Assembly (NCBI GenBank): GCA_020432165.1
Contig: JAGQGU010000058.1
Span: 1 to 64,000, forward strand
Reading direction: 5' to 3'
Length of the DNA: 64,000 bases
Source of the DNA: Thermomicrobiales bacterium
GTDB taxonomy: Bacteria; Chloroflexota; Chloroflexia; Thermomicrobiales; UBA6265
Shown here: in pieces, positions 1 to 64,000 of the stretch
Numbering within the stretch: the stretch's first letter is position 1
How the letters are laid out: every line of letters starts with the position of its first letter
Position numbers and translations under genes: made by a program
The notes under the pieces: generated by a model
The model's database searches: none
What the model was told of the DNA's origin: nothing
Seen by the model: the letters and a program-made list of their open reading frames with translations, nothing else

Positions 1-320
1 CCCCTTGACACAAGACAGTTACTACGCTCAACTCTCCAACTTCTACTGATCTCTCGATGCTGTTGGCATGAGATGCGATACCATCAGCTATCCTCACTAG
101 TAATCCGACTCTCGTGACATCCAGACAAAAATCGGACAATGCCTGGACAGCGCAATACTATACGTTCGCTGATGAGATTGTCCGTTCATCAGCCACAATG
201 GCACAGAAGATTCGAACATCCCTCCTCTTCTGCGGTACTATGGAAGCCGATCAGACCGGGCATCGATGGCAGGAGAGAGCCGCGATCGCCCGGCAGAGAT
301 GCTTCCGGAGTTAGTCATCC
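1..320. other. Upstream region of lon, no gene recognised
   Basis: I see no convincing coding frame here; the short open frames lack a ribosome site or family resemblance. A TTGACA lies at 5-10 but has no matching -10 at normal spacing. A GGAG at 307-310 is the likely ribosome site for the GTG start of lon at 321. No CIRCE-type heat-shock operator was seen. Confidence 0.5.
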
Positions 321-2744
321 GTGCCCTATCGAGCCAGCGGTCCACGCGCGATTCACGAGGTGCCATTGCTGCCACTGCGCAACAATGTCATCTTTCCGCG
401 TACCGTACCAACCATCCAACTAGGGCGGCCGCGCAGCATCCACGCGGTCGAGGAAGCAACCATCACCGGCCACCTGATCGCGATTACCGCGCACAAGGAT
501 CAGTCGATCGAGGATCCACGCCCGGATCAACTCTTCGAATACGCCACCCTCGGCAGCATCATCAGTACGGAACGATTGCCGGGCGGAAATCTCCAGGTGG
601 TGCTGGAGGGTATCGGTCGTATCCGCCTCCTCGAGATCGAGAACAAGCGCCCCTTCTTTATGGCGAAAATCGAGGAGATACCGGAACCACCCTTCGATCG
701 CGATGAAGCCGAGAGTGCGATGCAGCACATTAAGGAGCTGCATCAGGAATACACCGCCTATGTGGATGTCCCGGACGAAGAAGCCGAGATCGTCCAGATC
801 GCCACGAATCCCGGCCACCTCGCCGATCTTCTGGCAACACAACTGATCAAGGAAATTCCGGAGCGGCAGCGCCTGCTGGAGATGGCCGATCCACTCCAGC
901 GACTACTCGAACTGGCAGCCGTCTTCACCAACGTGATCGAACGGGATCGCCGCAAGGATCGCATCAAGGAAAAGCTGAACCACGATTTCCTGGAAGCCCA
1001 GCGTAAGGCGGAAATCCAGAAAGAGATCGAGATTCTGCGTGGTGAACTTGATGGTGAGAATGCCAATGAGTTCGATTCGCTACGCGCGCAAATCCGCGAG
1101 CGCGGGATGCCTGCACACGCCACCGAGAAGCTCGAGAAGGAAGTGGTGCGCCTGGAGAAGATGCCAGGAGTCTCTGCCGAAAGCACCGTGGCGCGCACCT
1201 ACATCGATACGACGCTGAGTCTGCCATGGCACGAAACCACACAGGACAGAATCGACCTGGCCGATGCCGAGGCGAAGCTGGATCGCGATCATTTCGGTCT
1301 CGAGCAGGTCAAGGAACGCATCATCGAGTTTCTCGCCGTACGTAGTCTCACCATGCAAAACGGTGGCACAACCAGTAGCCAGATTCTCTGTCTGGTGGGA
1401 CCGCCAGGTGTCGGCAAAACGAGTCTCGGACGCAGCATCGCCGAGGCGATGGATCGCAAGTTCGTCCTCGTCAGCCTGGCTGGCGTGCGTGACGAAAGCG
1501 AAATCCGCGGACATCGGCGCACCTATGTTGGCGCGATGCCTGGACGCATCATCAACGCGATGAAGCAGGCTGAATCGATGAATCCGGTGATTCTGCTGGA
1601 CGAAATCGACAAGCTTAGCGGTGAGTTCCGCGGCGATCCCACGGCGGCGCTGCTGGAAGTTCTCGATCCGAACCAGAACAGCCACTATACCGATCACTAT
1701 CTGGATATGCCATACGATCTCAGTCAGGTGCTCTTTATCACCACGGCAAACTACATCCAACAGATTCCGCAGCCATTACGGGACCGCATGGAGATGATCC
1801 AGGTCTCCGGTTATACCGAAGACGAAAAGGTCGAGATTGGCCGTCGGCACCTGCTCCGCCGACAACTTGCCGCTAACGGTCTGGGGGATATCCAACTCCA
1901 GATGGGCGACGAAATCTGGCATGAGCTGGTCCGCGATTACACGCGTGAGGCCGGAGTTCGGGGGCTCGAGCGCGAGATCGCCAGCCTCAGCCGCAAGATC
2001 GCCACACAGATCGTGCGTGGCACGATCGAGCGCGATACACCCGTGAGACTCGACCATTACCGGCTGGAACAGATGCTGGGTCCTGCCAAATACCTGCGCG
2101 ATCAGGAGTTAGGGCATAGCGAGGTTGGTGTCGCCATCGGACTCGCAGCCAGCGAGATCGGTGGTGCGATCATTCAAGTGGAAGTTGTAGCTCTGCCGGG
2201 TCGTGGTGATCTCATCATCACTGGTCAGGCTGGCGATGTCATGCGCGAGAGCGCGCAGGCCGCGCTCAGCTATGCCCGAAGTCGTAGCGACGAGTTACGG
2301 ATCGATCGCGATTTCCAGACCAAGACCGATCTGCATATCCACCTACCGGAGGGTGCCACCCCCAAGGATGGCCCCAGTGCCGGCATCACGATGGCATCGG
2401 CGTTGATCTCTGCGTTAACCCAGCGACCGATCCGCAACGATACCGCCATGACTGGCGAAATCACGCTCCGTGGACGCGTGTTGCCGATTGGGGGACTGCG
2501 CGACAAGACGCTGGCCGCGCATCGCAGCGGGATTCGGCGCATCATCGCCCCGCACGATAACGAGCGCGACATGCGCGAGATTCCAGCAAATGTCCGCCAC
2601 GATGTCGAATTCATCTTCGTGAAGAATATGGATGAAGTGATTCAGGCCGCAATCATGCTGGATGTGGAGCAGGCAGATCAACTGCAGAACCGCACCGAGG
2701 AACAGCGACTGGTTCTGACCGCCTCACCGGATGTGATTGATTGA
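321..2744 (+). CDS. lon: ATP-dependent Lon protease (LonA type)
   Basis: Cytoplasmic AAA+ serine protease that degrades misfolded and regulatory proteins. The 807-residue chain has the usual LonA order: an N-terminal LON substrate domain (about 10-200), a helical linker, an AAA+ module with Walker [10 protein letters not shown] starting at residue 360 and Walker B VILLDEID, and a C-terminal protease domain. The catalytic dyad is visible: Ser686 in PKDGPSAG and Lys729 in RDKTLAAHR, 43 residues apart as in the E. coli enzyme. The start is GTG with GGAG about ten bases upstream. Length and motifs are complete, so an active enzyme is expected. It appears monocistronic, followed by an intergenic palindrome pair. 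Confidence 0.97.
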
Positions 2745-2757
2745 CGATTGCGTGATT

Positions 2758-2843
2758 ACGAGGCTGCGCCTCGTTGGCGACCATGAAGGTCGCCACTACC
2801 GTTCCCGGCTGTGACCTCGGTAGTGGTGACCCTTGTGGTCACC
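2758..2843. repeat. Divergent pair of GTAG-headed palindromes
   Basis: On the minus strand GTAG (2796-2799) heads two hairpins: TGGCGACC..GGTCGCCA (2775-2795) and ACGAGGC..GCCTCGT (2758-2774). On the plus strand GTAG (2820-2823) heads GGTGACC..GGTCACC (2825-2843). The layout resembles a BIME, a pair of opposed REP units. The right unit overlaps the longest possible reading frame of the next gene, which supports that gene's later start. Confidence 0.7.
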
Positions 2844-2864
2844 TGGGCAGGAATAGACCAATCC

Positions 2865-3668
2865 ATGACACCATACTCACATGACCTTATCGCTCAACTC
2901 TCGAAACTACCAGAGGTAGAAGCGATCGCTATCGGTGGTTCGCAAGCGAGCGGAAGAGCGACACCGGGGTCGGATGTCGATCTCTACGTGCTCACGGCCG
3001 ATGCGATTCCGACCAACGTCCGCCGGGGTATCGCCAACGAACTGGCAGACGACCCAGCAGAGATTGAGATCGCCAATCCCTATTGGGGAGACGAAGACGG
3101 TTATGCCATTGATGGCGTCTGGCACGATATCGTCTTCTTCGATTCGGGTTGGTTTCTCGATGAAATTGCGCGAGCGACGGTGCGTCACGAGGCCCGTGAA
3201 GGCTATAGCACCAGCTTCGTCTTCACGCTGGTGAACATGCAGCCAATCTTTGATCCCATGGCAATCGTGACCACGGCGAAAGCGATGTTGCCAGAGTACC
3301 CCGGCGCGTTGACCACGGCTATCATCGCCCGCAATTTCCCTGTGGCGTGCGGTATCCATGCAAGCTATCGCAATCAGATTGCCCGAGCCGTAGCGCTAAA
3401 CGACGCGGTAGCACTGAATCATCGCGTGGCTGCGTTCCTGGCGTGCGTGTTCGATATCGCCTTCGCGTCGCTGCGGATGTGGCATCCAGGTGAAAAACGG
3501 CAACTGCAGTATCTGGATGCACGCCGGGATGATCTGCCAGCCGGGTTTACGGGTGCGATCCGCCGGGTGGTTGATAGCTGCACAGCGCAGGGAATGGGCG
3601 ACATCATGGCTGCAGTGGATGATGTAGTGGCGGGATTGACGGAGATGGTGCAGACGAAGCCATCGTAG
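2865..3668 (+). CDS. Nucleotidyltransferase-fold protein, substrate unknown
   Basis: A minimal nucleotidyltransferase domain occupies the N-terminal half. The core motif GSQASGRATPGSDVDLYV has the GS-x(n)-SDxDL pattern of the polymerase-beta/KNTase fold, whose two acidic residues bind the metal-NTP. The rest is helical and unassigned; single-gene aminoglycoside transferases and DUF4037-like proteins are alternatives. I chose ATG 2865 (267 residues). A GTG at 2811 is in frame, but its added residues fall inside a repeat palindrome. The TAG stop is part of a GTAG that begins a downstream tandem repeat. Substrate and pathway cannot be read from the context. Confidence 0.75.
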   Translation: MTPYSHDLIAQLSKLPEVEAIAIGGSQASGRATPGSDVDLYVLTADAIPTNVRRGIANELADDPAEIEIANPYWGDEDGYAIDGVWHDIVFFDSGWFLDEIARATVRHEAREGYSTSFVFTLVNMQPIFDPMAIVTTAKAMLPEYPGALTTAIIARNFPVACGIHASYRNQIARAVALNDAVALNHRVAAFLACVFDIAFASLRMWHPGEKRQLQYLDARRDDLPAGFTGAIRRVVDSCTAQGMGDIMAAVDDVVAGLTEMVQTKPS

Positions 3669-3726
3669 CGCCGTTCCGCAGATGACAAAGTCACCGTAGC
3701 GCCACCCCGAACATGACGAAGTCATG
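3665..3726 (+). repeat. Two tandem 31-bp GTAGCGCC repeats
   Basis: Copies at 3665-3695 and 3696-3726 both begin GTAGCGCC and end in a small hairpin ATGAC(A/G)AAGTCA; about 23 of 31 positions match. The first copy supplies the TAG stop of the nucleotidyltransferase gene. They share the GTAG head with the other palindromes in this window. Confidence 0.6.
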
Positions 3727-3761
3727 GAGTGGGCGGCGAAGATGTGCGGTTGTTACATATT

Positions 3762-3805
3762 CCGCCGCTCACGCGGCGGCCACCGGGTATAAAACCCGGT
3801 GCTAC
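3762..3805 (-). repeat. GTAG-headed double palindrome
   Basis: Read on the minus strand, GTAG (3802-3805) heads an 8-bp stem CACCGGGT/ACCCGGTG with a 5-base loop (3781-3801), followed by a second stem CCGCCGC/GCGGCGG (3762-3779). The organisation matches other two-hairpin units in the window. Confidence 0.65.
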
Positions 3806-3856
3806 TGCCGGGGGATGCCTCGACAAGCCATGGCCGAAGGCGAGAAGCGGAGGGAT

Positions 3857-3912
3857 ATCGACGGTTACGCCGTCGATCGGGCAGATACCGGCTGCGCCGG
3901 ATCTGCCCCTAC
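3857..3912 (-). repeat. GTAGGGGC-type double palindrome
   Basis: On the minus strand GTAG (3909-3912) heads a hairpin with arms GGGCAGAT/ATCTGCCC, followed by a second hairpin ATCGACGG/CCGTCGAT (3857-3877). The second hairpin is nearly identical to the inner hairpin on the right side of the RAYT gene at 32740-32760, so this is the best-matching stand-alone copy of that unit. Confidence 0.75.
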
Positions 3913-3931
3913 GTGCAGGCCTGGGGCAGCG

Positions 3932-4735
3932 TTACACGTCTACGTGAGTAGCGGTAAGTTCGCGGCTGGTAAGGAGTGTGCTGACACGAGTAGCTTCATC
4001 AGCATCGCCGGTGGTGAACAGGGTGATGCTCCCCGCCTGACCGCGATCATGCAGCAGGCGTCCATTCTGCAGCAAACTCAGCGTGCGCCGGGCGATAGCG
4101 TTACCGCTATCAATCACGCGCACAGCGGGGCCGACATAGTCGGCAATGGCATCATGCAGGAAGGGATAGTGCGTGCATCCAAGCACAAGCACATCCACGT
4201 GATCCTCCAGCAGCGGGTCGAGGATTGGCCCGATGACAGCATTCACATCATCACCGCCCAACACGCCCGCCTCGACCAGCTCGACCATGCCATTGCCAGC
4301 AATCGTGTGCACCTGCACGCCATCGCTCCAGTGATCGATGAGCACGCGCAAGCGATCGCCGGTGACCGTGCGTGGTGTTGCCAATACCCCTACCCTGCCG
4401 GTCATGGTCATACCAACGGCCGGCTTTACGGCAGGCTCCAGGCCGACAAATGTCATCCCTGGATAAGCTGTTCGCAGTTCATCGATGGCGTGAGCACTGG
4501 CGGTATTACAGGCCACCACAACCAGCTTCACACCTCGCTCGACGAGAAATCCGGCGACAGCGATGCTCCGCGCCCGAATCTCCTCCGGCGGCCGCACGCC
4601 ATAGGGCACAAAGGCAGAATCGGCGATGTACTGCACATGCTCGGCAGGCATCATCGCCGCAATCTCACGCCAGACGCTGAGTCCGCCCAGTCCGCTATCG
4701 AAAATACCAATGGGAGCGTTGCGATCGGTGCTCAC
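3932..4735 (-). CDS. murI: Glutamate racemase
   Basis: Interconverts L- and D-glutamate in the cytoplasm to supply D-Glu for peptidoglycan. Family motifs are intact: GIFDSGLGGLSV at the N terminus, Cys76 in VACNTASAHA and Cys187 in LGCTHYPFL as the two-base catalytic pair. I chose GTG 4735 (267 residues): it overlaps the stop of the upstream gene as GTGA, and the protein then begins a few residues before GIFDSG, as usual for MurI. An ATG at 4789 would add 18 residues and overlap the upstream gene by 58 bases. It is probably co-transcribed with, and translationally coupled to, the 2H phosphoesterase gene. Confidence 0.93.
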   Translation of the reverse strand: MSTDRNAPIGIFDSGLGGLSVWREIAAMMPAEHVQYIADSAFVPYGVRPPEEIRARSIAVAGFLVERGVKLVVVACNTASAHAIDELRTAYPGMTFVGLEPAVKPAVGMTMTGRVGVLATPRTVTGDRLRVLIDHWSDGVQVHTIAGNGMVELVEAGVLGGDDVNAVIGPILDPLLEDHVDVLVLGCTHYPFLHDAIADYVGPAVRVIDSGNAIARRTLSLLQNGRLLHDRGQAGSITLFTTGDADEATRVSTLLTSRELTATHVDV

Positions 4736-5373
4736 GGCTGAGGCAATTTCCAACTCTTCAGGAGCTTCCACTCCAGACTTTCCCACCATTTACCGGACCA
4801 ATCGTTGCTATGGAAGACGTAGAGGTGGAAGTACTCGGCCGGAAATGTCTCTGGTCCAATCGGCCCGGCAGCAGTGACATACTCATAGACCTCGTCGAAC
4901 ATCTCGTCGGTGACATCCGCCATGCTCAATGTCAAGTGGGCGTGGAAGTTCTCCATGCTGCCTTCTACCGGGCAAAAGTCACAATCGGGATGAACCAGGG
5001 GCATAATCTGCTGCCAGGCCGATTCGTGCAACTTCTGCTGCGGCATGTTGACCGTGCCGTCGGCGTTGTGATGGACATCGATACCGATACCCTTACGCCA
5101 GCCAAAATTGGGACCGCCATTGTAGACGGTATAGGCGTGATGACCGATCACCGCGGCATCGAAGGCGGCGATAATCTCCGCTACCGTAGCATCCGAGCGG
5201 AAGAACCCTTTGATAGTGGCATGGGGCATAAAAACACCGCCACCGATGAGTCCAAACTGATGTTCGAGCAGGCGGTGAATACGTATCTGCGCCTCGCTCA
5301 TCTCGCGCGATGGTCGCAGATACCAACCAAAGCGGATTTCCGGATTGGCTTCGATAGAGGTGAAATCGTACAT
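4732..5373 (-). CDS. 2H phosphoesterase / 2'-5' RNA ligase-like protein
   Basis: The 213-residue protein carries two HxT motifs, PHATIKGFF near residue 50 and HAHLTLSMAD near residue 150. These are the paired catalytic motifs of the 2H phosphoesterase superfamily, which acts on cyclic phosphates or 2'-5' linkages. No signal peptide or membrane segment is visible, so it is probably cytoplasmic. The gene ends in a GTGA overlap with murI, but no functional link to cell-wall synthesis is obvious. The physiological substrate cannot be inferred; members are poorly characterised in bacteria. Confidence 0.75.
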   Translation of the reverse strand: MYDFTSIEANPEIRFGWYLRPSREMSEAQIRIHRLLEHQFGLIGGGVFMPHATIKGFFRSDATVAEIIAAFDAAVIGHHAYTVYNGGPNFGWRKGIGIDVHHNADGTVNMPQQKLHESAWQQIMPLVHPDCDFCPVEGSMENFHAHLTLSMADVTDEMFDEVYEYVTAAGPIGPETFPAEYFHLYVFHSNDWSGKWWESLEWKLLKSWKLPQP

Positions 5374-5457
5374 CGGGTGCCCTGATGAATGCGGCGATGG
5401 CGACGCGCTGTCGCCTGTAGCGGATTTTACCGCAGGTTGGGGTTGCGCAGATCATCG

Positions 5458-5481
5458 GTAGTGGTGAGCCTTGTGCTCACC
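5458..5481 (+). repeat. GTAG-headed palindrome
   Basis: GTAG (5458-5461) followed by GGTGAGC/GCTCACC with a 5-base loop. A similar unit lies at 2820-2843, and a degenerate one starts at 8594 shortly before the second 250-bp element. Confidence 0.6.
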
Positions 5482-5501
5482 GCGCACTCCGGGGTTGATC
5501 C

Positions 5502-5746
5502 CATCTGCACCGAGAAAATACTCTGTAGAAAGGTCTTGCTGCGAAAGGTAGACCCGGGCCTCGTAGCAGCGGAGCTGCGCGAGTTGCCCGGGTTCCGGTA
5601 CTCACGGGCGCCAACTCCGCCACCTGTTCCAGGATTGAGCAATCGATAGCCACATGAACCCGGGCGACTCGCAGGCGCAAGCGCCTTGCGAGGCCCGAGT
5701 CTACCTTTCCGAAGCACCATCATTGTCGATTTTCTCGGAACGGATG
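5502..5746. mobile_element. MITE-like 245-bp element, copy 1
   Basis: The element is bounded by terminal inverted repeats: CATCTGCACCGAGAAAAT at 5502-5519 and the reverse complement of CATCCGTTCCGAGAAAAT at 5729-5746. Inside are two opposed GTAG arms. The left one is GTAGACCCGGGCCTCG from 5548; the right one ends in CTAC at 5701-5704. The centre contains CCACCTGTTCCAGGATTG. It has no transposase of its own. Related copies lie at 8614-8863 and 39184-39434. I infer a non-autonomous mobile element; a structured RNA is the alternative. Confidence 0.7.
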
Positions 5747-5750
5747 GGTT

Positions 5751-5765
5751 GCCCCTCGGGGCTAC
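5751..5765 (-). repeat. Short GTAG-headed palindrome
   Basis: On the minus strand GTAG is followed by CCCCGAGGGGC. It lies five bases outside the right terminal repeat of the first 250-bp element and just downstream of the P-type ATPase gene. Confidence 0.5.
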
Positions 5766-5790
5766 GTCCAGATATCTCAGCTACGCCTCA

Positions 5791-8493
5791 CTATGCGTCG
5801 GAACTACGCCGCCGGTACCACTTCTCCGCTTCGATGAATGCTGGCACGATCAGTGCCCACGCAATACAGGCCAGCCACTGATTACCCGTCAGCGAAACCG
5901 TGGATAGAGCGCGCTGCAGCAACGATGTCTCCACCGCCAACACCGTAATCAGGACGCCCGCGCCAATAATCTTGGCCGCATTCAGAATTGGCTCCGCAAA
6001 CCCCGAAAGCGGATCGCGCCGCATCGCCAGTCCACCAAGCAATGAAGCGAGCGACATCACCACAAATGCCATCGTCACGGGAACCGAGGGTTCATCCGAC
6101 GACATCTCACCAGGAGCCAGCAGCAAGGCACCGAGCGTCACCGCAAAGATCACCGTGCCATACATCGCCCACTGCCGAATCGCGAACGGACTCGCAAGTG
6201 GCTGGCGCGGATCGCGCGGCGGCTGCTCCATCAGATCGGCCGCGGGAGGATCACTCAAGATAACAAGGACCGGCAAGAATACGATGAAGAAGTTCTGGAA
6301 CAATGCCATCAACGGTGTCAACGGCACACCATCGTTGATATCGAAAATACTTGCCACCAGGAAGAGTAGTACCAGCGCCAGCAACCCGGACATCTGATAC
6401 CTGACGTAGGCAACAATCTTGGCGTAAATGCTGCGTCCCAGGCGAATGGCCGTGACCAGTGTGCCGAAGTTGTCATCGGTCAGAATCATCTTGCCGGCCT
6501 GCTTGGTGACCTCGCTGCCGGATCCCATCGCGACACCGATATCCGCCTGTTTCAAGGCGGCGGCATCGTTGACGGCATCACCAGTCATAGCCACAATCTC
6601 GCCCATTTCCTGCATTGCGCGCGCGAGGCGCAGCTTATCCTGTGGCGTTACCCGACCAAAAACGTGAAGGTCAGGCAGTTGGCGTTTGAGCTCGTCGTCC
6701 GAGAGCGCTTGCAGCTCGCTGCCGCTCATCGCGCCTGCACCGAGCCCAAGCTCCTTACCAATCGCGGCGGCAGTTACCGCGTGATCGCCCGTAATCATCC
6801 GCACATCGATACCGGCGCGATGCGCCACCGCCACAGCGTCGATCGCCTCGGGTCGCAACGGATCGATGATACCGACCATGCCAGTGAAGACCAGGTCACT
6901 CACAAACGACATCGGATCGGCGATCACCGCATCGGCGGAATCCGAGATGAGACGGTAGGCAAACGCAAGCACGCGTGACCCTTGCCGGGACATCTCGTCC
7001 GCGTATGCATCAATGCCTGCGCGGGCGTCCTCAATCGGAATTGGTTCCCACAATGAGGAAGCAGCCCTGGTGCAGCGTTGCAGCAGCACATCCGGAGCGC
7101 CCTTAACCAGCTCAACCAGTCGTGGTTCGCCCGCAATCGTGATGGTGTGGAACGTGGCCATGAACTTGTAGGCGGAATCGAACGGCACTTCTGCCACACG
7201 CGGATAGACGCGGCGGGTTTCCTCCGCATCGATACCAACCTTGGCCGCGAGCACCACCAACGCAGCCTCGGTAGGATCGCCCACAACATCGCCACTATCC
7301 GAGACCGTTGCATCCGAATCCAGACAAAGTCCCAGAGCCAACATCGTGAAATCCGGCACTGGCTCGCCAGCCGCTTGCAGAATGGCACCCTGTTTATCGT
7401 ATCCCTCACCCTGAACCTGATAGCGTCGACCCAGATAGAAGAGCGAACGCACGGTCATCGCATTGAGCGTCAGTGTGCCAGTCTTGTCGGAGTTGATGGC
7501 ACTCGTTGCACCGAGCGTCTCCACATCTGCCAGGTTCTTGATAACGGCTTTGGCATCGGCAAGCTGTTTGGCACCGTGCGCGAGAATTGCCTGCACAAAG
7601 GTCGGCATACCGGTCGGGATGGCAGAGATCGCCATCGTGATACCAAGGAGCAGCACAGCGCTGAACTCGCGACCACGGATCAGACCGATGACGACGATGA
7701 TGGCGACGGCCAGCCAGGCAATGATTCCGAGCACCTTGGTCAGCTGCCCCAACTCCTGTTGCAGAGGCGAGGGTGTGGGCTTTACGGCAGAGAGCATCGA
7801 GGCGATCTTGCCCATCTCGGCATTCATACCCGTGCCAGTTACCACCAGCGTGGCGGTGCCACGGCTAACGGTCGTGTTCTGGTAGACCATGTTGGTACGA
7901 TCACCCAATTGCACATCGGCATCGGTTAGCGCGGCGGCATCCTTGGCGATCGGGGCGCTTTCGCCGGTAAGAGCAGCCTCCATCGTCTCGAGGGTGGCGG
8001 AGCGTACCAGACGGCCATCGGCCGGAATGAGATCGCCAGCCTCTACCTGCACGATATCTCCAGGAACGAGATCGACGGCCGGTATCTGCTCCAGTGTGCC
8101 GTCCCGAACGACCCGCGCCAGAGGAATCTGAAGTTTGGCGAGGGCATTCACGCTCGCACGCGCCTTCATCTCCTGACGCGTGGCCAGGGTGACATTGAGG
8201 ATCACCAGCAGGCCGACCATGATACCGACTGGTTCTTGTCCAATGAAGAGACTGATCACGGATACAGCAATGAGCATCAGGTTCATTGCATCACGCAGCT
8301 GCATACCAATGATCATGATCGGCGAAACCGGTGGTTCCGCCACGATCTCATTGGGACCATACTGCTGCTGCCGTTGCTTGACGGTCGCATCCGAGAGGCC
8401 AGTTTGATCGTTGCTACCGAGCTCTGCCAAGGTTTCGGACACGGACAACATATGCCAAATTCTCGGCGGATCAGATTGATTTTCCGCAGTCAT
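5791..8493 (-). CDS. P2-like cation-transporting P-type ATPase
   Basis: Membrane ATPase that moves a cation using an aspartyl-phosphate intermediate. The order is an N-terminal cytoplasmic cation-ATPase domain, actuator domain with TGES, phosphorylation motif DKTGT (Asp336), hinge GDAVND, and a C-terminal six-helix domain, about 900 residues in all. Two positions depart from Ca2+ pumps. The M4 motif reads PTGMP instead of PEGLP, and the phosphorylation loop reads NSDKTGT instead of CSDKTGT. Ion specificity is therefore open. I chose ATG 8493 because GGGGGAG precedes it; ATG 8523 is in frame but has no ribosome site. The gene sits between two MITE-like elements. Confidence 0.88.
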   Translation of the reverse strand: MTAENQSDPPRIWHMLSVSETLAELGSNDQTGLSDATVKQRQQQYGPNEIVAEPPVSPIMIIGMQLRDAMNLMLIAVSVISLFIGQEPVGIMVGLLVILNVTLATRQEMKARASVNALAKLQIPLARVVRDGTLEQIPAVDLVPGDIVQVEAGDLIPADGRLVRSATLETMEAALTGESAPIAKDAAALTDADVQLGDRTNMVYQNTTVSRGTATLVVTGTGMNAEMGKIASMLSAVKPTPSPLQQELGQLTKVLGIIAWLAVAIIVVIGLIRGREFSAVLLLGITMAISAIPTGMPTFVQAILAHGAKQLADAKAVIKNLADVETLGATSAINSDKTGTLTLNAMTVRSLFYLGRRYQVQGEGYDKQGAILQAAGEPVPDFTMLALGLCLDSDATVSDSGDVVGDPTEAALVVLAAKVGIDAEETRRVYPRVAEVPFDSAYKFMATFHTITIAGEPRLVELVKGAPDVLLQRCTRAASSLWEPIPIEDARAGIDAYADEMSRQGSRVLAFAYRLISDSADAVIADPMSFVSDLVFTGMVGIIDPLRPEAIDAVAVAHRAGIDVRMITGDHAVTAAAIGKELGLGAGAMSGSELQALSDDELKRQLPDLHVFGRVTPQDKLRLARAMQEMGEIVAMTGDAVNDAAALKQADIGVAMGSGSEVTKQAGKMILTDDNFGTLVTAIRLGRSIYAKIVAYVRYQMSGLLALVLLFLVASIFDINDGVPLTPLMALFQNFFIVFLPVLVILSDPPAADLMEQPPRDPRQPLASPFAIRQWAMYGTVIFAVTLGALLLAPGEMSSDEPSVPVTMAFVVMSLASLLGGLAMRRDPLSGFAEPILNAAKIIGAGVLITVLAVETSLLQRALSTVSLTGNQWLACIAWALIVPAFIEAEKWYRRRSSDA

Positions 8494-8613
8494 ATTCTCC
8501 CCCAGGGTTGATCCCCAATCCATGTGGTGATTTTACTGCAGAACCAAGGGGGATCTATGACTCGCGGTGCTTCGGAATGACGGTGGATCATCGGTAGTGG
8601 CGCACCTCGTGTG

Positions 8614-8863
8614 CATTCGTTCCGAGAAAATACTCGTCAACGAGATCTCGAGCCTAGAGGTAGACCCGCTCCTCGCCAGCGACGGGACGTCGCGGCGAGT
8701 CGGGCGGGTTCAAGTAGCTGTCCTGCATGGAATTCTGGAACGGGTGGCGGAATTGACGCCCATCGAGTACTGGAACCCGGGCAACTCGCGCAGCTTCGCT
8801 TGCGCGAGGCCCGAGTCTACCCCCGTCGCTGCAGCATCGCTTTCCATTTTCTCTGTACAGATG
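8614..8863. mobile_element. MITE-like 250-bp element, copy 2 (centre inverted)
   Basis: Terminal inverted repeats are CATTCGTTCCGAGAAAAT (8614-8631) and the reverse complement of CATCTGTACAGAGAAAAT (8846-8863). Opposed GTAG arms start at 8660 and end at 8820. The central block reads CTGGAACGGGTGGCGGAATT on the plus strand. In copies 1 and 3 the matching block lies on the minus strand, so the centre is inverted relative to the fixed window orientation. The element fills most of the 500-base gap between the ATPase and ABC genes. The rest of that gap (8864-8982) holds only short GC-rich palindromes such as CGGCGG/CCGCCG. Confidence 0.7.
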
Positions 8864-8982
8864 ACCTCGTGTGCGCCCATCGGCGGCTCCCGCCGTCGGT
8901 ACCTCAGGGGCCATGCTACTTGACGGCGGGAGTACCACCGCCGAGGTTCTTCGGTTGCGATTTCATCGCTCCCTCAGAATGA

Positions 8983-9002
8983 CGTAGACGCGCGCGTCTA
9001 CG
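8983..9002. repeat. Perfect 20-bp palindrome at ABC gene stop
   Basis: CGTAGACGCGCGCGTCTACG is perfectly self-complementary and has GTAG at both ends. It contains the TAG stop codon of the overlapping minus-strand ABC ATPase gene. It may act as a terminator stem or be a minimal unit of the GTAG palindrome family. Confidence 0.7.
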
Positions 9003-9792
9003 ACGTCCAGCCAGCGGCGGCGCGAGCACCCCAGCGACCGCCCATCTCGAAGACATCGATAGGGAAACCGAAGCAGGCGCTGACATTGGCGCTGGTAAGC
9101 ACCTCGCTGGTCGGGCCTGCCTCCAGAATCTCGCCACCGCGGAGCAGCATCACGTGCGTGGTGCTGGCGGGCAGCTCCTCCAAATGATGGCTAACGGTGA
9201 GTGTGGGTAAATCCGGGTGAGAGGTGGTGAGGGCATCAAGCGAAAGCAGCAGTGCCTCCCGCGCGGGAAAATCGAGACCGGTTGTCGGCTCATCAAGCAG
9301 CAGAAGCTCGGGATCCTTGATAAGTGCCCGAGCCAGACGGATACGCTGACGCTCGCCGGCGCTGAGATGGGCAATCTCTTCATTAGCAAATTGTCCCGCA
9401 CCAATGCTTTCCAACAGCGCCGTTGCCCGCGCGTATTCAGCATCGCCCCAATCATCCCAATGTGGCCAGGTGGTATTACGAATACCTGTGAGGACTGCCT
9501 CGCTCCCATGCAACCAATCGAGCATACGTAATGAAGGATCGACCTTGGCGATGCGCATCCGCAACGCCCGCAAATCGGTGCGGCCAAAGGTTTCGCCCAA
9601 CAGCTCCACACTGCCAGTGGAAGGATGACGCTCCGCGCTGAGAATACTCAGCAATGTGGTTTTGCCAGCCCCGTTCGGGCCAAGAATCGCCCAACGCTGC
9701 CCGGATTCCAGCGACCAACTGATGTGATTGAGAATGATCTTCCCCTCCGGTGTGCGGAGCGAAATATCGTCAAGTTGAGCGATTGATTGCAC
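8998..9792 (-). CDS. ABC transporter ATP-binding protein, stand-alone
   Basis: Single nucleotide-binding domain of about 264 residues with Walker A GPNGAGKTT, signature LSAGERQRIRLARAL, Walker B LLLLDEPTTGLD and switch histidine SHHLEEL. The His-rich switch and the overall pattern recall stand-alone ATPases of the ModF/YlmA group, but no permease or binding protein adjoins it in the same direction, so the cargo is unknown. I chose GTG 9792 because the protein then begins shortly before the domain. The extra residues upstream to 9900 look non-coding. The stop lies inside a perfect palindrome. It is divergent from the sugar ABC operon starting at 10029. Confidence 0.82.
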   Translation of the reverse strand: MQSIAQLDDISLRTPEGKIILNHISWSLESGQRWAILGPNGAGKTTLLSILSAERHPSTGSVELLGETFGRTDLRALRMRIAKVDPSLRMLDWLHGSEAVLTGIRNTTWPHWDDWGDAEYARATALLESIGAGQFANEEIAHLSAGERQRIRLARALIKDPELLLLDEPTTGLDFPAREALLLSLDALTTSHPDLPTLTVSHHLEELPASTTHVMLLRGGEILEAGPTSEVLTSANVSACFGFPIDVFEMGGRWGARAAAGWTS

Positions 9793-9919
9793 GCGAAACT
9801 GCCCTCTACATCTACCTATGCGCGGATTTCCTGACGGTGCGCCAGCGGCAATGATGCCACGGTTTGGCTTCATGGGGAATGGAGATGCGACTTTACTCAC
9901 TGTCGCTCACTGTATTCTG

Positions 9920-9947
9920 TTGACATTACGTAATGGCCAGCATAGCC
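9920..9947 (+). promoter_or_regulatory. Candidate promoter with embedded palindrome
   Basis: TTGACA at 9920-9925 is followed about 17 bases later by a weak -10 (ATAGCC/TAGCCT at 9942-9948). The spacer begins with ATTACGTAAT (9925-9934), a perfect 10-bp palindrome that could be an operator. It lies about 85 bases upstream of the sugar-binding protein start at 10029. Confidence 0.45.
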
Positions 9948-10028
9948 TTAGGGGAGACAAACCGGATCGATAAGGACTCTCATGCGAGAGGGGTTGGCCG
10001 GTGGAGTTCACGAAAGGAACGTGTAGGA

Positions 10029-11402
10029 ATGTCACAGTTCACTCACAAGCGGGTTAACCGCCGTTCTGTCTTGAAGGGAGCTGCTGCTACCGGACTTGGT
10101 CTGGGTGTAGCCAGCTCCATTTATCTGCCAACCGCATTCGCGGCGCAGGATGCAGCTCCTATCACCTTCTGGACTGCTCACTCCGGCCTTGGTTTTGACG
10201 CATTGACCAAGATCAGCGAGCAATACAATGCTATGCAGTCCAACTACGTTGTTGAGATTGTTCAGCGCCCTCCGGGATCCGAGACTGACGTTGCCGGCCT
10301 GATCACCGCTGTCCGCAGTGGTGAGGGACCAGACGTCTATCTCCTCGACCGCTTCACCGTCGGTGAGCGCGGTGCTTCCGGCCTGCTGGAAGATCTCAAG
10401 CCGCTGATGGAAGCTGCTGGTGACGACACCGATCTGTCCCAGACCTTCGCCGGCTTCGCCGCCGAAGAGGCTCAGTACGACGGTGGCATTTATGCCATGC
10501 CGTTCGATACCGACCTGCGCGCGCTCTTCTATAACAAGAAGATGATCGAAGAGGCCGGTGCCGATATGGCTGCGTGGGACAAGGCCAATGGTCCCATGAC
10601 TTTCGACTCCATCTCTGAGTTCCTACTCTCCATGAACGTTGAAGAGAATGGTGCTCTCACCCAGGCCGGCTTCGTGCCGTACTTCAGCCAGGGCTGGCAC
10701 TACACCTATGGCTTCGCCTGGGGTGGTGACTTCTTCGATTACGAGAACTGCACGGTGTCCCCGGATAGCGAGATCAATCTCGAAGCATTCCAGTGGGTAC
10801 AGGATTACTGCGAGACAGCCGGCTTCCAGAAGCTGTATGACTTCCGCCAGCCTTCCGCTCGCCCAGGTGCTGCCCCAACCGACAACCCGTTCATTCAGGG
10901 TCGGCTTGGTGCCATGATCTCCGGTAACTGGGAGTTCGCTGGCTTTGCCAACTACGCACCGGACACCGAGTACGACTTCACCTTCACCCCAATCCCGAAT
11001 GAGGGCGATCCGTCCATCACCTGGGCCGGTGGTTGGAGTGCAGTGGTTCCAGCCGGTGCCAATAACGTCGAAGGCGGTTACGATTTCGCCAAATACATGA
11101 CCAGTGCCGAAGGCCAGCGCACGTACGTTGAAATCAATAACAACCTGCCGACCAACCTGGCCCTGCTGGATGATGTCGAACTTCTGGGCGAGAACCTGGC
11201 CTGGTTCGCGCAGCAGATGGGCACCACCCGCAACCGCCCGGTGCTGCCAGTTGGCGCCAAGTACTGGGATGAGATGACCGCCGCCTGGGAGCGCATCTAC
11301 ACTGGCGATGCGTCGCCGGCCGATGCCATGGCTACCGCCCGCGAGAACACCATGATGGACATGGATGCCGGCGGATACTGCCCGATTGCCCCTCCCAAGT
11401 AG
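10029..11402 (+). CDS. Sugar ABC transporter substrate-binding protein (Tat-exported)
   Basis: Extracytoplasmic receptor of a family-1 carbohydrate ABC importer. The 457-residue protein starts with a twin-arginine signal (NRRSVLKG followed by a hydrophobic stretch ending ...TAFAAQD), so it is probably exported folded. The rest has the look of a MalE/UgpB-type binding protein. ATG 10029 is chosen because AAAGGA lies upstream and the signal peptide then has normal length; an upstream ATG at 9933 would add 32 residues that look non-coding. It is followed by a stem-loop, two permease genes and an alpha-mannosidase, which suggests uptake of mannosides, but ligand identity is inference. Confidence 0.9.
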   Translation: MSQFTHKRVNRRSVLKGAAATGLGLGVASSIYLPTAFAAQDAAPITFWTAHSGLGFDALTKISEQYNAMQSNYVVEIVQRPPGSETDVAGLITAVRSGEGPDVYLLDRFTVGERGASGLLEDLKPLMEAAGDDTDLSQTFAGFAAEEAQYDGGIYAMPFDTDLRALFYNKKMIEEAGADMAAWDKANGPMTFDSISEFLLSMNVEENGALTQAGFVPYFSQGWHYTYGFAWGGDFFDYENCTVSPDSEINLEAFQWVQDYCETAGFQKLYDFRQPSARPGAAPTDNPFIQGRLGAMISGNWEFAGFANYAPDTEYDFTFTPIPNEGDPSITWAGGWSAVVPAGANNVEGGYDFAKYMTSAEGQRTYVEINNNLPTNLALLDDVELLGENLAWFAQQMGTTRNRPVLPVGAKYWDEMTAAWERIYTGDASPADAMATARENTMMDMDAGGYCPIAPPK

Positions 11403-11428
11403 GCAATCGTAGCAATAGCAGAGTAAAC

Positions 11429-11451
11429 GGCGAGGGGCAAAGCCCCTCGCC
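11429..11451 (+). terminator. Stem-loop after binding-protein gene
   Basis: Perfect 10-bp stem GGCGAGGGGC/GCCCCTCGCC with a 3-base loop, not followed by a T-run. It sits between the binding-protein stop and the first permease. Such stems often protect the upstream message or partly terminate, giving more binding protein than permease. Confidence 0.65.
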
Positions 11452-11476
11452 AATGGTTTAGGGGGAGGATGACAAC

Positions 11477-12445
11477 ATGGATACACCCGGGAGCATGACC
11501 AGCCCGACAGCACCTGGACTGGCCGCAGCAGAAAAACCCAAAGCAATACCCTGGTACAAGTCGAGAGTCGAAAAGAAGAATCTACGGCTAGGTATCTTGT
11601 TCATTTCTCCCTGGATTGTGGGGTTCCTTGGTCTCACCCTCTATCCACTGCTCTATACCTTCTATCTCAGTTTCACCCGTTTCGGTGGCTTTAAAGACCC
11701 CGTCTGGATAGGTCTGGCGAACTATCAACGCATGTTCAATGACGACAACTTCTCCAAGGCGATGTACAACACCTTTTACTTCACCTTCCTGGCTGTGCCG
11801 ATTGGTGTGGTGGTCGCGCTGATGTTAGCACTGGCAATGGATCAACCACTGCCGGAAATTCCGCTTTATCGCACGCTTCTCTATCTACCATCCATTCTGC
11901 CGCTGTTCGCAACAGCCTTCATCTTCATGACACTTCTCGATCCAAACCAGGGTATTGTCAACGATTTCCTGCGTACGCTGGGCTTTGATCCCCCGAACTG
12001 GTTTGGTGACGCGCGGTATTCCAAGATCGCGATTATCGGAATGGCCCAATTTGGGGCTGGCCAGATGGCCCTGATCTATCTGGCAGGACTCAAAGGTATT
12101 CCTACCTCACTCTATGAAGCAGCAGAGATTGACGGAGCAGGTGTGTTCAATCGCCTGTTTAAGATCACGATTCCGCTGATGACGCCAGTGATCCTCTATA
12201 GCCTGATCAGTGGCATCAGCGGCGGTTTGCAGGTGTTCACCCAGAGCTTCATCATCACCAATGGTGGTCCTAACAACTCCACCAACTTCCTGGTGTTCTA
12301 CCTGTACAGAAACGCGTTCGCCTACTCCAACCAGATGGGGTACGCCGCAGCCATGGGCGTGGTTCTCTTTGTCATCACCGTTCTCATGGCCGGACTTATC
12401 TTCTTCACCTCCAGTCGATGGGTGAACTACGACATGGCTGGATAG
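11477..12445 (+). CDS. Sugar ABC transporter permease, MalF/UgpA-like
   Basis: Inner-membrane permease subunit of the carbohydrate importer. The 322 residues begin with a roughly 40-residue cytoplasmic tail, then LGILFISPWIVGFLGLTLYP, typical of MalF/UgpA N-terminal helices; about six hydrophobic segments follow. The EAA loop that contacts the ATPase reads YEAAEIDGAGVFNRLFKITIP. Start ATG 11477 has a strong GGGGGAGG site. No ATPase gene is in the operon, so a shared MsiK/UgpC-type ATPase encoded elsewhere is likely. The second permease gene follows after about 30 bases. Confidence 0.92.
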   Translation: MDTPGSMTSPTAPGLAAAEKPKAIPWYKSRVEKKNLRLGILFISPWIVGFLGLTLYPLLYTFYLSFTRFGGFKDPVWIGLANYQRMFNDDNFSKAMYNTFYFTFLAVPIGVVVALMLALAMDQPLPEIPLYRTLLYLPSILPLFATAFIFMTLLDPNQGIVNDFLRTLGFDPPNWFGDARYSKIAIIGMAQFGAGQMALIYLAGLKGIPTSLYEAAEIDGAGVFNRLFKITIPLMTPVILYSLISGISGGLQVFTQSFIITNGGPNNSTNFLVFYLYRNAFAYSNQMGYAAAMGVVLFVITVLMAGLIFFTSSRWVNYDMAG

Positions 12446-12476
12446 GCCAACGATCAAAAGAGCAAGGACTACGCTG

Positions 12477-13382
12477 ATGGCAACAATTATCCTCCCAAAC
12501 GAAGCCGAGCTTCGACAAGGTGATGCTAGCCGGGCAAGCCGTGATCGCAAGATTCGCTTTTTCCGCAATCAGATTCTGCCCCGCATCATTCTCATCATCA
12601 TGTGCGCAATCTTTGTGATGCCATTCTATTGGATGGTGACCCAAAGCCTAAAATCCAATGAGGAACTAACGCGCTATCCACCAACGTGGTTCGTTCAAGA
12701 CCCGCAATGGGAGAACTACAAGCTCGCTACCGAGAAGATTCCCTTCTGGATGTTCTTTCGCAACACAGTGTTCATCACAGCGATGTGCGTGATTGGTTCT
12801 CTGATATCGAACCCGATCATCGCCTACGGTTTCTCCCGAGTACAGTGGCCGGGACGAGACAAGATTTTCATGATCGTGTTGGCAACGGTGTTCATGCCCT
12901 TTCCTGCGATCATCGTAGCCTATCTGGATGTATGGACGAGTTTGGGCCTGGTGCCGACATTCTGGCCACTCATCATCCCGTCATTCTTGGGATCGGCGTT
13001 CTTCGTCTTCCTGTTGCGTCAGTTCATGCTGCAGATTCCGATGGACTTATCTGATGCAGCCAGAATGGATGGAGCCAATGAGTTCCAGATCTTCGCAAAT
13101 ATCATCATGCCTCTGACGAAGCCTGCGCTAGGTGTGATTGCGATTCTCTCTGGTATGGGTGCATGGAATGACTTCCTTGGTCCATTGATCTTCTTGCTGA
13201 AGCAGAAGCTATACACGCTGGCTATTGGCCTTACCTTCTTCCAGAGCCAGGCGGATCGTGACATCAAGTTCAATTTGATGATGGCCGCCTCAGTGATGGT
13301 AGTCCTGCCAGTTGTAGTCATCTTCCTGTTCTTCCAGCGCTTCTTTGTCCAAGGCATGACAGTTGGTGCGGTAAAGGGCTAA
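12477..13382 (+). CDS. Sugar ABC transporter permease, MalG/UgpE-like
   Basis: Second permease subunit, 301 residues, six predicted membrane segments. It has the MalG-type N-terminal pattern (FVMPFYWMVTQSLKSNEEL) and an EAA loop reading SDAARMDGANEFQIFANIIMP. It forms a heterodimer with the preceding permease. AAGGA lies upstream of ATG 12477. A strong terminator begins about 75 bases after the stop, so transcription of the three transport genes may end before the alpha-mannosidase gene. Confidence 0.92.
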   Translation: MATIILPNEAELRQGDASRASRDRKIRFFRNQILPRIILIIMCAIFVMPFYWMVTQSLKSNEELTRYPPTWFVQDPQWENYKLATEKIPFWMFFRNTVFITAMCVIGSLISNPIIAYGFSRVQWPGRDKIFMIVLATVFMPFPAIIVAYLDVWTSLGLVPTFWPLIIPSFLGSAFFVFLLRQFMLQIPMDLSDAARMDGANEFQIFANIIMPLTKPALGVIAILSGMGAWNDFLGPLIFLLKQKLYTLAIGLTFFQSQADRDIKFNLMMAASVMVVLPVVVIFLFFQRFFVQGMTVGAVKG

Positions 13383-13455
13383 ACCGGTTGAGTGAAAGGG
13401 AAACCCCCTTTCACTCGCACCATAACGGCGCTACAATTGAAAATGTACAAGCAGA

Positions 13456-13482
13456 ACGGTCGGGGAATCCCGACCGTTTTGT
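13456..13482 (+). terminator. Rho-independent terminator after transporter operon
   Basis: ACGGTCGGG/CCCGACCGT stem with a 4-base loop, followed directly by TTTGTT. A smaller stem TGAAAGGG/CCCTTTCA lies just upstream around 13390-13413. Both fall inside the longest possible alpha-mannosidase frame, arguing that coding begins later. Confidence 0.8.
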
Positions 13483-13484
13483 TC

Positions 13485-13504
13485 GATACGCGAAGCCGCG
13501 TATC
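13485..13504 (+). promoter_or_regulatory. Inverted repeat upstream of alpha-mannosidase
   Basis: GATACGCG-aagc-CGCGTATC is a perfect 8-bp inverted repeat directly after the terminator and 33 bases before the chosen start. It could be an operator for a local regulator or a 5' leader hairpin. No regulator gene of the LacI or GntR type is in the window. Confidence 0.5.
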
Positions 13505-13537
13505 TCATTCCCCAGTGTTGGGAAAGGAAGAATCCCT

Positions 13538-16500
13538 TTGGATGATTTTCGCAAATTTGATCACCGACGTCTGGAGCGCGTAACCCGCTGGCTACCGGAA
13601 CTCTACGCCTGGCGTAGCGCCCGCGTGGCCCCAATTGAGGACTGGACATTCACCAGTGCCGACGGTGAGGTAACCCAACTCAAGCGCGGCGATGCCTGGC
13701 CGACAGTTGACCCCCACCGCCCAATTAAGCTCTCCGCCATCGCCACCATCCCCCAGGAATGGAAGGGACAACCTGTGGATATCCAGCTTTCGCTTGGCGG
13801 CGAGGGGCTGGTGACATTCACCCCCGGCTATCAGGTGGGTTTGAATCCCTTCCATCATGACTGGGAGATGACTGCCGCTGCCGAAGGTGGCGAGCAGATT
13901 CAGATCGAAGCCGAAGTGATGCCGAAGGGAATGTTCGGCAGCCACAACTACGGACCACGCATCGATCGCGCGTTGATGGCGATTCCGCATAAGGAAGTCC
14001 GCGCGCTCATGATTGATCTGGAAGAGATCATCCGCGCCGCCAATACACTCAAGGATCACGAGATTCTCCCGCATCTCCTCGACCTTGTGGACGATGCCTA
14101 TCGCACTATCGCGCCATATTGGCCGACCGGCACCGATGTCATCTCCACGCGCGCGGTTCAGGGCGATCTCACCGGTGGCCAGTCCCACAGCGTCGGCATG
14201 GGCGACTACATGAGCCCCGGGTACCAGGGCGAACTCGTTGTTGGCGGTATCTGGCATATACCACCACCGTTTGCCGAAATCGAGCCTCTCCCGGTGCAGG
14301 CACTTCATGCCTGCGATACGGCTCGCGGCATCATCGCCGAGGGATTGGATGATCTGCGCGAGAAGTATCCAGCCATCGGTAGCGTGAACCTTACCGGTCA
14401 CGCCCATATCGATCTCGCCTGGCTGTGGCCGGTCGCGGAGACACGCCGCAAGGCACGCCGCACCTGGAGCACACAGCTCTGGTTGATGGATCAATACGAT
14501 GATTTCATCTTCAATCAGAGTTCAGCGCAGGCCTACAAATGGATCGAGCAGGACGATCCGGTGCTGTTCGAACGCATTAAGGAGCGCATCGCCGATGGTC
14601 ACTGGGAAGTGGTCGGTGGCAGCTGGGTGGAGCCGGATAGCCAGGTAACTGGTGGCGAAGCCTATGTGCGCCAGCTCTTTTATGGTCAGCGCTACTTCAG
14701 TGAAAAGTTCGGCGTTCGTAACGAAACCGCGTGGCTGCCTGATGTCTTCGGCTTCAGCGCGGCGGTACCGCAGATCCTGCTCGGTGCTGGTATCCAGAAC
14801 TTCTTCACCATCAAGGTGACCTGGAGCGAGGTCAATACCTTCCCATACGATCTCTTCATGTGGGAGGGTCTGGACGGCAGCCGCGTGCTGACGCATACCT
14901 TCAACAATCCAGTTAACGGCTACAACGGCGAGGTCGAGCCGGAAGCTACCTACAAGACGTGGCAAAACTTCAGTGGCAAGCGCCTGCACGATCAGACTCT
15001 GCTCAGCGTCGGCTGGGGCGATGGCGGCGGTGGCCCAAGCCAGGACATGCTGGAGAAGTACGCTCGTATCAAGGATTTCCCGGTGCTGCCGAAGGCGCGT
15101 TGGGGCAAGGTGGAAGATTTCTTCGCCAGTCTGCCGAACGAAGGCCTGCCGGTCTTTGTGGGTGAGCTCTATCTGGAATTGCACCGTGCCACACTGACCA
15201 CCCAGGCGCTGGTGAAGAAGCTGAATCGCCAGGGCGAGTTGCGTCTGGTGGAAGCAGAGAGCTTCGCCGCACTTGCCAATCGCGATGGTGCCACCTACCC
15301 GCAGGCGGAGATCGATGACAAGTGGGAAGATCTGCTCTACAACCAGTTCCACGACATTCTGCCGGGTAGCTCCATCAACGAGGTGTACCAGGATACACAT
15401 CCGCAGCTGCAGAGTGTGGTCGATACCGCCACCAGCCTTCGCGATGCCGCGATTAGCGCTCGCGTTGGTGAGGGTACCGGGGCCTGGGCGGTCACCAATC
15501 CCACCTTCTACGAGCTGCCGCTAACGGCCGTGGCCGATGGCAAGGTGCTGGTGCATAATCCAGCCGAGACGATCGGTGCTTTCGAGACGAAGATCGTTTC
15601 CGGCACAGCGGCTGCCGATGGATCGGCGGTCACGGTCGCACAGGATGGCGGCAACTTCGTACTGGAGAACAGCATCCTCACCGTCGAGATCGGTGCGGAT
15701 GGCACGCTGCATAGCGTCTTTGACAAGCGCGTGAATCGCGAGACGCTCAAGGATCGCGGTAACCAGCTCTGGGCGTACAGTGACAAGCCGCGCGCCTGGG
15801 ATGCCTGGGACATCGATGAAACCTACGAGACCATCGGCGAGGAAATCGGTGGTGTTGAGAGCATCGAGATCGTGGAGAATGGTCCGGCACGTGTTGCAGT
15901 GAAGGTCACCCGTGCCTTCCACAACAGCACCTTCGTCCAGACCTATCGCTTGCTGGCGGGAAGTGCTCGCATCGATATCGCGACCGAAATCGACTGGCAC
16001 GAGCGCCTGACACTGGTGCGCACCCAGTTCCCAACCGCGATTCACACGCACGAAGCCACGTACGAGACGATGTTTGGCGTGCACAAGCGTGCGACCAATC
16101 GCAACAACTCGTGGGAACGCGCACGGTTCGAGGTTGGCGCGCACAAGTTTGCCGATCTCAGCGAGCCAAACTACGGTGTGGCGCTACTCAACAACGCCAA
16201 GTATGGCCATAGCGCGGTCAATGGCGTCCTCGGTATGAGCCTGGTCCGCGGCCCGCTGCATCCCGATCCGTTTGCGGACGAAGGCCATCACGAGTTCACC
16301 TATAGCTTCTTCCCGCACACTGGCAACTGGGTTGAGGGTGGTGTGACTCAGGAAGCGATGAGCCTGAACGCGCCGTTGGTGGTCACCGAAGTCGCGGCTG
16401 ATGCCCAGCCGATCGCTCCGTTTGTGACGATCGATGGTGTGCAGCTTGGTCTCGGTACAGTGAAGAAGGCCTACGATCGCGAGGGTATCGCGGTGCGCGT

Positions 16501-16684
16501 ATATGAACCGCATGGTATCCGCGGCGTAAGCAGCCTCACCTTCGATCGTCCGGTGAAGGCGATCAATCGCACGAATATGCTGGAAGAGGATGTTGACGGC
16601 GCCGAAGTGACGCTGGATGGTGCTACCGCCAGCTTCGAGGTTCGCCCGTTCGAGATCGCGACCTTTGTGGTTGAGTTCGAATAA
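13538..16684 (+). CDS. GH38 alpha-mannosidase
   Basis: Retaining alpha-mannosidase, about 1048 residues, the usual size of bacterial GH38 enzymes. The catalytic domain shows the zinc motif HAHIDLAWLWPVAET (His288, His290, Asp292), the nucleophile Asp402 in WLPDVFGFSA, and QFHDILPGSSI. Large beta-sandwich C-terminal domains follow. No signal peptide, so it acts in the cytoplasm on imported mannosides, fitting the transporter upstream. I chose TTG 13538, with GGAAAGGAAG seven bases upstream. A TTG at 13388 would add 50 residues that run through a terminator and an inverted repeat. Start choice is moderately sure, family very sure. Confidence 0.93.
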   Translation: MDDFRKFDHRRLERVTRWLPELYAWRSARVAPIEDWTFTSADGEVTQLKRGDAWPTVDPHRPIKLSAIATIPQEWKGQPVDIQLSLGGEGLVTFTPGYQVGLNPFHHDWEMTAAAEGGEQIQIEAEVMPKGMFGSHNYGPRIDRALMAIPHKEVRALMIDLEEIIRAANTLKDHEILPHLLDLVDDAYRTIAPYWPTGTDVISTRAVQGDLTGGQSHSVGMGDYMSPGYQGELVVGGIWHIPPPFAEIEPLPVQALHACDTARGIIAEGLDDLREKYPAIGSVNLTGHAHIDLAWLWPVAETRRKARRTWSTQLWLMDQYDDFIFNQSSAQAYKWIEQDDPVLFERIKERIADGHWEVVGGSWVEPDSQVTGGEAYVRQLFYGQRYFSEKFGVRNETAWLPDVFGFSAAVPQILLGAGIQNFFTIKVTWSEVNTFPYDLFMWEGLDGSRVLTHTFNNPVNGYNGEVEPEATYKTWQNFSGKRLHDQTLLSVGWGDGGGGPSQDMLEKYARIKDFPVLPKARWGKVEDFFASLPNEGLPVFVGELYLELHRATLTTQALVKKLNRQGELRLVEAESFAALANRDGATYPQAEIDDKWEDLLYNQFHDILPGSSINEVYQDTHPQLQSVVDTATSLRDAAISARVGEGTGAWAVTNPTFYELPLTAVADGKVLVHNPAETIGAFETKIVSGTAAADGSAVTVAQDGGNFVLENSILTVEIGADGTLHSVFDKRVNRETLKDRGNQLWAYSDKPRAWDAWDIDETYETIGEEIGGVESIEIVENGPARVAVKVTRAFHNSTFVQTYRLLAGSARIDIATEIDWHERLTLVRTQFPTAIHTHEATYETMFGVHKRATNRNNSWERARFEVGAHKFADLSEPNYGVALLNNAKYGHSAVNGVLGMSLVRGPLHPDPFADEGHHEFTYSFFPHTGNWVEGGVTQEAMSLNAPLVVTEVAADAQPIAPFVTIDGVQLGLGTVKKAYDREGIAVRVYEPHGIRGVSSLTFDRPVKAINRTNMLEEDVDGAEVTLDGATASFEVRPFEIATFVVEFE

Positions 16685-16697
16685 CAGACCAATCAAC

Positions 16698-16722
16698 GTA
16701 GCCCCGGGGCTTGTCCCCGGGG
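16698..16722 (+). repeat. GTAG-headed palindrome
   Basis: GTAG followed by CCCCGGGG-CTTGT-CCCCGGGG, a perfect 8-bp stem, 14 bases after the alpha-mannosidase stop. It may also serve as a terminator stem. Confidence 0.65.
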
Positions 16723-16759
16723 TTCATGGCGAATTGGTTTGCCGGCATCCTCACCAATC

Positions 16760-16791
16760 GGGCGGATACCTCTTCGAGGATCCGCCCCTAC
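16760..16791 (-). repeat. GTAGGGGCGGATC-type palindrome
   Basis: On the minus strand GTAG (16788-16791) heads GGGCGGATCCTC-GAA-GAGG-T-ATCCGCCC, the same hairpin type that flanks the RAYT gene. Arms GGGCGGAT/ATCCGCCC and the inner CCTC/GAGG pair perfectly. Confidence 0.7.
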
Positions 16792-16831
16792 GTTCCCAAT
16801 GCACCAGCACTAGGGTTTCGTATCGCGAAAT

Positions 16832-16896
16832 GTAGACCCGGCGCAGTCACCGGGCATAATGCCCGACAGCCCACCGGGCACAGGGCCCGGTGCTAC
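16832..16896. repeat. Opposed GTAG palindromes (BIME-like)
   Basis: GTAGACCCGG on the plus strand (16832) faces a minus-strand GTAGCACCGGGC unit ending at 16896. Inside are CACCGGGC/GCCCGGTG (16872-16892) and CGGGCAT/ATGCCCG. It lies just upstream of the recJ ribosome site. Confidence 0.65.
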
Positions 16897-16915
16897 AGCG
16901 CGGAGATTCAACCTC

Positions 16916-18646
16916 ATGCCGCTTTCCATTATTCCCCGCCCGCAACCGATTTGGATTGAGCCGGAACCGATTCCGGAGGATTTCGACTGGCGGCAACTGC
17001 ATCCACAGCGACTGATCGCATCCCTGCTCTATCGTCGTGGTATTCGCACGGCGGAGGAAGCGGCCGCTGTGCTGGATTGTAGTGATCCCAACAATCTCGA
17101 TTACCATCGCCTGCCGAATATCGAGGCGGCGCTGGATCGCGCCGAGCAGGCGATTGCCGCAAACGAACGGATCGGTATCTTCGGCGATTACGATGCCGAT
17201 GGCATCACCAGCGCAACGCTGCTCACACGTGCACTGCGGAGTGCCATGCCAGATGGCGTGATCACACCCTTCGTGCCCGATCGCACCGATGGGTATGGAG
17301 TGAGCGAGCGCGGACTGCGCCTGCTGGCGGAACGCGGCTGCACCCTTCTGATCGCGGTGGACACCGGTACCAACGATGCCCGCGTGATTGCCCTTGCCCA
17401 GCAACTCGGCATGGATGTGATCGTGCTGGATCATCATGAGGTCGGCGCACATCCCGCCCAATGCATCATCGTGAACCCCAAGCTGGCGCCCGCCACCTCC
17501 TATCCGGAACTGGTCGGCGTTGGTGTCACCTGGCTTTTCGCGATGGGTTTGCTCGATCGTGGCCACGATATCGCCCGGCTCGATAACGGTGATGTCAGCG
17601 CGATGCTTGATCTCGTTGCGATCGGTACCGTCGCCGATGTCGGGACATTGCGAGGAGCCAATAGGGCGCTGGTGGCACATGGCCTGGAACGCCTGCATCG
17701 AAGCGAGCGTCCAGGCACGAAAGCGCTGGCGCGATTTAGCGAGAAACCGCTGGCACAAGTGACACCGGAGGATATTTCCTTCCGACTCGGACCGCGCCTC
17801 AATGCCACGGGTCGTGTGGCATCACCAGACAAGGCGCTCAAGATGATGCTGGCTGAGGACGACGATACTGCCGATCGTTACGGTGTTTTCGTAGAGCAGT
17901 GCAACGCGAATCGCAAGGCGCAGACCGATCAGATCATGAACGAGGTCGCCCTGAAGATTTTGGCCACACCGGAATGGGAACAGCTACCGATCATTGCGCT
18001 CTATGGCGATCATTGGAGCACTGGCCTCGTTGGACCCATCGCCAGCAAAATCACGGAGCGGCTGGGTGTGCCTGCCATTCTGATGCAACATCAGGATGGA
18101 GTCCTCACAGGATCCGGCCGCAGTGTGCCCGGGGTGAATCTGCTGGAGATCATTTCCGCAGCAGAATCGCTACTGACACGATACGGCGGTCACGCAGGTG
18201 CCGGCGGTGTGACACTACCGGTGGAGAACTACCACGCCTTCGTGGATACGATCACAGCCGCTGCCTCCCAACCAGGGCTCGGATTGCCTCTTCCTCCCAC
18301 TATCCAACTGCATGCCATGCTGGATGAACGCGCTTTCCAGGTAAGCATTATGGAGATCCTTGAAGAGCTGGCCCCTTTCGGACACGGCAACGATTTCCCC
18401 ACCTTTGGGGTGAAAGGGGCGACTCTGCGTTATGTGAATACGGTCGGACGCGATGGCGCTCACCTGAAGCTGACGCTTGGCTCGCCCGGACGTGAGTTAA
18501 CCGCGATCATGTGGGGAGCAGGCAATCGCTCCAGGGAGTTGGTTGGCGCAAGCAGGATCGATGTCTGCGGTAAGCTGAGCGTAAATGTTTTTCAGGGGCA
18601 GCGAAGCTTGCAGATGTTCATGGACGATTTCCGCGTCAGTCAATAG
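16916..18646 (+). CDS. recJ: Single-stranded-DNA-specific exonuclease RecJ
   Basis: 5'-3' single-strand DNA exonuclease of recombination and repair. The 576 residues contain the DHH-family motifs in order: GDYDADGIT, VDTGTND (where DxG(T/I) is usual), LDHHEV and the DHHA1-type GG(H)AGAGG motif near the C-terminal third, then an OB-like tail. ATG 16916 is selected because GCGGAG lies upstream; an ATG at 16859 is in frame but adds repeat-derived residues. Length fits compact RecJ proteins. A strong stem-loop follows the stop and separates it from the converging ABC operon. Confidence 0.92.
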   Translation: MPLSIIPRPQPIWIEPEPIPEDFDWRQLHPQRLIASLLYRRGIRTAEEAAAVLDCSDPNNLDYHRLPNIEAALDRAEQAIAANERIGIFGDYDADGITSATLLTRALRSAMPDGVITPFVPDRTDGYGVSERGLRLLAERGCTLLIAVDTGTNDARVIALAQQLGMDVIVLDHHEVGAHPAQCIIVNPKLAPATSYPELVGVGVTWLFAMGLLDRGHDIARLDNGDVSAMLDLVAIGTVADVGTLRGANRALVAHGLERLHRSERPGTKALARFSEKPLAQVTPEDISFRLGPRLNATGRVASPDKALKMMLAEDDDTADRYGVFVEQCNANRKAQTDQIMNEVALKILATPEWEQLPIIALYGDHWSTGLVGPIASKITERLGVPAILMQHQDGVLTGSGRSVPGVNLLEIISAAESLLTRYGGHAGAGGVTLPVENYHAFVDTITAAASQPGLGLPLPPTIQLHAMLDERAFQVSIMEILEELAPFGHGNDFPTFGVKGATLRYVNTVGRDGAHLKLTLGSPGRELTAIMWGAGNRSRELVGASRIDVCGKLSVNVFQGQRSLQMFMDDFRVSQ

Positions 18647-18653
18647 ACAGCAC

Positions 18654-18684
18654 AGAGCCCGGATCTTTGTTCGATCCGGGCTCT
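18654..18684. terminator. Bidirectional stem-loop between convergent genes
   Basis: Perfect 12-bp stem AGAGCCCGGATC/GATCCGGGCTCT with a 7-base loop lies between the ends of recJ and the minus-strand permease gene. T-runs are absent, but position and strength suggest a shared terminator. Confidence 0.7.
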
Positions 18685-18698
18685 ATAACTGCCGGGAA

Positions 18699-19619
18699 CT
18701 ATCCCTTGACGGCGCCAGCCGTCATACCGGCGATGATGCGCTTCTGCACCAACATAACACCGACGATGAGCGGAATAGTGACGACGACAGCTGCCGCCAT
18801 CTTCACACCGTATGGCTGTTCATATTGGCTATTGCCTGTGAACTCCGAGATAGCCACCTGCACCGTTTTCGCATTGGTACTGATGGTAAACGTACGTGCG
18901 TAGAGGAACTCGGACCAGGCTTCAATGAAAGCCAGCAATCCGGTGGTTACCATGCCAGGCACAGCCAGCGGCAGGAGCACCTGTCGCAACGCCATCATCT
19001 GAGTGGCACCATCCACCAACGCGGCCTGCTCCAACTCGGCGGGCATGGCGCGGAAGAAGTTCGCCAGAACCCATACTGTGAACGGCAATGCGAAGCTGAG
19101 ATAAACGATCATCAGGCCCCAAAGCGTATCGTACGCGTGGAAGCGACGCATCATCTGGAAGAGTGAACCGATGATGGCGATACCCGGGAACATCGTCATG
19201 CTCAGGATCGTGTAGAAGAAGAAGGTGCGACCACGAAAATGTAATCGTGCCATGGCGTAGGCCGTTAGCGTGCCAAAGACCAGCGAAAGAATCACCACAC
19301 CAGTGGAAATCACAAAACTGTTCAGCAACGCCCGCATGAAGCGATCATCGGCAAAGACCTTGGAATAGTTATCCCATGTCGCTGATTGCGGCCATAGGAA
19401 CCACCTATTGGAAACCAGTTCCGCGTATGGAGTGATACTGGAAACAATGGCCCAATAGAAGGGAAAGAGCGTGTAGAAGAGAATGAGCAGAACCAACAGC
19501 ACGAACCCAATCTTGCCGAGCAGGTCGAGCATTCCCTTCTTATTCCTGGTACCAGCCCCGCCAGTTTGGCGAAGCCGTTCCAACTCCTGCTGCGAGACCT
19601 TGATGTGATTGACAGCCAT
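18699..19619 (-). CDS. Sugar ABC transporter permease, MalG-like
   Basis: Second permease of a family-1 carbohydrate importer, 306 residues, six membrane segments. The N-terminal helix LFYTLFPFYWAIVSSI and EAA loop EQAALVDGATQMMALRQVLLP are typical of MalG. ATG 19619 has GGAGGAG upstream and lies only two bases after the stop of the MalF-like gene; an in-frame start at 19679 would overlap that gene. The operon order is binding protein, MalF-like, MalG-like. No ATPase gene is present, as in the other sugar operon here. Confidence 0.92.
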   Translation of the reverse strand: MAVNHIKVSQQELERLRQTGGAGTRNKKGMLDLLGKIGFVLLVLLILFYTLFPFYWAIVSSITPYAELVSNRWFLWPQSATWDNYSKVFADDRFMRALLNSFVISTGVVILSLVFGTLTAYAMARLHFRGRTFFFYTILSMTMFPGIAIIGSLFQMMRRFHAYDTLWGLMIVYLSFALPFTVWVLANFFRAMPAELEQAALVDGATQMMALRQVLLPLAVPGMVTTGLLAFIEAWSEFLYARTFTISTNAKTVQVAISEFTGNSQYEQPYGVKMAAAVVVTIPLIVGVMLVQKRIIAGMTAGAVKG

Positions 19620-19621
19620 TT

Positions 19622-20560
19622 CTATGTCTCCTCCACCTTGATCATGCGGGTGTAGAGAACAACCAAGAATGCGATACAAAGGAAGATCACTACGGCGATA
19701 GCAGAGCCATAGCCGATGCGCTGGTTATTCATCAATTCGCGATGAGCATAGACCGACACCGAAATAGTGGAGGTGTTATAGGAGTTCATCACGAAGATGA
19801 TATCGAAGACGCGGAAGGCAGCAAGCGTACGGAAGACCAGTGCGACCAATAGCGCTGGCTTCAACAATGGCAAGGTTATCTGCCAGAACTGCTGCCATTT
19901 GCTGGCACCATCCACGCGCGAGGCCTCGTAGACATCGTCGGGAATAACCTGCAAACCAGCGAGGAGAAGGAGTGCCATAAACGGCGTTGTTTTCCACACA
20001 TCCACCGCCACAATCGACATCAATGCCGTACCGGGATCACCAACCCAACTAAACTTGTGGAAGCGATCGAATCCCATACCAACGAGTGTCTTGTTGACGA
20101 TACCGTAGCTGTCGTTTAGCATCCACCCCCATAGCATGGAGCTAACGACCGTCGGGATCGCCCACGGCACCAACATGGATGTACGGACCACACCTCGACC
20201 TTTGAAAGCGGAGTGAATGGTGAGCGCAACGATCATACCAAGAATCGTCTCCGCCGCCACCGATGTCACCGTAAAGATGATCGTATTCCACAATGCCTTA
20301 TGGAAGACTTCATCGGAGAAAAGATCACGATAGTTATCGAAACCAACATAGCGCCAACGATCGGGACGGCTGGACCGGTAATTGGTAAAGCTCAACCTGA
20401 ACGACTCGACCAACGGATAGATGGCGATACCAAGCACCACCAGTACCGTAGGTAAAATCAGCACCCAACCCAATCGCTCTATCGAGCGCCCAGCTTTGGT
20501 GGGTGGTGCGGAGAATTTGGAGACCTTACGCGGCGCTGCCGTGGTCGTATTTGTAGCCAT
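19622..20560 (-). CDS. Sugar ABC transporter permease, MalF-like
   Basis: Inner-membrane permease, 312 residues. After a short cytoplasmic tail comes LGWVLILPTVLVVLGIAIYP, the MalF/LacF-type first helix; the EAA loop reads YEASRVDGASKWQQFWQITLP. ATG 20560 is chosen for its AAGGAGGGG site; ATG 20629 would run through the stem-loop downstream of the binding-protein gene. It pairs with the MalG-like protein, whose gene starts two bases after this stop. Substrate unknown. Confidence 0.92.
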   Translation of the reverse strand: MATNTTTAAPRKVSKFSAPPTKAGRSIERLGWVLILPTVLVVLGIAIYPLVESFRLSFTNYRSSRPDRWRYVGFDNYRDLFSDEVFHKALWNTIIFTVTSVAAETILGMIVALTIHSAFKGRGVVRTSMLVPWAIPTVVSSMLWGWMLNDSYGIVNKTLVGMGFDRFHKFSWVGDPGTALMSIVAVDVWKTTPFMALLLLAGLQVIPDDVYEASRVDGASKWQQFWQITLPLLKPALLVALVFRTLAAFRVFDIIFVMNSYNTSTISVSVYAHRELMNNQRIGYGSAIAVVIFLCIAFLVVLYTRMIKVEET

Positions 20561-20588
20561 TGTCTCCCCTCCTTCCTCCGTATTGGAT

Positions 20589-20622
20589 GGCCCCGGAAGT
20601 CGTGATGTGGACTTCCGGGGCC
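20589..20622 (-). terminator. Stem-loop after second sugar-binding gene
   Basis: Perfect 13-bp stem GGCCCCGGAAGTC/GACTTCCGGGGCC with an 8-base loop, between the binding-protein stop (20650) and the first permease start (20560). It has the same placement as the stems at 11429-11451 and 42333-42374 in the other two ABC operons. Confidence 0.7.
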
Positions 20623-20649
20623 GAAACATGTGCTATTGATCGATGCGGA

Positions 20650-22098
20650 CTAGACGTCCTGCATGATGTCCTCAAGTTGACCAGCGAGATCGTCCAGCGC
20701 GGCACTGACGTCGTTCTGCTGACCTGCCAGGAGCTCGTTCACGGTGGTGAAGACGGCGGTCGATACCTCGTTGTAGAGGTCGGCGGAAACGCCAGACGGG
20801 CGAGCCACAGAACCACCATCGAAGATTGGGAAGAGTTCGCTGATGTATGGATTGGCGGCAAGTACGTCTGGATCCTGATAGACCTCGACGATGGTCGGGT
20901 TCAGCGAGCGCTCAATGGAGCGAGCCTTCTGCACTTCAGCCGAGCACATGTACTTGGCGAAGACAGTGGCAGCATCCACGTTCTTGCTGTACTTGGAAAC
21001 CATCATGTTCCAACCACCAAGGGTGGCGGCATTGTCAGCACCATCGCCATCGCCCTTCGGCAACAGACCCATGCTGAACTTGCCCTGGAGATCACTATCA
21101 GCGGCAGCAGAGATACCATAGACATATGGCCAATTGCGATGGAAGGCGGAGTTACCACCCTGCCAGATACCGCGGGAGTCCTCTTCCTTGTAGGTGGTGA
21201 CGGCGCTCGGCGCTATACCACCAACCCAGCCCATGGCGCGCTCGATGGCGGCCTTGGCCTGATCGCTGTTCACACTCACCGTGCCATCGGCCTCGATGAA
21301 GGTGCCACCACCATTGGAGTAGACCCACTCGAGTGCATTGCAGGTGAGACCTTCGTAAGCAGCCGCCTGGAAGGTGAAACCAACGAATGCATCGTTACCC
21401 TCGCCTACCTCGCCTTCGGCGATGGCGGCGGCGGCAGTCTCGAGCTCAGCCCAGGTGGTGGGTGCGGCGACGCCGTACTTCTCCAGCAAGTCTGTGCGGG
21501 TGTAGAGACAACCGGCATCTGTGTACATCGGGATCGAAACGAGTGTGTCACCAATACGGTTGTTGGTGAGGATGCGCTCGAAGAAGTTGGCACCATCGCC
21601 AGCGAGTTCGTCGGCGGCGGCGGAAAGATCCTGAGCATGCACCTTGAGGATACCTGGCCAGATCACGTCTACCTGGAAGATATCGAAGTCACTTGCCTCG
21701 GCATTGAGTGTCTGCGTGTAGTAGGTGAGGCGATCGGTTGCGGATTCCGCACCCTTGATGTAGTTCACCGTGGCACCGGTCTGCTCGGCGAAGAAATCGC
21801 AAACAGCCTGGTCGAACGGGGCACCGACACCATCAGACGCTAGCACTGCGCTGAGCTCAACACCACTGAGGTCGACATCAAGCCATGCCGGCTTGGTGAT
21901 GCTCCAACCAGCGGCCTGGGCCTCCGGTGTGGCGCTCTGGGCACCAACCGAGCTGAAGCGAAGGATGCTGCCCATCAGCGCGCCAGAGAGACCAAGGGCG
22001 GAACCGCGCTTGATCAGATCACGACGGCTGGCACGACCATACATCGCATCCTGTACGAGTTTGTTAACGGCGTTTGGAATGAGAATCTCCCGGGACAT
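20650..22098 (-). CDS. ABC transporter sugar-binding protein (Tat-exported)
   Basis: Family-1 extracellular binding protein, 482 residues. A Tat signal (SRRDLIKRGSALGLSG, hydrophobic stretch, then SSVGAQSA) lies about 25 residues in, unusually deep because of an N-terminal stretch MSREILIPNAVNKLVQDAMY. The mature part resembles trehalose/maltose-type receptors, but the ligand cannot be deduced. ATG 22098 has GGAGGT five bases upstream; an in-frame ATG at 22173 lacks one. It is the first gene of a three-gene importer operon and is followed by a strong stem-loop. Confidence 0.9.
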   Translation of the reverse strand: MSREILIPNAVNKLVQDAMYGRASRRDLIKRGSALGLSGALMGSILRFSSVGAQSATPEAQAAGWSITKPAWLDVDLSGVELSAVLASDGVGAPFDQAVCDFFAEQTGATVNYIKGAESATDRLTYYTQTLNAEASDFDIFQVDVIWPGILKVHAQDLSAAADELAGDGANFFERILTNNRIGDTLVSIPMYTDAGCLYTRTDLLEKYGVAAPTTWAELETAAAAIAEGEVGEGNDAFVGFTFQAAAYEGLTCNALEWVYSNGGGTFIEADGTVSVNSDQAKAAIERAMGWVGGIAPSAVTTYKEEDSRGIWQGGNSAFHRNWPYVYGISAAADSDLQGKFSMGLLPKGDGDGADNAATLGGWNMMVSKYSKNVDAATVFAKYMCSAEVQKARSIERSLNPTIVEVYQDPDVLAANPYISELFPIFDGGSVARPSGVSADLYNEVSTAVFTTVNELLAGQQNDVSAALDDLAGQLEDIMQDV

Positions 22099-22400
22099 TG
22101 GTAACCTCCATGAGAGCTTTCCACGATCACATTCGTTGCCCGCATCCGTATGCGGACGGAATCCGAATGACACATGAACCGTGGATACTATCTCCGTTGC
22201 TGCCGATGAGCCATCATCGGGCTTGTGTGCCTGTTAAGCATGCATCTTTTGGGCAGTCTGCGTCAAGTGGAATGTATGCAGAAGAACATCCGCAGTTCCG
22301 GGAATGGCCTACAGGCACGGCGAATCTGCCACGCCAGGTTCCGTTTCTTTTGCTTGTTCTCCGATTCTCATTTGAGACCAAAGAGACCGTTTTCTCTGCG
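22099..22400 (-). promoter_or_regulatory. Upstream region of second sugar operon
   Basis: No gene seen in this 302-base stretch. A possible minus-strand promoter is TTGACG (22261-22266) with CATGCT (22237-22242) after an 18-base spacer; the -10 match is weak. No palindromic operator stands out. Confidence 0.25.
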
Positions 22401-23750
22401 CTACCGACGTCCGGGTGGTTGGAATGAGAAATCCAGTTCCTCGTCCGGATGGATGAGCTCTTCGCTGGCGGAGGTGGATTCGAGCCGGTTCATGCGCGCT
22501 TCATCGGGAATAGCCCAACTAGCGGTGATGAAGGGGTCACTCGTCTCCATCATCCAACGGTGGAGGCGATCGAGCAACGCTACTTTGACATCCTGCGCAT
22601 AGCCACTGTGCGCAACATTGTGCTGCTCAGCGGGATCACGCGTGAGATCGTAAAGTTCAACTTCCGGGAAAACCGGATCCCACGGCCAGCCTCGTTGCTC
22701 TAGCGCCTCCCGAGTCGGCCCCTCATCGACATTACACATCGCGCGCCGGTATGGTGCGCCAATATGGTGAATCAGCAACCAGTCCTGCGTACGAATCGAG
22801 CGTGTCGGTTCCCAGGTCGCGTGAAACGTGATCTCGCCAAAGATCGCGTCATGGATAGATTCCGCGCCGTTCAGTAGTGGTGTGAGGCTCCTCCCGTGAA
22901 ACCACGGTTGCGGTTCCCAGCCACTTAGTTCATACAACGTCGGAAGCACATCCATCTGCGTCACCACTGCATCCAGTGCCTGACCGCCCCGGTATGCAGA
23001 ACCCTGAGGTCCGCGGACGATGAGAAAGACACCTGTGCCATAGACACTCAAACTGCACTTCATACCCGGCATGGGGAGTCCATGGTCGGTAGTGACCAGG
23101 ATGAAGGCGTCATCGTAAACACCCAGGCGCTTCATCGCGGCAAAAAGTTCGCCCGCGCTGCTATCGAAAACCTTCAGACTGGTCTGCATATCGGCGATAT
23201 CTTGCCGAATCTCAGGCACATCAGGAAACTGGAATGGCGGCTTTACATGATCAGCCTCACCAGGCGCGGCGGTATGATACGGGCGATGCGCCTCCTCGAA
23301 ACCAACGTCCAGGAAGAGTGGTTGACCAGCGCTGACGGCTTGCTCCAGCGCTTCAATAGCACGCGGAAGCACGAACTCGGCATTCAGATTGCGCGGGCGA
23401 ACATCATCGGTATAACCGACCAGAGACTGGTCGCCCTCCCAAACATGCTGCATACCGCAGATAACGGTGCGATATCCCATTTCCCGCAGCTGGTGAGCAA
23501 GGTGCCATTGCTTCCGGACGAGTGGAAAGCCCCGGTGCGCCAGCCCGATAACGCCATTCACATGCGGCGGTGCGCCGGTGAGCAGTGCTGATCGACTTGG
23601 GGAACATCCGGGTGCCGCCGCAAACGCATTGCGGAACATCACCGCATCGTCAGCAAATGTCTGCAAGTGTGGAGTTGCCACAGGATAGCCATATGGCTGA
23701 ATAGCGCGGCCGCTATCGTGCGCATGGAGATAGACGATAACGGGAATCAT
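22401..23750 (-). CDS. Sulfatase-family hydrolase (CSPSR type)
   Basis: Alkaline-phosphatase-superfamily sulfatase, 449 residues. The type I activation motif CSPSRSALLTG (Cys49) is intact, so conversion of Cys to formylglycine is expected. The N-terminal metal site reads HAHDSGR rather than the common DD(L/M)G, similar to N-sulfoglucosamine sulfohydrolase-like proteins, which makes the substrate uncertain. A C-terminal VELYDLTRDPAEQHN segment is typical of the family. No signal peptide is visible, so a cytoplasmic location is likely. GGAGGG precedes ATG 23750. The formylglycine-generating enzyme encoded at 56631-57497 could mature it. Confidence 0.85.
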   Translation of the reverse strand: MIPVIVYLHAHDSGRAIQPYGYPVATPHLQTFADDAVMFRNAFAAAPGCSPSRSALLTGAPPHVNGVIGLAHRGFPLVRKQWHLAHQLREMGYRTVICGMQHVWEGDQSLVGYTDDVRPRNLNAEFVLPRAIEALEQAVSAGQPLFLDVGFEEAHRPYHTAAPGEADHVKPPFQFPDVPEIRQDIADMQTSLKVFDSSAGELFAAMKRLGVYDDAFILVTTDHGLPMPGMKCSLSVYGTGVFLIVRGPQGSAYRGGQALDAVVTQMDVLPTLYELSGWEPQPWFHGRSLTPLLNGAESIHDAIFGEITFHATWEPTRSIRTQDWLLIHHIGAPYRRAMCNVDEGPTREALEQRGWPWDPVFPEVELYDLTRDPAEQHNVAHSGYAQDVKVALLDRLHRWMMETSDPFITASWAIPDEARMNRLESTSASEELIHPDEELDFSFQPPGRR

Positions 23751-23765
23751 GGGACTAACCCTCCC

Positions 23766-24203
23766 TTACTCGTAAAGATGCGCTTCGTCGTCCGGCACTT
23801 CGAAGCGCCCTGTTTTGGCGGTGAAACGCAATCGATAGACGATGTGGGTATCAGGGATATGTGGACGGGAACCATCACCAAAGATCACTCGCAGACCGGC
23901 CTCACGTGTAACAGGATCGGTGAGTTCTTCATACACACCTTCCGCGACCGCGCTCCGCCAACGATCCTCAGCCTCAGCGCTATCAACCTCGAAGCTGATC
24001 AACGGCTGCTCACGCATAATGCGGATTTTCTGGCCGATTGGTCCGACGGCGTATGCCGCTGCGCCATCGTAACCATAGGCAAGCGGCACGATGGTGGGCC
24101 GGCCCTCATTCACGGTCGGGGCTGCACAGGCGATACGACCGACAAGTGACGTGGCGAGTAATTCTTCGATACCGGCGGCATCAAGGACGAATATCTTTCC
24201 CAT
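23766..24203 (-). CDS. Pyridoxamine 5'-phosphate oxidase-like flavin protein
   Basis: Small 145-residue split-barrel protein of the PNPOx-like / nitroimidazole-resistance group. The N-terminal half (GIEELLATSLVGRIACAAP..PTIVPLAYGY) and the IRIMREQPLISFEVD segment are typical. It probably binds FMN or F420. ATG 24203 is chosen because AGGG lies six bases upstream; longer in-frame starts up to 24362 would overlap the neighbouring transpeptidase gene. It lies 15 bases upstream of the sulfatase gene and may be co-transcribed with it; no functional link is clear. Confidence 0.8.
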   Translation of the reverse strand: MGKIFVLDAAGIEELLATSLVGRIACAAPTVNEGRPTIVPLAYGYDGAAAYAVGPIGQKIRIMREQPLISFEVDSAEAEDRWRSAVAEGVYEELTDPVTREAGLRVIFGDGSRPHIPDTHIVYRLRFTAKTGRFEVPDDEAHLYE

Positions 24204-24313
24204 AGTGGCCCTGGCAATGGTCAACGTGCGTCTGCCCGGGAATCTTCCGATGCATTGGGGGAAATGATACCGGAGGATGGGTGAAGAATGACGCCAGGAT
24301 CTGCGCACCGGCG

Positions 24314-25936
24314 CTAGACGGTGCGGATATAGACCGGTGTGCCGATGTTCGCCCAATTCCACATAAACTCGGAATCATCCAACAGCATGTTGATACAGCC
24401 ATGACTACCGGGTCGACCAATCGTCTCGGTGGTTCGCCACCAGGCGTAGTGCAGGGCGTGACCACGATTGGTGAAGTACTGGGTATAGAGCACATTCTCC
24501 AGTTTGTAGAAATACTCGGCGCCGATGGCATCGCTATCCATCGTCTCGTTCTCAACGCGCGCATTGATAGCGTAGTATCCCGTAGGTGTCTCCCAGCCTG
24601 GCATACCAGTCGTAACAACAATCGTTCGCACCGGAGTGCGGTCTTCATACGCCGTCATCAACTGCTGGGTGAGCTGGATATCGACCCATTTGCCAGACCA
24701 GGGTGCATCATCGGGCAGAGCAATCGGGGCTACCGGAGCATCGCGGGCAACATTCCGCGCAAAAACATAGCCGCCACCAACCAGTTGCGCCCAGATGAAG
24801 CTGTTTTCAACCACTTCTTCGCCCCTAACCCAGTCAGCGACCTGCACGATTTCTCCATCAGCCAGTTCCCGAATCGTCGCGGACGCGGTCGTTGCATCGG
24901 CACGCACATTCGTTTGCCCGAGGGCATGCCCGGTCCAGATAGAGACATCCCAATTGGCAATATCGGCAGCGGTCGCATTTGTGCCAGAGACGCTGGGAAC
25001 AACCAGATAGTCAGCTGATACCCAGCCGCTATAGCCGTCAACATACCCCGGAACCCATTCGCCATCGGCACCAGGTACGGCGATAAAACTGGCATTGTCT
25101 TCCAATACCACAATGATCTCGGCATCAGTGCTGGGGCCACCCCGGAGTCGCAGCCCATCAGATGCCGAGACAAGGTAGGTCTCGCCGAAGCTCGGTGGTG
25201 CTGGCACAAAGGCCGGATCCTGCTCCAGCTTGTTATCGATCACCCATTGGGGACCGAGTCGGCGCAAGCCGATAGTGCCATTCGCGGCCAAATCGATAAC
25301 GGCATTCTCAAAGACCTGGGTGGTGGTGCCGTTCTTCAGAAACGCTTTGGAGAGCGGTGCTCCCAGGAGTTGTTCACCACCAGAAGCCAGCCAAAACTCC
25401 TCAATGTCGCCGGTGACATTGAAGCCGGTGCGTTCAACCCAGGTGCCCGTGCTGCCCTTGGTCTCCTTCTTTCGGTTCTCGGCAGAGGCGATGCCCTGGA
25501 CAATCTTCGTCTCGAGCGGGAGACCGAGAACATGCGTCGAATCCGGACTATCGGGATCGTAGCGGAAGGTCATCGCCTCGAATGTCTGGTGACTCTCGTT
25601 CACGTCAGCCATATAGCGCAACTCGCTGAGCGGTGCCCCAAAGGTGGTGATGCCACCGAAATTGGTCCATGTGGTCAGAAAAGGTGTACCGAGATTGTGT
25701 CCGGTTTGGGCGAAATACTCATCGTTCTCAGAGACCCAACCCGGTTTGGTGGTGCTGGCGGGCAGCGTCGCCTCGGGTTCAATTTCAGTAGGCTCGGTGT
25801 CATCCTCGGCCCCGATAGGTTCGATCTCCTGGGCTCTGCTGGATATTGGTAGAGAGCTACCGATGGCAGTGAGGATGGATGCAGTGATACTCCGACGACG
25901 CGTGAAGGGGCGGGTGAGCAGTGAAGAGATGGGCAT
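24314..25936 (-). CDS. L,D-transpeptidase (YkuD) with SH3-like repeats
   Basis: Exported cell-wall enzyme that forms or exchanges L,D-crosslinks. The 540-residue protein has an N-terminal Tat-like signal (TRRRSITASILTAIGSSLP), a long region with LGAPLS-type motifs (about 75-240), two bacterial SH3-like segments (about 255-400, with GLRLRGGPSTDAEI and TNVRADATTASATI) and a C-terminal YkuD domain ending in SHGCINM (Cys514). All catalytic features are present. A GGGAG precedes ATG 25936. It is monocistronic or heads the flavin-protein/sulfatase unit. Confidence 0.9.
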   Translation of the reverse strand: MPISSLLTRPFTRRRSITASILTAIGSSLPISSRAQEIEPIGAEDDTEPTEIEPEATLPASTTKPGWVSENDEYFAQTGHNLGTPFLTTWTNFGGITTFGAPLSELRYMADVNESHQTFEAMTFRYDPDSPDSTHVLGLPLETKIVQGIASAENRKKETKGSTGTWVERTGFNVTGDIEEFWLASGGEQLLGAPLSKAFLKNGTTTQVFENAVIDLAANGTIGLRRLGPQWVIDNKLEQDPAFVPAPPSFGETYLVSASDGLRLRGGPSTDAEIIVVLEDNASFIAVPGADGEWVPGYVDGYSGWVSADYLVVPSVSGTNATAADIANWDVSIWTGHALGQTNVRADATTASATIRELADGEIVQVADWVRGEEVVENSFIWAQLVGGGYVFARNVARDAPVAPIALPDDAPWSGKWVDIQLTQQLMTAYEDRTPVRTIVVTTGMPGWETPTGYYAINARVENETMDSDAIGAEYFYKLENVLYTQYFTNRGHALHYAWWRTTETIGRPGSHGCINMLLDDSEFMWNWANIGTPVYIRTV

Positions 25937-26102
25937 GGTGGCTCCCGAGGTTGGATCGTACTGGCATGACGGCGGTGTGAAACGAGAACACCTTTCTCCA
26001 GTAGATACGCTTTGGGGAGGGAAAAGGTGTCATCTTTGTCTGTCTATACTGTACGTTCACTACATGCATCACGGCAAGGTCTTTACTAGGGAATTAGCAA
26101 TT

Positions 26103-26131
26103 GTAGCCCGAGGGATAAACCCCCGGGCTAC
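26103..26131 (+). repeat. GTAG palindrome with GTAG at both ends
   Basis: GTAGCCCGAGGG-ATAAA-CCCCCGGGCTAC pairs along its full length with one mismatch. It lies downstream of the minus-strand zinc peptidase gene and could terminate it. Confidence 0.65.
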
Positions 26132-26163
26132 ATCTCACAGATCCTTGAGGAATGACGTCGCGA

Positions 26164-26856
26164 CTAGTCCCGGCGCATACCGGCGACCTGCATGACGTAG
26201 TAGAGCAATGTCAGCAGCGAGGCAGCGAAACCGGCAACGTAGGTCCAGGCGGCGGAATCGAGCATGGCATCCACACCCTTGGCCTCCGCACCGCCAGCCA
26301 CACCACCATCGACAATACCAAGCTGCACCAGCTGCACCTTGGCACGCTTGCTGGCATCAAACTCGACCGGCAAGGTCACCAGGGCGAAAAGCGTGCTCAA
26401 GCCAAAGAGCGCCACACCGGCCCAGGCCATGGGGACAGCATTCATGAGCAGTCCGGCAATGAGCACGAAAACACCAAGATTCGAGCCAATACTTACCAAT
26501 GGCACGATAGCCGTGCGGGTTTTCAGCGGCTGGTAACCCTGAGCATGCTGAATAGCATGACCAGCCTCGTGCGCCGCCACCGCCACCGAGGCGATGCTCG
26601 GCTCGGAATAGATCTTCTGGGAAAGGAAGAGTGTGCGATTTCGGGGATCGTAATGATCCGTCAGCTCCCCCTTAACCGGTTGAATACCAACATCCTGCAA
26701 CCCATTTTGGTCCAGCACCATCCGGGCCGCCTCGGCACCCGTGATATTACGGTTGATACGGACCTTGGAATATTTTTGGTAGCTCCCCTTGACTCGAGAC
26801 TGTGCCCAGAGCATGAGCAAGACGCCAGGAATCATGAACATAAAGTAGAGCATCAT
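26164..26856 (-). CDS. YugP-like membrane zinc metallopeptidase
   Basis: A 230-residue membrane protein of the Zn_peptidase_2 (YugP) family. It has an N-terminal membrane helix, the zinc motif HEAGHAIQH at 96-104, two central hydrophobic segments (about 112-160) and a C-terminal helix. Members are predicted membrane-bound metallopeptidases; the physiological substrate is unknown. AGGAGAA lies upstream of ATG 26856. The gene is divergent from the polyprenyl synthase gene, with about 200 bases of shared upstream DNA in which I see no clear promoter. Confidence 0.88.
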   Translation of the reverse strand: MMLYFMFMIPGVLLMLWAQSRVKGSYQKYSKVRINRNITGAEAARMVLDQNGLQDVGIQPVKGELTDHYDPRNRTLFLSQKIYSEPSIASVAVAAHEAGHAIQHAQGYQPLKTRTAIVPLVSIGSNLGVFVLIAGLLMNAVPMAWAGVALFGLSTLFALVTLPVEFDASKRAKVQLVQLGIVDGGVAGGAEAKGVDAMLDSAAWTYVAGFAASLLTLLYYVMQVAGMRRD

Positions 26857-27057
26857 AGCGGTTTGGTTCTCCTATATGGAAGCGGTTCGGGTGAAGCTCC
26901 AGCGCTTTCCGTACGTTCATCTTCGCTACTTCCACTTCTGTAGTGTACGGTATCCTCAGATCGGAAGGCGACCGGTATCCATGAATTCTTCCTGAAATTC
27001 CGGCTAGCCCTACCTCGTTCGACCAAACTATCCGATTCCTGGGGAGGAGTCTTTTTC

Positions 27058-28110
27058 GTGCCAGATGTTACAACTACCGCGACGCGCATGGAGCTACTCG
27101 ATTATCAAATTGCGCGCGCGCTCATCGCCCTCGAAGGTCCATCTGAGTTACTCACACGCATGGGAGACTACAGTCTCGGACTCGTTGGTACACAAGGTGA
27201 AGAGACCGAACCCGATGTGCGCGCCCAGGTACAGGGCAAGCGCCTCCGCCCGCAAATCGCGATGCTGGTAGCAGAGGCCGTCGGTGGCTCGGCGGAACAA
27301 GCCGCCCCGGGGGCCGCAGCCATCGAACTCCTGCATAACTTCACCCTCATTCACGACGATATCCAGGATCGCAGTCCGAATCGGCGACACCGTCCCACCG
27401 TCTGGCGTGTCTGGGGCGATGGCCAGGCAATCAATGCAGGCGATGCCCTTTTTGCGGTGAGTCAGCTGGCATTGTTGAACTCCGCACAATACGTCTCGGC
27501 GGAAACGCTGCTCCTGCTGGCCCAGCGTTTCAATCGCTGCACGATCGATATCGTGCGTGGTCAGGTGCAAGACATCAATAATGAAGGACGGGCCGATGTT
27601 ACCCCAGGCGACTATCTGGAGATGATCGGCGGCAAAACCGCCGCGATTCTGGAGTTCAGCGCCTGGGCAGGTGCTACCGTGGGCGGTGCGGACGATGCCA
27701 CAGCCAGACGTTTGGGCGAACTCGGACTGGCTATCGGTCTCGGCTTCCAGATTCGGGACGATATGCTGGGTATCTGGAGTCCGGCCAGCGAAACGGGCAA
27801 GGATGCCGCCGATGACATTCGCCGCAAGAAGCAGAGTCTTCCGATTCTCATTCTGCGCGCAAACGCCAGCGCCGAGGATACCGAACGCATCAACCATATC
27901 TATGCCCAGGAAGAGATAGATGAGCAGGAGGTAGAAGAGATGCTCGGTCTGCTGGCGAAATATGGTGTGGAAGCGCAAACGCTCGAGCACGTGGAGGTGG
28001 AGCATCGACGAGCGATGGCAATCCTCGATGATGTCTTTGGCGATACCGATGCTTCCGCCGTATATGAACTGCGCACACTGATCACGCAGTTGGTCAATCG
28101 ATCCTTTTGA
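27058..28110 (+). CDS. Polyprenyl diphosphate synthase
   Basis: Trans-isoprenyl diphosphate synthase that elongates allylic diphosphates with IPP. The 350-residue chain carries GKRLRPQ near residue 60, the first Asp-rich motif DDIQD at 100-104 and the second DDMLG at 234-238. Product length cannot be assigned from sequence alone; quinone side-chain or GGPP synthesis are both plausible. The start is GTG 27058 with GGGAGGAG eight bases upstream. Downstream come a GNAT protein and recX, perhaps in one operon since gaps are short. Confidence 0.92.
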   Translation: MPDVTTTATRMELLDYQIARALIALEGPSELLTRMGDYSLGLVGTQGEETEPDVRAQVQGKRLRPQIAMLVAEAVGGSAEQAAPGAAAIELLHNFTLIHDDIQDRSPNRRHRPTVWRVWGDGQAINAGDALFAVSQLALLNSAQYVSAETLLLLAQRFNRCTIDIVRGQVQDINNEGRADVTPGDYLEMIGGKTAAILEFSAWAGATVGGADDATARRLGELGLAIGLGFQIRDDMLGIWSPASETGKDAADDIRRKKQSLPILILRANASAEDTERINHIYAQEEIDEQEVEEMLGLLAKYGVEAQTLEHVEVEHRRAMAILDDVFGDTDASAVYELRTLITQLVNRSF

Positions 28111-28128
28111 TGCTGCCAGGAGTCCTCA

Positions 28129-28830
28129 ATGGATAGCGACTTTCTCGACGCCGAACTTGGGCCGGAGCTGCATTACCCGGGAGCAGTGTTACCACCAATG
28201 ACACCGATCGTCGGGCGCTATGTGAGGCTAGAGAAGTTGGATCCGGAGCAGCATACGGCGATACTGTTTGCTGCGCAGAATGGACCGGATGCCGATCCGC
28301 GCACCTGGCTCTATATGAGTAATGGACCATTCGCAACCGAGGCGGATTTCCGCGTTTATGTCGAGAAGATGGCGGCAAGCCATGATCCGCTGGCGTATGC
28401 CGTGATACCAACCGGTGTCGATCCGGCAGGCGTCATCACCTACCTCCGCATTGATCCCGTCAATGGCAGCATCGAGATCGGACATATCTGGTATGGTGCA
28501 AGTATTCAGCGCTCGCCGGTGACGACAGAAGTTGTCTATCTCACGGCAAAACATGCCTTCGAGGATCTGGGCTACCGTCGCTTCGAGTGGAAGTGTCACA
28601 ACGGCAACGAGCGCAGCAAGCGCGCGGCCCAGCGCTTTGGGTTCAAACCAGAGGGTGTCTTCCGCAACCACATCATTCAACGAGGTCGTAATCGGGATAC
28701 CGCCTGGTTTGCCATGACCGATGCTGATTGGCCAGAGGTGAAGGCGGCCTTCGAGGCATGGCTCGATCCGGATAACTTCGATGCCAATGGTCAACAGATA
28801 CGGACGCTGGAGAGCTTCCGCGCGTCATGA
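28129..28830 (+). CDS. GNAT-family N-acetyltransferase (RimJ/RimL-like)
   Basis: Cytoplasmic 233-residue acetyltransferase. The segments VGRYVRLEKLDPEQHTAILF, IEIGHIWYG, RFEWKCHNGNERSKRAAQRF and GFKPEGVFR match the RimJ/RimL-like branch, in which the NERS..A..R region binds acetyl-CoA. Related proteins acetylate protein N termini or small amines. Substrate unknown. AGGAG precedes ATG 28129. Its stop overlaps the recX start as ATGA, so the two are translationally coupled. Confidence 0.85.
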   Translation: MDSDFLDAELGPELHYPGAVLPPMTPIVGRYVRLEKLDPEQHTAILFAAQNGPDADPRTWLYMSNGPFATEADFRVYVEKMAASHDPLAYAVIPTGVDPAGVITYLRIDPVNGSIEIGHIWYGASIQRSPVTTEVVYLTAKHAFEDLGYRRFEWKCHNGNERSKRAAQRFGFKPEGVFRNHIIQRGRNRDTAWFAMTDADWPEVKAAFEAWLDPDNFDANGQQIRTLESFRAS

Positions 28831-29486
28831 ATCGACGCCGGGATACCACCCCGAAAGAACCGCCAGCACCGGGCACAATCACGAGCATCGAGCCACAAGT
28901 ACGCGACGATGCCCGCATGAATATCGCGATCAATGGCGAGTTCGCTTTTGGTTTACACGCGGATATCGTGCTGGAGCACCATCTGCGCGAGGGGCAGAGG
29001 CTCGATGCCGAGTTGATAACCCAGCTGCTTGCTGAGGACGAAATCAAGAAGGCCACCATGGCGGCGCTCAATCTGATCGCATTCAGGCCGCGCGCCTCGG
29101 GCGAACTGCGGACGAAGCTGCGCGAAAAGGGCTACACGGCCACAGCAGCGAGTGCAGCGGTTGTTCGCATGCAGGAGCTCGGTTATCTGAATGACGCCGA
29201 CTTCGCTGACCGCTGGATCGAGAACCGGCAGGAACATCGCCCCCGCTCTCGCAAGCTCCTGCAGCAGGAGTTGCGGGAGAAGGGCATCGACAGCGAGATC
29301 ATCGCGGATGTGATGGCCGAAACCGAGATTGATGAAGTAGCCGATGCTCTGGCCCTTGCCAAGAAGAAAGCGGCGGGCATGATGGCGCTGGATGTAGCAA
29401 CGCGTCAACGTCGGCTCGGCGGATTTCTGGCTCGCCGCGGCTATGGCTACGATGTTATTCGGCAGGTGCTGGAGCAGATCGGCTAG
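28827..29486 (+). CDS. recX: Recombination regulator RecX
   Basis: RecX binds RecA filaments and limits recombinase activity. The 219 residues have three-helix repeats typical of the family: ALNLIAFRPRASGELRTKL, then LGYLNDADFADRWIENRQEH and the C-terminal LGGFLARRGYGYDVIRQVL. A roughly 70-residue N-terminal region is related to the extended RecX seen in Gram-positives. It overlaps the upstream acetyltransferase gene by ATGA. recA is not in the window, so recX is unlinked from recA here. Confidence 0.88.
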   Translation: MNRRRDTTPKEPPAPGTITSIEPQVRDDARMNIAINGEFAFGLHADIVLEHHLREGQRLDAELITQLLAEDEIKKATMAALNLIAFRPRASGELRTKLREKGYTATAASAAVVRMQELGYLNDADFADRWIENRQEHRPRSRKLLQQELREKGIDSEIIADVMAETEIDEVADALALAKKKAAGMMALDVATRQRRLGGFLARRGYGYDVIRQVLEQIG

Positions 29487-29654
29487 CCTCGCCGTGGTAT
29501 ATTAAAAGAGGCGCTGGAAAGACATCCCGGTCGAGTCACGCCAACGCTTTCCTTCCCCCATTTGTAGTTTGTTGACGTTGTAGAGCAAGGTCGTTGTCAC
29601 ATAGGCACCGATCGCGATATCGGCGTTTTCGTGTGCAATGCGCATCTGGTAAAC

Positions 29655-29729
29655 GTAAGCCCGGGGATAAACCCCGGGCGGAGCTGCGCGTAAAGTGCGG
29701 GCCTACGGCAGGGGATCAGCCCCGGTGCC
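29655..29729. repeat. Cluster of GTAG-type palindromes
   Basis: GCCCGGGG-ATAAA-CCCCGGGC (29659-29679) is preceded by GTAA rather than GTAG. A minus-strand GTAGGCCCGCAC unit ends at 29706, and GGCAGGGG..CCCCGGTGCC (29707-29729) follows. It occupies most of the gap between recX and the next gene; the remainder (29487-29654) holds nothing I can assign. Confidence 0.55.
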
Positions 29730-29754
29730 ATGTTTGGAATGAGAGAGGGTAACG

Positions 29755-32083
<2,329 letters not shown>

Positions 32084-32116
32084 GGGCGCACGTAGGGGGC
32101 GATCCCATCATGTCAC

Positions 32117-32169
32117 GTAGGGGCGGGTCCTGAAAGGTACCCGCCCAAATCGGCGACTCTGTCGCCGAT
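32117..32169 (+). repeat. REP unit left of RAYT gene
   Basis: GTAG (32117-32120) heads GGGCGGGT-CCTGAAAGGT-ACCCGCCC, then ATCGGCGAC-TCT-GTCGCCGAT (32149-32169). Both stems are perfect. It mirrors the unit at 32740-32792, with GTAG at the outer end on each side. Confidence 0.85.
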
Positions 32170-32180
32170 AAATGATGGCG

Positions 32181-32672
32181 CTATTCCGCCTTCTTCTTGC
32201 CATCGAAATACGGATTCCCCTGAATATACCCGCGAATCGATTCCAGCTCGCGATCATTGCGGATAATGCGATCGTAGTAGCTACGCTGCCACATCTTCTC
32301 CTCGTATGGCTGCGCGCCACGTTTCACCGCATCAGAGTAGTCACGCTGTACAGAGACCTTCACCCAGCGCACAACCTCGCTACTACTCGGGTTGTCGCCA
32401 TGCCCCTGCGTGCCAATCCACAAAATGCCATGCATGTGATCTGGCATGATGGCGAAATCATCAAGCATCACACCATTGAAACGATCCGGAATCTGCATCC
32501 AACGTCTGGCTAATATCAGTCCAGCCGCCGACAGGAACATCTCATCGTTCTGGATTGATCCAAACAAATGCTGCCGGTTGTGGGTACAGAATGTGACAAA
32601 GACGCCGCCAGGTTGTGCGTAGTCATAGTCAGGATAGCGAAGAGAGTTGCGTCGACGAGGCAGATCTGGCAT
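32181..32672 (-). CDS. REP-associated tyrosine transposase (RAYT)
   Basis: Single-domain HUH nuclease of the Y1 transposase superfamily, 163 residues. The N-terminal YPDYDYAQPGGVFVTFCTHN and the HUH motif in MPDHMHGIL (His79, His81) are characteristic of RAYTs; the catalytic tyrosine is Tyr132 or Tyr133 in QRSYYDRIIRND. The protein nicks single-stranded DNA and stays bound through the tyrosine. It is flanked by palindromic units with GTAG at their outer ends. No TnpB-like partner gene is present. Motifs are intact, so activity is plausible. No strong ribosome site is seen before ATG 32672, so expression may be low. Confidence 0.9.
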   Translation of the reverse strand: MPDLPRRRNSLRYPDYDYAQPGGVFVTFCTHNRQHLFGSIQNDEMFLSAAGLILARRWMQIPDRFNGVMLDDFAIMPDHMHGILWIGTQGHGDNPSSSEVVRWVKVSVQRDYSDAVKRGAQPYEEKMWQRSYYDRIIRNDRELESIRGYIQGNPYFDGKKKAE

Positions 32673-32739
32673 GGGCGAGACCTCAACGATTGGGTAGCGT
32701 GGTTGTCAGCAAGAATATCCGACGACAGGTGCCAGGGAT

Positions 32740-32792
32740 ATCGACGGCGGTGCCGTCGATGCGGGCGAATACCCTGCGGGATTCGCCCCTAC
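32740..32792 (-). repeat. REP unit right of RAYT gene
   Basis: On the minus strand GTAG (32789-32792) heads GGGCGAAT-CCC-GCA-GGG-T-ATTCGCCC, then ATCGACGGC/GCCGTCGAT (32740-32760). The inner hairpin nearly equals that at 3857-3877. Confidence 0.85.
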
Positions 32793-32814
32793 GTCGTCGT
32801 GTGAATGTGAACCC

Positions 32815-33315
32815 CTACGTGGTGCGGAGGGCGTCATCCTTGCGGACGACGGTGTCGTGCATGGTTTGCTGATATGCACGCATGGCGTCGCGGAGTGCAT
32901 CGTCAGCCGTGGCCAGAATGCGCACAGCCAGCAATCCGGCATTCCTGGCATTCCCAATAGCGACGGATGCCACAGGAATACCGGCCGGCATCTGCACGAT
33001 GCTCAACAAGGCATCCACGCCGCCGAGCGTCTTCATCGATTCCGCCACCACCGGCACACCGATCACCGGCAGAGTCGTCGCACTGGCAACCATGCCCGGC
33101 AGATGCGCCGCACCGCCGGCACCGGCGATGATGACACCAATACCAGCATCGGCAGCGGCGCGGGCGAAGTTCAGCATCTCATCCGGCGTGCGGTGGGCGG
33201 AGAGAATGCGTGTCTCCACCGTCACCCCGAAGTCGTTCAACACATCGATAGCGGCCTGCATGGTGGGGAGATCGGAATCCGATCCCATGATGACGGCGAC
33301 ACGAAGGGTGCTCAT
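32815..33315 (-). CDS. purE: N5-carboxyaminoimidazole ribonucleotide mutase
   Basis: Class I PurE, which moves the carboxylate of N5-CAIR to C4 in purine synthesis. The 166 residues show VAVIMGSDSDLPTM, SAHRTPDEM (catalytic His), GAGGAAHLPGM and PVIGVPV, all typical. It follows purK with an ATGA overlap, so PurK supplies its substrate and the two are coupled. The TAG stop is part of GTAGGGG, adjoining the repeat region on the right of the RAYT gene. Confidence 0.96.
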   Translation of the reverse strand: MSTLRVAVIMGSDSDLPTMQAAIDVLNDFGVTVETRILSAHRTPDEMLNFARAAADAGIGVIIAGAGGAAHLPGMVASATTLPVIGVPVVAESMKTLGGVDALLSIVQMPAGIPVASVAIGNARNAGLLAVRILATADDALRDAMRAYQQTMHDTVVRKDDALRTT

Positions 33316-34457
33316 GGCAAGGCTTCTCCTGTGAGTTGCTGAATGGCCAGCGAGGCACGTTGGCGAGTTTCGTCCCGATCATCGCCCAGCACAGTTACGT
33401 GCCCGAGCTTGCGTCCGGCGCGGGCACCTTTGCCATAAAAATGCACATGCGTGCCGTGGATCAGCAGCGCGTGGGGCAAACGATCCACCGGGTTTGAGTT
33501 GTCAGCTGGTCCGATGATGTTCTCGGTCGCGACAACTGGCGACGTACGGCTGACATCGCCGAGCGGAAGATCCAGCACCGCGCGCAGATGCTGCTCGAAT
33601 TGACTGGTCTGCGCACCTTCAATGGTCCAGTGACCGGAGTTGTGTGGTCGCGGGGCGAGTTCGTTGATAAGCACCTTGCCGTTGGAAACGAAGAACTCGA
33701 TCGCCATCACCCCTACCGGCTGGATATGTTCAACGATGCGACGGGCAATGGTAACCGCCTCCGCAGCGATGCGCGATTCGGTTTGCACTGGCACCACGAG
33801 CTCATTGCACATACCGTTCCGCTGCACGGTCTCGATCGGTTCCCAGATAGCGATATCGCCGTTCGGTCGACGCGCGGTGAGCACCGCCAACTCGAGATCG
33901 AGGACGACACACTCCTCAACCAGGAGTGTCAGCCCGGCTGTGTGTGCTTCCGCAACAGCCACTTCGGAGGCGGCAGCATCGGCAAGCATCCACACACCCC
34001 GACCATCATAGCCACCACGACTCGCCTTAAGAACCACTGGCCAACTGTGCTGATCGGCGAAATCGAGCACATCCTGTACCGATTCCACATCAGCGAAGGC
34101 AGGGATCGGCAAACCGATAGCGGCAAGCTCGGCCCGCTGGCGCCGCTTGTTCTGGGCCAATGCCATCGTCGCGGCAGAGGGGTAGACAACAAACCCTTCT
34201 GCTTCGAGCGTGGCGAGGAAATCAGGATCGACCAGCTCATGATCGAAGGTGATGACATCGGTAGCCTCGGCAAGTTCACGCACTTTGGCGGGATCATCCG
34301 GCGAACCGACAATGACATCGCGCACAACCTGGGCAGCACCATCGTTGGCATCCGCCGCGAGAAGGACTAGATGTATATCGAGGGGAATGGCCGCCTGGGC
34401 CATCATGCGAGCGAGTTGGCCCGCACCAACTACGCCAACCCTGCGGCCAGTGGCCAT
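33312..34457 (-). CDS. purK: N5-carboxyaminoimidazole ribonucleotide synthase
   Basis: ATP-grasp enzyme that carboxylates AIR with bicarbonate to N5-CAIR. The 381-residue chain starts MATGRRVGVVGAGQLARMMA, the expected PurK N terminus, and has the ATP-grasp segments PVVLKASRGGYDGRG, LLVEECVVLDLELAV and NELAPRPHNSGHWT. ATG 34457 is chosen since AGGAG lies seven bases upstream. An ATG at 34463 sits too close to that site, and 34502 would run into the repeat at 34497-34531. It overlaps purE as ATGA. Confidence 0.95.
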   Translation of the reverse strand: MATGRRVGVVGAGQLARMMAQAAIPLDIHLVLLAADANDGAAQVVRDVIVGSPDDPAKVRELAEATDVITFDHELVDPDFLATLEAEGFVVYPSAATMALAQNKRRQRAELAAIGLPIPAFADVESVQDVLDFADQHSWPVVLKASRGGYDGRGVWMLADAAASEVAVAEAHTAGLTLLVEECVVLDLELAVLTARRPNGDIAIWEPIETVQRNGMCNELVVPVQTESRIAAEAVTIARRIVEHIQPVGVMAIEFFVSNGKVLINELAPRPHNSGHWTIEGAQTSQFEQHLRAVLDLPLGDVSRTSPVVATENIIGPADNSNPVDRLPHALLIHGTHVHFYGKGARAGRKLGHVTVLGDDRDETRQRASLAIQQLTGEALP

Positions 34458-34496
34458 GAGCATGCTCCTGTTGATTGATAACCTTACCGTCAGTTC

Positions 34497-34531
34497 GGGC
34501 AAATACCTTTCAGGATCTGCCCCGAGGCTAC
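34497..34531 (-). repeat. GTAG-linked REP-like palindrome
   Basis: On the minus strand GTAGCCTC precedes GGGGCAGATCCTGAAAGG and TATTTGCCC; arms pair with one or two mismatches. It resembles the left RAYT-flanking unit but has four extra bases after GTAG. Confidence 0.5.
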
Positions 34532-34541
34532 CGGCGGACGA

Positions 34542-34778
34542 TCAGGATTTGGCGCCGAAGGCGGATGGATCGTTGACGGTCTGGCGGAAGCGCTCGGCTA
34601 CGGCGGCCTCAGCCTCCATACGCGCCTGATCGCCCTCGGTCCGGGCGCGCTCCAGCAATGCGTTGGTATCGGCCTGGAACTCTTCGCCACTCTTGGGAGC
34701 CATCAATGAGGCAACTCCCGCGCCAATGGCTGCGCCAACTGCGGATCCGACAACGAACTTGAACAATCCCTGAAACAT
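34542..34778 (-). CDS. YtxH-like small membrane protein
   Basis: A 78-residue protein with one glycine/alanine-rich membrane helix (FKFVVGSAVGAAIGAGVASLM) followed by APKSGEEF, the hallmark of YtxH-domain proteins, and a charged helical tail. Such proteins are associated with the envelope stress response in Firmicutes, but the function is not established. GAGG lies upstream of ATG 34778. It is downstream of the gene at 34788-35393, with a 9-base gap, so the two are probably co-expressed envelope proteins. Confidence 0.75.
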   Translation of the reverse strand: MFQGLFKFVVGSAVGAAIGAGVASLMAPKSGEEFQADTNALLERARTEGDQARMEAEAAVAERFRQTVNDPSAFGAKS

Positions 34779-34787
34779 GAGAGCCTC

Positions 34788-35393
34788 CTACCGCTTGCTG
34801 AAGATGCGACCAAGCAGAAAGAGCACAACCGCGAGCACTGCACCAAATGCACCCGCGGTGACCGGTGTGAATGTGCTACTGACACTTCCGCCAGCCTTCA
34901 CATCGCCACCAGCAAGCATGAATGCATGCACATCGCCAGTGGCATCGATCGTGCCAGCATTGATCATGCCCGCTTGCACCGAGCCATTGGTGGTGATGGT
35001 ACCCGCGCTGGCGATACCGGCCCTGCTCTCGCTGAGATTCAATGTATCCGCATTGGCGATAACAGCACTGCTCTGCTTGAACTCTGCGGATTTGGCATTG
35101 AGCGTTAACACACCGCTGCCCGTGAGCTTGGCGGAATCGGATGCGATCTCGCGGGCACCGGAGTTGGTGAGGAAGCTCTTCTGGGCGTGGATGTAGTCAG
35201 CACCGGAGCGTTCCATCGTCACCTGCATCGCATTAACCGCTGCGCTATCTGTGCCTTGAAGGTGTGCATCGGTTTCCCCATTGAGCACGGCCTCTTCCGG
35301 ATCGAAGACGAACATCGTGCCGCCTTCGTCAATGAACTGGCCGCCCTGGTTGCGCGTGACGTTTCCCAAATCCTCGCTGTGATTTTGACTCAT
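34788..35393 (-). CDS. Unknown repetitive protein with C-terminal anchor
   Basis: I do not recognise the family. The 201 residues have a polar N terminus, then a Ser/Thr/Asn/Ala-rich stretch of short repeating units about ten residues apart (LTGSGVLTLNA, VIANADTLNL, GIASAGTITT, GMINAGTIDA). The pattern suggests a right-handed beta-solenoid like bactofilin or polymer-forming proteins. It ends in one membrane helix (GAFGAVLAVVLFLLGRIF) and a short basic tail. No signal peptide is present, so it may be a tail-anchored protein facing the cytoplasm. ATG 35393 is chosen; a TTG at 35400-35402 is an alternative. Confidence 0.7.
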   Translation of the reverse strand: MSQNHSEDLGNVTRNQGGQFIDEGGTMFVFDPEEAVLNGETDAHLQGTDSAAVNAMQVTMERSGADYIHAQKSFLTNSGAREIASDSAKLTGSGVLTLNAKSAEFKQSSAVIANADTLNLSESRAGIASAGTITTNGSVQAGMINAGTIDATGDVHAFMLAGGDVKAGGSVSSTFTPVTAGAFGAVLAVVLFLLGRIFSKR

Positions 35394-35464
35394 GGGATTC
35401 AATGTCCTCGATAAAGATCACCGGACCATGCAGTCCAATGTGAGCAAAGTCTACCAAATGCGCC

Positions 35465-35674
35465 TTACTGACCAGCACGTGAGCGGCGAAACATGAGGAT
35501 CGCACCTATCACACCGACAAGCAGGAGTGCCCAGTAATCGCGCACTTCATGGGCGATGGCGAGATAGGCCGAAATGATGGCGGCAATCACACAAGCAGCA
35601 GCAATAATGAGATCGGCGGTACGATAATGTTGACTGCCGATTCGTAACGATGCGTGATTGGTTTCGTCTGTCAT
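35465..35674 (-). CDS. Small two-helix membrane protein, unknown
   Basis: A 69-residue protein with a short polar N terminus and two hydrophobic segments (LIIAAACVIAAIISAYLAIA and YWALLLVGVIGAILMF) ending in RRSRAGQ. No family is recognised. GAGGAAAG lies five bases upstream of ATG 35674. It is first in a run of three minus-strand envelope-type genes and divergent from the glycerophosphodiesterase gene, whose start is only 28 bases away, so the two must share a compact promoter region. Confidence 0.6.
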   Translation of the reverse strand: MTDETNHASLRIGSQHYRTADLIIAAACVIAAIISAYLAIAHEVRDYWALLLVGVIGAILMFRRSRAGQ

Positions 35675-35702
35675 AACTTTCCTCTCCACTGAAGGAGTGC
35701 GT

Positions 35703-36389
35703 GTGTCGAGTCATCTTCCCCGACCTTTTGCGAGTGGGCATCGAGCCGGAAATAGCCGTCAGGCAGCACTGGCCGCTATCGATGCCGGAGCAGATTTACT
35801 GGAAACCGATATCTGGCTCCACCGCGGTCGGCTTGAACTACGTCACGAAGAGTCTCTGGGGCCTTTCCCGTTCCTCTGGGAGAAGCGCCTGCGCATTCCA
35901 CATTGGTACAAACGCTTCACCCTACATGATCTCCTGAAAACAACACCGGAAACCACACTGCTCTTCCTTGATTTTAAAGGTAAACATATGGGATTGGGAC
36001 CAGCCGTGCTTGCAGAACTGGAGCGGACCGCGCCGAATCGGGTGGTGGCGACGTGCGGACGCAATTACCCGCAACTACGTACCATTGCCGATGCGCCCAA
36101 CATCATCACCTTTTACTCAGTCGGGACCGAGGAGGAGTGGCCGGTAGCACAAGAGTATATCGCTGCCAGTCCAGCCCCGGCGCTGAGTCTCATCGCGAAT
36201 ATGGCGACCGAGGAACGCATCAACTGGATGAAAGAGCGCGGCGGCGTGATTGTCTGCTGGGGTGTCGAAGATACGCATGAGATGGAGCGACTCTTCGCAC
36301 TGGGTGTGGATGGATTCACGACCGACCACGCCGATGTGTTGACACATATCCGGGAGATGCAGCGGCGGTTGGGACAGATTCTCGGCTAG
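35703..36389 (+). CDS. Glycerophosphodiester phosphodiesterase
   Basis: GDPD-family TIM-barrel enzyme that hydrolyses glycerophosphodiesters to sn-glycerol 3-phosphate and an alcohol. The 228 residues carry GHRAGNSRQ with the catalytic His, LETDIWLHRG with metal ligands and, at the C terminus, GVDGFTTDHADVL. The typical GHRG-(x)-E(N) here reads HRAGNS, a common bacterial variant. No signal peptide is visible, so cytoplasmic. GTG 35703 is chosen with AAGGAG five bases upstream; upstream in-frame starts lie inside the divergent gene. Confidence 0.87.
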   Translation: MSSHLPRPFASGHRAGNSRQAALAAIDAGADLLETDIWLHRGRLELRHEESLGPFPFLWEKRLRIPHWYKRFTLHDLLKTTPETTLLFLDFKGKHMGLGPAVLAELERTAPNRVVATCGRNYPQLRTIADAPNIITFYSVGTEEEWPVAQEYIAASPAPALSLIANMATEERINWMKERGGVIVCWGVEDTHEMERLFALGVDGFTTDHADVLTHIREMQRRLGQILG

Positions 36390-36407
36390 ACTCGCCAGCA
36401 ACCAGAT

Positions 36408-38546
36408 CTATGTATGATCGTGATCGTGTACCTCGGCGACATCGGTATCACTATCCATTCGGGCAAGACGCATGCCGTTCATGGTGACCATCACCGAGGT
36501 GCCGACATCCACAATCACCGCGATCCACAGACTCACAAAGCCGAAAACACCGAGCAGCAAGGCTGCCACCTTGGTAATGAGACTCAGTGTGATGTTCTGG
36601 CGAATGACCTGCACCGTACGTCGACTCAGCCCGATCACCTGCGGCAGTACCGCCAAATCATCCCGCATCAAGGCCATATCGGCGCTTTCCAACGCAATAT
36701 CGGTGCCCCCCATACCCATGGCAACACCGACATTCGCCAGCGCCAGTGCCGGGGCATCATTAATGCCATCGCCAATCACCATCATGCGTTCGCCAGACTG
36801 CTGATAGGCGACAACCGTCTCGGATTTCTCTTGCGGTAGCAGTCCGGCTCGCACCTCATCGATACCAACCTCAGCAGCCACTCTCTCGGCAACAGCCACC
36901 TGATCACCCGTCAGCATAATCAGCTTGCGCATACCCATTGATCGCAATCGATCAAGCACCGCGTCTGCACCGGGTCTCGCGGTATCGGCGATATGGATTG
37001 CTCCCAGCAGGCGATCCTGTTCGGCGACATAGATTGCGGTGCCATCCGTCTGCGCGATGTCCGCAGAGGAGATTCCCAACTGCGATAGCAGTCGATGATT
37101 CCCGACACCGATACGGCGTCCGTCAATGGTCGCGAGCGCACCTGCACTGGTGACCGATTCCTGCTCGGTCGCACTCGGTAAGGTCACGTTCATCTGCGTA
37201 GCGCGGGCCAGAATCGCCCGGGCCAGTGGATGCTCGGAACCGGTTTCGACCGCCGCGGCCAGTGCGATGAGTTCGGATTCCTTGATGTTCGTGGCGAGCG
37301 TAACACCCGTCACCACAGGCCTTCCCATGGTCAGCGTGCCGGTTTTGTCGAAGGCGATTGCAGTGATCCGTCCAGCCTCCTCCAACGCGGCGCCACCCTT
37401 CACCAGCACACCCAGCCGGGTAGCATTCCCAATGGCAGAGACGATTGAAACCGGGGTGCTGATCACCAGCGCACACGGACAGGCGATAACCAGCAATACC
37501 AATGCCCGATAGAACCACTCGTCGCCATTGCCAAAGAGTCCACCGATTATCGCGATGAGCGCGGCCAGAATGACAACCGCCGGTGTGTAGATAGCAGCAA
37601 AGCGATCGACCATCTGTTGACTGGGTGCCCGACTCGCGCTGGCCTCTTCCACCAAACGAATGATGGTGCTGATCGTGGAATCCTGGGCCAACGTGGTCAC
37701 ACGCACATCCACCACGCCAGAATCGTTGAGTGCACCGGCAAAGACATGCGCACCAATACCTTTCTCGATCGGCATCGATTCGCCAGTGATGGCGCTTTCA
37801 TTGAAGGCGCTGTAGCCAGAGATGATCTCGCCATCGATCGCGACGCGCTCTCCCGGACGTACCCGTACCACATCGTCTATCTGCAGATTGCTGGCACGGA
37901 TACGGGACTCAATCCCGTCACGCAGCAACGTTGCTTCTTCGGGCGCCAGCTCGAAAAGCGCCCGGATGCTATTGCGGGTGCGATCGAAGGCCAATGCCTG
38001 CAAAGCGGTTCCGATGCTGAAGAGCACCACCACCAGGCCACCTTCGCTCCATTCACCAATGGCAGCGGCACCGATAACCGAAATGGTCATGAGCAGATTC
38101 ATATCGATACGGCGGACACGAATGCTCTGCCAGGCCGCCCGGGCAATGGGATAACCGCCGATGGCGATGGCAGCGAGATAGAAACCGATAGCGATACTCT
38201 CACGGTTCGCGAGATGCTGCAGTGAGAAGGCAATGATCCAGAGAACCAACGCAATAGCGCTGTGGATAACCGATTCGTGCAAATACCACGGCTTCAGACC
38301 GGTGGCACGCTGCCCATCGGTGCGAAGCATGGCCTGATAACCAGCCTTGTCGACATTGTGGGCAATAGATCGCGGCAGATCCTCGGTCGCAAGGTTATTC
38401 GGACTAACCGTAAGCGTACCGACCGAAAAGTTCACCTGGGCGAACTCTACCCCCGGTGTGTTCTGGACTACGCGTTCGACGGTGCGTGCGCAATCGGCGC
38501 AGTCCATACCAGCGACATCGAAAACAAGCGCGCTTTCGGTACTCAT
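36408..38546 (-). CDS. Heavy-metal P1B-type ATPase (Zn/Cd/Co class)
   Basis: Metal-exporting membrane ATPase, 712 residues. It begins with a heavy-metal-associated domain with GMDCADC (Cys16, Cys19), then the actuator TGES, the membrane CPC motif (ACPCALVIS), the phosphorylation motif DKTGTLT and GDGINDAPAL. A His-rich C-terminal tail (EVHDHDHT) fits Zn2+/Cd2+/Co2+ binding. It overlaps the ArsR-type regulator gene by ATGA, so regulator and pump are coupled, as in cad/zia operons. Exact metal unknown. Confidence 0.93.
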   Translation of the reverse strand: MSTESALVFDVAGMDCADCARTVERVVQNTPGVEFAQVNFSVGTLTVSPNNLATEDLPRSIAHNVDKAGYQAMLRTDGQRATGLKPWYLHESVIHSAIALVLWIIAFSLQHLANRESIAIGFYLAAIAIGGYPIARAAWQSIRVRRIDMNLLMTISVIGAAAIGEWSEGGLVVVLFSIGTALQALAFDRTRNSIRALFELAPEEATLLRDGIESRIRASNLQIDDVVRVRPGERVAIDGEIISGYSAFNESAITGESMPIEKGIGAHVFAGALNDSGVVDVRVTTLAQDSTISTIIRLVEEASASRAPSQQMVDRFAAIYTPAVVILAALIAIIGGLFGNGDEWFYRALVLLVIACPCALVISTPVSIVSAIGNATRLGVLVKGGAALEEAGRITAIAFDKTGTLTMGRPVVTGVTLATNIKESELIALAAAVETGSEHPLARAILARATQMNVTLPSATEQESVTSAGALATIDGRRIGVGNHRLLSQLGISSADIAQTDGTAIYVAEQDRLLGAIHIADTARPGADAVLDRLRSMGMRKLIMLTGDQVAVAERVAAEVGIDEVRAGLLPQEKSETVVAYQQSGERMMVIGDGINDAPALALANVGVAMGMGGTDIALESADMALMRDDLAVLPQVIGLSRRTVQVIRQNITLSLITKVAALLLGVFGFVSLWIAVIVDVGTSVMVTMNGMRLARMDSDTDVAEVHDHDHT

Positions 38547-38950
38547 TGCGCCAATGTGCCTTTCCCAAGATCGCAGACACCCGGAGCCACCAGCTCCAAA
38601 AGATGTGTGAGCGTTTCATCGGCGATGGTGTAGTAGATCGCCTTGCCATCACGTCGGGAGGCAACCATATTGTTGCGACGCAGAACCCGCAGTTGGTGCG
38701 AGATAGTGGTGCGATTGACGCCAGTCGCGACAGCGATATCGGTCACACACATCTCCCCGTGCAGGAGCGAAACCAGCACCCGCAAACGGGTGGTATCGCC
38801 GAGCACGGAGAAGAGATCGGCCGCATTCATGATGGCATCTTCGTCTTCAAGATGCAGTTTTGCGTGATAGACAGCCTCCGGATGCATGCACTCGCAGAAG
38901 GTTTCTTCGAGCTCGTCCTGGAGATTAATGAGGGTGAGTTTGTTCGTCAT
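38543..38950 (-). CDS. ArsR/SmtB-family metal-sensing repressor
   Basis: Winged-helix repressor, 135 residues, that likely leaves DNA on metal binding. The helix-turn-helix segment is CVTDIAVATGVNRTTISHQLRVLRRNNMV. Possible sensor ligands are an N-terminal CECMH (Cys19, Cys21, His23), Cys68 in GEMCVTD, and a cysteine near the C terminus (PGVCDLG). This combination recalls CadC/CmtR-like sensors of Cd/Pb/Zn. It is first in a two-gene operon with the P1B ATPase. Two matching inverted repeats lie at its promoter and at its start codon. Confidence 0.92.
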   Translation of the reverse strand: MTNKLTLINLQDELEETFCECMHPEAVYHAKLHLEDEDAIMNAADLFSVLGDTTRLRVLVSLLHGEMCVTDIAVATGVNRTTISHQLRVLRRNNMVASRRDGKAIYYTIADETLTHLLELVAPGVCDLGKGTLAQ

Positions 38951-38968
38951 GTGTACGCTCCTACACGT
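38949..38968 (-). promoter_or_regulatory. Proximal ArsR-type operator over RBS and start
   Basis: ATGTGTA-N6-TACACGT matches the distal site in 13 of 14 arm positions. On the coding strand the six-base spacer holds part of the ribosome site (TAGGAG), and the arm includes the start ATG of the regulator gene. Confidence 0.65.
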
Positions 38969-38979
38969 GTTACGAGTGG

Positions 38980-39011
38980 ATTATCGCATACATGTGTATG
39001 ATCGTACACAT
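38980..39011 (-). promoter_or_regulatory. Promoter and distal operator of metal-efflux operon
   Basis: ATGTGTA-TGATCG-TACACAT (38992-39011) is a perfect 7-bp inverted repeat with a 6-base spacer, of the ArsR/SmtB kind. On the minus strand a -10 GATAAT (38980-38985) lies 17 bases from a -35 TGTACG (39003-39008) that is inside the operator, so repressor binding would block RNA polymerase. Confidence 0.75.
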
Positions 39012-39183
39012 ATTGATATAATGTATCGGTACGGGTTGTGGGGCTGATGGTGGAAGCGCGATTTTCCCGGTAGGATCGACCACGAGCACTTGGTCACCAG
39101 GGCACCATTCGTTCGGTTGATTCCTCACTGGCGCTTCGGAATGACGGCGATTCCGGGTCATTCAACACGACCAGTAACCGTCC

Positions 39184-39434
39184 CATCTGTACCGACAAAT
39201 GGATTTGAACAAAAGCTCTTGCGCCTGCGAGTTGCCCGGGTTGGTAGCGCCGGGTGGCCGAAGGCGGCAGCTTGCTGCCCTTATACCCGGCGAATGCTGT
39301 CAACTCCGCCACCTGTTCCAGGATTGTGCGATCGATAGATACATGAACCCGGGCAACTCGCGCAGCTTCGCTGCTGCGAGGCCCGAGTCTACGCTTCCGC
39401 TGCCACATCGTTATCCATTTTCTCGGAACGGATG
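39184..39434. mobile_element. MITE-like 251-bp element, copy 3
   Basis: The left end CATCTGTACCGACAAAT (39184-39200) is partly degenerate. The right end is the reverse complement of CATCCGTTCCGAGAAAAT (39417-39434), identical to copy 1. The right arm ends in CTAC (39389-39392). The left arm has acquired another GTAG-headed palindrome, GTAGCGCCGGGT..ACCCGGCG, starting at 39244. The centre CCACCTGTTCCAGGATTG is identical to copy 1. The stretch between the operators and this element (39012-39183) holds no gene I can support. Confidence 0.68.
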
Positions 39435-39449
39435 ATACAAAATGCGGCG

Positions 39450-40496
39450 CTACGTTAGGGACAATACGAACGGTTCGTCGATATCGAAGTAGACCCAGTG
39501 CATATAGTGATTGACACTGTGCATGAAGAGTTCGCGCAGGGTGAGGCTCTCAGTCTCGATCCAGAAAGCGAACCATGCTGGCGTGATGCCGGGAAGATGA
39601 AATGCCACAAGCTGACAATCCACATCGTTGATTCGGGTCGTCGTGCCAAAATGAACACCATCATATCCCGCGTAGGTAGTGTCATATTCACTAATCGGCA
39701 AGTAGGTGGTAGGCGTGGAGGGAGCCGGGGTACCCGCACCGGTAATACTGACAGCCGTGTCGCCAACCGTCACCGAGCGCAACTCCTCATCCCGAAATGT
39801 TGGGGCGGTGCCATCCAGAGGTATACGCCCGGCCATCAGCGATCGATTCTCAAAACTATCCGGTTGACCATTACTGGCAGGGGTCGTGACACTGAACTGC
39901 GCCAGGATGATGGAAGCATTGCCACCACTCAGCCACTCCCACCAGCGCAAACTCGTGCGTTGCGTGAGTACATCCAGAGCGGCGGCTAACATCGCTTCTG
40001 CCTGCGGATCAGTCTCGACCTTCGGAGGTGTATCAAGCCCGGTGAGATTGGGATCCGGTAGCATAAAGGTCCAGATCGCCGTGAGATCGTCAACGATCAC
40101 CGCGACTTGCCACCAACCGTTCCCATCAACCGCTGACTGGTCCAGCTGCCAGTGATCATCCTTCTCGACGAGGGTGATATCGGTGGAGACTTCGCCACTG
40201 ATCAGATTCGTGATCGAGACCAGCGGCTTCGATCCCACACCGAGGGATACACCCTCGAGATCGAAGAGACGCAGAATCAGGTTGGTACGCTTCGGCATAC
40301 CACCTGTGATACTCAGCATTGCCAACAGATCGGGCATGGAAGTATGGGGATCGCCAGCATAGGCACCCGCAACCAGATCGATCTGACTACTGGCGCCTTT
40401 CGGTTCATCTTCGCGCGTCAACCACCACGCACCGCCAGCTATTCCGGCGAAGGCCGCGGCTCCCGCAGTGGCAAGTTGGCGACGATTCAGTTTCAC
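39450..40496 (-). CDS. Tat-exported protein of unknown function
   Basis: I do not recognise this 348-residue protein. It begins with a twin-arginine signal (NRRQLATAGAAAFAGIAGGAWWL). A beta-rich segment of about 100-150 residues recalls copper-resistance YtkA-like domains (DHWQLDQSAVDGNGWWQVAV). A C-terminal part has LVAFHLPGITPAWFAFWI. The GTG start overlaps the stop of the upstream permease as GTGA, so it is the fourth gene of the peptide-ABC operon and probably works outside the membrane with that importer. The TAG stop is within GTAG, 16 bases from the MITE-like element. Confidence 0.7.
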   Translation of the reverse strand: MKLNRRQLATAGAAAFAGIAGGAWWLTREDEPKGASSQIDLVAGAYAGDPHTSMPDLLAMLSITGGMPKRTNLILRLFDLEGVSLGVGSKPLVSITNLISGEVSTDITLVEKDDHWQLDQSAVDGNGWWQVAVIVDDLTAIWTFMLPDPNLTGLDTPPKVETDPQAEAMLAAALDVLTQRTSLRWWEWLSGGNASIILAQFSVTTPASNGQPDSFENRSLMAGRIPLDGTAPTFRDEELRSVTVGDTAVSITGAGTPAPSTPTTYLPISEYDTTYAGYDGVHFGTTTRINDVDCQLVAFHLPGITPAWFAFWIETESLTLRELFMHSVNHYMHWVYFDIDEPFVLSLT

Positions 40497-41377
40497 GAAC
40501 GCTCGCGCGGATCCAGAGCATCGCGCAGGCCATCACCGATCAGGTTAAAGGCAAGCACGGTGAAGGCGATCGCCAAACCAGGGAAGATAGCGATATGGGG
40601 ATAGTTGCGGATATGATCGCGACCATCGCTCAACATCGTGCCCCAACTGGGAGTTGGACGGCTGATACCCATGCCAAGAAAGGAGAGTGCCGATTCGAAG
40701 ATGATCACCCCGCCCACCGCGAGGCTGGCGAGAATAATGACCGGACCGATCGCGTTCGGCACAATGTGTTGCAGGATAATGCGTCGATCCGAAGCACCAC
40801 TTGCCTGCGCCGCCAGCACGTAATCCCGCTCCCGCAAACTCAACACCTCAGCGCGGATAACGCGCGCATAACTCGCCCAGAAGGTGACACCAACGATGAT
40901 GATGACGTTGCGGAGGCTGGGGCCGAGCACAGCCGAGAGTGTCAACAGCAGCGCCAGAATCGGGAAGGCCATGAGCGTATCGATAAGACGACTCAGGGTG
41001 AAATCGACCCAGCCTCCAAAGTAACCCGCCATGGAACCGACCAGCACACCGATTGAGACGGCAATAGTCGTCGAACAGATACCCACCAGCAGAGCAACGC
41101 GAGCGCCATACATGATACGGCTGAGAATATCGCGACCGATATCGTCATTCCCAAACCAGTGCTCCCACGACGGTCCATGACCACGCAGTTTCAGATTGGT
41201 CTTGTTCGGATCGTAGGGTGCAATCCATTGACAGGTAAGCGCGACAACAATCAGCAGGATGATGAAGCCAATCCCGATCAGCGCCCCCTTGTGCCGAGCG
41301 AAACGGCGCCAGGTACGTCGACGTTGGCTAAGCTGCACCTTGCCTCTGGATTCCAGTGTGGTAGTGGCGCTACTCAT
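40493..41377 (-). CDS. Peptide/nickel-type ABC permease, DppC-like
   Basis: Second permease of a family-5 (oligopeptide-type) importer, 294 residues. It begins with a cytoplasmic stretch, RRTWRRFARHKGALIGIGFI, followed by a helix and the periplasmic segment APYDPNKTN..HWFGNDDIGRDILSRIMYGAR, diagnostic of DppC/OppC. The EAA loop reads LAAQASGASDRRIILQHIVP. ATG 41377 overlaps the upstream stop as ATGA; a longer in-frame start lies inside the upstream gene. No ATPase genes follow, unusual for this family, so they must be elsewhere. Confidence 0.93.
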   Translation of the reverse strand: MSSATTTLESRGKVQLSQRRRTWRRFARHKGALIGIGFIILLIVVALTCQWIAPYDPNKTNLKLRGHGPSWEHWFGNDDIGRDILSRIMYGARVALLVGICSTTIAVSIGVLVGSMAGYFGGWVDFTLSRLIDTLMAFPILALLLTLSAVLGPSLRNVIIIVGVTFWASYARVIRAEVLSLRERDYVLAAQASGASDRRIILQHIVPNAIGPVIILASLAVGGVIIFESALSFLGMGISRPTPSWGTMLSDGRDHIRNYPHIAIFPGLAIAFTVLAFNLIGDGLRDALDPRERS

Positions 41378-42300
41378 CGCACCCGCACCCGTGGATCGAT
41401 CACGGCGTACATCATATCCGTGACGATATTCATCAGCACGACGATGCAGGTCAGCAACAGAACAATCGCCTGCACAACCTGCAGATCCTTGTTGGTGATG
41501 GCATCGAAGAAGAGTTGTCCGAGTCCGGGCCAACTGAAGACTGTTTCGATCACAATCGTGCCACTGAGGATAAAGGCCATGCGGTAGCCAATCAGGGTGA
41601 TCACTGGCAACATGGCGTTCCGGAAGACATGGCGAGAAAGAATAGTGTTACGCCTCAATCCTTTGGCCTGGGCAGTTTTGACATAGTCCTGCCCCAGCAC
41701 CTCGATCGTAGTACCACGAATAAGCCGCATGACCGCCGCCATCTCCTCAATACTCAGCACCAGCACCGGCAGAATATAGGCACGCCAGGAATCAGCGCCA
41801 TAGGGTGGCAACCACCCCAGCTTAACGCTGAAGAAAACGATCGCCATGATCCCGATCCAATAGTTCGGGATCGCAACACCCAATGTTGAACCCAGTGTAG
41901 AGGCGTAATCGAGAAACGAATTGCGTTTGGTAGCTGCCAATACACCCACCGGAATCGCAATCAGCAAGGAAATGAGCATGCTCAATGTGGTGAGTTGAAG
42001 CGTGTACCAGGCGGCGTTGCCGATCATGCCGGAGATCGGCTGACCGGGCCGCATAATGCTAATACCAAGATCGCCGGTGGCGAGATTGCTAATCCAACTC
42101 CAGTAACGCTCGAAAAAGCCATCGTTCAGATGCCACTTCTCACGAATGAGATCGAGCTGTTCTTCGGTCACCCGCGCCTGACCAACCATGGTGCGCGCAG
42201 GATCACCCGGCATGAAGTACATCACGGTAAAGGTGAAAAAGGTCACCAGAAAGAGTACCAGCGCACCCTGGAGCAATCGTTTAATGAGATAGGCGAGCAT
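41374..42300 (-). CDS. Peptide/nickel-type ABC permease, DppB-like
   Basis: First permease of the family-5 importer, 308 residues with six membrane helices. The N terminus MLAYLIKRLLQGALVLFLVT and PGDPARTMVGQ are standard for DppB/OppB. The EAA-type loop reads YVKTAQAKGLRRNTILSRHV. It follows the binding-protein gene after an 81-base gap with a strong stem-loop, and overlaps the DppC-like gene by ATGA. Confidence 0.93.
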   Translation of the reverse strand: MLAYLIKRLLQGALVLFLVTFFTFTVMYFMPGDPARTMVGQARVTEEQLDLIREKWHLNDGFFERYWSWISNLATGDLGISIMRPGQPISGMIGNAAWYTLQLTTLSMLISLLIAIPVGVLAATKRNSFLDYASTLGSTLGVAIPNYWIGIMAIVFFSVKLGWLPPYGADSWRAYILPVLVLSIEEMAAVMRLIRGTTIEVLGQDYVKTAQAKGLRRNTILSRHVFRNAMLPVITLIGYRMAFILSGTIVIETVFSWPGLGQLFFDAITNKDLQVVQAIVLLLTCIVVLMNIVTDMMYAVIDPRVRVR

Positions 42301-42332
42301 TGTCTACGTCCCGACGAGTGATGCACGCGGAT

Positions 42333-42379
42333 ATGAGCGTGGAATCAGGATACCATTGCCGATTCCACGCTCATGCTAC
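42333..42379 (-). terminator. Stem-loop after peptide-binding gene
   Basis: Perfect 14-bp stem ATGAGCGTGGAATC/GATTCCACGCTCAT with a 14-base loop, between the binding-protein stop and the DppB-like start. On the minus strand GTAGC directly precedes it, so it could also be a member of the GTAG palindrome family. No T-run follows. Confidence 0.65.
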
Positions 42380-42381
42380 GT

Positions 42382-44034
42382 CTAGGCTTCTTCGTCGATC
42401 CAGAACTGATAGGCCTTCGGATAGAGGTTATCAGCATTGAGTACCGACTCCGGTAGACCCTTCACGCGCTTGTTGAAGAAGCTCACATTCATGAGATTCA
42501 GCAAGAAGACGAAGGGAACTTCATCGGCAATGATCTCCTGAATGCGCTTGTACATGGCAACGCGCTTCTCGGTATCCTGCTCCTTGATGCCGTTGAGCAT
42601 AAGCTCATCGACTTCGGCGTTGGAGTACTGGAAGAAGTTGTTGGCTCCGCCAGTAACCAGCGTATCGCGGCTGTCTGGATCGCCACTTCCGCCACCATAG
42701 ACCCAGTTGAAGAGGCCGGCATCGTATTCACCAGCACGGAGTCCACCCAGGATTTCGCTGGTAACACCTTCCTGCAAGGTGCAGTCGACGCCAATATCCT
42801 TCCACCACTGCTGGGCCACTTCGGCCTCAGGTCGGCGCTGGGTATCACCCTGGAAGACCATCATGGTGAAGGCCGCCTTGACGCCATCCTTCTCACGGAC
42901 ACCATCGCCACCTTCGACCCAGCCAGCGCCATCCAGAAGCTCCTTGGCCTTGTCCGGGTTGTACTCGTAGAGCGCAACGTCCGGATTGTAGAAGGCCTCG
43001 ACAGCCGGTGAGAGGTTGCTGGTGGCAACTGTCGCCTGACCGAGGAAGACATCGTCGGCAAAGGCCTGCCGGTCCAGCGCCCAAATGAGGGCCTGGCGGA
43101 CTTCCTTCTCCTGCAGGAAGGGATGCTTGTTGTTCAGCGGGAAATGATTGGTAGCGACCTGCTTGGTCTCATAGACCGTGAAGTTGCCGCTGTCCTTGAG
43201 GGTGGTGTTGTCCTCAGCGTTGAGACCCCACATGCTGTTGTCAGCCTGGCCGGTCTCGAGCGCGCTCATGCGACCAGCAGCTTCCGGCACCACATCGACC
43301 TGGAACGAATCCAAATTGGCGCGACCGCGATAGTAGTTCTCCCAGGCATCCAGGCGAACACGCTGCTGCGGATTCATCTCGCCAAACTTGAAGGGACCAG
43401 TACCAACCGGCTTAACCTTGAAATCGTTTTCACCAATCTCGGCATGATAGGCAGCCGGGTAGATGAAGACAGTGGCCACATTGATCATGAAGGTTACATC
43501 GGCGTTGGTGAGCGTCACGACAACCGTGGTGTCATCCGGTGCCTCAACCGACGCAACCAAATCGAAATTGGAGAGACGGGTTGAGGCGTTCGCCTCATCC
43601 ATAATCCAATTATAAGTATAGAGCACATCTGCGGAGGTGAAGGAATCACCATTATGGAAGGTGACATCACTCTTCAGCTTGAAGGTGTAGGTGAGGCCAT
43701 CCTCGCTGGGCTCGTAGCTATCGGCCAGCACCGGCTCCAGCTCGTACTGTTCGTTGACCATGTAGAGGCCCTCGAAGACATTACAGGCGGCCACCCACTG
43801 CACCGTCTCACCAGTATCTTCAGGGCTGAGGCTCTCGATGGAGTCCTGACCAAGGATCACCAGGGTACCACCCTGCTTGGGAGTTGCATCCTGCGCGGCT
43901 GCGCGCGAGGCCAGCATGCCGCTGCCCAGCACCGGGATCAAACCCGCTGCTGCAGCTGCCTTGAGAGCCGAGCGGCGATCAATGCTGGTCGCAAAAATCT
44001 TCTGCAACTCGGATTGACGTTCAAATTCGTTCAT
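42382..44034 (-). CDS. Peptide-type ABC substrate-binding protein (Tat-exported)
   Basis: Family-5 extracellular binding protein, 550 residues. A Tat-type signal (DRRSALKAAAAAGLIPVLGS..AAAQDATP) starts about 18 residues in. The mature protein shows ADSYEPSEDGLTYTFKL, DVTFHNGDSFTSADVLYT and VKPVGTGPFKF, hallmarks of DppA/OppA-type receptors. Ligand could be oligopeptides or another small solute. ATG 44034 is chosen, with GGAGGAGG upstream; the preceding GTG at 44037 is also possible. An ATG at 44181 lacks support. It heads an operon of binding protein, two permeases and an unknown Tat protein. Confidence 0.92.
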   Translation of the reverse strand: MNEFERQSELQKIFATSIDRRSALKAAAAAGLIPVLGSGMLASRAAAQDATPKQGGTLVILGQDSIESLSPEDTGETVQWVAACNVFEGLYMVNEQYELEPVLADSYEPSEDGLTYTFKLKSDVTFHNGDSFTSADVLYTYNWIMDEANASTRLSNFDLVASVEAPDDTTVVVTLTNADVTFMINVATVFIYPAAYHAEIGENDFKVKPVGTGPFKFGEMNPQQRVRLDAWENYYRGRANLDSFQVDVVPEAAGRMSALETGQADNSMWGLNAEDNTTLKDSGNFTVYETKQVATNHFPLNNKHPFLQEKEVRQALIWALDRQAFADDVFLGQATVATSNLSPAVEAFYNPDVALYEYNPDKAKELLDGAGWVEGGDGVREKDGVKAAFTMMVFQGDTQRRPEAEVAQQWWKDIGVDCTLQEGVTSEILGGLRAGEYDAGLFNWVYGGGSGDPDSRDTLVTGGANNFFQYSNAEVDELMLNGIKEQDTEKRVAMYKRIQEIIADEVPFVFLLNLMNVSFFNKRVKGLPESVLNADNLYPKAYQFWIDEEA

Positions 44035-44234
44035 CACGTAATCGTCCTCCTCCGGAAAAACCCGGATAGTGATTGCGGTTCGTTGACGCGCATGACAAAT
44101 AGGTGAGGACAGCGCCATTGCTGAACTCCAATGAGGGTATTGCAACCATTGTGACACGGACATCAAAAACTGTGTAGCCATGGTGCTACACCCGGTTCAA
44201 TAGCAATCGGGATCTCCCGGCATTCTCCTGGGGT

Positions 44235-44576
44235 CTAGAGCCTATCCACCTTCGCGGCCATGATGAAATCGTTCTTGTGCAGACCACCAATGGCATGAGT
44301 CCACCATTCCACCGTCACATAGCCCCAATCGAGCGTGATCCGAGGGTGGTGATCGGTCTCATCAGCCAAAGCAGCAAGCTGCGCCACAAACGCGACGCCG
44401 GGCTTCCAGCCCTTGAAGCGGAACGTGCGCACCAAACGGGGGACATCGTCCACTGTCACGATCTCCCAGTCCGGAACTTGCGGATGGAATCGAGCTATTT
44501 CCTCGTCCGTGACTCTGGGTGAGCCGCTATGACAGGCGTCGCAGTAGCCCAAGGCGAGATCAAGATCGTCGGTCAT
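44235..44576 (-). CDS. Pterin-4a-carbinolamine dehydratase
   Basis: 113-residue member of the PCD/DCoH family, which dehydrates 4a-hydroxytetrahydropterin. The motif DETDHHPRIT followed by WGYVTVEWWTHAIGGL is diagnostic; the two histidines are catalytic. The N terminus has a CDAC pair, common in bacterial members. Its start overlaps the stop of the gamma-glutamyltransferase gene as ATGA, so the two are coupled, though no aromatic amino-acid hydroxylase is in the window and the link is unexplained. Confidence 0.9.
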   Translation of the reverse strand: MTDDLDLALGYCDACHSGSPRVTDEEIARFHPQVPDWEIVTVDDVPRLVRTFRFKGWKPGVAFVAQLAALADETDHHPRITLDWGYVTVEWWTHAIGGLHKNDFIMAAKVDRL

Positions 44577-46312
44577 TCTGAATCATCCTTCACACCTATT
44601 GCTGTTGCGGGCATGTACCAGGGATCAGCACCACCATCCAGTGTGCCATCCGGGCTCCGGCGTACCGCCGTCGGGCTGCTGAAATCGCCGGTGAGCAGTG
44701 CCTCGTGGCGAAGTCCCAGCGTATAGCCCCTGGCGGCGAGACCATCGCGGATCGACTCTGGCAGGCGCGTACTCACCAAAACTTCCCGCGTAGAGCAATC
44801 GATACGCGGCGCGTCAATAGCATCCTGCGCACTCATACCAGCATCGACAATATTCATAATCTGTTGGGCATTGCAGTTCATGATCTTGCGGCCACCACTC
44901 GCACCGATGCTGGCGATGGCTGTGCCATCCTTCACGATTACCGCCGGTGCCATATTGCTGAGCGGGCGCTTGCCGCCGCCGACACTATTCGGTCGGCCTG
45001 GTTCAGGATCGAACCACATCATGCCGTTGTTCATGAGAATACCGGTGCCAGGAATGGTGACGAAGCTCCCAAAAAGTGAAAGCAATGTCTGCGTAATCGC
45101 CACAGCATTGCCCTCGCCATCCATCACCGAAAGATGCGTGGTACTACCATCCTTCATATATTCAGGCACCGATGCCTCCAGCTGATGACTGACCCTGAGT
45201 CTCTCGCGACTACCGGGCGTTGGAGGAGTGATCTGCTTACCGATTGCATCTATGGTCGCTTGCGCGTATTCCTCTGAGAGCATAGCGGCAATCGGCACCT
45301 CGACCTGATCCGGATCGGCCAGATAGGTGAAACGATCGGCAAATGCCTGCCGAAAAACATGCGCGATGGCATGCCACTGCTCCACCGTACGATCCTCAAC
45401 CGTGCCGGTATCGAGCAAGTTCAACGCGGTCAGAGCTTGTGTCATGCTGGTACCACCACTGCCGCCGCGAGTGGTGTAGACCGTGTGACCGTGATACTCC
45501 ACCGTGTTCGGTTCCAGAAGTTTGGCTTGATAATTGGCAAGATCATCGCGGGTGAAGACGGTCCCTTCCGCAGCGAGATAGTCCGCAATCGCACCACCGA
45601 TCTCGCCCCGATAGAAGACATCCGGTCCCTCCGTCGCAATGCGCTTCAGTGTCGCCGCCAACTCGGGTTGGCGAATCATGGCCGGAGTCGGCTGTTCCTG
45701 CGTGAAGGGCACATCGCCATCGGGTCGGAGCACGATGCGCGCGGTTTCCGGGAACTTGCGGATGGTTTGCACCGATTTCGCCAGTAGCTGCGTATGATGC
45801 CAGGTGATCGGGAAGCCCTCCTCTGCCAGCTTGATTGCAGGTGCGAGCGCCTCCGCCAGCGAGATGGTGCCGAACTGCTCCAGCGCGAGATTCAGACCGG
45901 CGAGCGTCCCCGGAATGGCAATGCTGTGCGGACCCATGACGTGGCGGTTGCCCTCGGTGGCCGGCCAGCCGAAGAAACCGGCATCGTCAGCCGCAGCATC
46001 GGCGCGCGGATACATATCTGCGGTGGCAGCAGCCGGTGCCTGCATGGCGAAATCGATGAAGAAGGGCTTTTGTTCCTTCGCCAACCAGCCGACCATATAC
46101 CCACCGCCACCGATGCCATTCATCCATGGCTCACAGACACCGACCGCGAAGGCCGTCGCCACAGCGGCATCAATGGCATTCCCGCCAGCGGCCATGATAT
46201 CCGCGCCAATGCGCGCAGCTTGCGGCATTTTGGCGGCAACCATTCCTCGTTTGCTCAATGGCGAAATGCGCCTGGGCATCCACGAATCGGCGGCATAGGT
46301 TTCGGTGAACAT
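44573..46312 (-). CDS. Gamma-glutamyltransferase
   Basis: N-terminal nucleophile hydrolase of the GGT family, 579 residues, acting on gamma-glutamyl compounds such as glutathione. The self-processing site is the TTHLSVMDGEGNAV motif, with Thr391 as the new N terminus of the small subunit. GGNAIDAAVATAF, the active-site GTGILMNNGMMWF and SGGRKIMNCN are also present. No signal peptide is visible, so cytoplasmic or exported by an unseen route. ATG 46312 is chosen with AGAGGGAG upstream; 46333 would overextend. The region 46313-46440, divergent to accDA, holds a possible plus-strand -10 TACAAT (46393-46398). Confidence 0.92.
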   Translation of the reverse strand: MFTETYAADSWMPRRISPLSKRGMVAAKMPQAARIGADIMAAGGNAIDAAVATAFAVGVCEPWMNGIGGGGYMVGWLAKEQKPFFIDFAMQAPAAATADMYPRADAAADDAGFFGWPATEGNRHVMGPHSIAIPGTLAGLNLALEQFGTISLAEALAPAIKLAEEGFPITWHHTQLLAKSVQTIRKFPETARIVLRPDGDVPFTQEQPTPAMIRQPELAATLKRIATEGPDVFYRGEIGGAIADYLAAEGTVFTRDDLANYQAKLLEPNTVEYHGHTVYTTRGGSGGTSMTQALTALNLLDTGTVEDRTVEQWHAIAHVFRQAFADRFTYLADPDQVEVPIAAMLSEEYAQATIDAIGKQITPPTPGSRERLRVSHQLEASVPEYMKDGSTTHLSVMDGEGNAVAITQTLLSLFGSFVTIPGTGILMNNGMMWFDPEPGRPNSVGGGKRPLSNMAPAVIVKDGTAIASIGASGGRKIMNCNAQQIMNIVDAGMSAQDAIDAPRIDCSTREVLVSTRLPESIRDGLAARGYTLGLRHEALLTGDFSSPTAVRRSPDGTLDGGADPWYMPATAIGVKDDSE

Positions 46313-46440
46313 GGTTCTCCCTCTCATCATCATTCAGTATTGTTGGCGTCACCATGCCGCAGGATCGCGCGCCTGTAAAGGTGGATTCCCGGTACAATCA
46401 CGTCACGACAAGGTTGGTCGCCCGGCAAGGACATTTCAGC

Positions 46441-48237
46441 ATGACAGATACAGCCGAAAATACCGTTATCGAAGAAATCGAGATCAGCTGCCCCAGCTGC
46501 GGTGCTGATCTTGGCAACGATCCCAATTTCCTGAGTGTGCGCGTTTGCAGCAACTGCGGACGACACTTCTCCATGCCCGCCATTGAGCGAGTAGCAGCCC
46601 TGCTGGATACTGGTTCCTTTCGCGCCCTGCGCGAGGCAGCTACCGAAGGTGGCGCGCCCGAAGATGTGCAGGCGTCTGCGCTCGATCGGCTCGCCAGCGC
46701 CCGCGAACGTAGCGTGGTACGGGAAGCGATTGTAGTTGGCACCGGCACGCTTGGCGGCACGCAGGTGGTGATCATCGCACTCGATGATCAACTCGTGGGT
46801 AGTCAGATCGGTGCACTTGGCGCTGAGAAGATCATTTTGGCGCTGGAGTATGCGCTTTCGCGGCGCTTGCCGGTGATCGGCATCATCGCCGGTGGTACCA
46901 GCATGATTCACACCGGACCGCTGGCAAATGTGCAGGGTGTACGCATCGCCAATATGGCGGCGCAGGTGCAGGCGATGGGGATTCCGATGATCGGCATCGT
47001 CACCCATCCCACCTCGGCGGCAGTCTTCAACTCGTTCGCCAGTCTCTTCGACCTTATTTTCGCCGAGCCGGGGACGAGCGTGGGTGTGGTGTGGAGCCCG
47101 GATCGGCCCATCGATGCCCTGCTCCACGCCGTCTCCGAGGCGGAACTCCTCGAAAATGGCTGGATTGATGGCGTAATGCCACGGACCGCGCAGCACGACA
47201 AGCTGACAGCGATCATCGGCCTGCTTTCGCACGCGGAAAACCTCGAAGCGGTCGATCATCCCAGTCTGCCGACGGATCTGGACCAACCGCTGGTCGATTA
47301 CCTGAATGTCGTGGCCGCACCCTTCATTGAGATGCGTGGTGATCGCGTGGAATACGATGATCGCGGCGTCGTGACAGGTATCGGCCTTGTTAAGGATATT
47401 CCGGCTGCGCTGGTAGTGCAGGATGCGAAGGGATCGACGAATACAACCGCCGCGATTCGCAAGATTCAGCGCATGGCGCGCTTCGCCGGTCGGTTTGAGC
47501 TACCACTGGTCATGATCGTCGATGGCGCCGCCCCAACCCTGCCCTACTCAGTGACACCGGGCGAGAGCTTCGCCGCCGCCAAATTGATGGCCATGATGAG
47601 CGTTGTGCCTATTCCCGTCGTCAGCGTCGGCGCCGGCAAGGTTCAGGGCACGGTGAGTCACCTGATGATGAGTGGTGACCAACGCATGATGGCGGCGCAC
47701 GCCAGCTATCGCATTGATGGCGGCAACGCCCCGCAAACGGTGACACGTAGCCGCGAATGGGGTGCGCGCGAATGCCTGCGCATGGGCCTGATCGACCAGA
47801 TGATCGAGATGCCGAGTGGTGGCGTCACCGCTGATCCCTGGCTGGCATTACGCATGGTTCAGGAGAATGTCCACACAGCGCTGGTTGACCTCGGCAAGCT
47901 GGGTCCGCGCAAACTGGTGGAGCGTCGCGCCCGAGCGAATCGCGAACTCGGTCACACCGAAGAAGGCATCGCGGCGGTCCTCGGCGAACTGCACGAATGG
48001 CAGGATGTACAGCAATCGATCAGTCGCTCGATTGAGGATTGGCGCACGAAGCTGGAACAACGTCTGCCGAGTGGCGAACGCAAGGAACGTACCGAACCAC
48101 GGATATCGCTGCCAAGCTTCCAGCGTCCTGATCTCAGCGAACTGGGCGCGCGATTCAAGGCAGCGCAGGAACAGCTAACAACCAATCTGCTGGAACGGAC
48201 TGGCAGAGGCGGGACCGGAGAGGACGAACAGGAATGA
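46441..48237 (+). CDS. AccD-AccA-like fused carboxyltransferase, divergent
   Basis: A 598-residue protein joining an AccD-like half and an AccA-like half of acetyl-CoA carboxylase. The AccD-type zinc ribbon is intact (Cys17, Cys20, Cys36, Cys39 in CPSCG..CSNCG). The glycine motifs that stabilise the CoA and biotin oxyanions depart from the usual ones: the AccD-type GGARM reads GGTSM, and the AccA-type GGSGGA region reads GAGKVQGTVS. It may have another acyl-CoA substrate, or be a poorly active paralogue. AAGGA precedes ATG 46441. It overlaps the homoserine dehydrogenase gene by ATGA, an odd partner. Confidence 0.8.
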   Translation: MTDTAENTVIEEIEISCPSCGADLGNDPNFLSVRVCSNCGRHFSMPAIERVAALLDTGSFRALREAATEGGAPEDVQASALDRLASARERSVVREAIVVGTGTLGGTQVVIIALDDQLVGSQIGALGAEKIILALEYALSRRLPVIGIIAGGTSMIHTGPLANVQGVRIANMAAQVQAMGIPMIGIVTHPTSAAVFNSFASLFDLIFAEPGTSVGVVWSPDRPIDALLHAVSEAELLENGWIDGVMPRTAQHDKLTAIIGLLSHAENLEAVDHPSLPTDLDQPLVDYLNVVAAPFIEMRGDRVEYDDRGVVTGIGLVKDIPAALVVQDAKGSTNTTAAIRKIQRMARFAGRFELPLVMIVDGAAPTLPYSVTPGESFAAAKLMAMMSVVPIPVVSVGAGKVQGTVSHLMMSGDQRMMAAHASYRIDGGNAPQTVTRSREWGARECLRMGLIDQMIEMPSGGVTADPWLALRMVQENVHTALVDLGKLGPRKLVERRARANRELGHTEEGIAAVLGELHEWQDVQQSISRSIEDWRTKLEQRLPSGERKERTEPRISLPSFQRPDLSELGARFKAAQEQLTTNLLERTGRGGTGEDEQE

Positions 48238-49319
48238 AGCGACTGGCGTTGGTGCAGATCGGGCATGGCACCGTTGGCGGTGATGTGATCCGGCAGGTGG
48301 TGGCGCAGCGCGCGCAATGGCAAGAAGCATTCGATCTGGATGTACGTATCGCCGCCGTGGCTGGTCGCCATGGTGTGGTGCTGATCGAGGATGGCGGGGA
48401 ACTCAGCGAAGGAGATCTGCTGAATGCCTGCGAACGCCGTGGTATGTCCGCCACTGGTCCAGCACTGACAGAAGTCGTTCCGGCGGTTGGTAACGCCGAT
48501 GCGGTCATCCTGATGGATGCGAGCGCTGGTGAATCAGCCACAGATGCGCTGGTGGCAGCGCTTGATGCTGGAGCCGGGGCGGTGTTGAGCAACAAGGCGC
48601 CGATGGCACTGCCGCTCTCCGATCCTCGTGCCGTCACTCTCTGGGATCATGCCCGTAGCGGTGAACGTCTGAAATACGAGGCGACCTGTGGCGCCGGTCT
48701 TCCCGTCATCTCCACACTGCAGACGCTGTTGAACACTGGCGATGATGTGATTGAGATCACGGCTGCGGCATCGGGCACCTTTGGCGCAATTTTCTCCTCT
48801 GTAGCCAGGGGAGTACCGTTCTCTATAGCGGTGGCGGATGCCAAGGCGGCGGGATATACCGAACCCGATCCGCGCGATGACCTGAGCGGACTGGATGTCG
48901 CCCGCAAGGCGTTGATTCTGTCGCGCACGATGGGCCGACGCGTAGATCTGGACGAGATCGAGGTGGAGAGTCTGGTGCCGGAATCGTTGGCGGATGTCAG
49001 TATCGAGACATTTATGGCCGGACTCGGCATTAGCAACGCGGAGATCGGGGCTCAAGCCGCGAAGGCGATATCGGAACGTGCATCCCTGAAGTACGTTGCC
49101 ACGGTCACACCGGATGGCGATATCGCGGTTGGCCTGCGAGCAGTGCCGCTAAGCACCGTACTGGGTGCACTCCAGGGTCCGGAGAACATCTTCAGCTTCC
49201 GCACGCGAAGATATGATGCCTATCCCACGGTTGTCAGCGGCCCCGGTGCCGGTGCTGCGGTGACGGCGGCAGGGATGATCGGTGATGCATTGAATCTGGC
49301 CCGGGATATGGTGAAATAA
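48234..49319 (+). CDS. hom: Homoserine dehydrogenase
   Basis: Reduces aspartate semialdehyde to homoserine in the threonine/methionine pathway. The 361 residues have an N-terminal NAD(P)-binding Rossmann segment (LALVQIGHGTVGGDV) and the family signature GYTEPDPRDDLSGLDVARKA in the catalytic domain. No C-terminal ACT domain is present, so feedback control by threonine through ACT is unlikely. Its start overlaps the AccDA-like gene stop (ATGA). The fusion partner upstream is not a known threonine enzyme. Confidence 0.9.
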   Translation: MKRLALVQIGHGTVGGDVIRQVVAQRAQWQEAFDLDVRIAAVAGRHGVVLIEDGGELSEGDLLNACERRGMSATGPALTEVVPAVGNADAVILMDASAGESATDALVAALDAGAGAVLSNKAPMALPLSDPRAVTLWDHARSGERLKYEATCGAGLPVISTLQTLLNTGDDVIEITAAASGTFGAIFSSVARGVPFSIAVADAKAAGYTEPDPRDDLSGLDVARKALILSRTMGRRVDLDEIEVESLVPESLADVSIETFMAGLGISNAEIGAQAAKAISERASLKYVATVTPDGDIAVGLRAVPLSTVLGALQGPENIFSFRTRRYDAYPTVVSGPGAGAAVTAAGMIGDALNLARDMVK

Positions 49320-49382
49320 CATCCGCGATATCGCCTGGGATCCGCCCTGCGTGTGACTCGGGACATGGTACGACCACATGGG

Positions 49383-49407
49383 CACCGCATATGAAATGCG
49401 GTGCTAC
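49383..49407 (-). repeat. GTAG-headed palindrome at AlkD-like gene stop
   Basis: On the minus strand GTAG (49404-49407) heads CACCGCAT-TTCAT-ATGCGGTG, a perfect 8-bp stem. The TAG is the stop codon of the gene at 49404-50105. Confidence 0.7.
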
Positions 49408-50105
49408 GGTTGGCCGAGATGCTTCAGGGCTTCACGTTTGCTGAGGCCGCTGAGACGATCATCGAACTCGACCACGAAGGCACGCACCCAATCCGGATTC
49501 ACCTTGGCGTAATCCCGGAGCGCCCAACCAATGGCCTTGCGGCTGAAGAAATCGGTATCGTCGATGCTGGGCAGAATGCAATCGCGCAACAGATAGGGAT
49601 CGGTCTTATCCCGATGCCGACCCTGACTGAGGATGCTGCAGCGACGAATCCAGAGAAAATCGTCCGTACTCCAGCTGCGCATGATCGCACTGGCGTCCTC
49701 GCTAGGTTGCATGAGAACTTCGCCGACGAGGTGTTGCGCGATCTCATCGCAGACATCCCACCAGGCACCGGTGCGAATGAGATGCTCGTACAACGGCAGG
49801 GAATCGAGAGAACTGCGAAGATCTCGATAGCGACCATAGGTCGCGATACCGAGCGCGGCATACCACTCCTCGCGATGGGTGACGTTATCCCACAGCGTCA
49901 GGATCGCGCCTTCCCACTCCTCGCGCGAGCGCAGTGTGTGCCGCACCAGCAGCGGTTTCACGATTTTGCGTCCCTCGGGCGTCTTCACTCCCCAATAGGG
50001 AATGGTGGATTTCATGTATGCCTGCTGTCCCACCGCAACTTCGGCATTAGCAGCAGCGGCATACCCGGCCCTGATATCGGCGATCAGATCATCGACCACA
50101 CCCAT
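49404..50105 (-). CDS. AlkD-like DNA alkylation repair protein
   Basis: 233-residue HEAT-like repeat protein of the DNA_alkylation_repair family. Helical repeats include WDVCDEIAQHLVGEVL, IRRCSILSQ and FFSRKAIGWALRDYAKVNP, the last typical of AlkD. AlkD glycosylases excise bulky or cationic alkylated bases without flipping. Key aromatic residues lie in the W..D..D segments, but I cannot assign substrate. ATG 50105 lies one base after the uppP stop. The TAG stop is in the GTAG of a palindrome. Confidence 0.85.
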   Translation of the reverse strand: MGVVDDLIADIRAGYAAAANAEVAVGQQAYMKSTIPYWGVKTPEGRKIVKPLLVRHTLRSREEWEGAILTLWDNVTHREEWYAALGIATYGRYRDLRSSLDSLPLYEHLIRTGAWWDVCDEIAQHLVGEVLMQPSEDASAIMRSWSTDDFLWIRRCSILSQGRHRDKTDPYLLRDCILPSIDDTDFFSRKAIGWALRDYAKVNPDWVRAFVVEFDDRLSGLSKREALKHLGQP

Positions 50106-50106
50106 C

Positions 50107-50970
50107 TCAGCGCACCCACAACATGACGAAGAGGAAGAGGCCGAAGCAGACCCGATAGATGACAAAGACGAGCGTACTCTGGTCCTGCAGATAGCGGATA
50201 AGCCCGGAGACAGCGAAATAACCAACGATGGCGGCCGCGGCACCACCAGCGATAAAGTTCGCCATCTCGCTACCACTCATGCCGGCCTTGATCGCATCCA
50301 TAAGGCTGAGCAGACCAGCCGCAGCGATGAGTGGTACGCCGCCGAGGAAACTGAAGCGGGCAGCCTCGGCGCGGGTGAGACCGCGAAAAAGTCCGGCCGT
50401 GATGGTCGCACCGGAGCGGCTGGTGCCGGGCAACAATGCCGCCAGCGCCTGCCCCAGGCCGATGATGAGCGCATCCAGCCAACCGATTCCGGTCAGATCC
50501 TTCTTCTGGCTACCAACCCGTTCCGCCCAATACATCACGATACCGACGACAATCAGCATGGTGGCAATCACGGCGATGGCACGGGTGGAGTTCTCATCGG
50601 TGTGGAAGAACTCGTCGATCTGACTCTGGAAGAGGACACCGACGATGCCGCCGGGGATGCTCATGATAACGATCAGCAAACCTAGTCGCGCCCAGATATC
50701 GCGATCCTCCTCGCCACTTTCACCCTTGAGGATGGGCAAGGGCTTGCTCAGGGCATACGGGATGACCTTGATCAGCTTCAGCAATTCCTCACGGAAGTAG
50801 ATGAGCACGGCCAGGAGCGTACCCAGATGCAACGAGGCATCGAAACTCAGCCCACCGTTCTCCCAGCCAAAGAGCCACGGGAAAATAATGAGGTGACCGG
50901 ATGACGAGATAGGCAGGAACTCGGTAAGCCCCTGAACTATGCCGAGAACGATTGCTTGCCAGAGCTCCAA
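50107..50970 (-). CDS. uppP: Undecaprenyl-diphosphatase
   Basis: Membrane enzyme that dephosphorylates undecaprenyl diphosphate to recycle the cell-wall carrier lipid. The 287 residues carry both BacA/UppP motifs, GIVQGLTEFLPISSSGH and PGTSRSGATI, with multiple membrane helices between. The start is TTG 50970 with GGAG eight bases upstream; the expected N terminus (MELWQAIVLGIVQG) supports it. It is followed one base later by the AlkD-like gene, so they share a transcript. Confidence 0.95.
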   Translation of the reverse strand: MELWQAIVLGIVQGLTEFLPISSSGHLIIFPWLFGWENGGLSFDASLHLGTLLAVLIYFREELLKLIKVIPYALSKPLPILKGESGEEDRDIWARLGLLIVIMSIPGGIVGVLFQSQIDEFFHTDENSTRAIAVIATMLIVVGIVMYWAERVGSQKKDLTGIGWLDALIIGLGQALAALLPGTSRSGATITAGLFRGLTRAEAARFSFLGGVPLIAAAGLLSLMDAIKAGMSGSEMANFIAGGAAAAIVGYFAVSGLIRYLQDQSTLVFVIYRVCFGLFLFVMLWVR

Positions 50971-50991
50971 GGTTGTTTCTCCAGAAAGATA

Positions 50992-51034
50992 GCGACGGAG
51001 TCGCGGCTCTCCCCGGTGTTCGTCCCGGGGCTAC
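50992..51034 (-). repeat. GTAG-headed double palindrome
   Basis: On the minus strand GTAG (51031-51034) heads CCCCGGGA..CCGGGG, followed by GCGAC/GTCGC (50992-51004). It lies upstream of uppP. Confidence 0.6.
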
Positions 51035-51051
51035 AAGATATGCGTCAGTTC

Positions 51052-51066
51052 GGGCGGATACTCTAC
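51052..51066 (-). repeat. Partial GTAG unit at flippase-like gene stop
   Basis: On the minus strand GTAGAGTATCCGCCC is a half unit of the GGGCGGAT hairpin. Its TAG is the stop codon of the gene at 51063-52070. Confidence 0.5.
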
Positions 51067-52070
51067 GTCAGTTCCGTGACCGGATCCTCACGCAGATCGC
51101 TAAAGCGAAGTGACCGCCGGAACCAAAGCACGAGTCCAGCGAGAGTAATCGGGAAATAGAGTGCTGCGTGAACCAAGATCGCGTAAGCCAAGGCCTGACT
51201 TTCGGCGACATCAAAGGCACCATTCAGCACCAGTTTGACACCATATTCGAACTGACCAATATAGCCGGGGGCACCCGGGATCAGCGTGCTCAGATTGGCG
51301 ACACCAGTAGTCAACAAAGTCACTGCCGGATCCATCGCAGCACGCACCTGTTCGCCAAACCCAATGGCCAGCAGATAGTACATGCTCGCTTCCAGCAGCC
51401 ACGCCCCTATGCTGAGAATCATGACCCTGGCAAGATCGCCACGGGATTTGAGCACACCGAGTCCGCCGAGAAAGGATTCGGCCAGTTGCTCAACCCGAGT
51501 GGCGACACCGGCTGGTAGTGGTCCCAACACAAGCTGAAGCATGCGACTCACGAAATCACCGGCGAAGGTGAGCAGTCCCAATCCCAGCAGGAGTCCCGCG
51601 AATACGATGAACGAGACGATGGCAAGATGCTGCAACTCCGACGTAAGGGAGACGAAGATCATGCTGAACGCGAGAAACGCCAGCATGGTGACGCCATCGA
51701 AGATGCGCTCCACCGCGATTGTCGCCAGCGTGCTGGTTTTGGAGACGTTCAACTCACGACCAACGACAACGCTGCGTACGATCTCGCCTGCACGCAGCGG
51801 AAGCACGTTATTTGCCATAAAACCAATAGCGACGATGGGAAAGAGCTGGTTGGAAGTTGCGTTGGGAGCAACGGGCCGAAGCAGAATTCGCCAACGAATG
51901 GCCCGTAGATAGACACCAAGCATGTATAGCGCGAGGGCGGGTATGAGCCACCAAAGATTCGTGCGACCGAGGGAATCACGGATTTCGCCGAAATCCTGTC
52001 CACGAAAAGCGAGGTAGAGGAAAACCGCGCTGATTCCAAGTCCAAGCGCGACACGCAAGCTCCGATTCAT
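51063..52070 (-). CDS. UPF0104 / AglD-like integral membrane protein
   Basis: 335-residue polytopic protein of the lysylphosphatidylglycerol-synthase transmembrane (UPF0104) family. About eight hydrophobic segments are visible, with LPLRAGEIVRS and AVERIFDGV in the conserved central region and PGAPGYIGQFEYG near the C terminus. Members include lipid flippases and membrane parts of MprF, but this protein lacks the catalytic aminoacyl-transfer domain, so a flippase or lipid-modifying role is only a guess. It lies downstream of infA on the minus strand with a small gap. Confidence 0.83.
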   Translation of the reverse strand: MNRSLRVALGLGISAVFLYLAFRGQDFGEIRDSLGRTNLWWLIPALALYMLGVYLRAIRWRILLRPVAPNATSNQLFPIVAIGFMANNVLPLRAGEIVRSVVVGRELNVSKTSTLATIAVERIFDGVTMLAFLAFSMIFVSLTSELQHLAIVSFIVFAGLLLGLGLLTFAGDFVSRMLQLVLGPLPAGVATRVEQLAESFLGGLGVLKSRGDLARVMILSIGAWLLEASMYYLLAIGFGEQVRAAMDPAVTLLTTGVANLSTLIPGAPGYIGQFEYGVKLVLNGAFDVAESQALAYAILVHAALYFPITLAGLVLWFRRSLRFSDLREDPVTELT

Positions 52071-52101
52071 GCGCCGGCTCCACCCCGGTTAGCAACGCTC
52101 A

Positions 52102-52407
52102 CTAGCGATGTCGGAAGGTGATACGACCGCGTGTCAGATCGTATGGGGAAAGCTCGACAACAACGCGATCGCCTGGCAGTACACGAATGTAGTTCTTGCG
52201 CATACGTCCGCCCAGGTGACCGAGCACTTCGTGACCATTCTCCAGCTTGACCGTAAACTGGGCGTTAGGCAGGGCTTCCTGCACCACGCCATCAACGGCG
52301 ATGGCATCGGGATTCGTACGACGTGGTCCGGTGGAATCAGTCGTTGCGGCCGCTGGCTGCACAGAGCCGCGACCTCGTTTTGGTTGAGTGGCTGGTTTCT
52401 TCGCCAA
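52102..52407 (-). CDS. infA: Translation initiation factor IF-1, extended
   Basis: OB-fold factor that binds the 30S A-site. The C-terminal part (about 70 residues) has the expected [38 protein letters not shown] and [14 protein letters not shown] Lys/Pro/Thr-rich N-terminal extension of about 35 residues ([14 protein letters not shown]...) is unusual, since IF-1 is typically about 72 residues. The start is TTG 52407 with AAGGAG six bases upstream. A longer frame to 52698 is not supported. A possible promoter has TACAAT rev-comp at 52500-52505, but its -35 spacing is about 19. Confidence 0.93.
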
Positions 52408-52610
52408 TAGGTACTCCTTAATACGTGTAGGGCACAGTAATGGGCCGGGCATGGCACCCCGCGGTGCACGATTGCCAACGGCTCTCCATTCCGGACGCAA
52501 TTGTACCGTACCGGGGCTACCGTTTGTCACGGTATCGTAACAATTGTCCGGTCGCTCTGTGCGATGGTAGATGCATCTTTGCGGGAGGGTCATTACTGGA
52601 GGTTTCTGCT

Positions 52611-52838
52611 GTGGGTTGCAGCCTGTTAATTCTTTCCTGCGCTGCTCTGATCGTGAGCTTCGTGCCGTTTCTAAACTGGATTGCGCTGGTAGTAGCATTG
52701 CCTTTGGCGGTCATCGGAGCAATTTCGGCGTACCGTACCGCTCGCAAGCCAACCGCGCAATCAGCTGATCGGGCGATGATCTGGGGCGGAGCGATCATGA
52801 TTCTGGTTATCCTTCTTCGACTGGTGACAATGAGTTGA
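52611..52838 (+). CDS. Small two-helix membrane protein, unknown
   Basis: 75-residue protein with two hydrophobic helices ([21 protein letters not shown] and [16 protein letters not shown]) joined by a polar loop. It has no recognised family, though the arrangement recalls DUF4190-like proteins. GTG 52611 is chosen because GGAGG lies upstream; longer in-frame starts pass through the infA upstream region. The stop overlaps the ATG of the next gene (TGATG), so the two are coupled. Confidence 0.65.
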
Positions 52839-53362
52839 TGACCTACACGATTCGTGAAATTAACCTGGAAGATCTATCTGCGTGGTGGGTGCTACGACTA
52901 ATGGCATTACGGGAGAGTCCCGATGCCTTCGGCTCAGAATACAGCACACACAAGGACAAAGATCCATTCCCTTTCTACCTTGATCGTGGGTATCTGGCAG
53001 GAGGTCCTGATACTCTTTTTGCCGCGTTCGATGAGCATGGGCGTATCGTTGCGCAAGCCGGGACTCGTGCGGAATCAGGGAAACGTAGTCATATCGGAAT
53101 GGTGATTAGCGTCTACACGCACCCGGAGCATCGCGGCAACGGTCTGGCAACTCGACTCGTCCAGGCGGCTGTAGAGCATCTGCAGACCTTCCCCGAAATA
53201 ACCTCGATTCGAATCTCGGTCAACAGCACCAACGCCTCGGCAAAGAAGATTTACGAAGAGCTCGGCTTCGTCACCTGGGGAGAAGAGCCAGATGCGATTC
53301 GCGCAATCGATGGATCGTGTCACAATGAATGTCACATGGTGCTCGGCAGAAGGAGCACGTAA
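52838..53362 (+). CDS. GNAT-family N-acetyltransferase
   Basis: 174-residue acetyltransferase with the central acetyl-CoA motif VYTHPEHRGNGLATRLVQAAV and the C-terminal NSTNASAKKIYEELGFVTWG typical of RimI-like GNATs. Substrate unknown. The ATG at 52838 overlaps the stop of the small membrane protein gene; a TTG at 52835 is an alternative. A short open frame and a membrane protein gene follow, perhaps on one transcript. Confidence 0.85.
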   Translation: MTYTIREINLEDLSAWWVLRLMALRESPDAFGSEYSTHKDKDPFPFYLDRGYLAGGPDTLFAAFDEHGRIVAQAGTRAESGKRSHIGMVISVYTHPEHRGNGLATRLVQAAVEHLQTFPEITSIRISVNSTNASAKKIYEELGFVTWGEEPDAIRAIDGSCHNECHMVLGRRST

Positions 53363-53384
53363 CTTCCAACAAGGAAAGGACCTC

Positions 53385-53456
53385 ATGGCCCTCGTGATCA
53401 CAGGACTGACATCTCGCGCTCAGGGCGATCACGCCAGCCTGCGAGTCAGCGCGTGA
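53385..53456 (+). CDS. Candidate 23-codon leader peptide
   Basis: ATG 53385 is preceded by AAGGAAAGGA and opens a 23-residue frame (MALVITGLTSRAQGDHASLR and three more residues). Its TGA overlaps the GTG start of the next gene as GTGA, so translation of that gene, which lacks a ribosome site of its own, may depend on it. GTGATC (53394-53399) can pair with GATCAC (53426-53433) around the middle. Whether it is translated is unproven. Confidence 0.4.
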   Translation: MALVITGLTSRAQGDHASLRVSA

Positions 53457-54184
53457 ATCCGGTCAGCGCGATCATCAATATCTTTATTCCGGTGGCGATT
53501 CTGCTGGGATTAAGCAACGATGATCGCCTTGGGGCCATACCCGCATTGCTTCTGGCAATCGGTATCCCGGCGGCAACCGGTATCTATCAGCTGGCACGGG
53601 AGCGGAAGGTGGATGCCTCCGCTATCCTGGGTGTCGTCAGCGTGCTGCTCACCGGTGTGATTGGTGTTTTCGAACTGAGCACACGACTCTTCGCGCTCAA
53701 GGAAGCTGCGATTCCGATTGGGTTCGCAGTCGTACTCATTGGCAGCAATTTCACCCGCTACCCCATCAGTACATTGCTCGCTGATATGGTGCAGCGTCGC
53801 GATCGTGTTCAGTCTCATTTGGCGACGCCAGAGGTGAAGGCAGAATATCACGCTCACCTCCAGGCGATTGGGCGCGTGTGGGCTGGCATCATGATTCTCA
53901 GCGGTGTCCTGAAGTTCATCCTCGCGAGTCTGGTAGTGACCTCGCCAGCAGGTACCGAAGCATTCAATCACGATCTGGCATTCTACGAATTGGTCCAGCT
54001 GCCAACTACGTTTACTCTCACTGGCGTGCTGATTCTGAGTCTGATCTGGTACATCGTCACCGGCACATCGCGAATTACCGGGCTGACACCGGGAGAGATC
54101 CTCCGCGGGGGCACGAAGACCGAACGTGTGGCGAAACGATTGGCTCCCATCGCGCGGTTCTATGAGAGAACGCCGCTGGGCTAA
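53453..54184 (+). CDS. Polytopic membrane protein, unknown
   Basis: 243-residue protein with about five or six hydrophobic segments (IFIPVAILLGL, GAIPALLLAIGIPAATG, AILGVVSVLLTGVIGVFEL, WAGIMILSGVLKFILASLV, TFTLTGVLILSLIWYIV). The mid-region resembles the VC0807-type membrane proteins, but I am not sure of the family. GTG 53453 overlaps the short upstream frame. No ribosome site precedes it. A stem-loop lies after the stop. Confidence 0.65.
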   Translation: MNPVSAIINIFIPVAILLGLSNDDRLGAIPALLLAIGIPAATGIYQLARERKVDASAILGVVSVLLTGVIGVFELSTRLFALKEAAIPIGFAVVLIGSNFTRYPISTLLADMVQRRDRVQSHLATPEVKAEYHAHLQAIGRVWAGIMILSGVLKFILASLVVTSPAGTEAFNHDLAFYELVQLPTTFTLTGVLILSLIWYIVTGTSRITGLTPGEILRGGTKTERVAKRLAPIARFYERTPLG

Positions 54185-54190
54185 GAATGA

Positions 54191-54225
54191 TGTGAGGAGG
54201 ACTGATGCAACAGTTCCTCCTCACA
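54191..54225. terminator. Convergent stem-loop terminator
   Basis: TGTGAGGAGGA..TCCTCCTCACA forms an 11-bp stem, with CTG/CAG extending it inside apart from one bulged T. It lies between the ends of the membrane-protein gene and the converging arylsulfatase gene and probably serves both. Confidence 0.7.
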
Positions 54226-54252
54226 CCTCTTCAACTCATTGCAGACGCAAGA

Positions 54253-56601
54253 TTAGTCGCGGCCGAACGCGGGATCCAGGCTCGCTGCCGGTGCCTGATG
54301 TTGAGTCTCCAGAATCTTCACCACCACACTCCGAATGGTTCCACCCGTGAATTCGAAGGGTGGACTATAGCTTTCGGAAACTGGCTGGCCCACTTCTCTC
54401 CCCACTGTTGCACCCTCGCCAGCAAGGTTGAAGTAGCCTGGCTGGGTACGAATCCGCTCTGCTGCTGAAACCATTCCATTGACGGTCATCGTAGCGAGAC
54501 CATGGGGAGAGCCATCAACAACACCATCAATCTCATACCGAAGTTCAATGAGATTATCGCCGGCCACAAGATCATCTTGCGATATCAGCTCCTGCTCGAC
54601 TTCTCCCAACCAGTTGTAGATATACCGCAGCCGTCCCTCCCGTACGAACAGCGCATGTCCACCAAATCTGGCCCCCATGGAATAGATGATCCCTGATATT
54701 TGGGATGGATCGGTGATGGTGATATCGGCCGTGATACTAAAGGATCGGTGTGGCAGTTCTACACCACCTCCACGCTCGGAGATGGGGGCACAACCGGGAT
54801 ATAGCACTAGGGTATCGGTGAGACCGGTCATGTTGGGGCGTTCCACCGCCAGGATTTCCTCCGAATTCCGATCATCAAGCGGGTACCCATTGTACCGATG
54901 TGCCAGTTCACCCCAAAGCTCCTTCAGCACCTTCAGTTTGGCGGGATGTGTGTGTGCACGATCGATAAGCTGATTCCGGTCGGCTGGTAGATAAAAGAGC
55001 TCCCAGCGATCCTGATCGAATTGCCCCCAACCAGAGGGCGTAGGTGCATGTACCGCACAGGCATGCCAGCCATCGCTCCATATACCCCGGGTACCAAGCA
55101 TGCAGTAGAATTGATGAGGTTTATCGACATCCTGCGTGCTATCCACCAGCGTTGAGAAGAAGCTGACGCCTTCGATCTCCGATTGGGGAATGCCGCCAAC
55201 GGATTCTGGCGATTCGATGCCGACCGCCTCCAGCACCGTCGGCACGATATCGATCACATGAACGTATTGGTCACACGGTGCATCCTGAGCCGGGATTCGG
55301 GCTGGCCAGGAAATAATCGCGGGATCGGTAACACCACCCTCCAACGAAGCATAGGTCTTGTACATCTTGAAGGGAGTGTTGAACGCCATAGCCCAGCCGT
55401 TGGAGTAATGCGGATGGGTATTTTCCATTCCCAGATCCGGCATAAGCTCCAGATTCAGGTCAAGATTCTCGGGAATACCGTTATACCAACGATTCTCATT
55501 CACTGATCCGGCTGGACCACCTTCGGCACTTGCGCCGTTGTCCGAGATGACAACAATCATGGTGTTGTCCAGCTGGTTCGTCTCCTCGAGAAAATCGATA
55601 ATTCGCCCGAGCTCATGATCGGTATAGGAAAGGAAGCCCGCGAACACCTCCGCCTGCCGCTCGAGCAGGCGACGTTCATCCGCAGACCAACTCTCCCACG
55701 GCTTCACCCTATCGCTCTCACCCCATGGCTTACCAAATGCGCTCACCACATCGCTATAGGGGTTCAGTGGCGGGAGTATCGTGTCCTCCGGCATCAAACC
55801 GAGGCGCTTCTGGTTCTCGAGGACGATCTCGCGATACCTCTCGTATCCTTCCGCAAACTTGCCAACATACTTGTCGGACCACTCCCGCGGGGCATGATGT
55901 GGAGCATGTCCGGCACCCGGAGCAACATAGGCAAACCATGGCTTGCCTGGTGCGGCGGATCGGGAATCGCGCAGAAACTCCAACGTCTTGTCTACCAAAT
56001 CGGTGGAAAGATGATACCCCTCGCTCGGCCGGGCGGGTGGCGCTACTGGATGATTGTCGTACGTCAAATCCGGATACCATTGATCGGTCAACCCGCCGAG
56101 AAATCCGTAGAAGCGATCGAATCCACGGGAGAGCGGCCAACTGCGCTTCGATGATCCCATGCCCATCTCCACCGCCGGACTGAGATGCCACTTACCGATG
56201 GCAAATGTGTTGTATCCCTGATCTCTCAACATCTCAGGTAACAAGGCATTTTCGCGTGGAATCAGGCAAGACAGGCCGGGGAAGCCGTCCGCCATTTCGC
56301 CGATTGTGCCCATGCCATTTGACTGTGCGTTTCGGCCGGTCAGGAGGGCCGCGCGCGTGGGCGAGCACAAGGCTGTGGTGTGAAACTGCGAAAAGCGAAC
56401 CCCTCGTTCCGCAATACGCCGCATGGTGGGCATTTCCACCAACCCACCGTAGAGGTCCCAGGTGCCATAGCCCGTATCATCCCAGACAACAAACAGCACA
56501 TTTGGGGCATCGTCGGGGGCTTGTGGCTCGAGATAGGGGCTCCAATCCGGTGTGGATTCACGGACATCCGTGCTGATCAATCCATTGAACTGCTTGCTCA
56601 T
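54253..56601 (-). CDS. Arylsulfatase
   Basis: Type I sulfatase, 782 residues, hydrolysing sulfate esters. The metal ligands Asp41 and Asp42 are in VVWDDTGYG, and Cys79 lies in LCSPTRAALLTGRN, the CxPxR motif that is converted to formylglycine. Long C-terminal region typical of PAS-like arylsulfatases. No signal peptide is visible. GAGGAG precedes ATG 56601. The gene lies just downstream of a formylglycine-generating enzyme gene in the same direction, so modification and enzyme are encoded together. Natural sulfate ester unknown. Confidence 0.93.
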   Translation of the reverse strand: MSKQFNGLISTDVRESTPDWSPYLEPQAPDDAPNVLFVVWDDTGYGTWDLYGGLVEMPTMRRIAERGVRFSQFHTTALCSPTRAALLTGRNAQSNGMGTIGEMADGFPGLSCLIPRENALLPEMLRDQGYNTFAIGKWHLSPAVEMGMGSSKRSWPLSRGFDRFYGFLGGLTDQWYPDLTYDNHPVAPPARPSEGYHLSTDLVDKTLEFLRDSRSAAPGKPWFAYVAPGAGHAPHHAPREWSDKYVGKFAEGYERYREIVLENQKRLGLMPEDTILPPLNPYSDVVSAFGKPWGESDRVKPWESWSADERRLLERQAEVFAGFLSYTDHELGRIIDFLEETNQLDNTMIVVISDNGASAEGGPAGSVNENRWYNGIPENLDLNLELMPDLGMENTHPHYSNGWAMAFNTPFKMYKTYASLEGGVTDPAIISWPARIPAQDAPCDQYVHVIDIVPTVLEAVGIESPESVGGIPQSEIEGVSFFSTLVDSTQDVDKPHQFYCMLGTRGIWSDGWHACAVHAPTPSGWGQFDQDRWELFYLPADRNQLIDRAHTHPAKLKVLKELWGELAHRYNGYPLDDRNSEEILAVERPNMTGLTDTLVLYPGCAPISERGGGVELPHRSFSITADITITDPSQISGIIYSMGARFGGHALFVREGRLRYIYNWLGEVEQELISQDDLVAGDNLIELRYEIDGVVDGSPHGLATMTVNGMVSAAERIRTQPGYFNLAGEGATVGREVGQPVSESYSPPFEFTGGTIRSVVVKILETQHQAPAASLDPAFGRD

Positions 56602-56630
56602 CGTAATCTCCTCATTCTGGCTGGGGGGCT

Positions 56631-57497
56631 TTACACAGCATCCGTTACACAACGAAATCCAATATGACTTGACGAGGTGTTCTCAGCCTGCGGCGATCTC
56701 GCGGCGGGTCGATATCTGAGGCAGTATTCCGGGGCACACAAATGCGATCCTCCTTTAAGCACACGCATGGAGGCGGTAGCGGAGTCAGCGGATGGTGAAC
56801 ACGAACATGTTGTTGGAGGCGTCGCATGCGATGGAGAGTATGGAGAGTTTGTCCATTCCCATACATTGCCAATCATGTCGTAGAGGCCATATCCATTGAC
56901 GGGAAACGCACCAACCGGTGATGTTCTTTCCCAGCCATCGGCCGCCGTGTTGAGATACGGGAACGATCCGCGCCAGGTATTGGCCATAAAGGTGCCGCCG
57001 GGATCGCGTTCGTCACCCCAGGCGTAGGGATCAGGTACTGCGCCTCCACAGGCCGCATACTCGAACTCGGCTTCCGTAGGCAGCCGCTTCCCCGCCCAGC
57101 GTGCGAAGGAGAGTGCATCAGCATAGGCAATATGAACGACGGGATGATCCTCCAACCCCTCGATCGTGCTGCCCGGACCGGATGGCTCGCGCCAGCATGC
57201 ACCGGACATCCATATCCACCATTGCCGCCAGTCACGTAGATCTACTGGCCCCTCGGTGGGCTGAAATACCATTGATCCGCGACCAGCGTTATCCGTGTGA
57301 GATTCCGCCACGGTGATATAGGCAGTCGCCTCCACAAAGCGGGCAAACTCCTTATTTGTGACCGGATGAGTATCGAAGAATACATCGCTGACAGTGGTGC
57401 GTCGCATCGGCTGTTCTTCGGGGTACACACCGCCCGCGCCCATGGCGAATTCTCCGCCGGGGATCAGGGCGACTCGCGCTGAGCTCTCCCCACCCAT
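56631..57497 (-). CDS. Formylglycine-generating enzyme (SUMF1 family)
   Basis: Copper-dependent oxidase that converts the sulfatase motif cysteine to formylglycine. The 288 residues have RLPTEAEFEYAA, IGNVWEWTNSPY and a C-terminal GGSHLCAPEYCLRYRPAAR in which the active-site cysteine pair (C-x4-C) is intact, together with HIGFRC. This distinguishes it from inactive SUMF1-like proteins. ATG 57497 is chosen with GGAGG five bases upstream; a GTG at 57503 is possible. It is co-directional with the arylsulfatase and probably also serves the sulfatase at 22401-23750. Confidence 0.93.
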   Translation of the reverse strand: MGGESSARVALIPGGEFAMGAGGVYPEEQPMRRTTVSDVFFDTHPVTNKEFARFVEATAYITVAESHTDNAGRGSMVFQPTEGPVDLRDWRQWWIWMSGACWREPSGPGSTIEGLEDHPVVHIAYADALSFARWAGKRLPTEAEFEYAACGGAVPDPYAWGDERDPGGTFMANTWRGSFPYLNTAADGWERTSPVGAFPVNGYGLYDMIGNVWEWTNSPYSPSHATPPTTCSCSPSADSATASMRVLKGGSHLCAPEYCLRYRPAARSPQAENTSSSHIGFRCVTDAV

Positions 57498-57630
57498 TGC
57501 CACCTCCGATCTTCACAGGGGTTAACGAAACAGATACCTCCCTAGTCTGGAAGGCATCTACAGGCATCGCATCCCCAAAACTGGAGGAATAAAGGAGGAG
57601 TTCTTTTATCAACCAGGCAACCCAGGGTGG

Positions 57631-57667
57631 CCTCGCGCAGCTTCGCCGCCGCGAGTCCCGGGTCTAC
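57631..57667 (-). repeat. Solo arm of 250-bp element family
   Basis: CCTCGCGCAGCTTCGCCGCC followed by GCGAGTCCCGGGTCTAC corresponds to the right arm of the MITE-like elements. On the minus strand it begins GTAGACCCGGGACTCGC. No terminal repeats are present, so it is a fragment or a free GTAG palindrome. Confidence 0.6.
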
Positions 57668-57703
57668 CTATCGATACTGATCTGGCAGGTCTGGAGAGTG
57701 ACG

Positions 57704-58459
57704 TCAGTCTTCGATGTAATACGTCATGCTTTGCAGGGCGCTGACAGGATCGATCTCGCGAACGGTGACGTGATCCGGCACCTTGAGGATGACAGGCGCG
57801 TAGTTCAGAATCGCCTGCACACCGCCAGCAACCAGAAGATCAGCTGTCTCCTGGGCATTCTTGCGGGGGGTGGCAATGATACCGACCTGAATATGCTCCC
57901 GACGCATGGTTTCCACCAGGTCGCGCATGGGGCGGATGGGATGACCGTTGACTTCCTCGCCAACGAGATTCTCATCGCTATCGAAGAGAGCAGCAATCTC
58001 GAATGATGAGCGCATGAAGCCACGATAATTCGCGATCGCGTGGCCAAGCTTGCCCATGCCACATAGCACCATGTTCCAGGTGCGGTCCAGCTTGAGGATG
58101 CGCTCGACGGTATTGCTCAAATAGCCAACATCGTAGCCACGCCCCTGCTTGCCAAACTTGCCGAAGTAGCTGAGATCGCGGCGAATCTGGGCGGCGGTAA
58201 CACCAATGAGTGTCGCCAACTCTTCGGATGAGACTGATACCTGACCATGCTCGATAAGCGAGTGCAGGGTCCGAACGTAGATCGGCAATCGGCGAATAAC
58301 AACATCCGGAATGTTCAGGTTATTGAGTTCGTCTTCCTCGTCATCGAGATCCATATCCACGCCGTAGGAGGGGGTAGCAGAGGAAACTGATTCGATTTGT
58401 CGTTCGATGGGGGTGGTTCGGGCGATCGCCGGCATTGCACTATCCGATTTCTGCTTCAT
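57704..58459 (-). CDS. rex: Redox-sensing transcriptional repressor Rex
   Basis: NAD(H)-responsive dimeric repressor. The winged helix (about 55-105) has SSEELATLIGVTAAQIRRDLSYFGKFG, which is diagnostic, and is followed by the Rossmann motif CGMGKLGHAI and a C-terminal domain-swap helix. An acidic N-terminal extension of about 40 residues is present. I chose ATG 58459; TTG 58465 and ATG 58435 are alternatives and no start has a strong ribosome site. A consensus Rex operator lies upstream, so the gene is probably autoregulated and senses a high NADH/NAD+ ratio. Confidence 0.95.
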   Translation of the reverse strand: MKQKSDSAMPAIARTTPIERQIESVSSATPSYGVDMDLDDEEDELNNLNIPDVVIRRLPIYVRTLHSLIEHGQVSVSSEELATLIGVTAAQIRRDLSYFGKFGKQGRGYDVGYLSNTVERILKLDRTWNMVLCGMGKLGHAIANYRGFMRSSFEIAALFDSDENLVGEEVNGHPIRPMRDLVETMRREHIQVGIIATPRKNAQETADLLVAGGVQAILNYAPVILKVPDHVTVREIDPVSALQSMTYYIED

Positions 58460-58479
58460 GCGCAACGGAATTGCGCATG
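58457..58479 (-). promoter_or_regulatory. Hairpin enclosing the rex start codon
   Basis: CATGCGCAA-CGGAA-TTGCGCATG is a perfect 9-bp inverted repeat with a 5-base loop. In the mRNA it would pair the chosen start codon in a stem, limiting translation. It begins four bases from the Rex operator. Confidence 0.5.
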
Positions 58480-58481
58480 TT

Positions 58482-58510
58482 CATTGTGACGTATTTCACA
58501 ACATCGTGCA
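58482..58510 (-). promoter_or_regulatory. Rex operator and promoter of rex
   Basis: TTGTGACGTATTTCACAA (58484-58501) matches the Rex consensus TTGTGAAATANTTCACAA in nearly all positions. On the minus strand a -35 TTGCAC (58505-58510) and -10 CACAAT (58482-58487), 17 bases apart, enclose the operator, so Rex would block the promoter. Confidence 0.8.
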
Positions 58511-58539
58511 AAAAAGAGGCTGCCGGTTGAGCGGCAGCC
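58510..58539 (-). terminator. Rho-independent terminator of NTF2-like gene
   Basis: On the minus strand GGCTGCCG-CTCAAC-CGGCAGCC is followed by TCTTTTTTG, a textbook terminator, located after the stop of the gene at 58565-58993 and just before the rex promoter. Confidence 0.88.
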
Positions 58540-58564
58540 CTGACAAAGATGACGATTGGTTCGA

Positions 58565-58993
58565 TTAGTCAGCATCCCAGAAGACTCTTTGAAACTCTCC
58601 GCCATCGTAGTAGCCAACAATACTCACGATTTTGCCGCCGCTGACCCGAATAACGGCTATCTGTTCGCTGATACGCTCGCGACCCTGCCGTGGGCTGTAC
58701 TCGCGGATGACATACATCACCGCGCCCCGATCGGGTTGGGCAATGACATCTGTGACATCCCAGTGGGCATTGGGATAACTGCTGACCACGGTACCAAAAT
58801 ACGCCACAATTTCGTCCGCTGGCCGAATTGGTGCCGAATGGGGATGAACGCGGAAGGTCGCGTTGGCAGCAAGCGTATTGCGCAGTCGGCGCGGATCGCG
58901 CGAATCGAGGGCAAGGAAGAACTCGCGCCCGAGCGCTTCAACGATCTCGGCATCGGTCAGCGAGGGTGTGGAGGAAAACGGAGAATCAGCCAA
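58565..58993 (-). CDS. NTF2-like / SnoaL-fold small protein
   Basis: 142-residue cone-shaped-fold protein of the NTF2-like superfamily (SnoaL-like). Typical elements are the helix EALGREFFLALDSRDPRRLRNTLAANATF, then ADEIVAYFGTV and the strands SEQIAVIRVSGGKIVSIVGYYD. The fold serves as ketosteroid isomerase, cyclase or binding protein; no catalytic residues can be assigned. A clear terminator follows it. It is the last gene of a minus-strand run with two DinB-like genes and a JAMM gene. Confidence 0.75.
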   Translation of the reverse strand: MADSPFSSTPSLTDAEIVEALGREFFLALDSRDPRRLRNTLAANATFRVHPHSAPIRPADEIVAYFGTVVSSYPNAHWDVTDVIAQPDRGAVMYVIREYSPRQGRERISEQIAVIRVSGGKIVSIVGYYDGGEFQRVFWDAD

Positions 58994-59002
58994 GCGTGGC
59001 TC

Positions 59003-59626
59003 CTAAATCTTCATAGTCCTGGGAACAAGCTCAAGAAGCTCGTCCAGGCTGGCGGTTTGGATTTCGGCAATGCTATCGCGCGCACCAGAATCCCACAGCG
59101 TGGCATCCATAGCGCGGAGCACACGGTAATCGTGCTCGGCAAGCTGCTCCGCAAGCTGACGCATCGTTACATTCTCGTGCTTGCGACTATAACCCCTGCG
59201 ACTCCAGGCGGCATCGGGCATCTGCCGCAACAGCCCACAAGTGGACTGGCGGAGTCGGCGGAAAGCACCAAGCAACTCCACCGTCGACCAGTTCTGCGCA
59301 GCAAGCACAGCGCTGGCGTTCGGCTGGTAAGAAGCCATTTCGTCCAGATCAGGATCGGACTCGTTGGCGATGATGAAAAGCTTGGGATAGATGTACTGTT
59401 CGTGATCACGTAGCAACAGCACCAGATCGCGCACGGTGGGTTCACCGTAATGGCGCGAACGCTCCAGCTTGTTGCGATCGTGAATGGGGGTGATCCAGCG
59501 GCTGAGATGATGAATAGTGAAATGCAACCGCAGTGCTAGCGAGTTGTTATCCAGTGCCCTGATCGCCTGAACAATCTCATCGCTGACCGGTGCATCTATC
59601 GTCACATAGTCGGTGCTTCGCGCCAT
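59003..59626 (-). CDS. DinB-like helical-bundle protein A
   Basis: 207-residue helical protein of the DinB/YfiT-like metal-binding four-helix bundle group. The C-terminal HENVTMRQLAEQLAEHDYRVLRAMDA has the usual helix-4 histidine pattern. Earlier histidines (LRLHFTIHHLSRW) may complete a metal site. Members often work as thiol transferases or hydrolases with unknown substrates. GAGAGGG precedes ATG 59626; an in-frame start at 59665 is less likely. A second DinB-like gene and a JAMM gene lie just upstream. Confidence 0.75.
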   Translation of the reverse strand: MARSTDYVTIDAPVSDEIVQAIRALDNNSLALRLHFTIHHLSRWITPIHDRNKLERSRHYGEPTVRDLVLLLRDHEQYIYPKLFIIANESDPDLDEMASYQPNASAVLAAQNWSTVELLGAFRRLRQSTCGLLRQMPDAAWSRRGYSRKHENVTMRQLAEQLAEHDYRVLRAMDATLWDSGARDSIAEIQTASLDELLELVPRTMKI

Positions 59627-59711
59627 TGTTGCCCTCTCGTTTCCACACGCAACGCCAGAATCCACCCTGTCCTCTGGCGGGCCTCCCTGTGCAGTCTATT
59701 ATGGCACGAAC

Positions 59712-60188
59712 CTAGGCCAGTGCTTCCATAATCTCGGCGATATGACGATCATCGTGATTCGCGGTGCGTTCCATCAGCCATTGCAGTGTGACTGGACCCC
59801 GATTCTCCAACTCGGCCTCGCGCTGCCAGGCGGATTCACCCAGATCAGCAAGGATTTCCACATTCCTTTCCCGCGAGATTGCAAAGGCCTCAATCACCGC
59901 GTGCGCATCGCGGCTGGCGTAATCGTGTTCGATATTCCAGAGCGAATCGTCATATGACTCCAGCAAAGGACGTTGTTCACGCAGGATGCGGGTAATGCGC
60001 TCACCAGTAATCTCCTCCCAATCCTGCAGATCGCAGAGCAGTTCCACCACAGCGACACCGCCATCCTGGGCGGGTTGTTGCAGCTCTTCCATCGTACGCT
60101 CACCACAAAGGCGACGCAAAGTATCCGGTACGCCGCGCAAGCGAGCAACGAGATCGATGGATGGCTGACAGTTTTCCTGAGAAATCAT
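59712..60188 (-). CDS. DinB-like helical-bundle protein B
   Basis: 158-residue DinB_2-type four-helix bundle. The family histidines are visible in LLCDLQDWEEITGERI (here the position is Asp rather than His) and, at the C terminus, MERTANHDDRHIAEI. ATG 60188 overlaps the JAMM gene stop as ATGA with AGGAGAGAG upstream, so the two are translationally coupled. The first helix histidine of the metal site appears replaced, so metal binding may differ. Function unknown. Confidence 0.78.
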   Translation of the reverse strand: MISQENCQPSIDLVARLRGVPDTLRRLCGERTMEELQQPAQDGGVAVVELLCDLQDWEEITGERITRILREQRPLLESYDDSLWNIEHDYASRDAHAVIEAFAISRERNVEILADLGESAWQREAELENRGPVTLQWLMERTANHDDRHIAEIMEALA

Positions 60189-60679
60189 CTCTCTCCTGAC
60201 GTGAATGTATCCGCCTGGATGATCTGGATCTCCACAGATTGCGGGACCGGGAGACCAGATACCTGGGATATGCGGTATGCGTTCAGCACAGGTGGCTGGG
60301 TCGCAAACGAAGCAATCATCATGATGGCTTCGGGATAGTTCCATTCGCGCAGATCACTCGGTGAGGGTGTGGCGGGGCTAGCGATGTGCGAATGGACGAT
60401 AGCGCCAAGCAACAGTCCCTCTTCGGTGAATCGACGAAACGCCCGCATAACCTCCAGCGGATCCATGGTGTAGTGCGTGGGTGATTGCTCCAGGTTGGTT
60501 CCCGGTACGTATAGCGCCGCCCTGGCGGTGATACCTTTTCCGGTTTCTTCCGGTGCGAAAGCACCAAGCAGACCCACACCCTCGTTAGGCATACAGCGCG
60601 CAAGGTGGACCAATACCTCGTCGCGCAATACGGCAGGAACGATGAACTGATCCACACGCGAGATCGCGAGCTCCATCAT
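60185..60679 (-). CDS. JAMM/MPN-domain metalloprotease
   Basis: 164-residue JAB1/MPN+ isopeptidase-like protein. The zinc motif HSHIASPATPSPSD (HxHx7Sx2D) is complete, and an upstream glutamate in CMPNEGVGLLG fits the general base. Bacterial relatives cleave C-terminal extensions of sulfur-carrier (ThiS/MoaD-like) proteins or ubiquitin-like proteins, but no such protein, E1 or thiosynthase gene lies nearby. It overlaps the DinB-like gene B by ATGA. ATG 60679 is chosen with AGGTGG upstream; ATG 60676 is equally possible. Confidence 0.87.
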   Translation of the reverse strand: MMELAISRVDQFIVPAVLRDEVLVHLARCMPNEGVGLLGAFAPEETGKGITARAALYVPGTNLEQSPTHYTMDPLEVMRAFRRFTEEGLLLGAIVHSHIASPATPSPSDLREWNYPEAIMMIASFATQPPVLNAYRISQVSGLPVPQSVEIQIIQADTFTSGER

Positions 60680-60799
60680 CTCACCCACCTGCTTTCCCCA
60701 CTGTAGCACCTACAATAGTGCCAGTTTGCTGTGCGCATTCACGCACATACGGGCGGATTGTACATGATGTTCGCCTGTTCACCTGGCGGGAGGGCCGCT

Positions 60800-62323
60800 G
60801 TGCAACTCATCTTTTCTCTACTCCTGACGCTGGTGATGATCCTTTCCGGAACACCACAAGCCACCCCGGAACTCAATTACGATCCCGATTCACTCGTCTC
60901 TATCAAACCAGCTCTACGCCAGGAGATAGCGGCGGCAATGCCCGCGGGAATGACAGCCTACGATATTGACGTAACTATTCCTCCCGCCGATAACAACGCA
61001 TTCGCCGAGATTGCCGGTCAACAGACCGTCGCCTATACCAATGTCACGGGTGAGGCTATCAGCCAGCTTCCCTTCCGCCTCTATGCGAATAGTCTGACGG
61101 CGTCAGCACCACCGATGACGATCACCTCCGCACAGGTCAACGATGCAGAAGTGCCGGTTGCACTGAGTGAGAACAACAGTGTCGCAACGGTGGAATTGGG
61201 TACAGATCTGGCTCCGGGTGATGTGATCGTGGTTGATATGACCTTCTCGCTCGAAGTGGGAATCGATGACCCTACCCACTATGGCATTCTCAATTACGAC
61301 TCTGCATCACACACCGCGGTGCTGGCTCACTGGTATCCGGTGGTGGCCGGACGTGATCCTGTGGACGGATGGATGCTTGATCCTGTCAGCATCAATGGCG
61401 ATCCCATTTTTACCGATGCCGGACTCTACACGGTTACCGTCACCATCGATGCCGGATTGGAACTGATCACCAGTGGCGTCGAGACGGATCGCAGCGAGAA
61501 CAATGGCCAGCAAACGGTCACCTTCGCAGCCAGCCCCAGCAGGGATTTCAGCATCGTTACTTCGGAAACGTTGGTACCAACTACCTCCGAGGTCTCTGGC
61601 ACCACTATCACGAGTTGGGCAGCACCCCACGCCGTTGATGCCAGCACCAAAGTAGCGGAGTGGACCGGTAACACCCTCAATATCTTCAATCCCCTGCTCG
61701 GCGAGTATCCATGGGTCCAGATTCAGACGGTTCAGGCACCAATCTACTCAGCCGCGGCAGTTGAACTTCCGCAGATGTTTGTGTTGGGGACAGCGTTTTT
61801 CAATCAGCAGTTGGGGTTCGCGAGCTACTTCGAGTTCACAGTGGCGCACGAAGCCATCCACATGTGGTTTTACAGTCTCGTGGGCAACAATCAGTATCAA
61901 CACGCGTTTATCGATGAGGGCATCACCAACTACCTCAGCGCCGATATCTACTTCCGCATGATGTACGGCGATGATGTTGGAGATTCCACGCGCCAGAGAT
62001 TCCTCTACACCGATTTTCAGCGCATGATCGAGGCAAACGCCGATGTGATCGTGGATTTTCCGACCGACTCCTTCCCCACCGCGAGCGCCTATGTGAATGC
62101 GGTCTATACCAAGGCACCTTTGGGGTTCGCGGCCATCCATGAAGCGATGGGCAGCGATGCCTTCTTCGGCGGACTGCATCAATACATCGCGGACTTCCGC
62201 TTCCGAGTGGCGACACCCGCCGATATGGAAGCTGCACTCCAGGCGCAAACTGACATCAATGTGCGCGAGATGTGGAGTCATTGGTTTGAGCGCCGCGAAG
62301 GCGGACTGGATATTCGGGAGTAG
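60800..62323 (+). CDS. Secreted M1-like zinc aminopeptidase
   Basis: 507-residue gluzincin-type peptidase with the zinc motif HEAIHMWF and a downstream third ligand in DEGITNYLS. An N-terminal beta-rich domain (about 40-270) resembles the M1 family's. The GAMEN exopeptidase motif is not obvious; SAAAVELPQMFVLG occupies its place, so exact specificity is doubtful. GTG 60800 has GGGAGGG upstream and starts a hydrophobic signal (MQLIFSLLLTLVMILSGTPQ). ATG 60764 is an alternative. It is followed two bases later by a glycosyltransferase gene. Confidence 0.8.
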   Translation: MQLIFSLLLTLVMILSGTPQATPELNYDPDSLVSIKPALRQEIAAAMPAGMTAYDIDVTIPPADNNAFAEIAGQQTVAYTNVTGEAISQLPFRLYANSLTASAPPMTITSAQVNDAEVPVALSENNSVATVELGTDLAPGDVIVVDMTFSLEVGIDDPTHYGILNYDSASHTAVLAHWYPVVAGRDPVDGWMLDPVSINGDPIFTDAGLYTVTVTIDAGLELITSGVETDRSENNGQQTVTFAASPSRDFSIVTSETLVPTTSEVSGTTITSWAAPHAVDASTKVAEWTGNTLNIFNPLLGEYPWVQIQTVQAPIYSAAAVELPQMFVLGTAFFNQQLGFASYFEFTVAHEAIHMWFYSLVGNNQYQHAFIDEGITNYLSADIYFRMMYGDDVGDSTRQRFLYTDFQRMIEANADVIVDFPTDSFPTASAYVNAVYTKAPLGFAAIHEAMGSDAFFGGLHQYIADFRFRVATPADMEAALQAQTDINVREMWSHWFERREGGLDIRE

Positions 62324-62325
62324 AG

Positions 62326-63489
62326 ATGACATTGATCAAGCGATGGGTAGGATCACTCACCTTTCAGGTGCTGCTGATAGCGTTGGCGAGTCGGTTCATG
62401 CTGATGCTCACCAACTGGTTCTCGCTCAAAGCCATTTTCGTGCAGGATTACGCCTATCCCAAGCTGAACGACATCCTGTTTTCGGTCACCAATCCACTCA
62501 GTGGCTGGAGCCGGTGGGATGCCGCGCATTACGTCCGCATCGCGATGGAAGGGTATGTAGGCCCTTCCGGAGAACCAGAGCAGAAACGAGGATTCTTTCC
62601 GCTCTATCCGATGCTGATGCGCGCGTTCAGCTGGCTACAGCCAGGCGATGTGGATCGGGGCGATATAGCGATATGGGGTGTAATTGTCGCCAATATCTGC
62701 TTTGTCGCATTGGTGGTCGTGCTGGCGAAGGTGATCGCGCTGCATTTCGGTGACGAAGTCGCGCTCACAGCAACAACACTCTTGTTGGTCTCGCCAATGT
62801 CATTCTTCCTGAATGCTGGTTACAGTGAAAGCCTCTTCCTCCTGTGCGTGATGACGGCTTTCTGGTTAGCGTACAAGCAGCAATGGCTGCCAGCGAGCAT
62901 CGCGATCGCATTGGCCTCGGCCACGCGTCTCTTCGGGCTGGCGCTGATTCCTTGCATCCTGCTCATCGCGTGGCGCAACAAGGCTCGACTGATGGAGCTG
63001 GCGATGATCGCCGTGGTCGGGACAATGGGTGCATTCAGCTTTGTGCTGTGGATGTGGATCAAATACGACGATGCCCTCGCTTACTGGCACGCCCAGAGTA
63101 CCTACTGGGGTAACTGGGATGTGCGCGTCGGTCATTACCGTGACATGCTCTTTCGCGACCCAAGCGGATTCCTGGTTAACGCCGGCGATTTCGTGATCTT
63201 CATCAATATCTGTCTGGCGATACTTTGCCTGGCGACATTGCCATGGGTGTGGATGAAGATTGAGCCGGGCCTGGCACTCTTTACGACGATCATTGTGGTC
63301 TTCCACTTCCTCTACACCTGGCAATCGCTGGGGCGGTATTTGTTGGCGGCCATCGGTGTCTATATTGTGTGGGCGATTTGGTTGAATCGCCCGGGATGGA
63401 ATGGTGTACGCACGGCGGTATATGTGAGCAGCGCCATTCTGCTGGCCACGCTGAATGTGCTCTTCGCGCATGGATTCTGGATTGTGTGA
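62326..63489 (+). CDS. PIG-V-like membrane mannosyltransferase
   Basis: 387-residue polytopic GT-C-type protein with about ten hydrophobic segments. The luminal loop WSRWDAAHYVRIAMEGY, with the metal/catalytic acid of GT-C enzymes, and GFFPLYPMLMR match the PIG-V (GPI mannosyltransferase 2) family; RYLLAAIGVY closes the family pattern. It would transfer mannose from a polyprenyl-phosphate-mannose to an unknown acceptor. The start lies two bases after the peptidase stop, so they are translationally coupled. Confidence 0.85.
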   Translation: MTLIKRWVGSLTFQVLLIALASRFMLMLTNWFSLKAIFVQDYAYPKLNDILFSVTNPLSGWSRWDAAHYVRIAMEGYVGPSGEPEQKRGFFPLYPMLMRAFSWLQPGDVDRGDIAIWGVIVANICFVALVVVLAKVIALHFGDEVALTATTLLLVSPMSFFLNAGYSESLFLLCVMTAFWLAYKQQWLPASIAIALASATRLFGLALIPCILLIAWRNKARLMELAMIAVVGTMGAFSFVLWMWIKYDDALAYWHAQSTYWGNWDVRVGHYRDMLFRDPSGFLVNAGDFVIFINICLAILCLATLPWVWMKIEPGLALFTTIIVVFHFLYTWQSLGRYLLAAIGVYIVWAIWLNRPGWNGVRTAVYVSSAILLATLNVLFAHGFWIV

Positions 63490-63503
63490 GGGCCGGGAAA
63501 TTC

Positions 63504-63545
63504 GGGCGGATACTCTGCGCCTTTGGCTCCGAGATCCGCCCCTAC
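63504..63545 (-). repeat. GTAGGGGCGGATC-type palindrome
   Basis: On the minus strand GTAG (63542-63545) heads GGGCGGAT..ATCCGCCC arms with an extra inner CTC/GAG pair. It lies between the converging mannosyltransferase and EF-G-like genes. Confidence 0.7.
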
Positions 63546-63573
63546 GTCACCGCAATAAGGGAAGCGAGCTGCA

Positions 63574-64000
63574 TCACAACCGACCGGCCAAACGGCTGAG
63601 GTACTCAGCGCGATCGAAGGGATTCAACTGGCTGCGACTGCGCGTCGGTGATTCCCCGGCAATCGGCCGCCAGCTATCGTGCCAATGATCGAGATCGCCT
63701 TCGCCACGGGAGATACCAGGCAAGCGTCGTTCCAACGATGGCACCATCTCGGCGGGCATGGTGCCGGTGATGACGGCAGCAGCACCAACTACCGTCGATG
63801 TCTCTATCTCGGCACGATGCTGCATCACCAGACGAATCCCCTCTGCCAGCAAATCCTCCGGTACCGCCAGTCGGAAACGCTGGATCGGTTCGCAGACATC
63901 CGCGCCAGCCGCCGTCAGCGCCTGCGCGAGAATGAGCGGCGCCAGCTTGCGAAAATCTCCAACAACGGTCACCGGATCCCAGTACTCCACCATCGTGAGT
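63574..64000 (-). CDS. EF-G/Tet(M)-like GTPase, C-terminal part (cut by window)
   Basis: The frame stays open to the window edge, so only the last 142 residues are seen. EPIQRFRLAVPEDLLAEGIRLVMQHRAEI and AVITGTMPAEMVPSLERRLPG match domain IV-V of ribosomal-protection proteins such as Tet(M)/OtrA, themselves EF-G paralogues. DFRKLAPLILAQALTAAGADV precedes it. GTPase motifs would lie beyond the window. Whether it gives tetracycline resistance or another translational role cannot be said. Confidence 0.75.
   Translation of the reverse strand, partial: LTMVEYWDPVTVVGDFRKLAPLILAQALTAAGADVCEPIQRFRLAVPEDLLAEGIRLVMQHRAEIETSTVVGAAAVITGTMPAEMVPSLERRLPGISRGEGDLDHWHDSWRPIAGESPTRSRSQLNPFDRAEYLSRLAGRL

Follow-up and report, generated by a model that had tools for sequence, protein, structure and literature searches.

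The DNA between pyrG and purE analysed here raises the question whether a tyrosine transposase gene of the RAYT (TnpAREP) type, framed by mirrored palindromes, forms a unit that moves as a whole, or whether it is a resident gene whose flanks belong to a dispersed REP population on which its product acts. The window, i.e. the whole stretch of DNA analysed, comprises 64,000 nucleotides. Its genome is probably of the Chloroflexota, as supported by a scan with pyrG, in which the relatives reached at most about 62% identity and the best of them came from Chloroflexi. The block in question spans 32117-32792, exactly the 676 bp attributed to it in the earlier note, with GTAG at 32117 on the plus strand and at 32792 on the minus strand, and it consists of a left unit (32117-32169), the RAYT gene, and a mirrored right unit (32740-32792). 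Each unit has the same architecture, in which GTAG is followed by a hairpin of 11 bp with a single bulged T and, 2 nt further on, by a hairpin of 9 bp; we refer to the outer hairpin as hp1 and to the inner, companion hairpin as hp2. The features of the block and its immediate surroundings are as follows.

32080 to 32098, plus strand: two extra GTAGGGG motifs (at 32080 and 32092) without a full hairpin, outside the left unit (sequence; direct repeats D2 and D17)
32117 to 32120, plus strand: GTAG foot of the left unit (sequence; kept in 11 aligned copies from the same genome, which were fetched by a pattern that requires GTAG)
32121 to 32146, plus strand: left outer hairpin hp1, GGGCGGGTCCTGAAAGGTACCCGCCC, with one bulged T (DNA fold; covariation in 11 copies; covariance model R1)
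32149 to 32169, plus strand: left inner companion hairpin hp2, ATCGGCGACTCTGTCGCCGAT (DNA fold; hp2 pattern with 2 mismatches)
32181 to 32672, minus strand: RAYT/TnpAREP gene, 163 aa (Pfam, NCBIfam, motifs, AlphaFold model, PDB match)
32740 to 32760, minus strand: right inner companion hairpin hp2, ATCGACGGCACCGCCGTCGAT (DNA fold; exact match to the hp2 pattern)
32763 to 32788, minus strand: right outer hairpin hp1, GGGCGAATCCCGCAGGGTATTCGCCC, with one bulged T (DNA fold; R1 match of 49.5 bits)
32789 to 32792, minus strand: GTAG foot of the right unit, CTAC on the plus strand (sequence)
32812 to 32818, minus strand: extra GTAGGGG motif, CCCCTAC on the plus strand, outside the right unit (direct repeat D9; inverted repeats I21-I23)

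The double-hairpin nature of the flanks, also claimed in the earlier note, is confirmed by folding. Both 55-nt strands adopt an identical predicted DNA fold, in which an unpaired GTAG is followed by 8 bp, the bulged T, 3 bp, a 3-nt loop, 2 nt, and 9 bp with a 3-nt loop; the folding energies of the two units are -22.5 and -21.0 kcal/mol (z-scores -7.3 and -6.0), and none of 200 shuffles reaches either of them. The mirrored 56-nt arms are identical at 41 of 56 positions, compared to a maximum of 34 in 200 dinucleotide shuffles of the 1.1-kb region, and the window has 9 occurrences of GTAG ahead of a perfect 8-bp stem vs 0.1 in shuffled sequences. GT[AG]G-tagged hairpins lie less than 1 kb from the RAYT gene on both sides, one of the features expected of a REPtron. 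The outlying GTAGGGG motifs on both sides of the block are probably degenerate REP remnants. The stop codon TAG of pyrG (32081-32083) is supplied by the REP-type GTAG at 32080-32083; likewise, the stop codon of the RAYT gene at locus L061 starts TAGGGGCGACC...GGTCGCCC.

The identity of the gene is supported at several levels. The 163-aa protein matches the Pfam family Y1_Tnp (E 1.7e-6), and its best NCBIfam family is REP_Tyr_transpos (NF047646), with 61.7 bits, below the curated cut-off of 80, which is a curation threshold and not a biological defining feature; with the IS200 transposase model NF033573 it scores 21.5 bits and does not reach the cut-off of 55. The AlphaFold2 model, built from 23 aligned sequences (pLDDT 90), finds as its best match in the PDB the complex of TnpAREP with a REP hairpin (4er8, E 4.1e-7), followed by the transposases of ISDra2 and IS608. 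The HUH motif is formed by H79-M80-H81, so that a RAYT gene with the HMH variant, as proposed from the sequence alone, is indeed present. The catalytic tyrosine had however been misplaced at Tyr132/133: the tyrosine of the RAYT signature Y---NP (Y149-IQG-NP) is Tyr149, which is located 68 residues after H81, is invariant together with H79, H81 and N153 in the 23 aligned relatives, and has the YIYINP tyrosine of E. coli TnpAREP as its counterpart in the alignment. To judge from these motifs, Tyr149 is likely the catalytic nucleophile. Tyr132/133 fall instead in the segment W128-Q129...D134-R135...R138, which corresponds to the GTAG-contact residues; W94, Q95, E100, H101 and R104 have been described in this role, along with the Y---NP signature of RAYTs (PMC6006769, in which TnpAREP/RAYTs are class 2), and W94, Q95 and R104 characterise the REP-associated subclasses. 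W128, Q129 and R138 are the counterparts of W94, Q95 and R104 in an alignment that is weak (E 0.14) and is supported by the fold match. D and R in the place of E and H are found in TnpAREP subclasses 2.5 and 2.7, and the locus combines signs of different subclasses, with a bulged stem as in 2.2 and three G-C pairs at the base of the stem as in 2.4. Among the other loci compared, L072, L073, L074, L075 and L077 encode members of the RAYT family with an insertion between the HUH and Tyr motifs; several of these insertions contain a peptide GTACRA that looks REP-encoded, the gene of L077 contains a REP hairpin, and the insertions recall the REPs known to be inserted in frame in TnpAREP subclass 2.4.

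The flanking hairpins had been taken for REP hairpins, and their recurrence in the genome bears this out. A strict hp1 pattern has 11 matches in the 3.2-Mb genome of the window and none in the reversed control. All of these 11 copies were chosen for their GTAGGGGCG start; both stems, of 8 bp and of 3 bp, pair in 97% of cells despite changes on both sides, and the covariation of the stem (0.303) exceeds that of the shuffles (0.125), none of 500 being as high. Little or no variation is seen at three bases, namely the bulged T, the T that precedes the upper stem (fixed by the search pattern) and the G five bases into the 3' stem. By their positions, these bases appear to resemble the unpaired pyrimidine, T11 and G32 of the E. 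coli REP, which count in its recognition (PMC8266576). The covariance model R1, derived from hp1, finds at least 52 matches in the 105-contig assembly of the same genome, a lower bound (150 candidates were scored), as are all copy numbers from our pattern and model searches; REP copy numbers usually exceed 100 per genome (PMC2817692). Elsewhere, R1 has 12, 22 and 2 matches in three congeneric genomes and 34 and 10 in one other genus, while the rest of the family has none or weaker matches, often to shorter or longer forms. Head-to-head pairs with the outer GTAG/CTAC about 90-110 nt apart, i.e. the REPIN arrangement, account for 4 of the 40 copies read (strict test: L110, L114, L122, L125). Outside the block, the window contains further copies, among them the following.

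3857 to 3912, minus strand: two-hairpin copy, hp1 at 3879-3912 and hp2 at 3857-3877 (R1; hp2 pattern with 1 mismatch)
16760 to 16791, minus strand: hp1 copy (pattern; R1 match)
63504 to 63545, minus strand: hp1 copy (R1 match)

Another type of GTAG hairpin, GTAGCACCG...CGGTG, is present in the window at 3805, 16896 and 49407 (minus strand) and flanks none of the six RAYT genes found in the genome.

The companion hairpin distinguishes a part of this population. The inner palindrome ATCGRCGGC-N3-GCCGYCGAT has 11 exact copies in the genome of the window, 10 of which adjoin an intact or degenerate GTAG hairpin, mostly at 2-nt spacing. Some companion hairpin is present in 15 of the 40 GTAG-hairpin copies read (strict test), and many GTAG hairpins lack hp2; hp2 therefore marks a two-hairpin REP subtype and not the RAYT gene alone. 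It is tantalizing to consider the entire two-hairpin unit as the functional substrate, with the RAYT or a RAYT dimer reading GTAG-hp1 plus hp2. Room for such a reading is left by the near absence of hp2 copies without hp1, by the 2-nt spacing kept in most cases and by the compensating changes in the stem of hp2. The many copies of hp1 without hp2, on the other hand, weaken this reading, and we consider it unlikely. If it were true, the REP system would be one of two hairpins, and hp2 would have evolved as a further element for recognition or spacing. At L135, L136 and L147, the GTAGGGGAGGAT variant of the REP is followed by a companion hairpin of another kind, GTCGACGCC(N)ATGGCGTCGAC.

The window gene is one of six Y1 genes of its genome, and each of them has hairpins on both sides, every set being different in sequence: GTAGCCCTGGGG, GTACGCCCGCG, TIR-like ACTCGGGCCTCGC, GTAGCGCCG, GTAGCAGCGGAG and, for the window gene, GTAGGGGCG. 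With about 52 copies in 3.2 Mb, we estimate that chance alone is very unlikely to have put inward-facing copies on the two sides of one of six RAYT genes, each at no more than about 100 bp. The other five RAYT-like genes reside on contigs C67, C105, C99, C31 and C26 (L001-L005); the one on C99 has TIR-like ends (ACTCGGGCCTCGC...) in place of GTAG hairpins. The RAYT gene of C31 and its 63%-identical relative in the sister genome G002 (L027) both have GTAGCGCC hairpins at the gene. A second REP family, GTAGCCCYGGG...CCCRGGG, flanks the RAYT gene of C67 and has 49 matches in the genome of the window (G000) vs 0, 1 and 0 in the three sister genomes; its copies are often arranged in tandem (C21:57245-57607), and the window contains an example at 16698-16722. 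Possession of hp1 and of the gene is not strictly coupled. G002 has 22 R1 matches and no orthologue of the window RAYT, and its three RAYTs all lack hp1 at their flanks, so that the REP family can exist without this gene, either after loss or in the service of another RAYT. G013, a 72%-complete assembly, has 34 R1 matches and no RAYT match.

The gene itself is present in a single copy in its genome, where its nearest paralogue is 41-42% identical and no second copy of the 676-bp block was seen. The earlier note had advised a search of related genomes for this RAYT; among 61 genomes of the order, the other 60 yielded no orthologue, and no homologue above 42% identity at the threshold used. No close relatives were found in contigs of GTDB genomes either, and a plasmid search, with four distant matches only (at most 34% identity), gave no sign of plasmid carriage.

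The comparison of empty and filled sites, also advised earlier, was informative for the REP copies. Three copy sites, all between conserved genes, were compared with the genomes of sister species. Neither the REPIN at G000:C31:106806 nor the cluster at G000:C82:96398 is found at the orthologous sites of the sister G001. There, 13 and 53 nt separate the flanking alignments, compared to 180 and 438 nt in G000, and a search of the G001 sequence revealed no GTAG hairpin at either site. At the third site, G000:C99:63704, the GTAGGGG hairpin is missing in G001, and G002 has one single hairpin in the opposite orientation. These copies are lineage-specific, whether by insertion or by loss.

For the block as a whole the same comparison found no clean empty site among the sister loci, as these differ by more than the block, with a sensor kinase between purE and pyrG in G001, G002 and G003. 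The order in G000 is purK-purE-REP unit-RAYT-REP unit-pyrG. In G001 it is purK-purE-sensor kinase-pyrG, with about 50 bp between purE and the kinase, an interval that measures about 1.1 kb in the identical order of G003. In G002 it is purK-purE-361-aa gene-lone two-hairpin REP-degenerate purE 3' end fragment-kinase-pyrG. The window contains no match to the sensor kinase or to the 361-aa gene. In the lone REP of G002, hp1 is the same as in the right-hand unit of the window over GGCGAATCCCGCAGGGTATTCGCC, and the 91%-complete G002 assembly contains no copy of this RAYT. Two readings of the locus history remain: either the RAYT was gained beside an existing REP and the kinase was lost in G000, or the RAYT was lost in G002. 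The purE fragment beside the lone REP (L193, G002:C77, 5614-5806) is frameshifted and has an intact purE 1.4 kb upstream; it is possibly a REP-associated duplication.

Given these observations, we are highly confident that the locus is a REPtron, i.e. a single-copy RAYT gene with cognate REPs on both sides, and we regard a REPtron that acts in trans on the REP family as its best overall explanation and a strong one. The in-trans mechanism taken separately is probable, by analogy: cleavage, cognate pairing of the protein with the REP family, and movement in trans are what we infer, with the chemistry and the in-trans spread drawn from work on E. coli, Stenotrophomonas and Marinomonas (PMC8266576). 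Most likely, the RAYT would recognise the GTAG foot and the bulged outer hairpin when the strand is single-stranded, e.g. in the lagging-strand template. Cleavage at a dinucleotide close by would follow, by Tyr149 and with the metal ion bound by the HUH histidines, and the joining of strands would lead to the copying or movement of REP or head-to-head REPIN units to other intergenic sites, whereas the RAYT gene itself would stay in place and the flanking units would be residents of the same REP population. The earlier statement that RAYTs cut at GTAG-type tetranucleotides is inaccurate, as the enzymes studied have their cleavage sites at CT (or CA) dinucleotides on the 5' or the 3' side of the REP, and GTAG serves in recognition, perhaps as a guide, the choice of site being described for one enzyme (PMC8266576). 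On the 5' side of the two GTAG feet of the block, CA is present but CT is not, over a stretch of about 20 nt at the right foot and of 13 nt at the left.

The mirrored ends with a Y1 transposase between them could also suggest an autonomous IS200-like insertion element, with the double hairpins as its ends and the 676-bp block moving whole; consistently, the block is missing from the purK-purE-kinase-pyrG interval of G001 and from the pyrG-purE intervals of G025 and G028. However, the ends are members of a larger, dispersed REP family with many lone hairpins, the protein is far from the IS200 model, and the lone right-hand-type copy in the same purE-pyrG interval of G002 implies that the right-hand end predates or outlives the gene there. 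A single-copy gene, with nothing closer than 42% in 61 genomes of the order and no second block, likewise leaves whole-unit transposition, as envisaged in the earlier note, unsupported, and published work gives no evidence that tnpAREP moves (PMC8266576). An autonomous element is therefore disfavoured, and we consider it quite improbable. The strong, GC-rich hairpins, intergenic between pyrG and purE, might instead be ordinary terminators of the crowded pyrG/RAYT/purE region, unrelated to the transposase. But no T-tracts follow the stems, the GTAG foot, the bulged T and the companion hairpin are kept in dispersed copies, and the copies differ between sister species at orthologous sites; we give this explanation hardly any credence. 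Both candidates were rejected, the autonomous element on account of the single-copy gene with dispersed ends, and the terminators on account of the missing T-tracts and the preserved GTAG and bulge.

A different kind of alternative accepts the REP family and questions the role of the window gene, which would be a passenger or decaying, while the GTAGGGG REPs would be moved by one of the other five RAYTs or by an absent one. The persistence of the family in G002 and G013 without this gene agrees with such a scenario, as does a GTAGGGGAGGAT copy about 300 bp from the RAYT gene of C105 (L118). On the other hand, the reading frame, the HUH motif, Tyr149 and the RAYT-type WQ...R segment are all intact, and among the RAYTs of the genome only that of the window lies between two GTAGGGGCG units, the rest being flanked on both sides by different hairpins; we consider a passenger role unlikely.

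With the REPtron as the preferred reading, its kind has already been described, and what is worth describing here is the two-hairpin unit together with six differently tagged RAYTs in one genome. The T. roseum GTAG-23 family of the 2013 survey presumably comes from Thermomicrobium, a member of the Chloroflexi. Since Di Nocera et al. 2013 reported GTAG REPs in Chloroflexi among other phyla, and REPtrons in most GTAG-bearing species (PMC3733652), the need for a description in Chloroflexota was overstated in the earlier note. Like those REPtrons, the locus has a tyrosine transposase gene between GTAG palindromes, with dispersed single and head-to-head copies and several REPtrons per genome; unlike them, its units carry a second, companion hairpin. 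With the 24 families of that survey, the comparison is by description. The locus resembles E. coli TnpAREP and its bulged REPs (group 2/subclass 2.2; PMC8266576, 4er8) in the protein fold, in the GTAG foot and in W, Q and R of the contact segment, and the REPs of both have a long stem broken by an irregularity with an unpaired pyrimidine. However, the two proteins are only 21% identical over the structural alignment, D134 and R135 stand in the place of E100 and H101, and the single bulged T corresponds to a two-base mismatch in the E. coli REP. In Pseudomonas, the double inverted repeats of P. putida 607 and P. fluorescens 4255 provide a precedent (PMC3733652, Fig. 8B), in which a degenerate GTAG unit is linked to an unrelated stem-loop on either side of the RAYT gene, with hundreds of copies; by description, the mirrored arrangement and the multiple copies are alike, but here the GTAG unit is intact, with a second hairpin at 2 nt. 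Finally, members of the IS200/IS605 group (IS608, ISDra2) share the HUH Y1 transposase fold and the hairpins near both ends, and differ from the locus in its single copy, in its ends common to a dispersed REP family, and in its score far below the cut-off of the sequence model.

The spread of REPs still awaits a settled explanation, and the RAYT systems cited above for their biochemistry are gammaproteobacterial. Six RAYTs with their own hairpins in 3.2 Mb, along with sister species whose sites are partly empty, make this genome a good setting for the study of RAYT-REP specificity and of spread in trans, and the purE-pyrG interval offers a case in which one species has the RAYT and a sister nothing but a single REP of that type.
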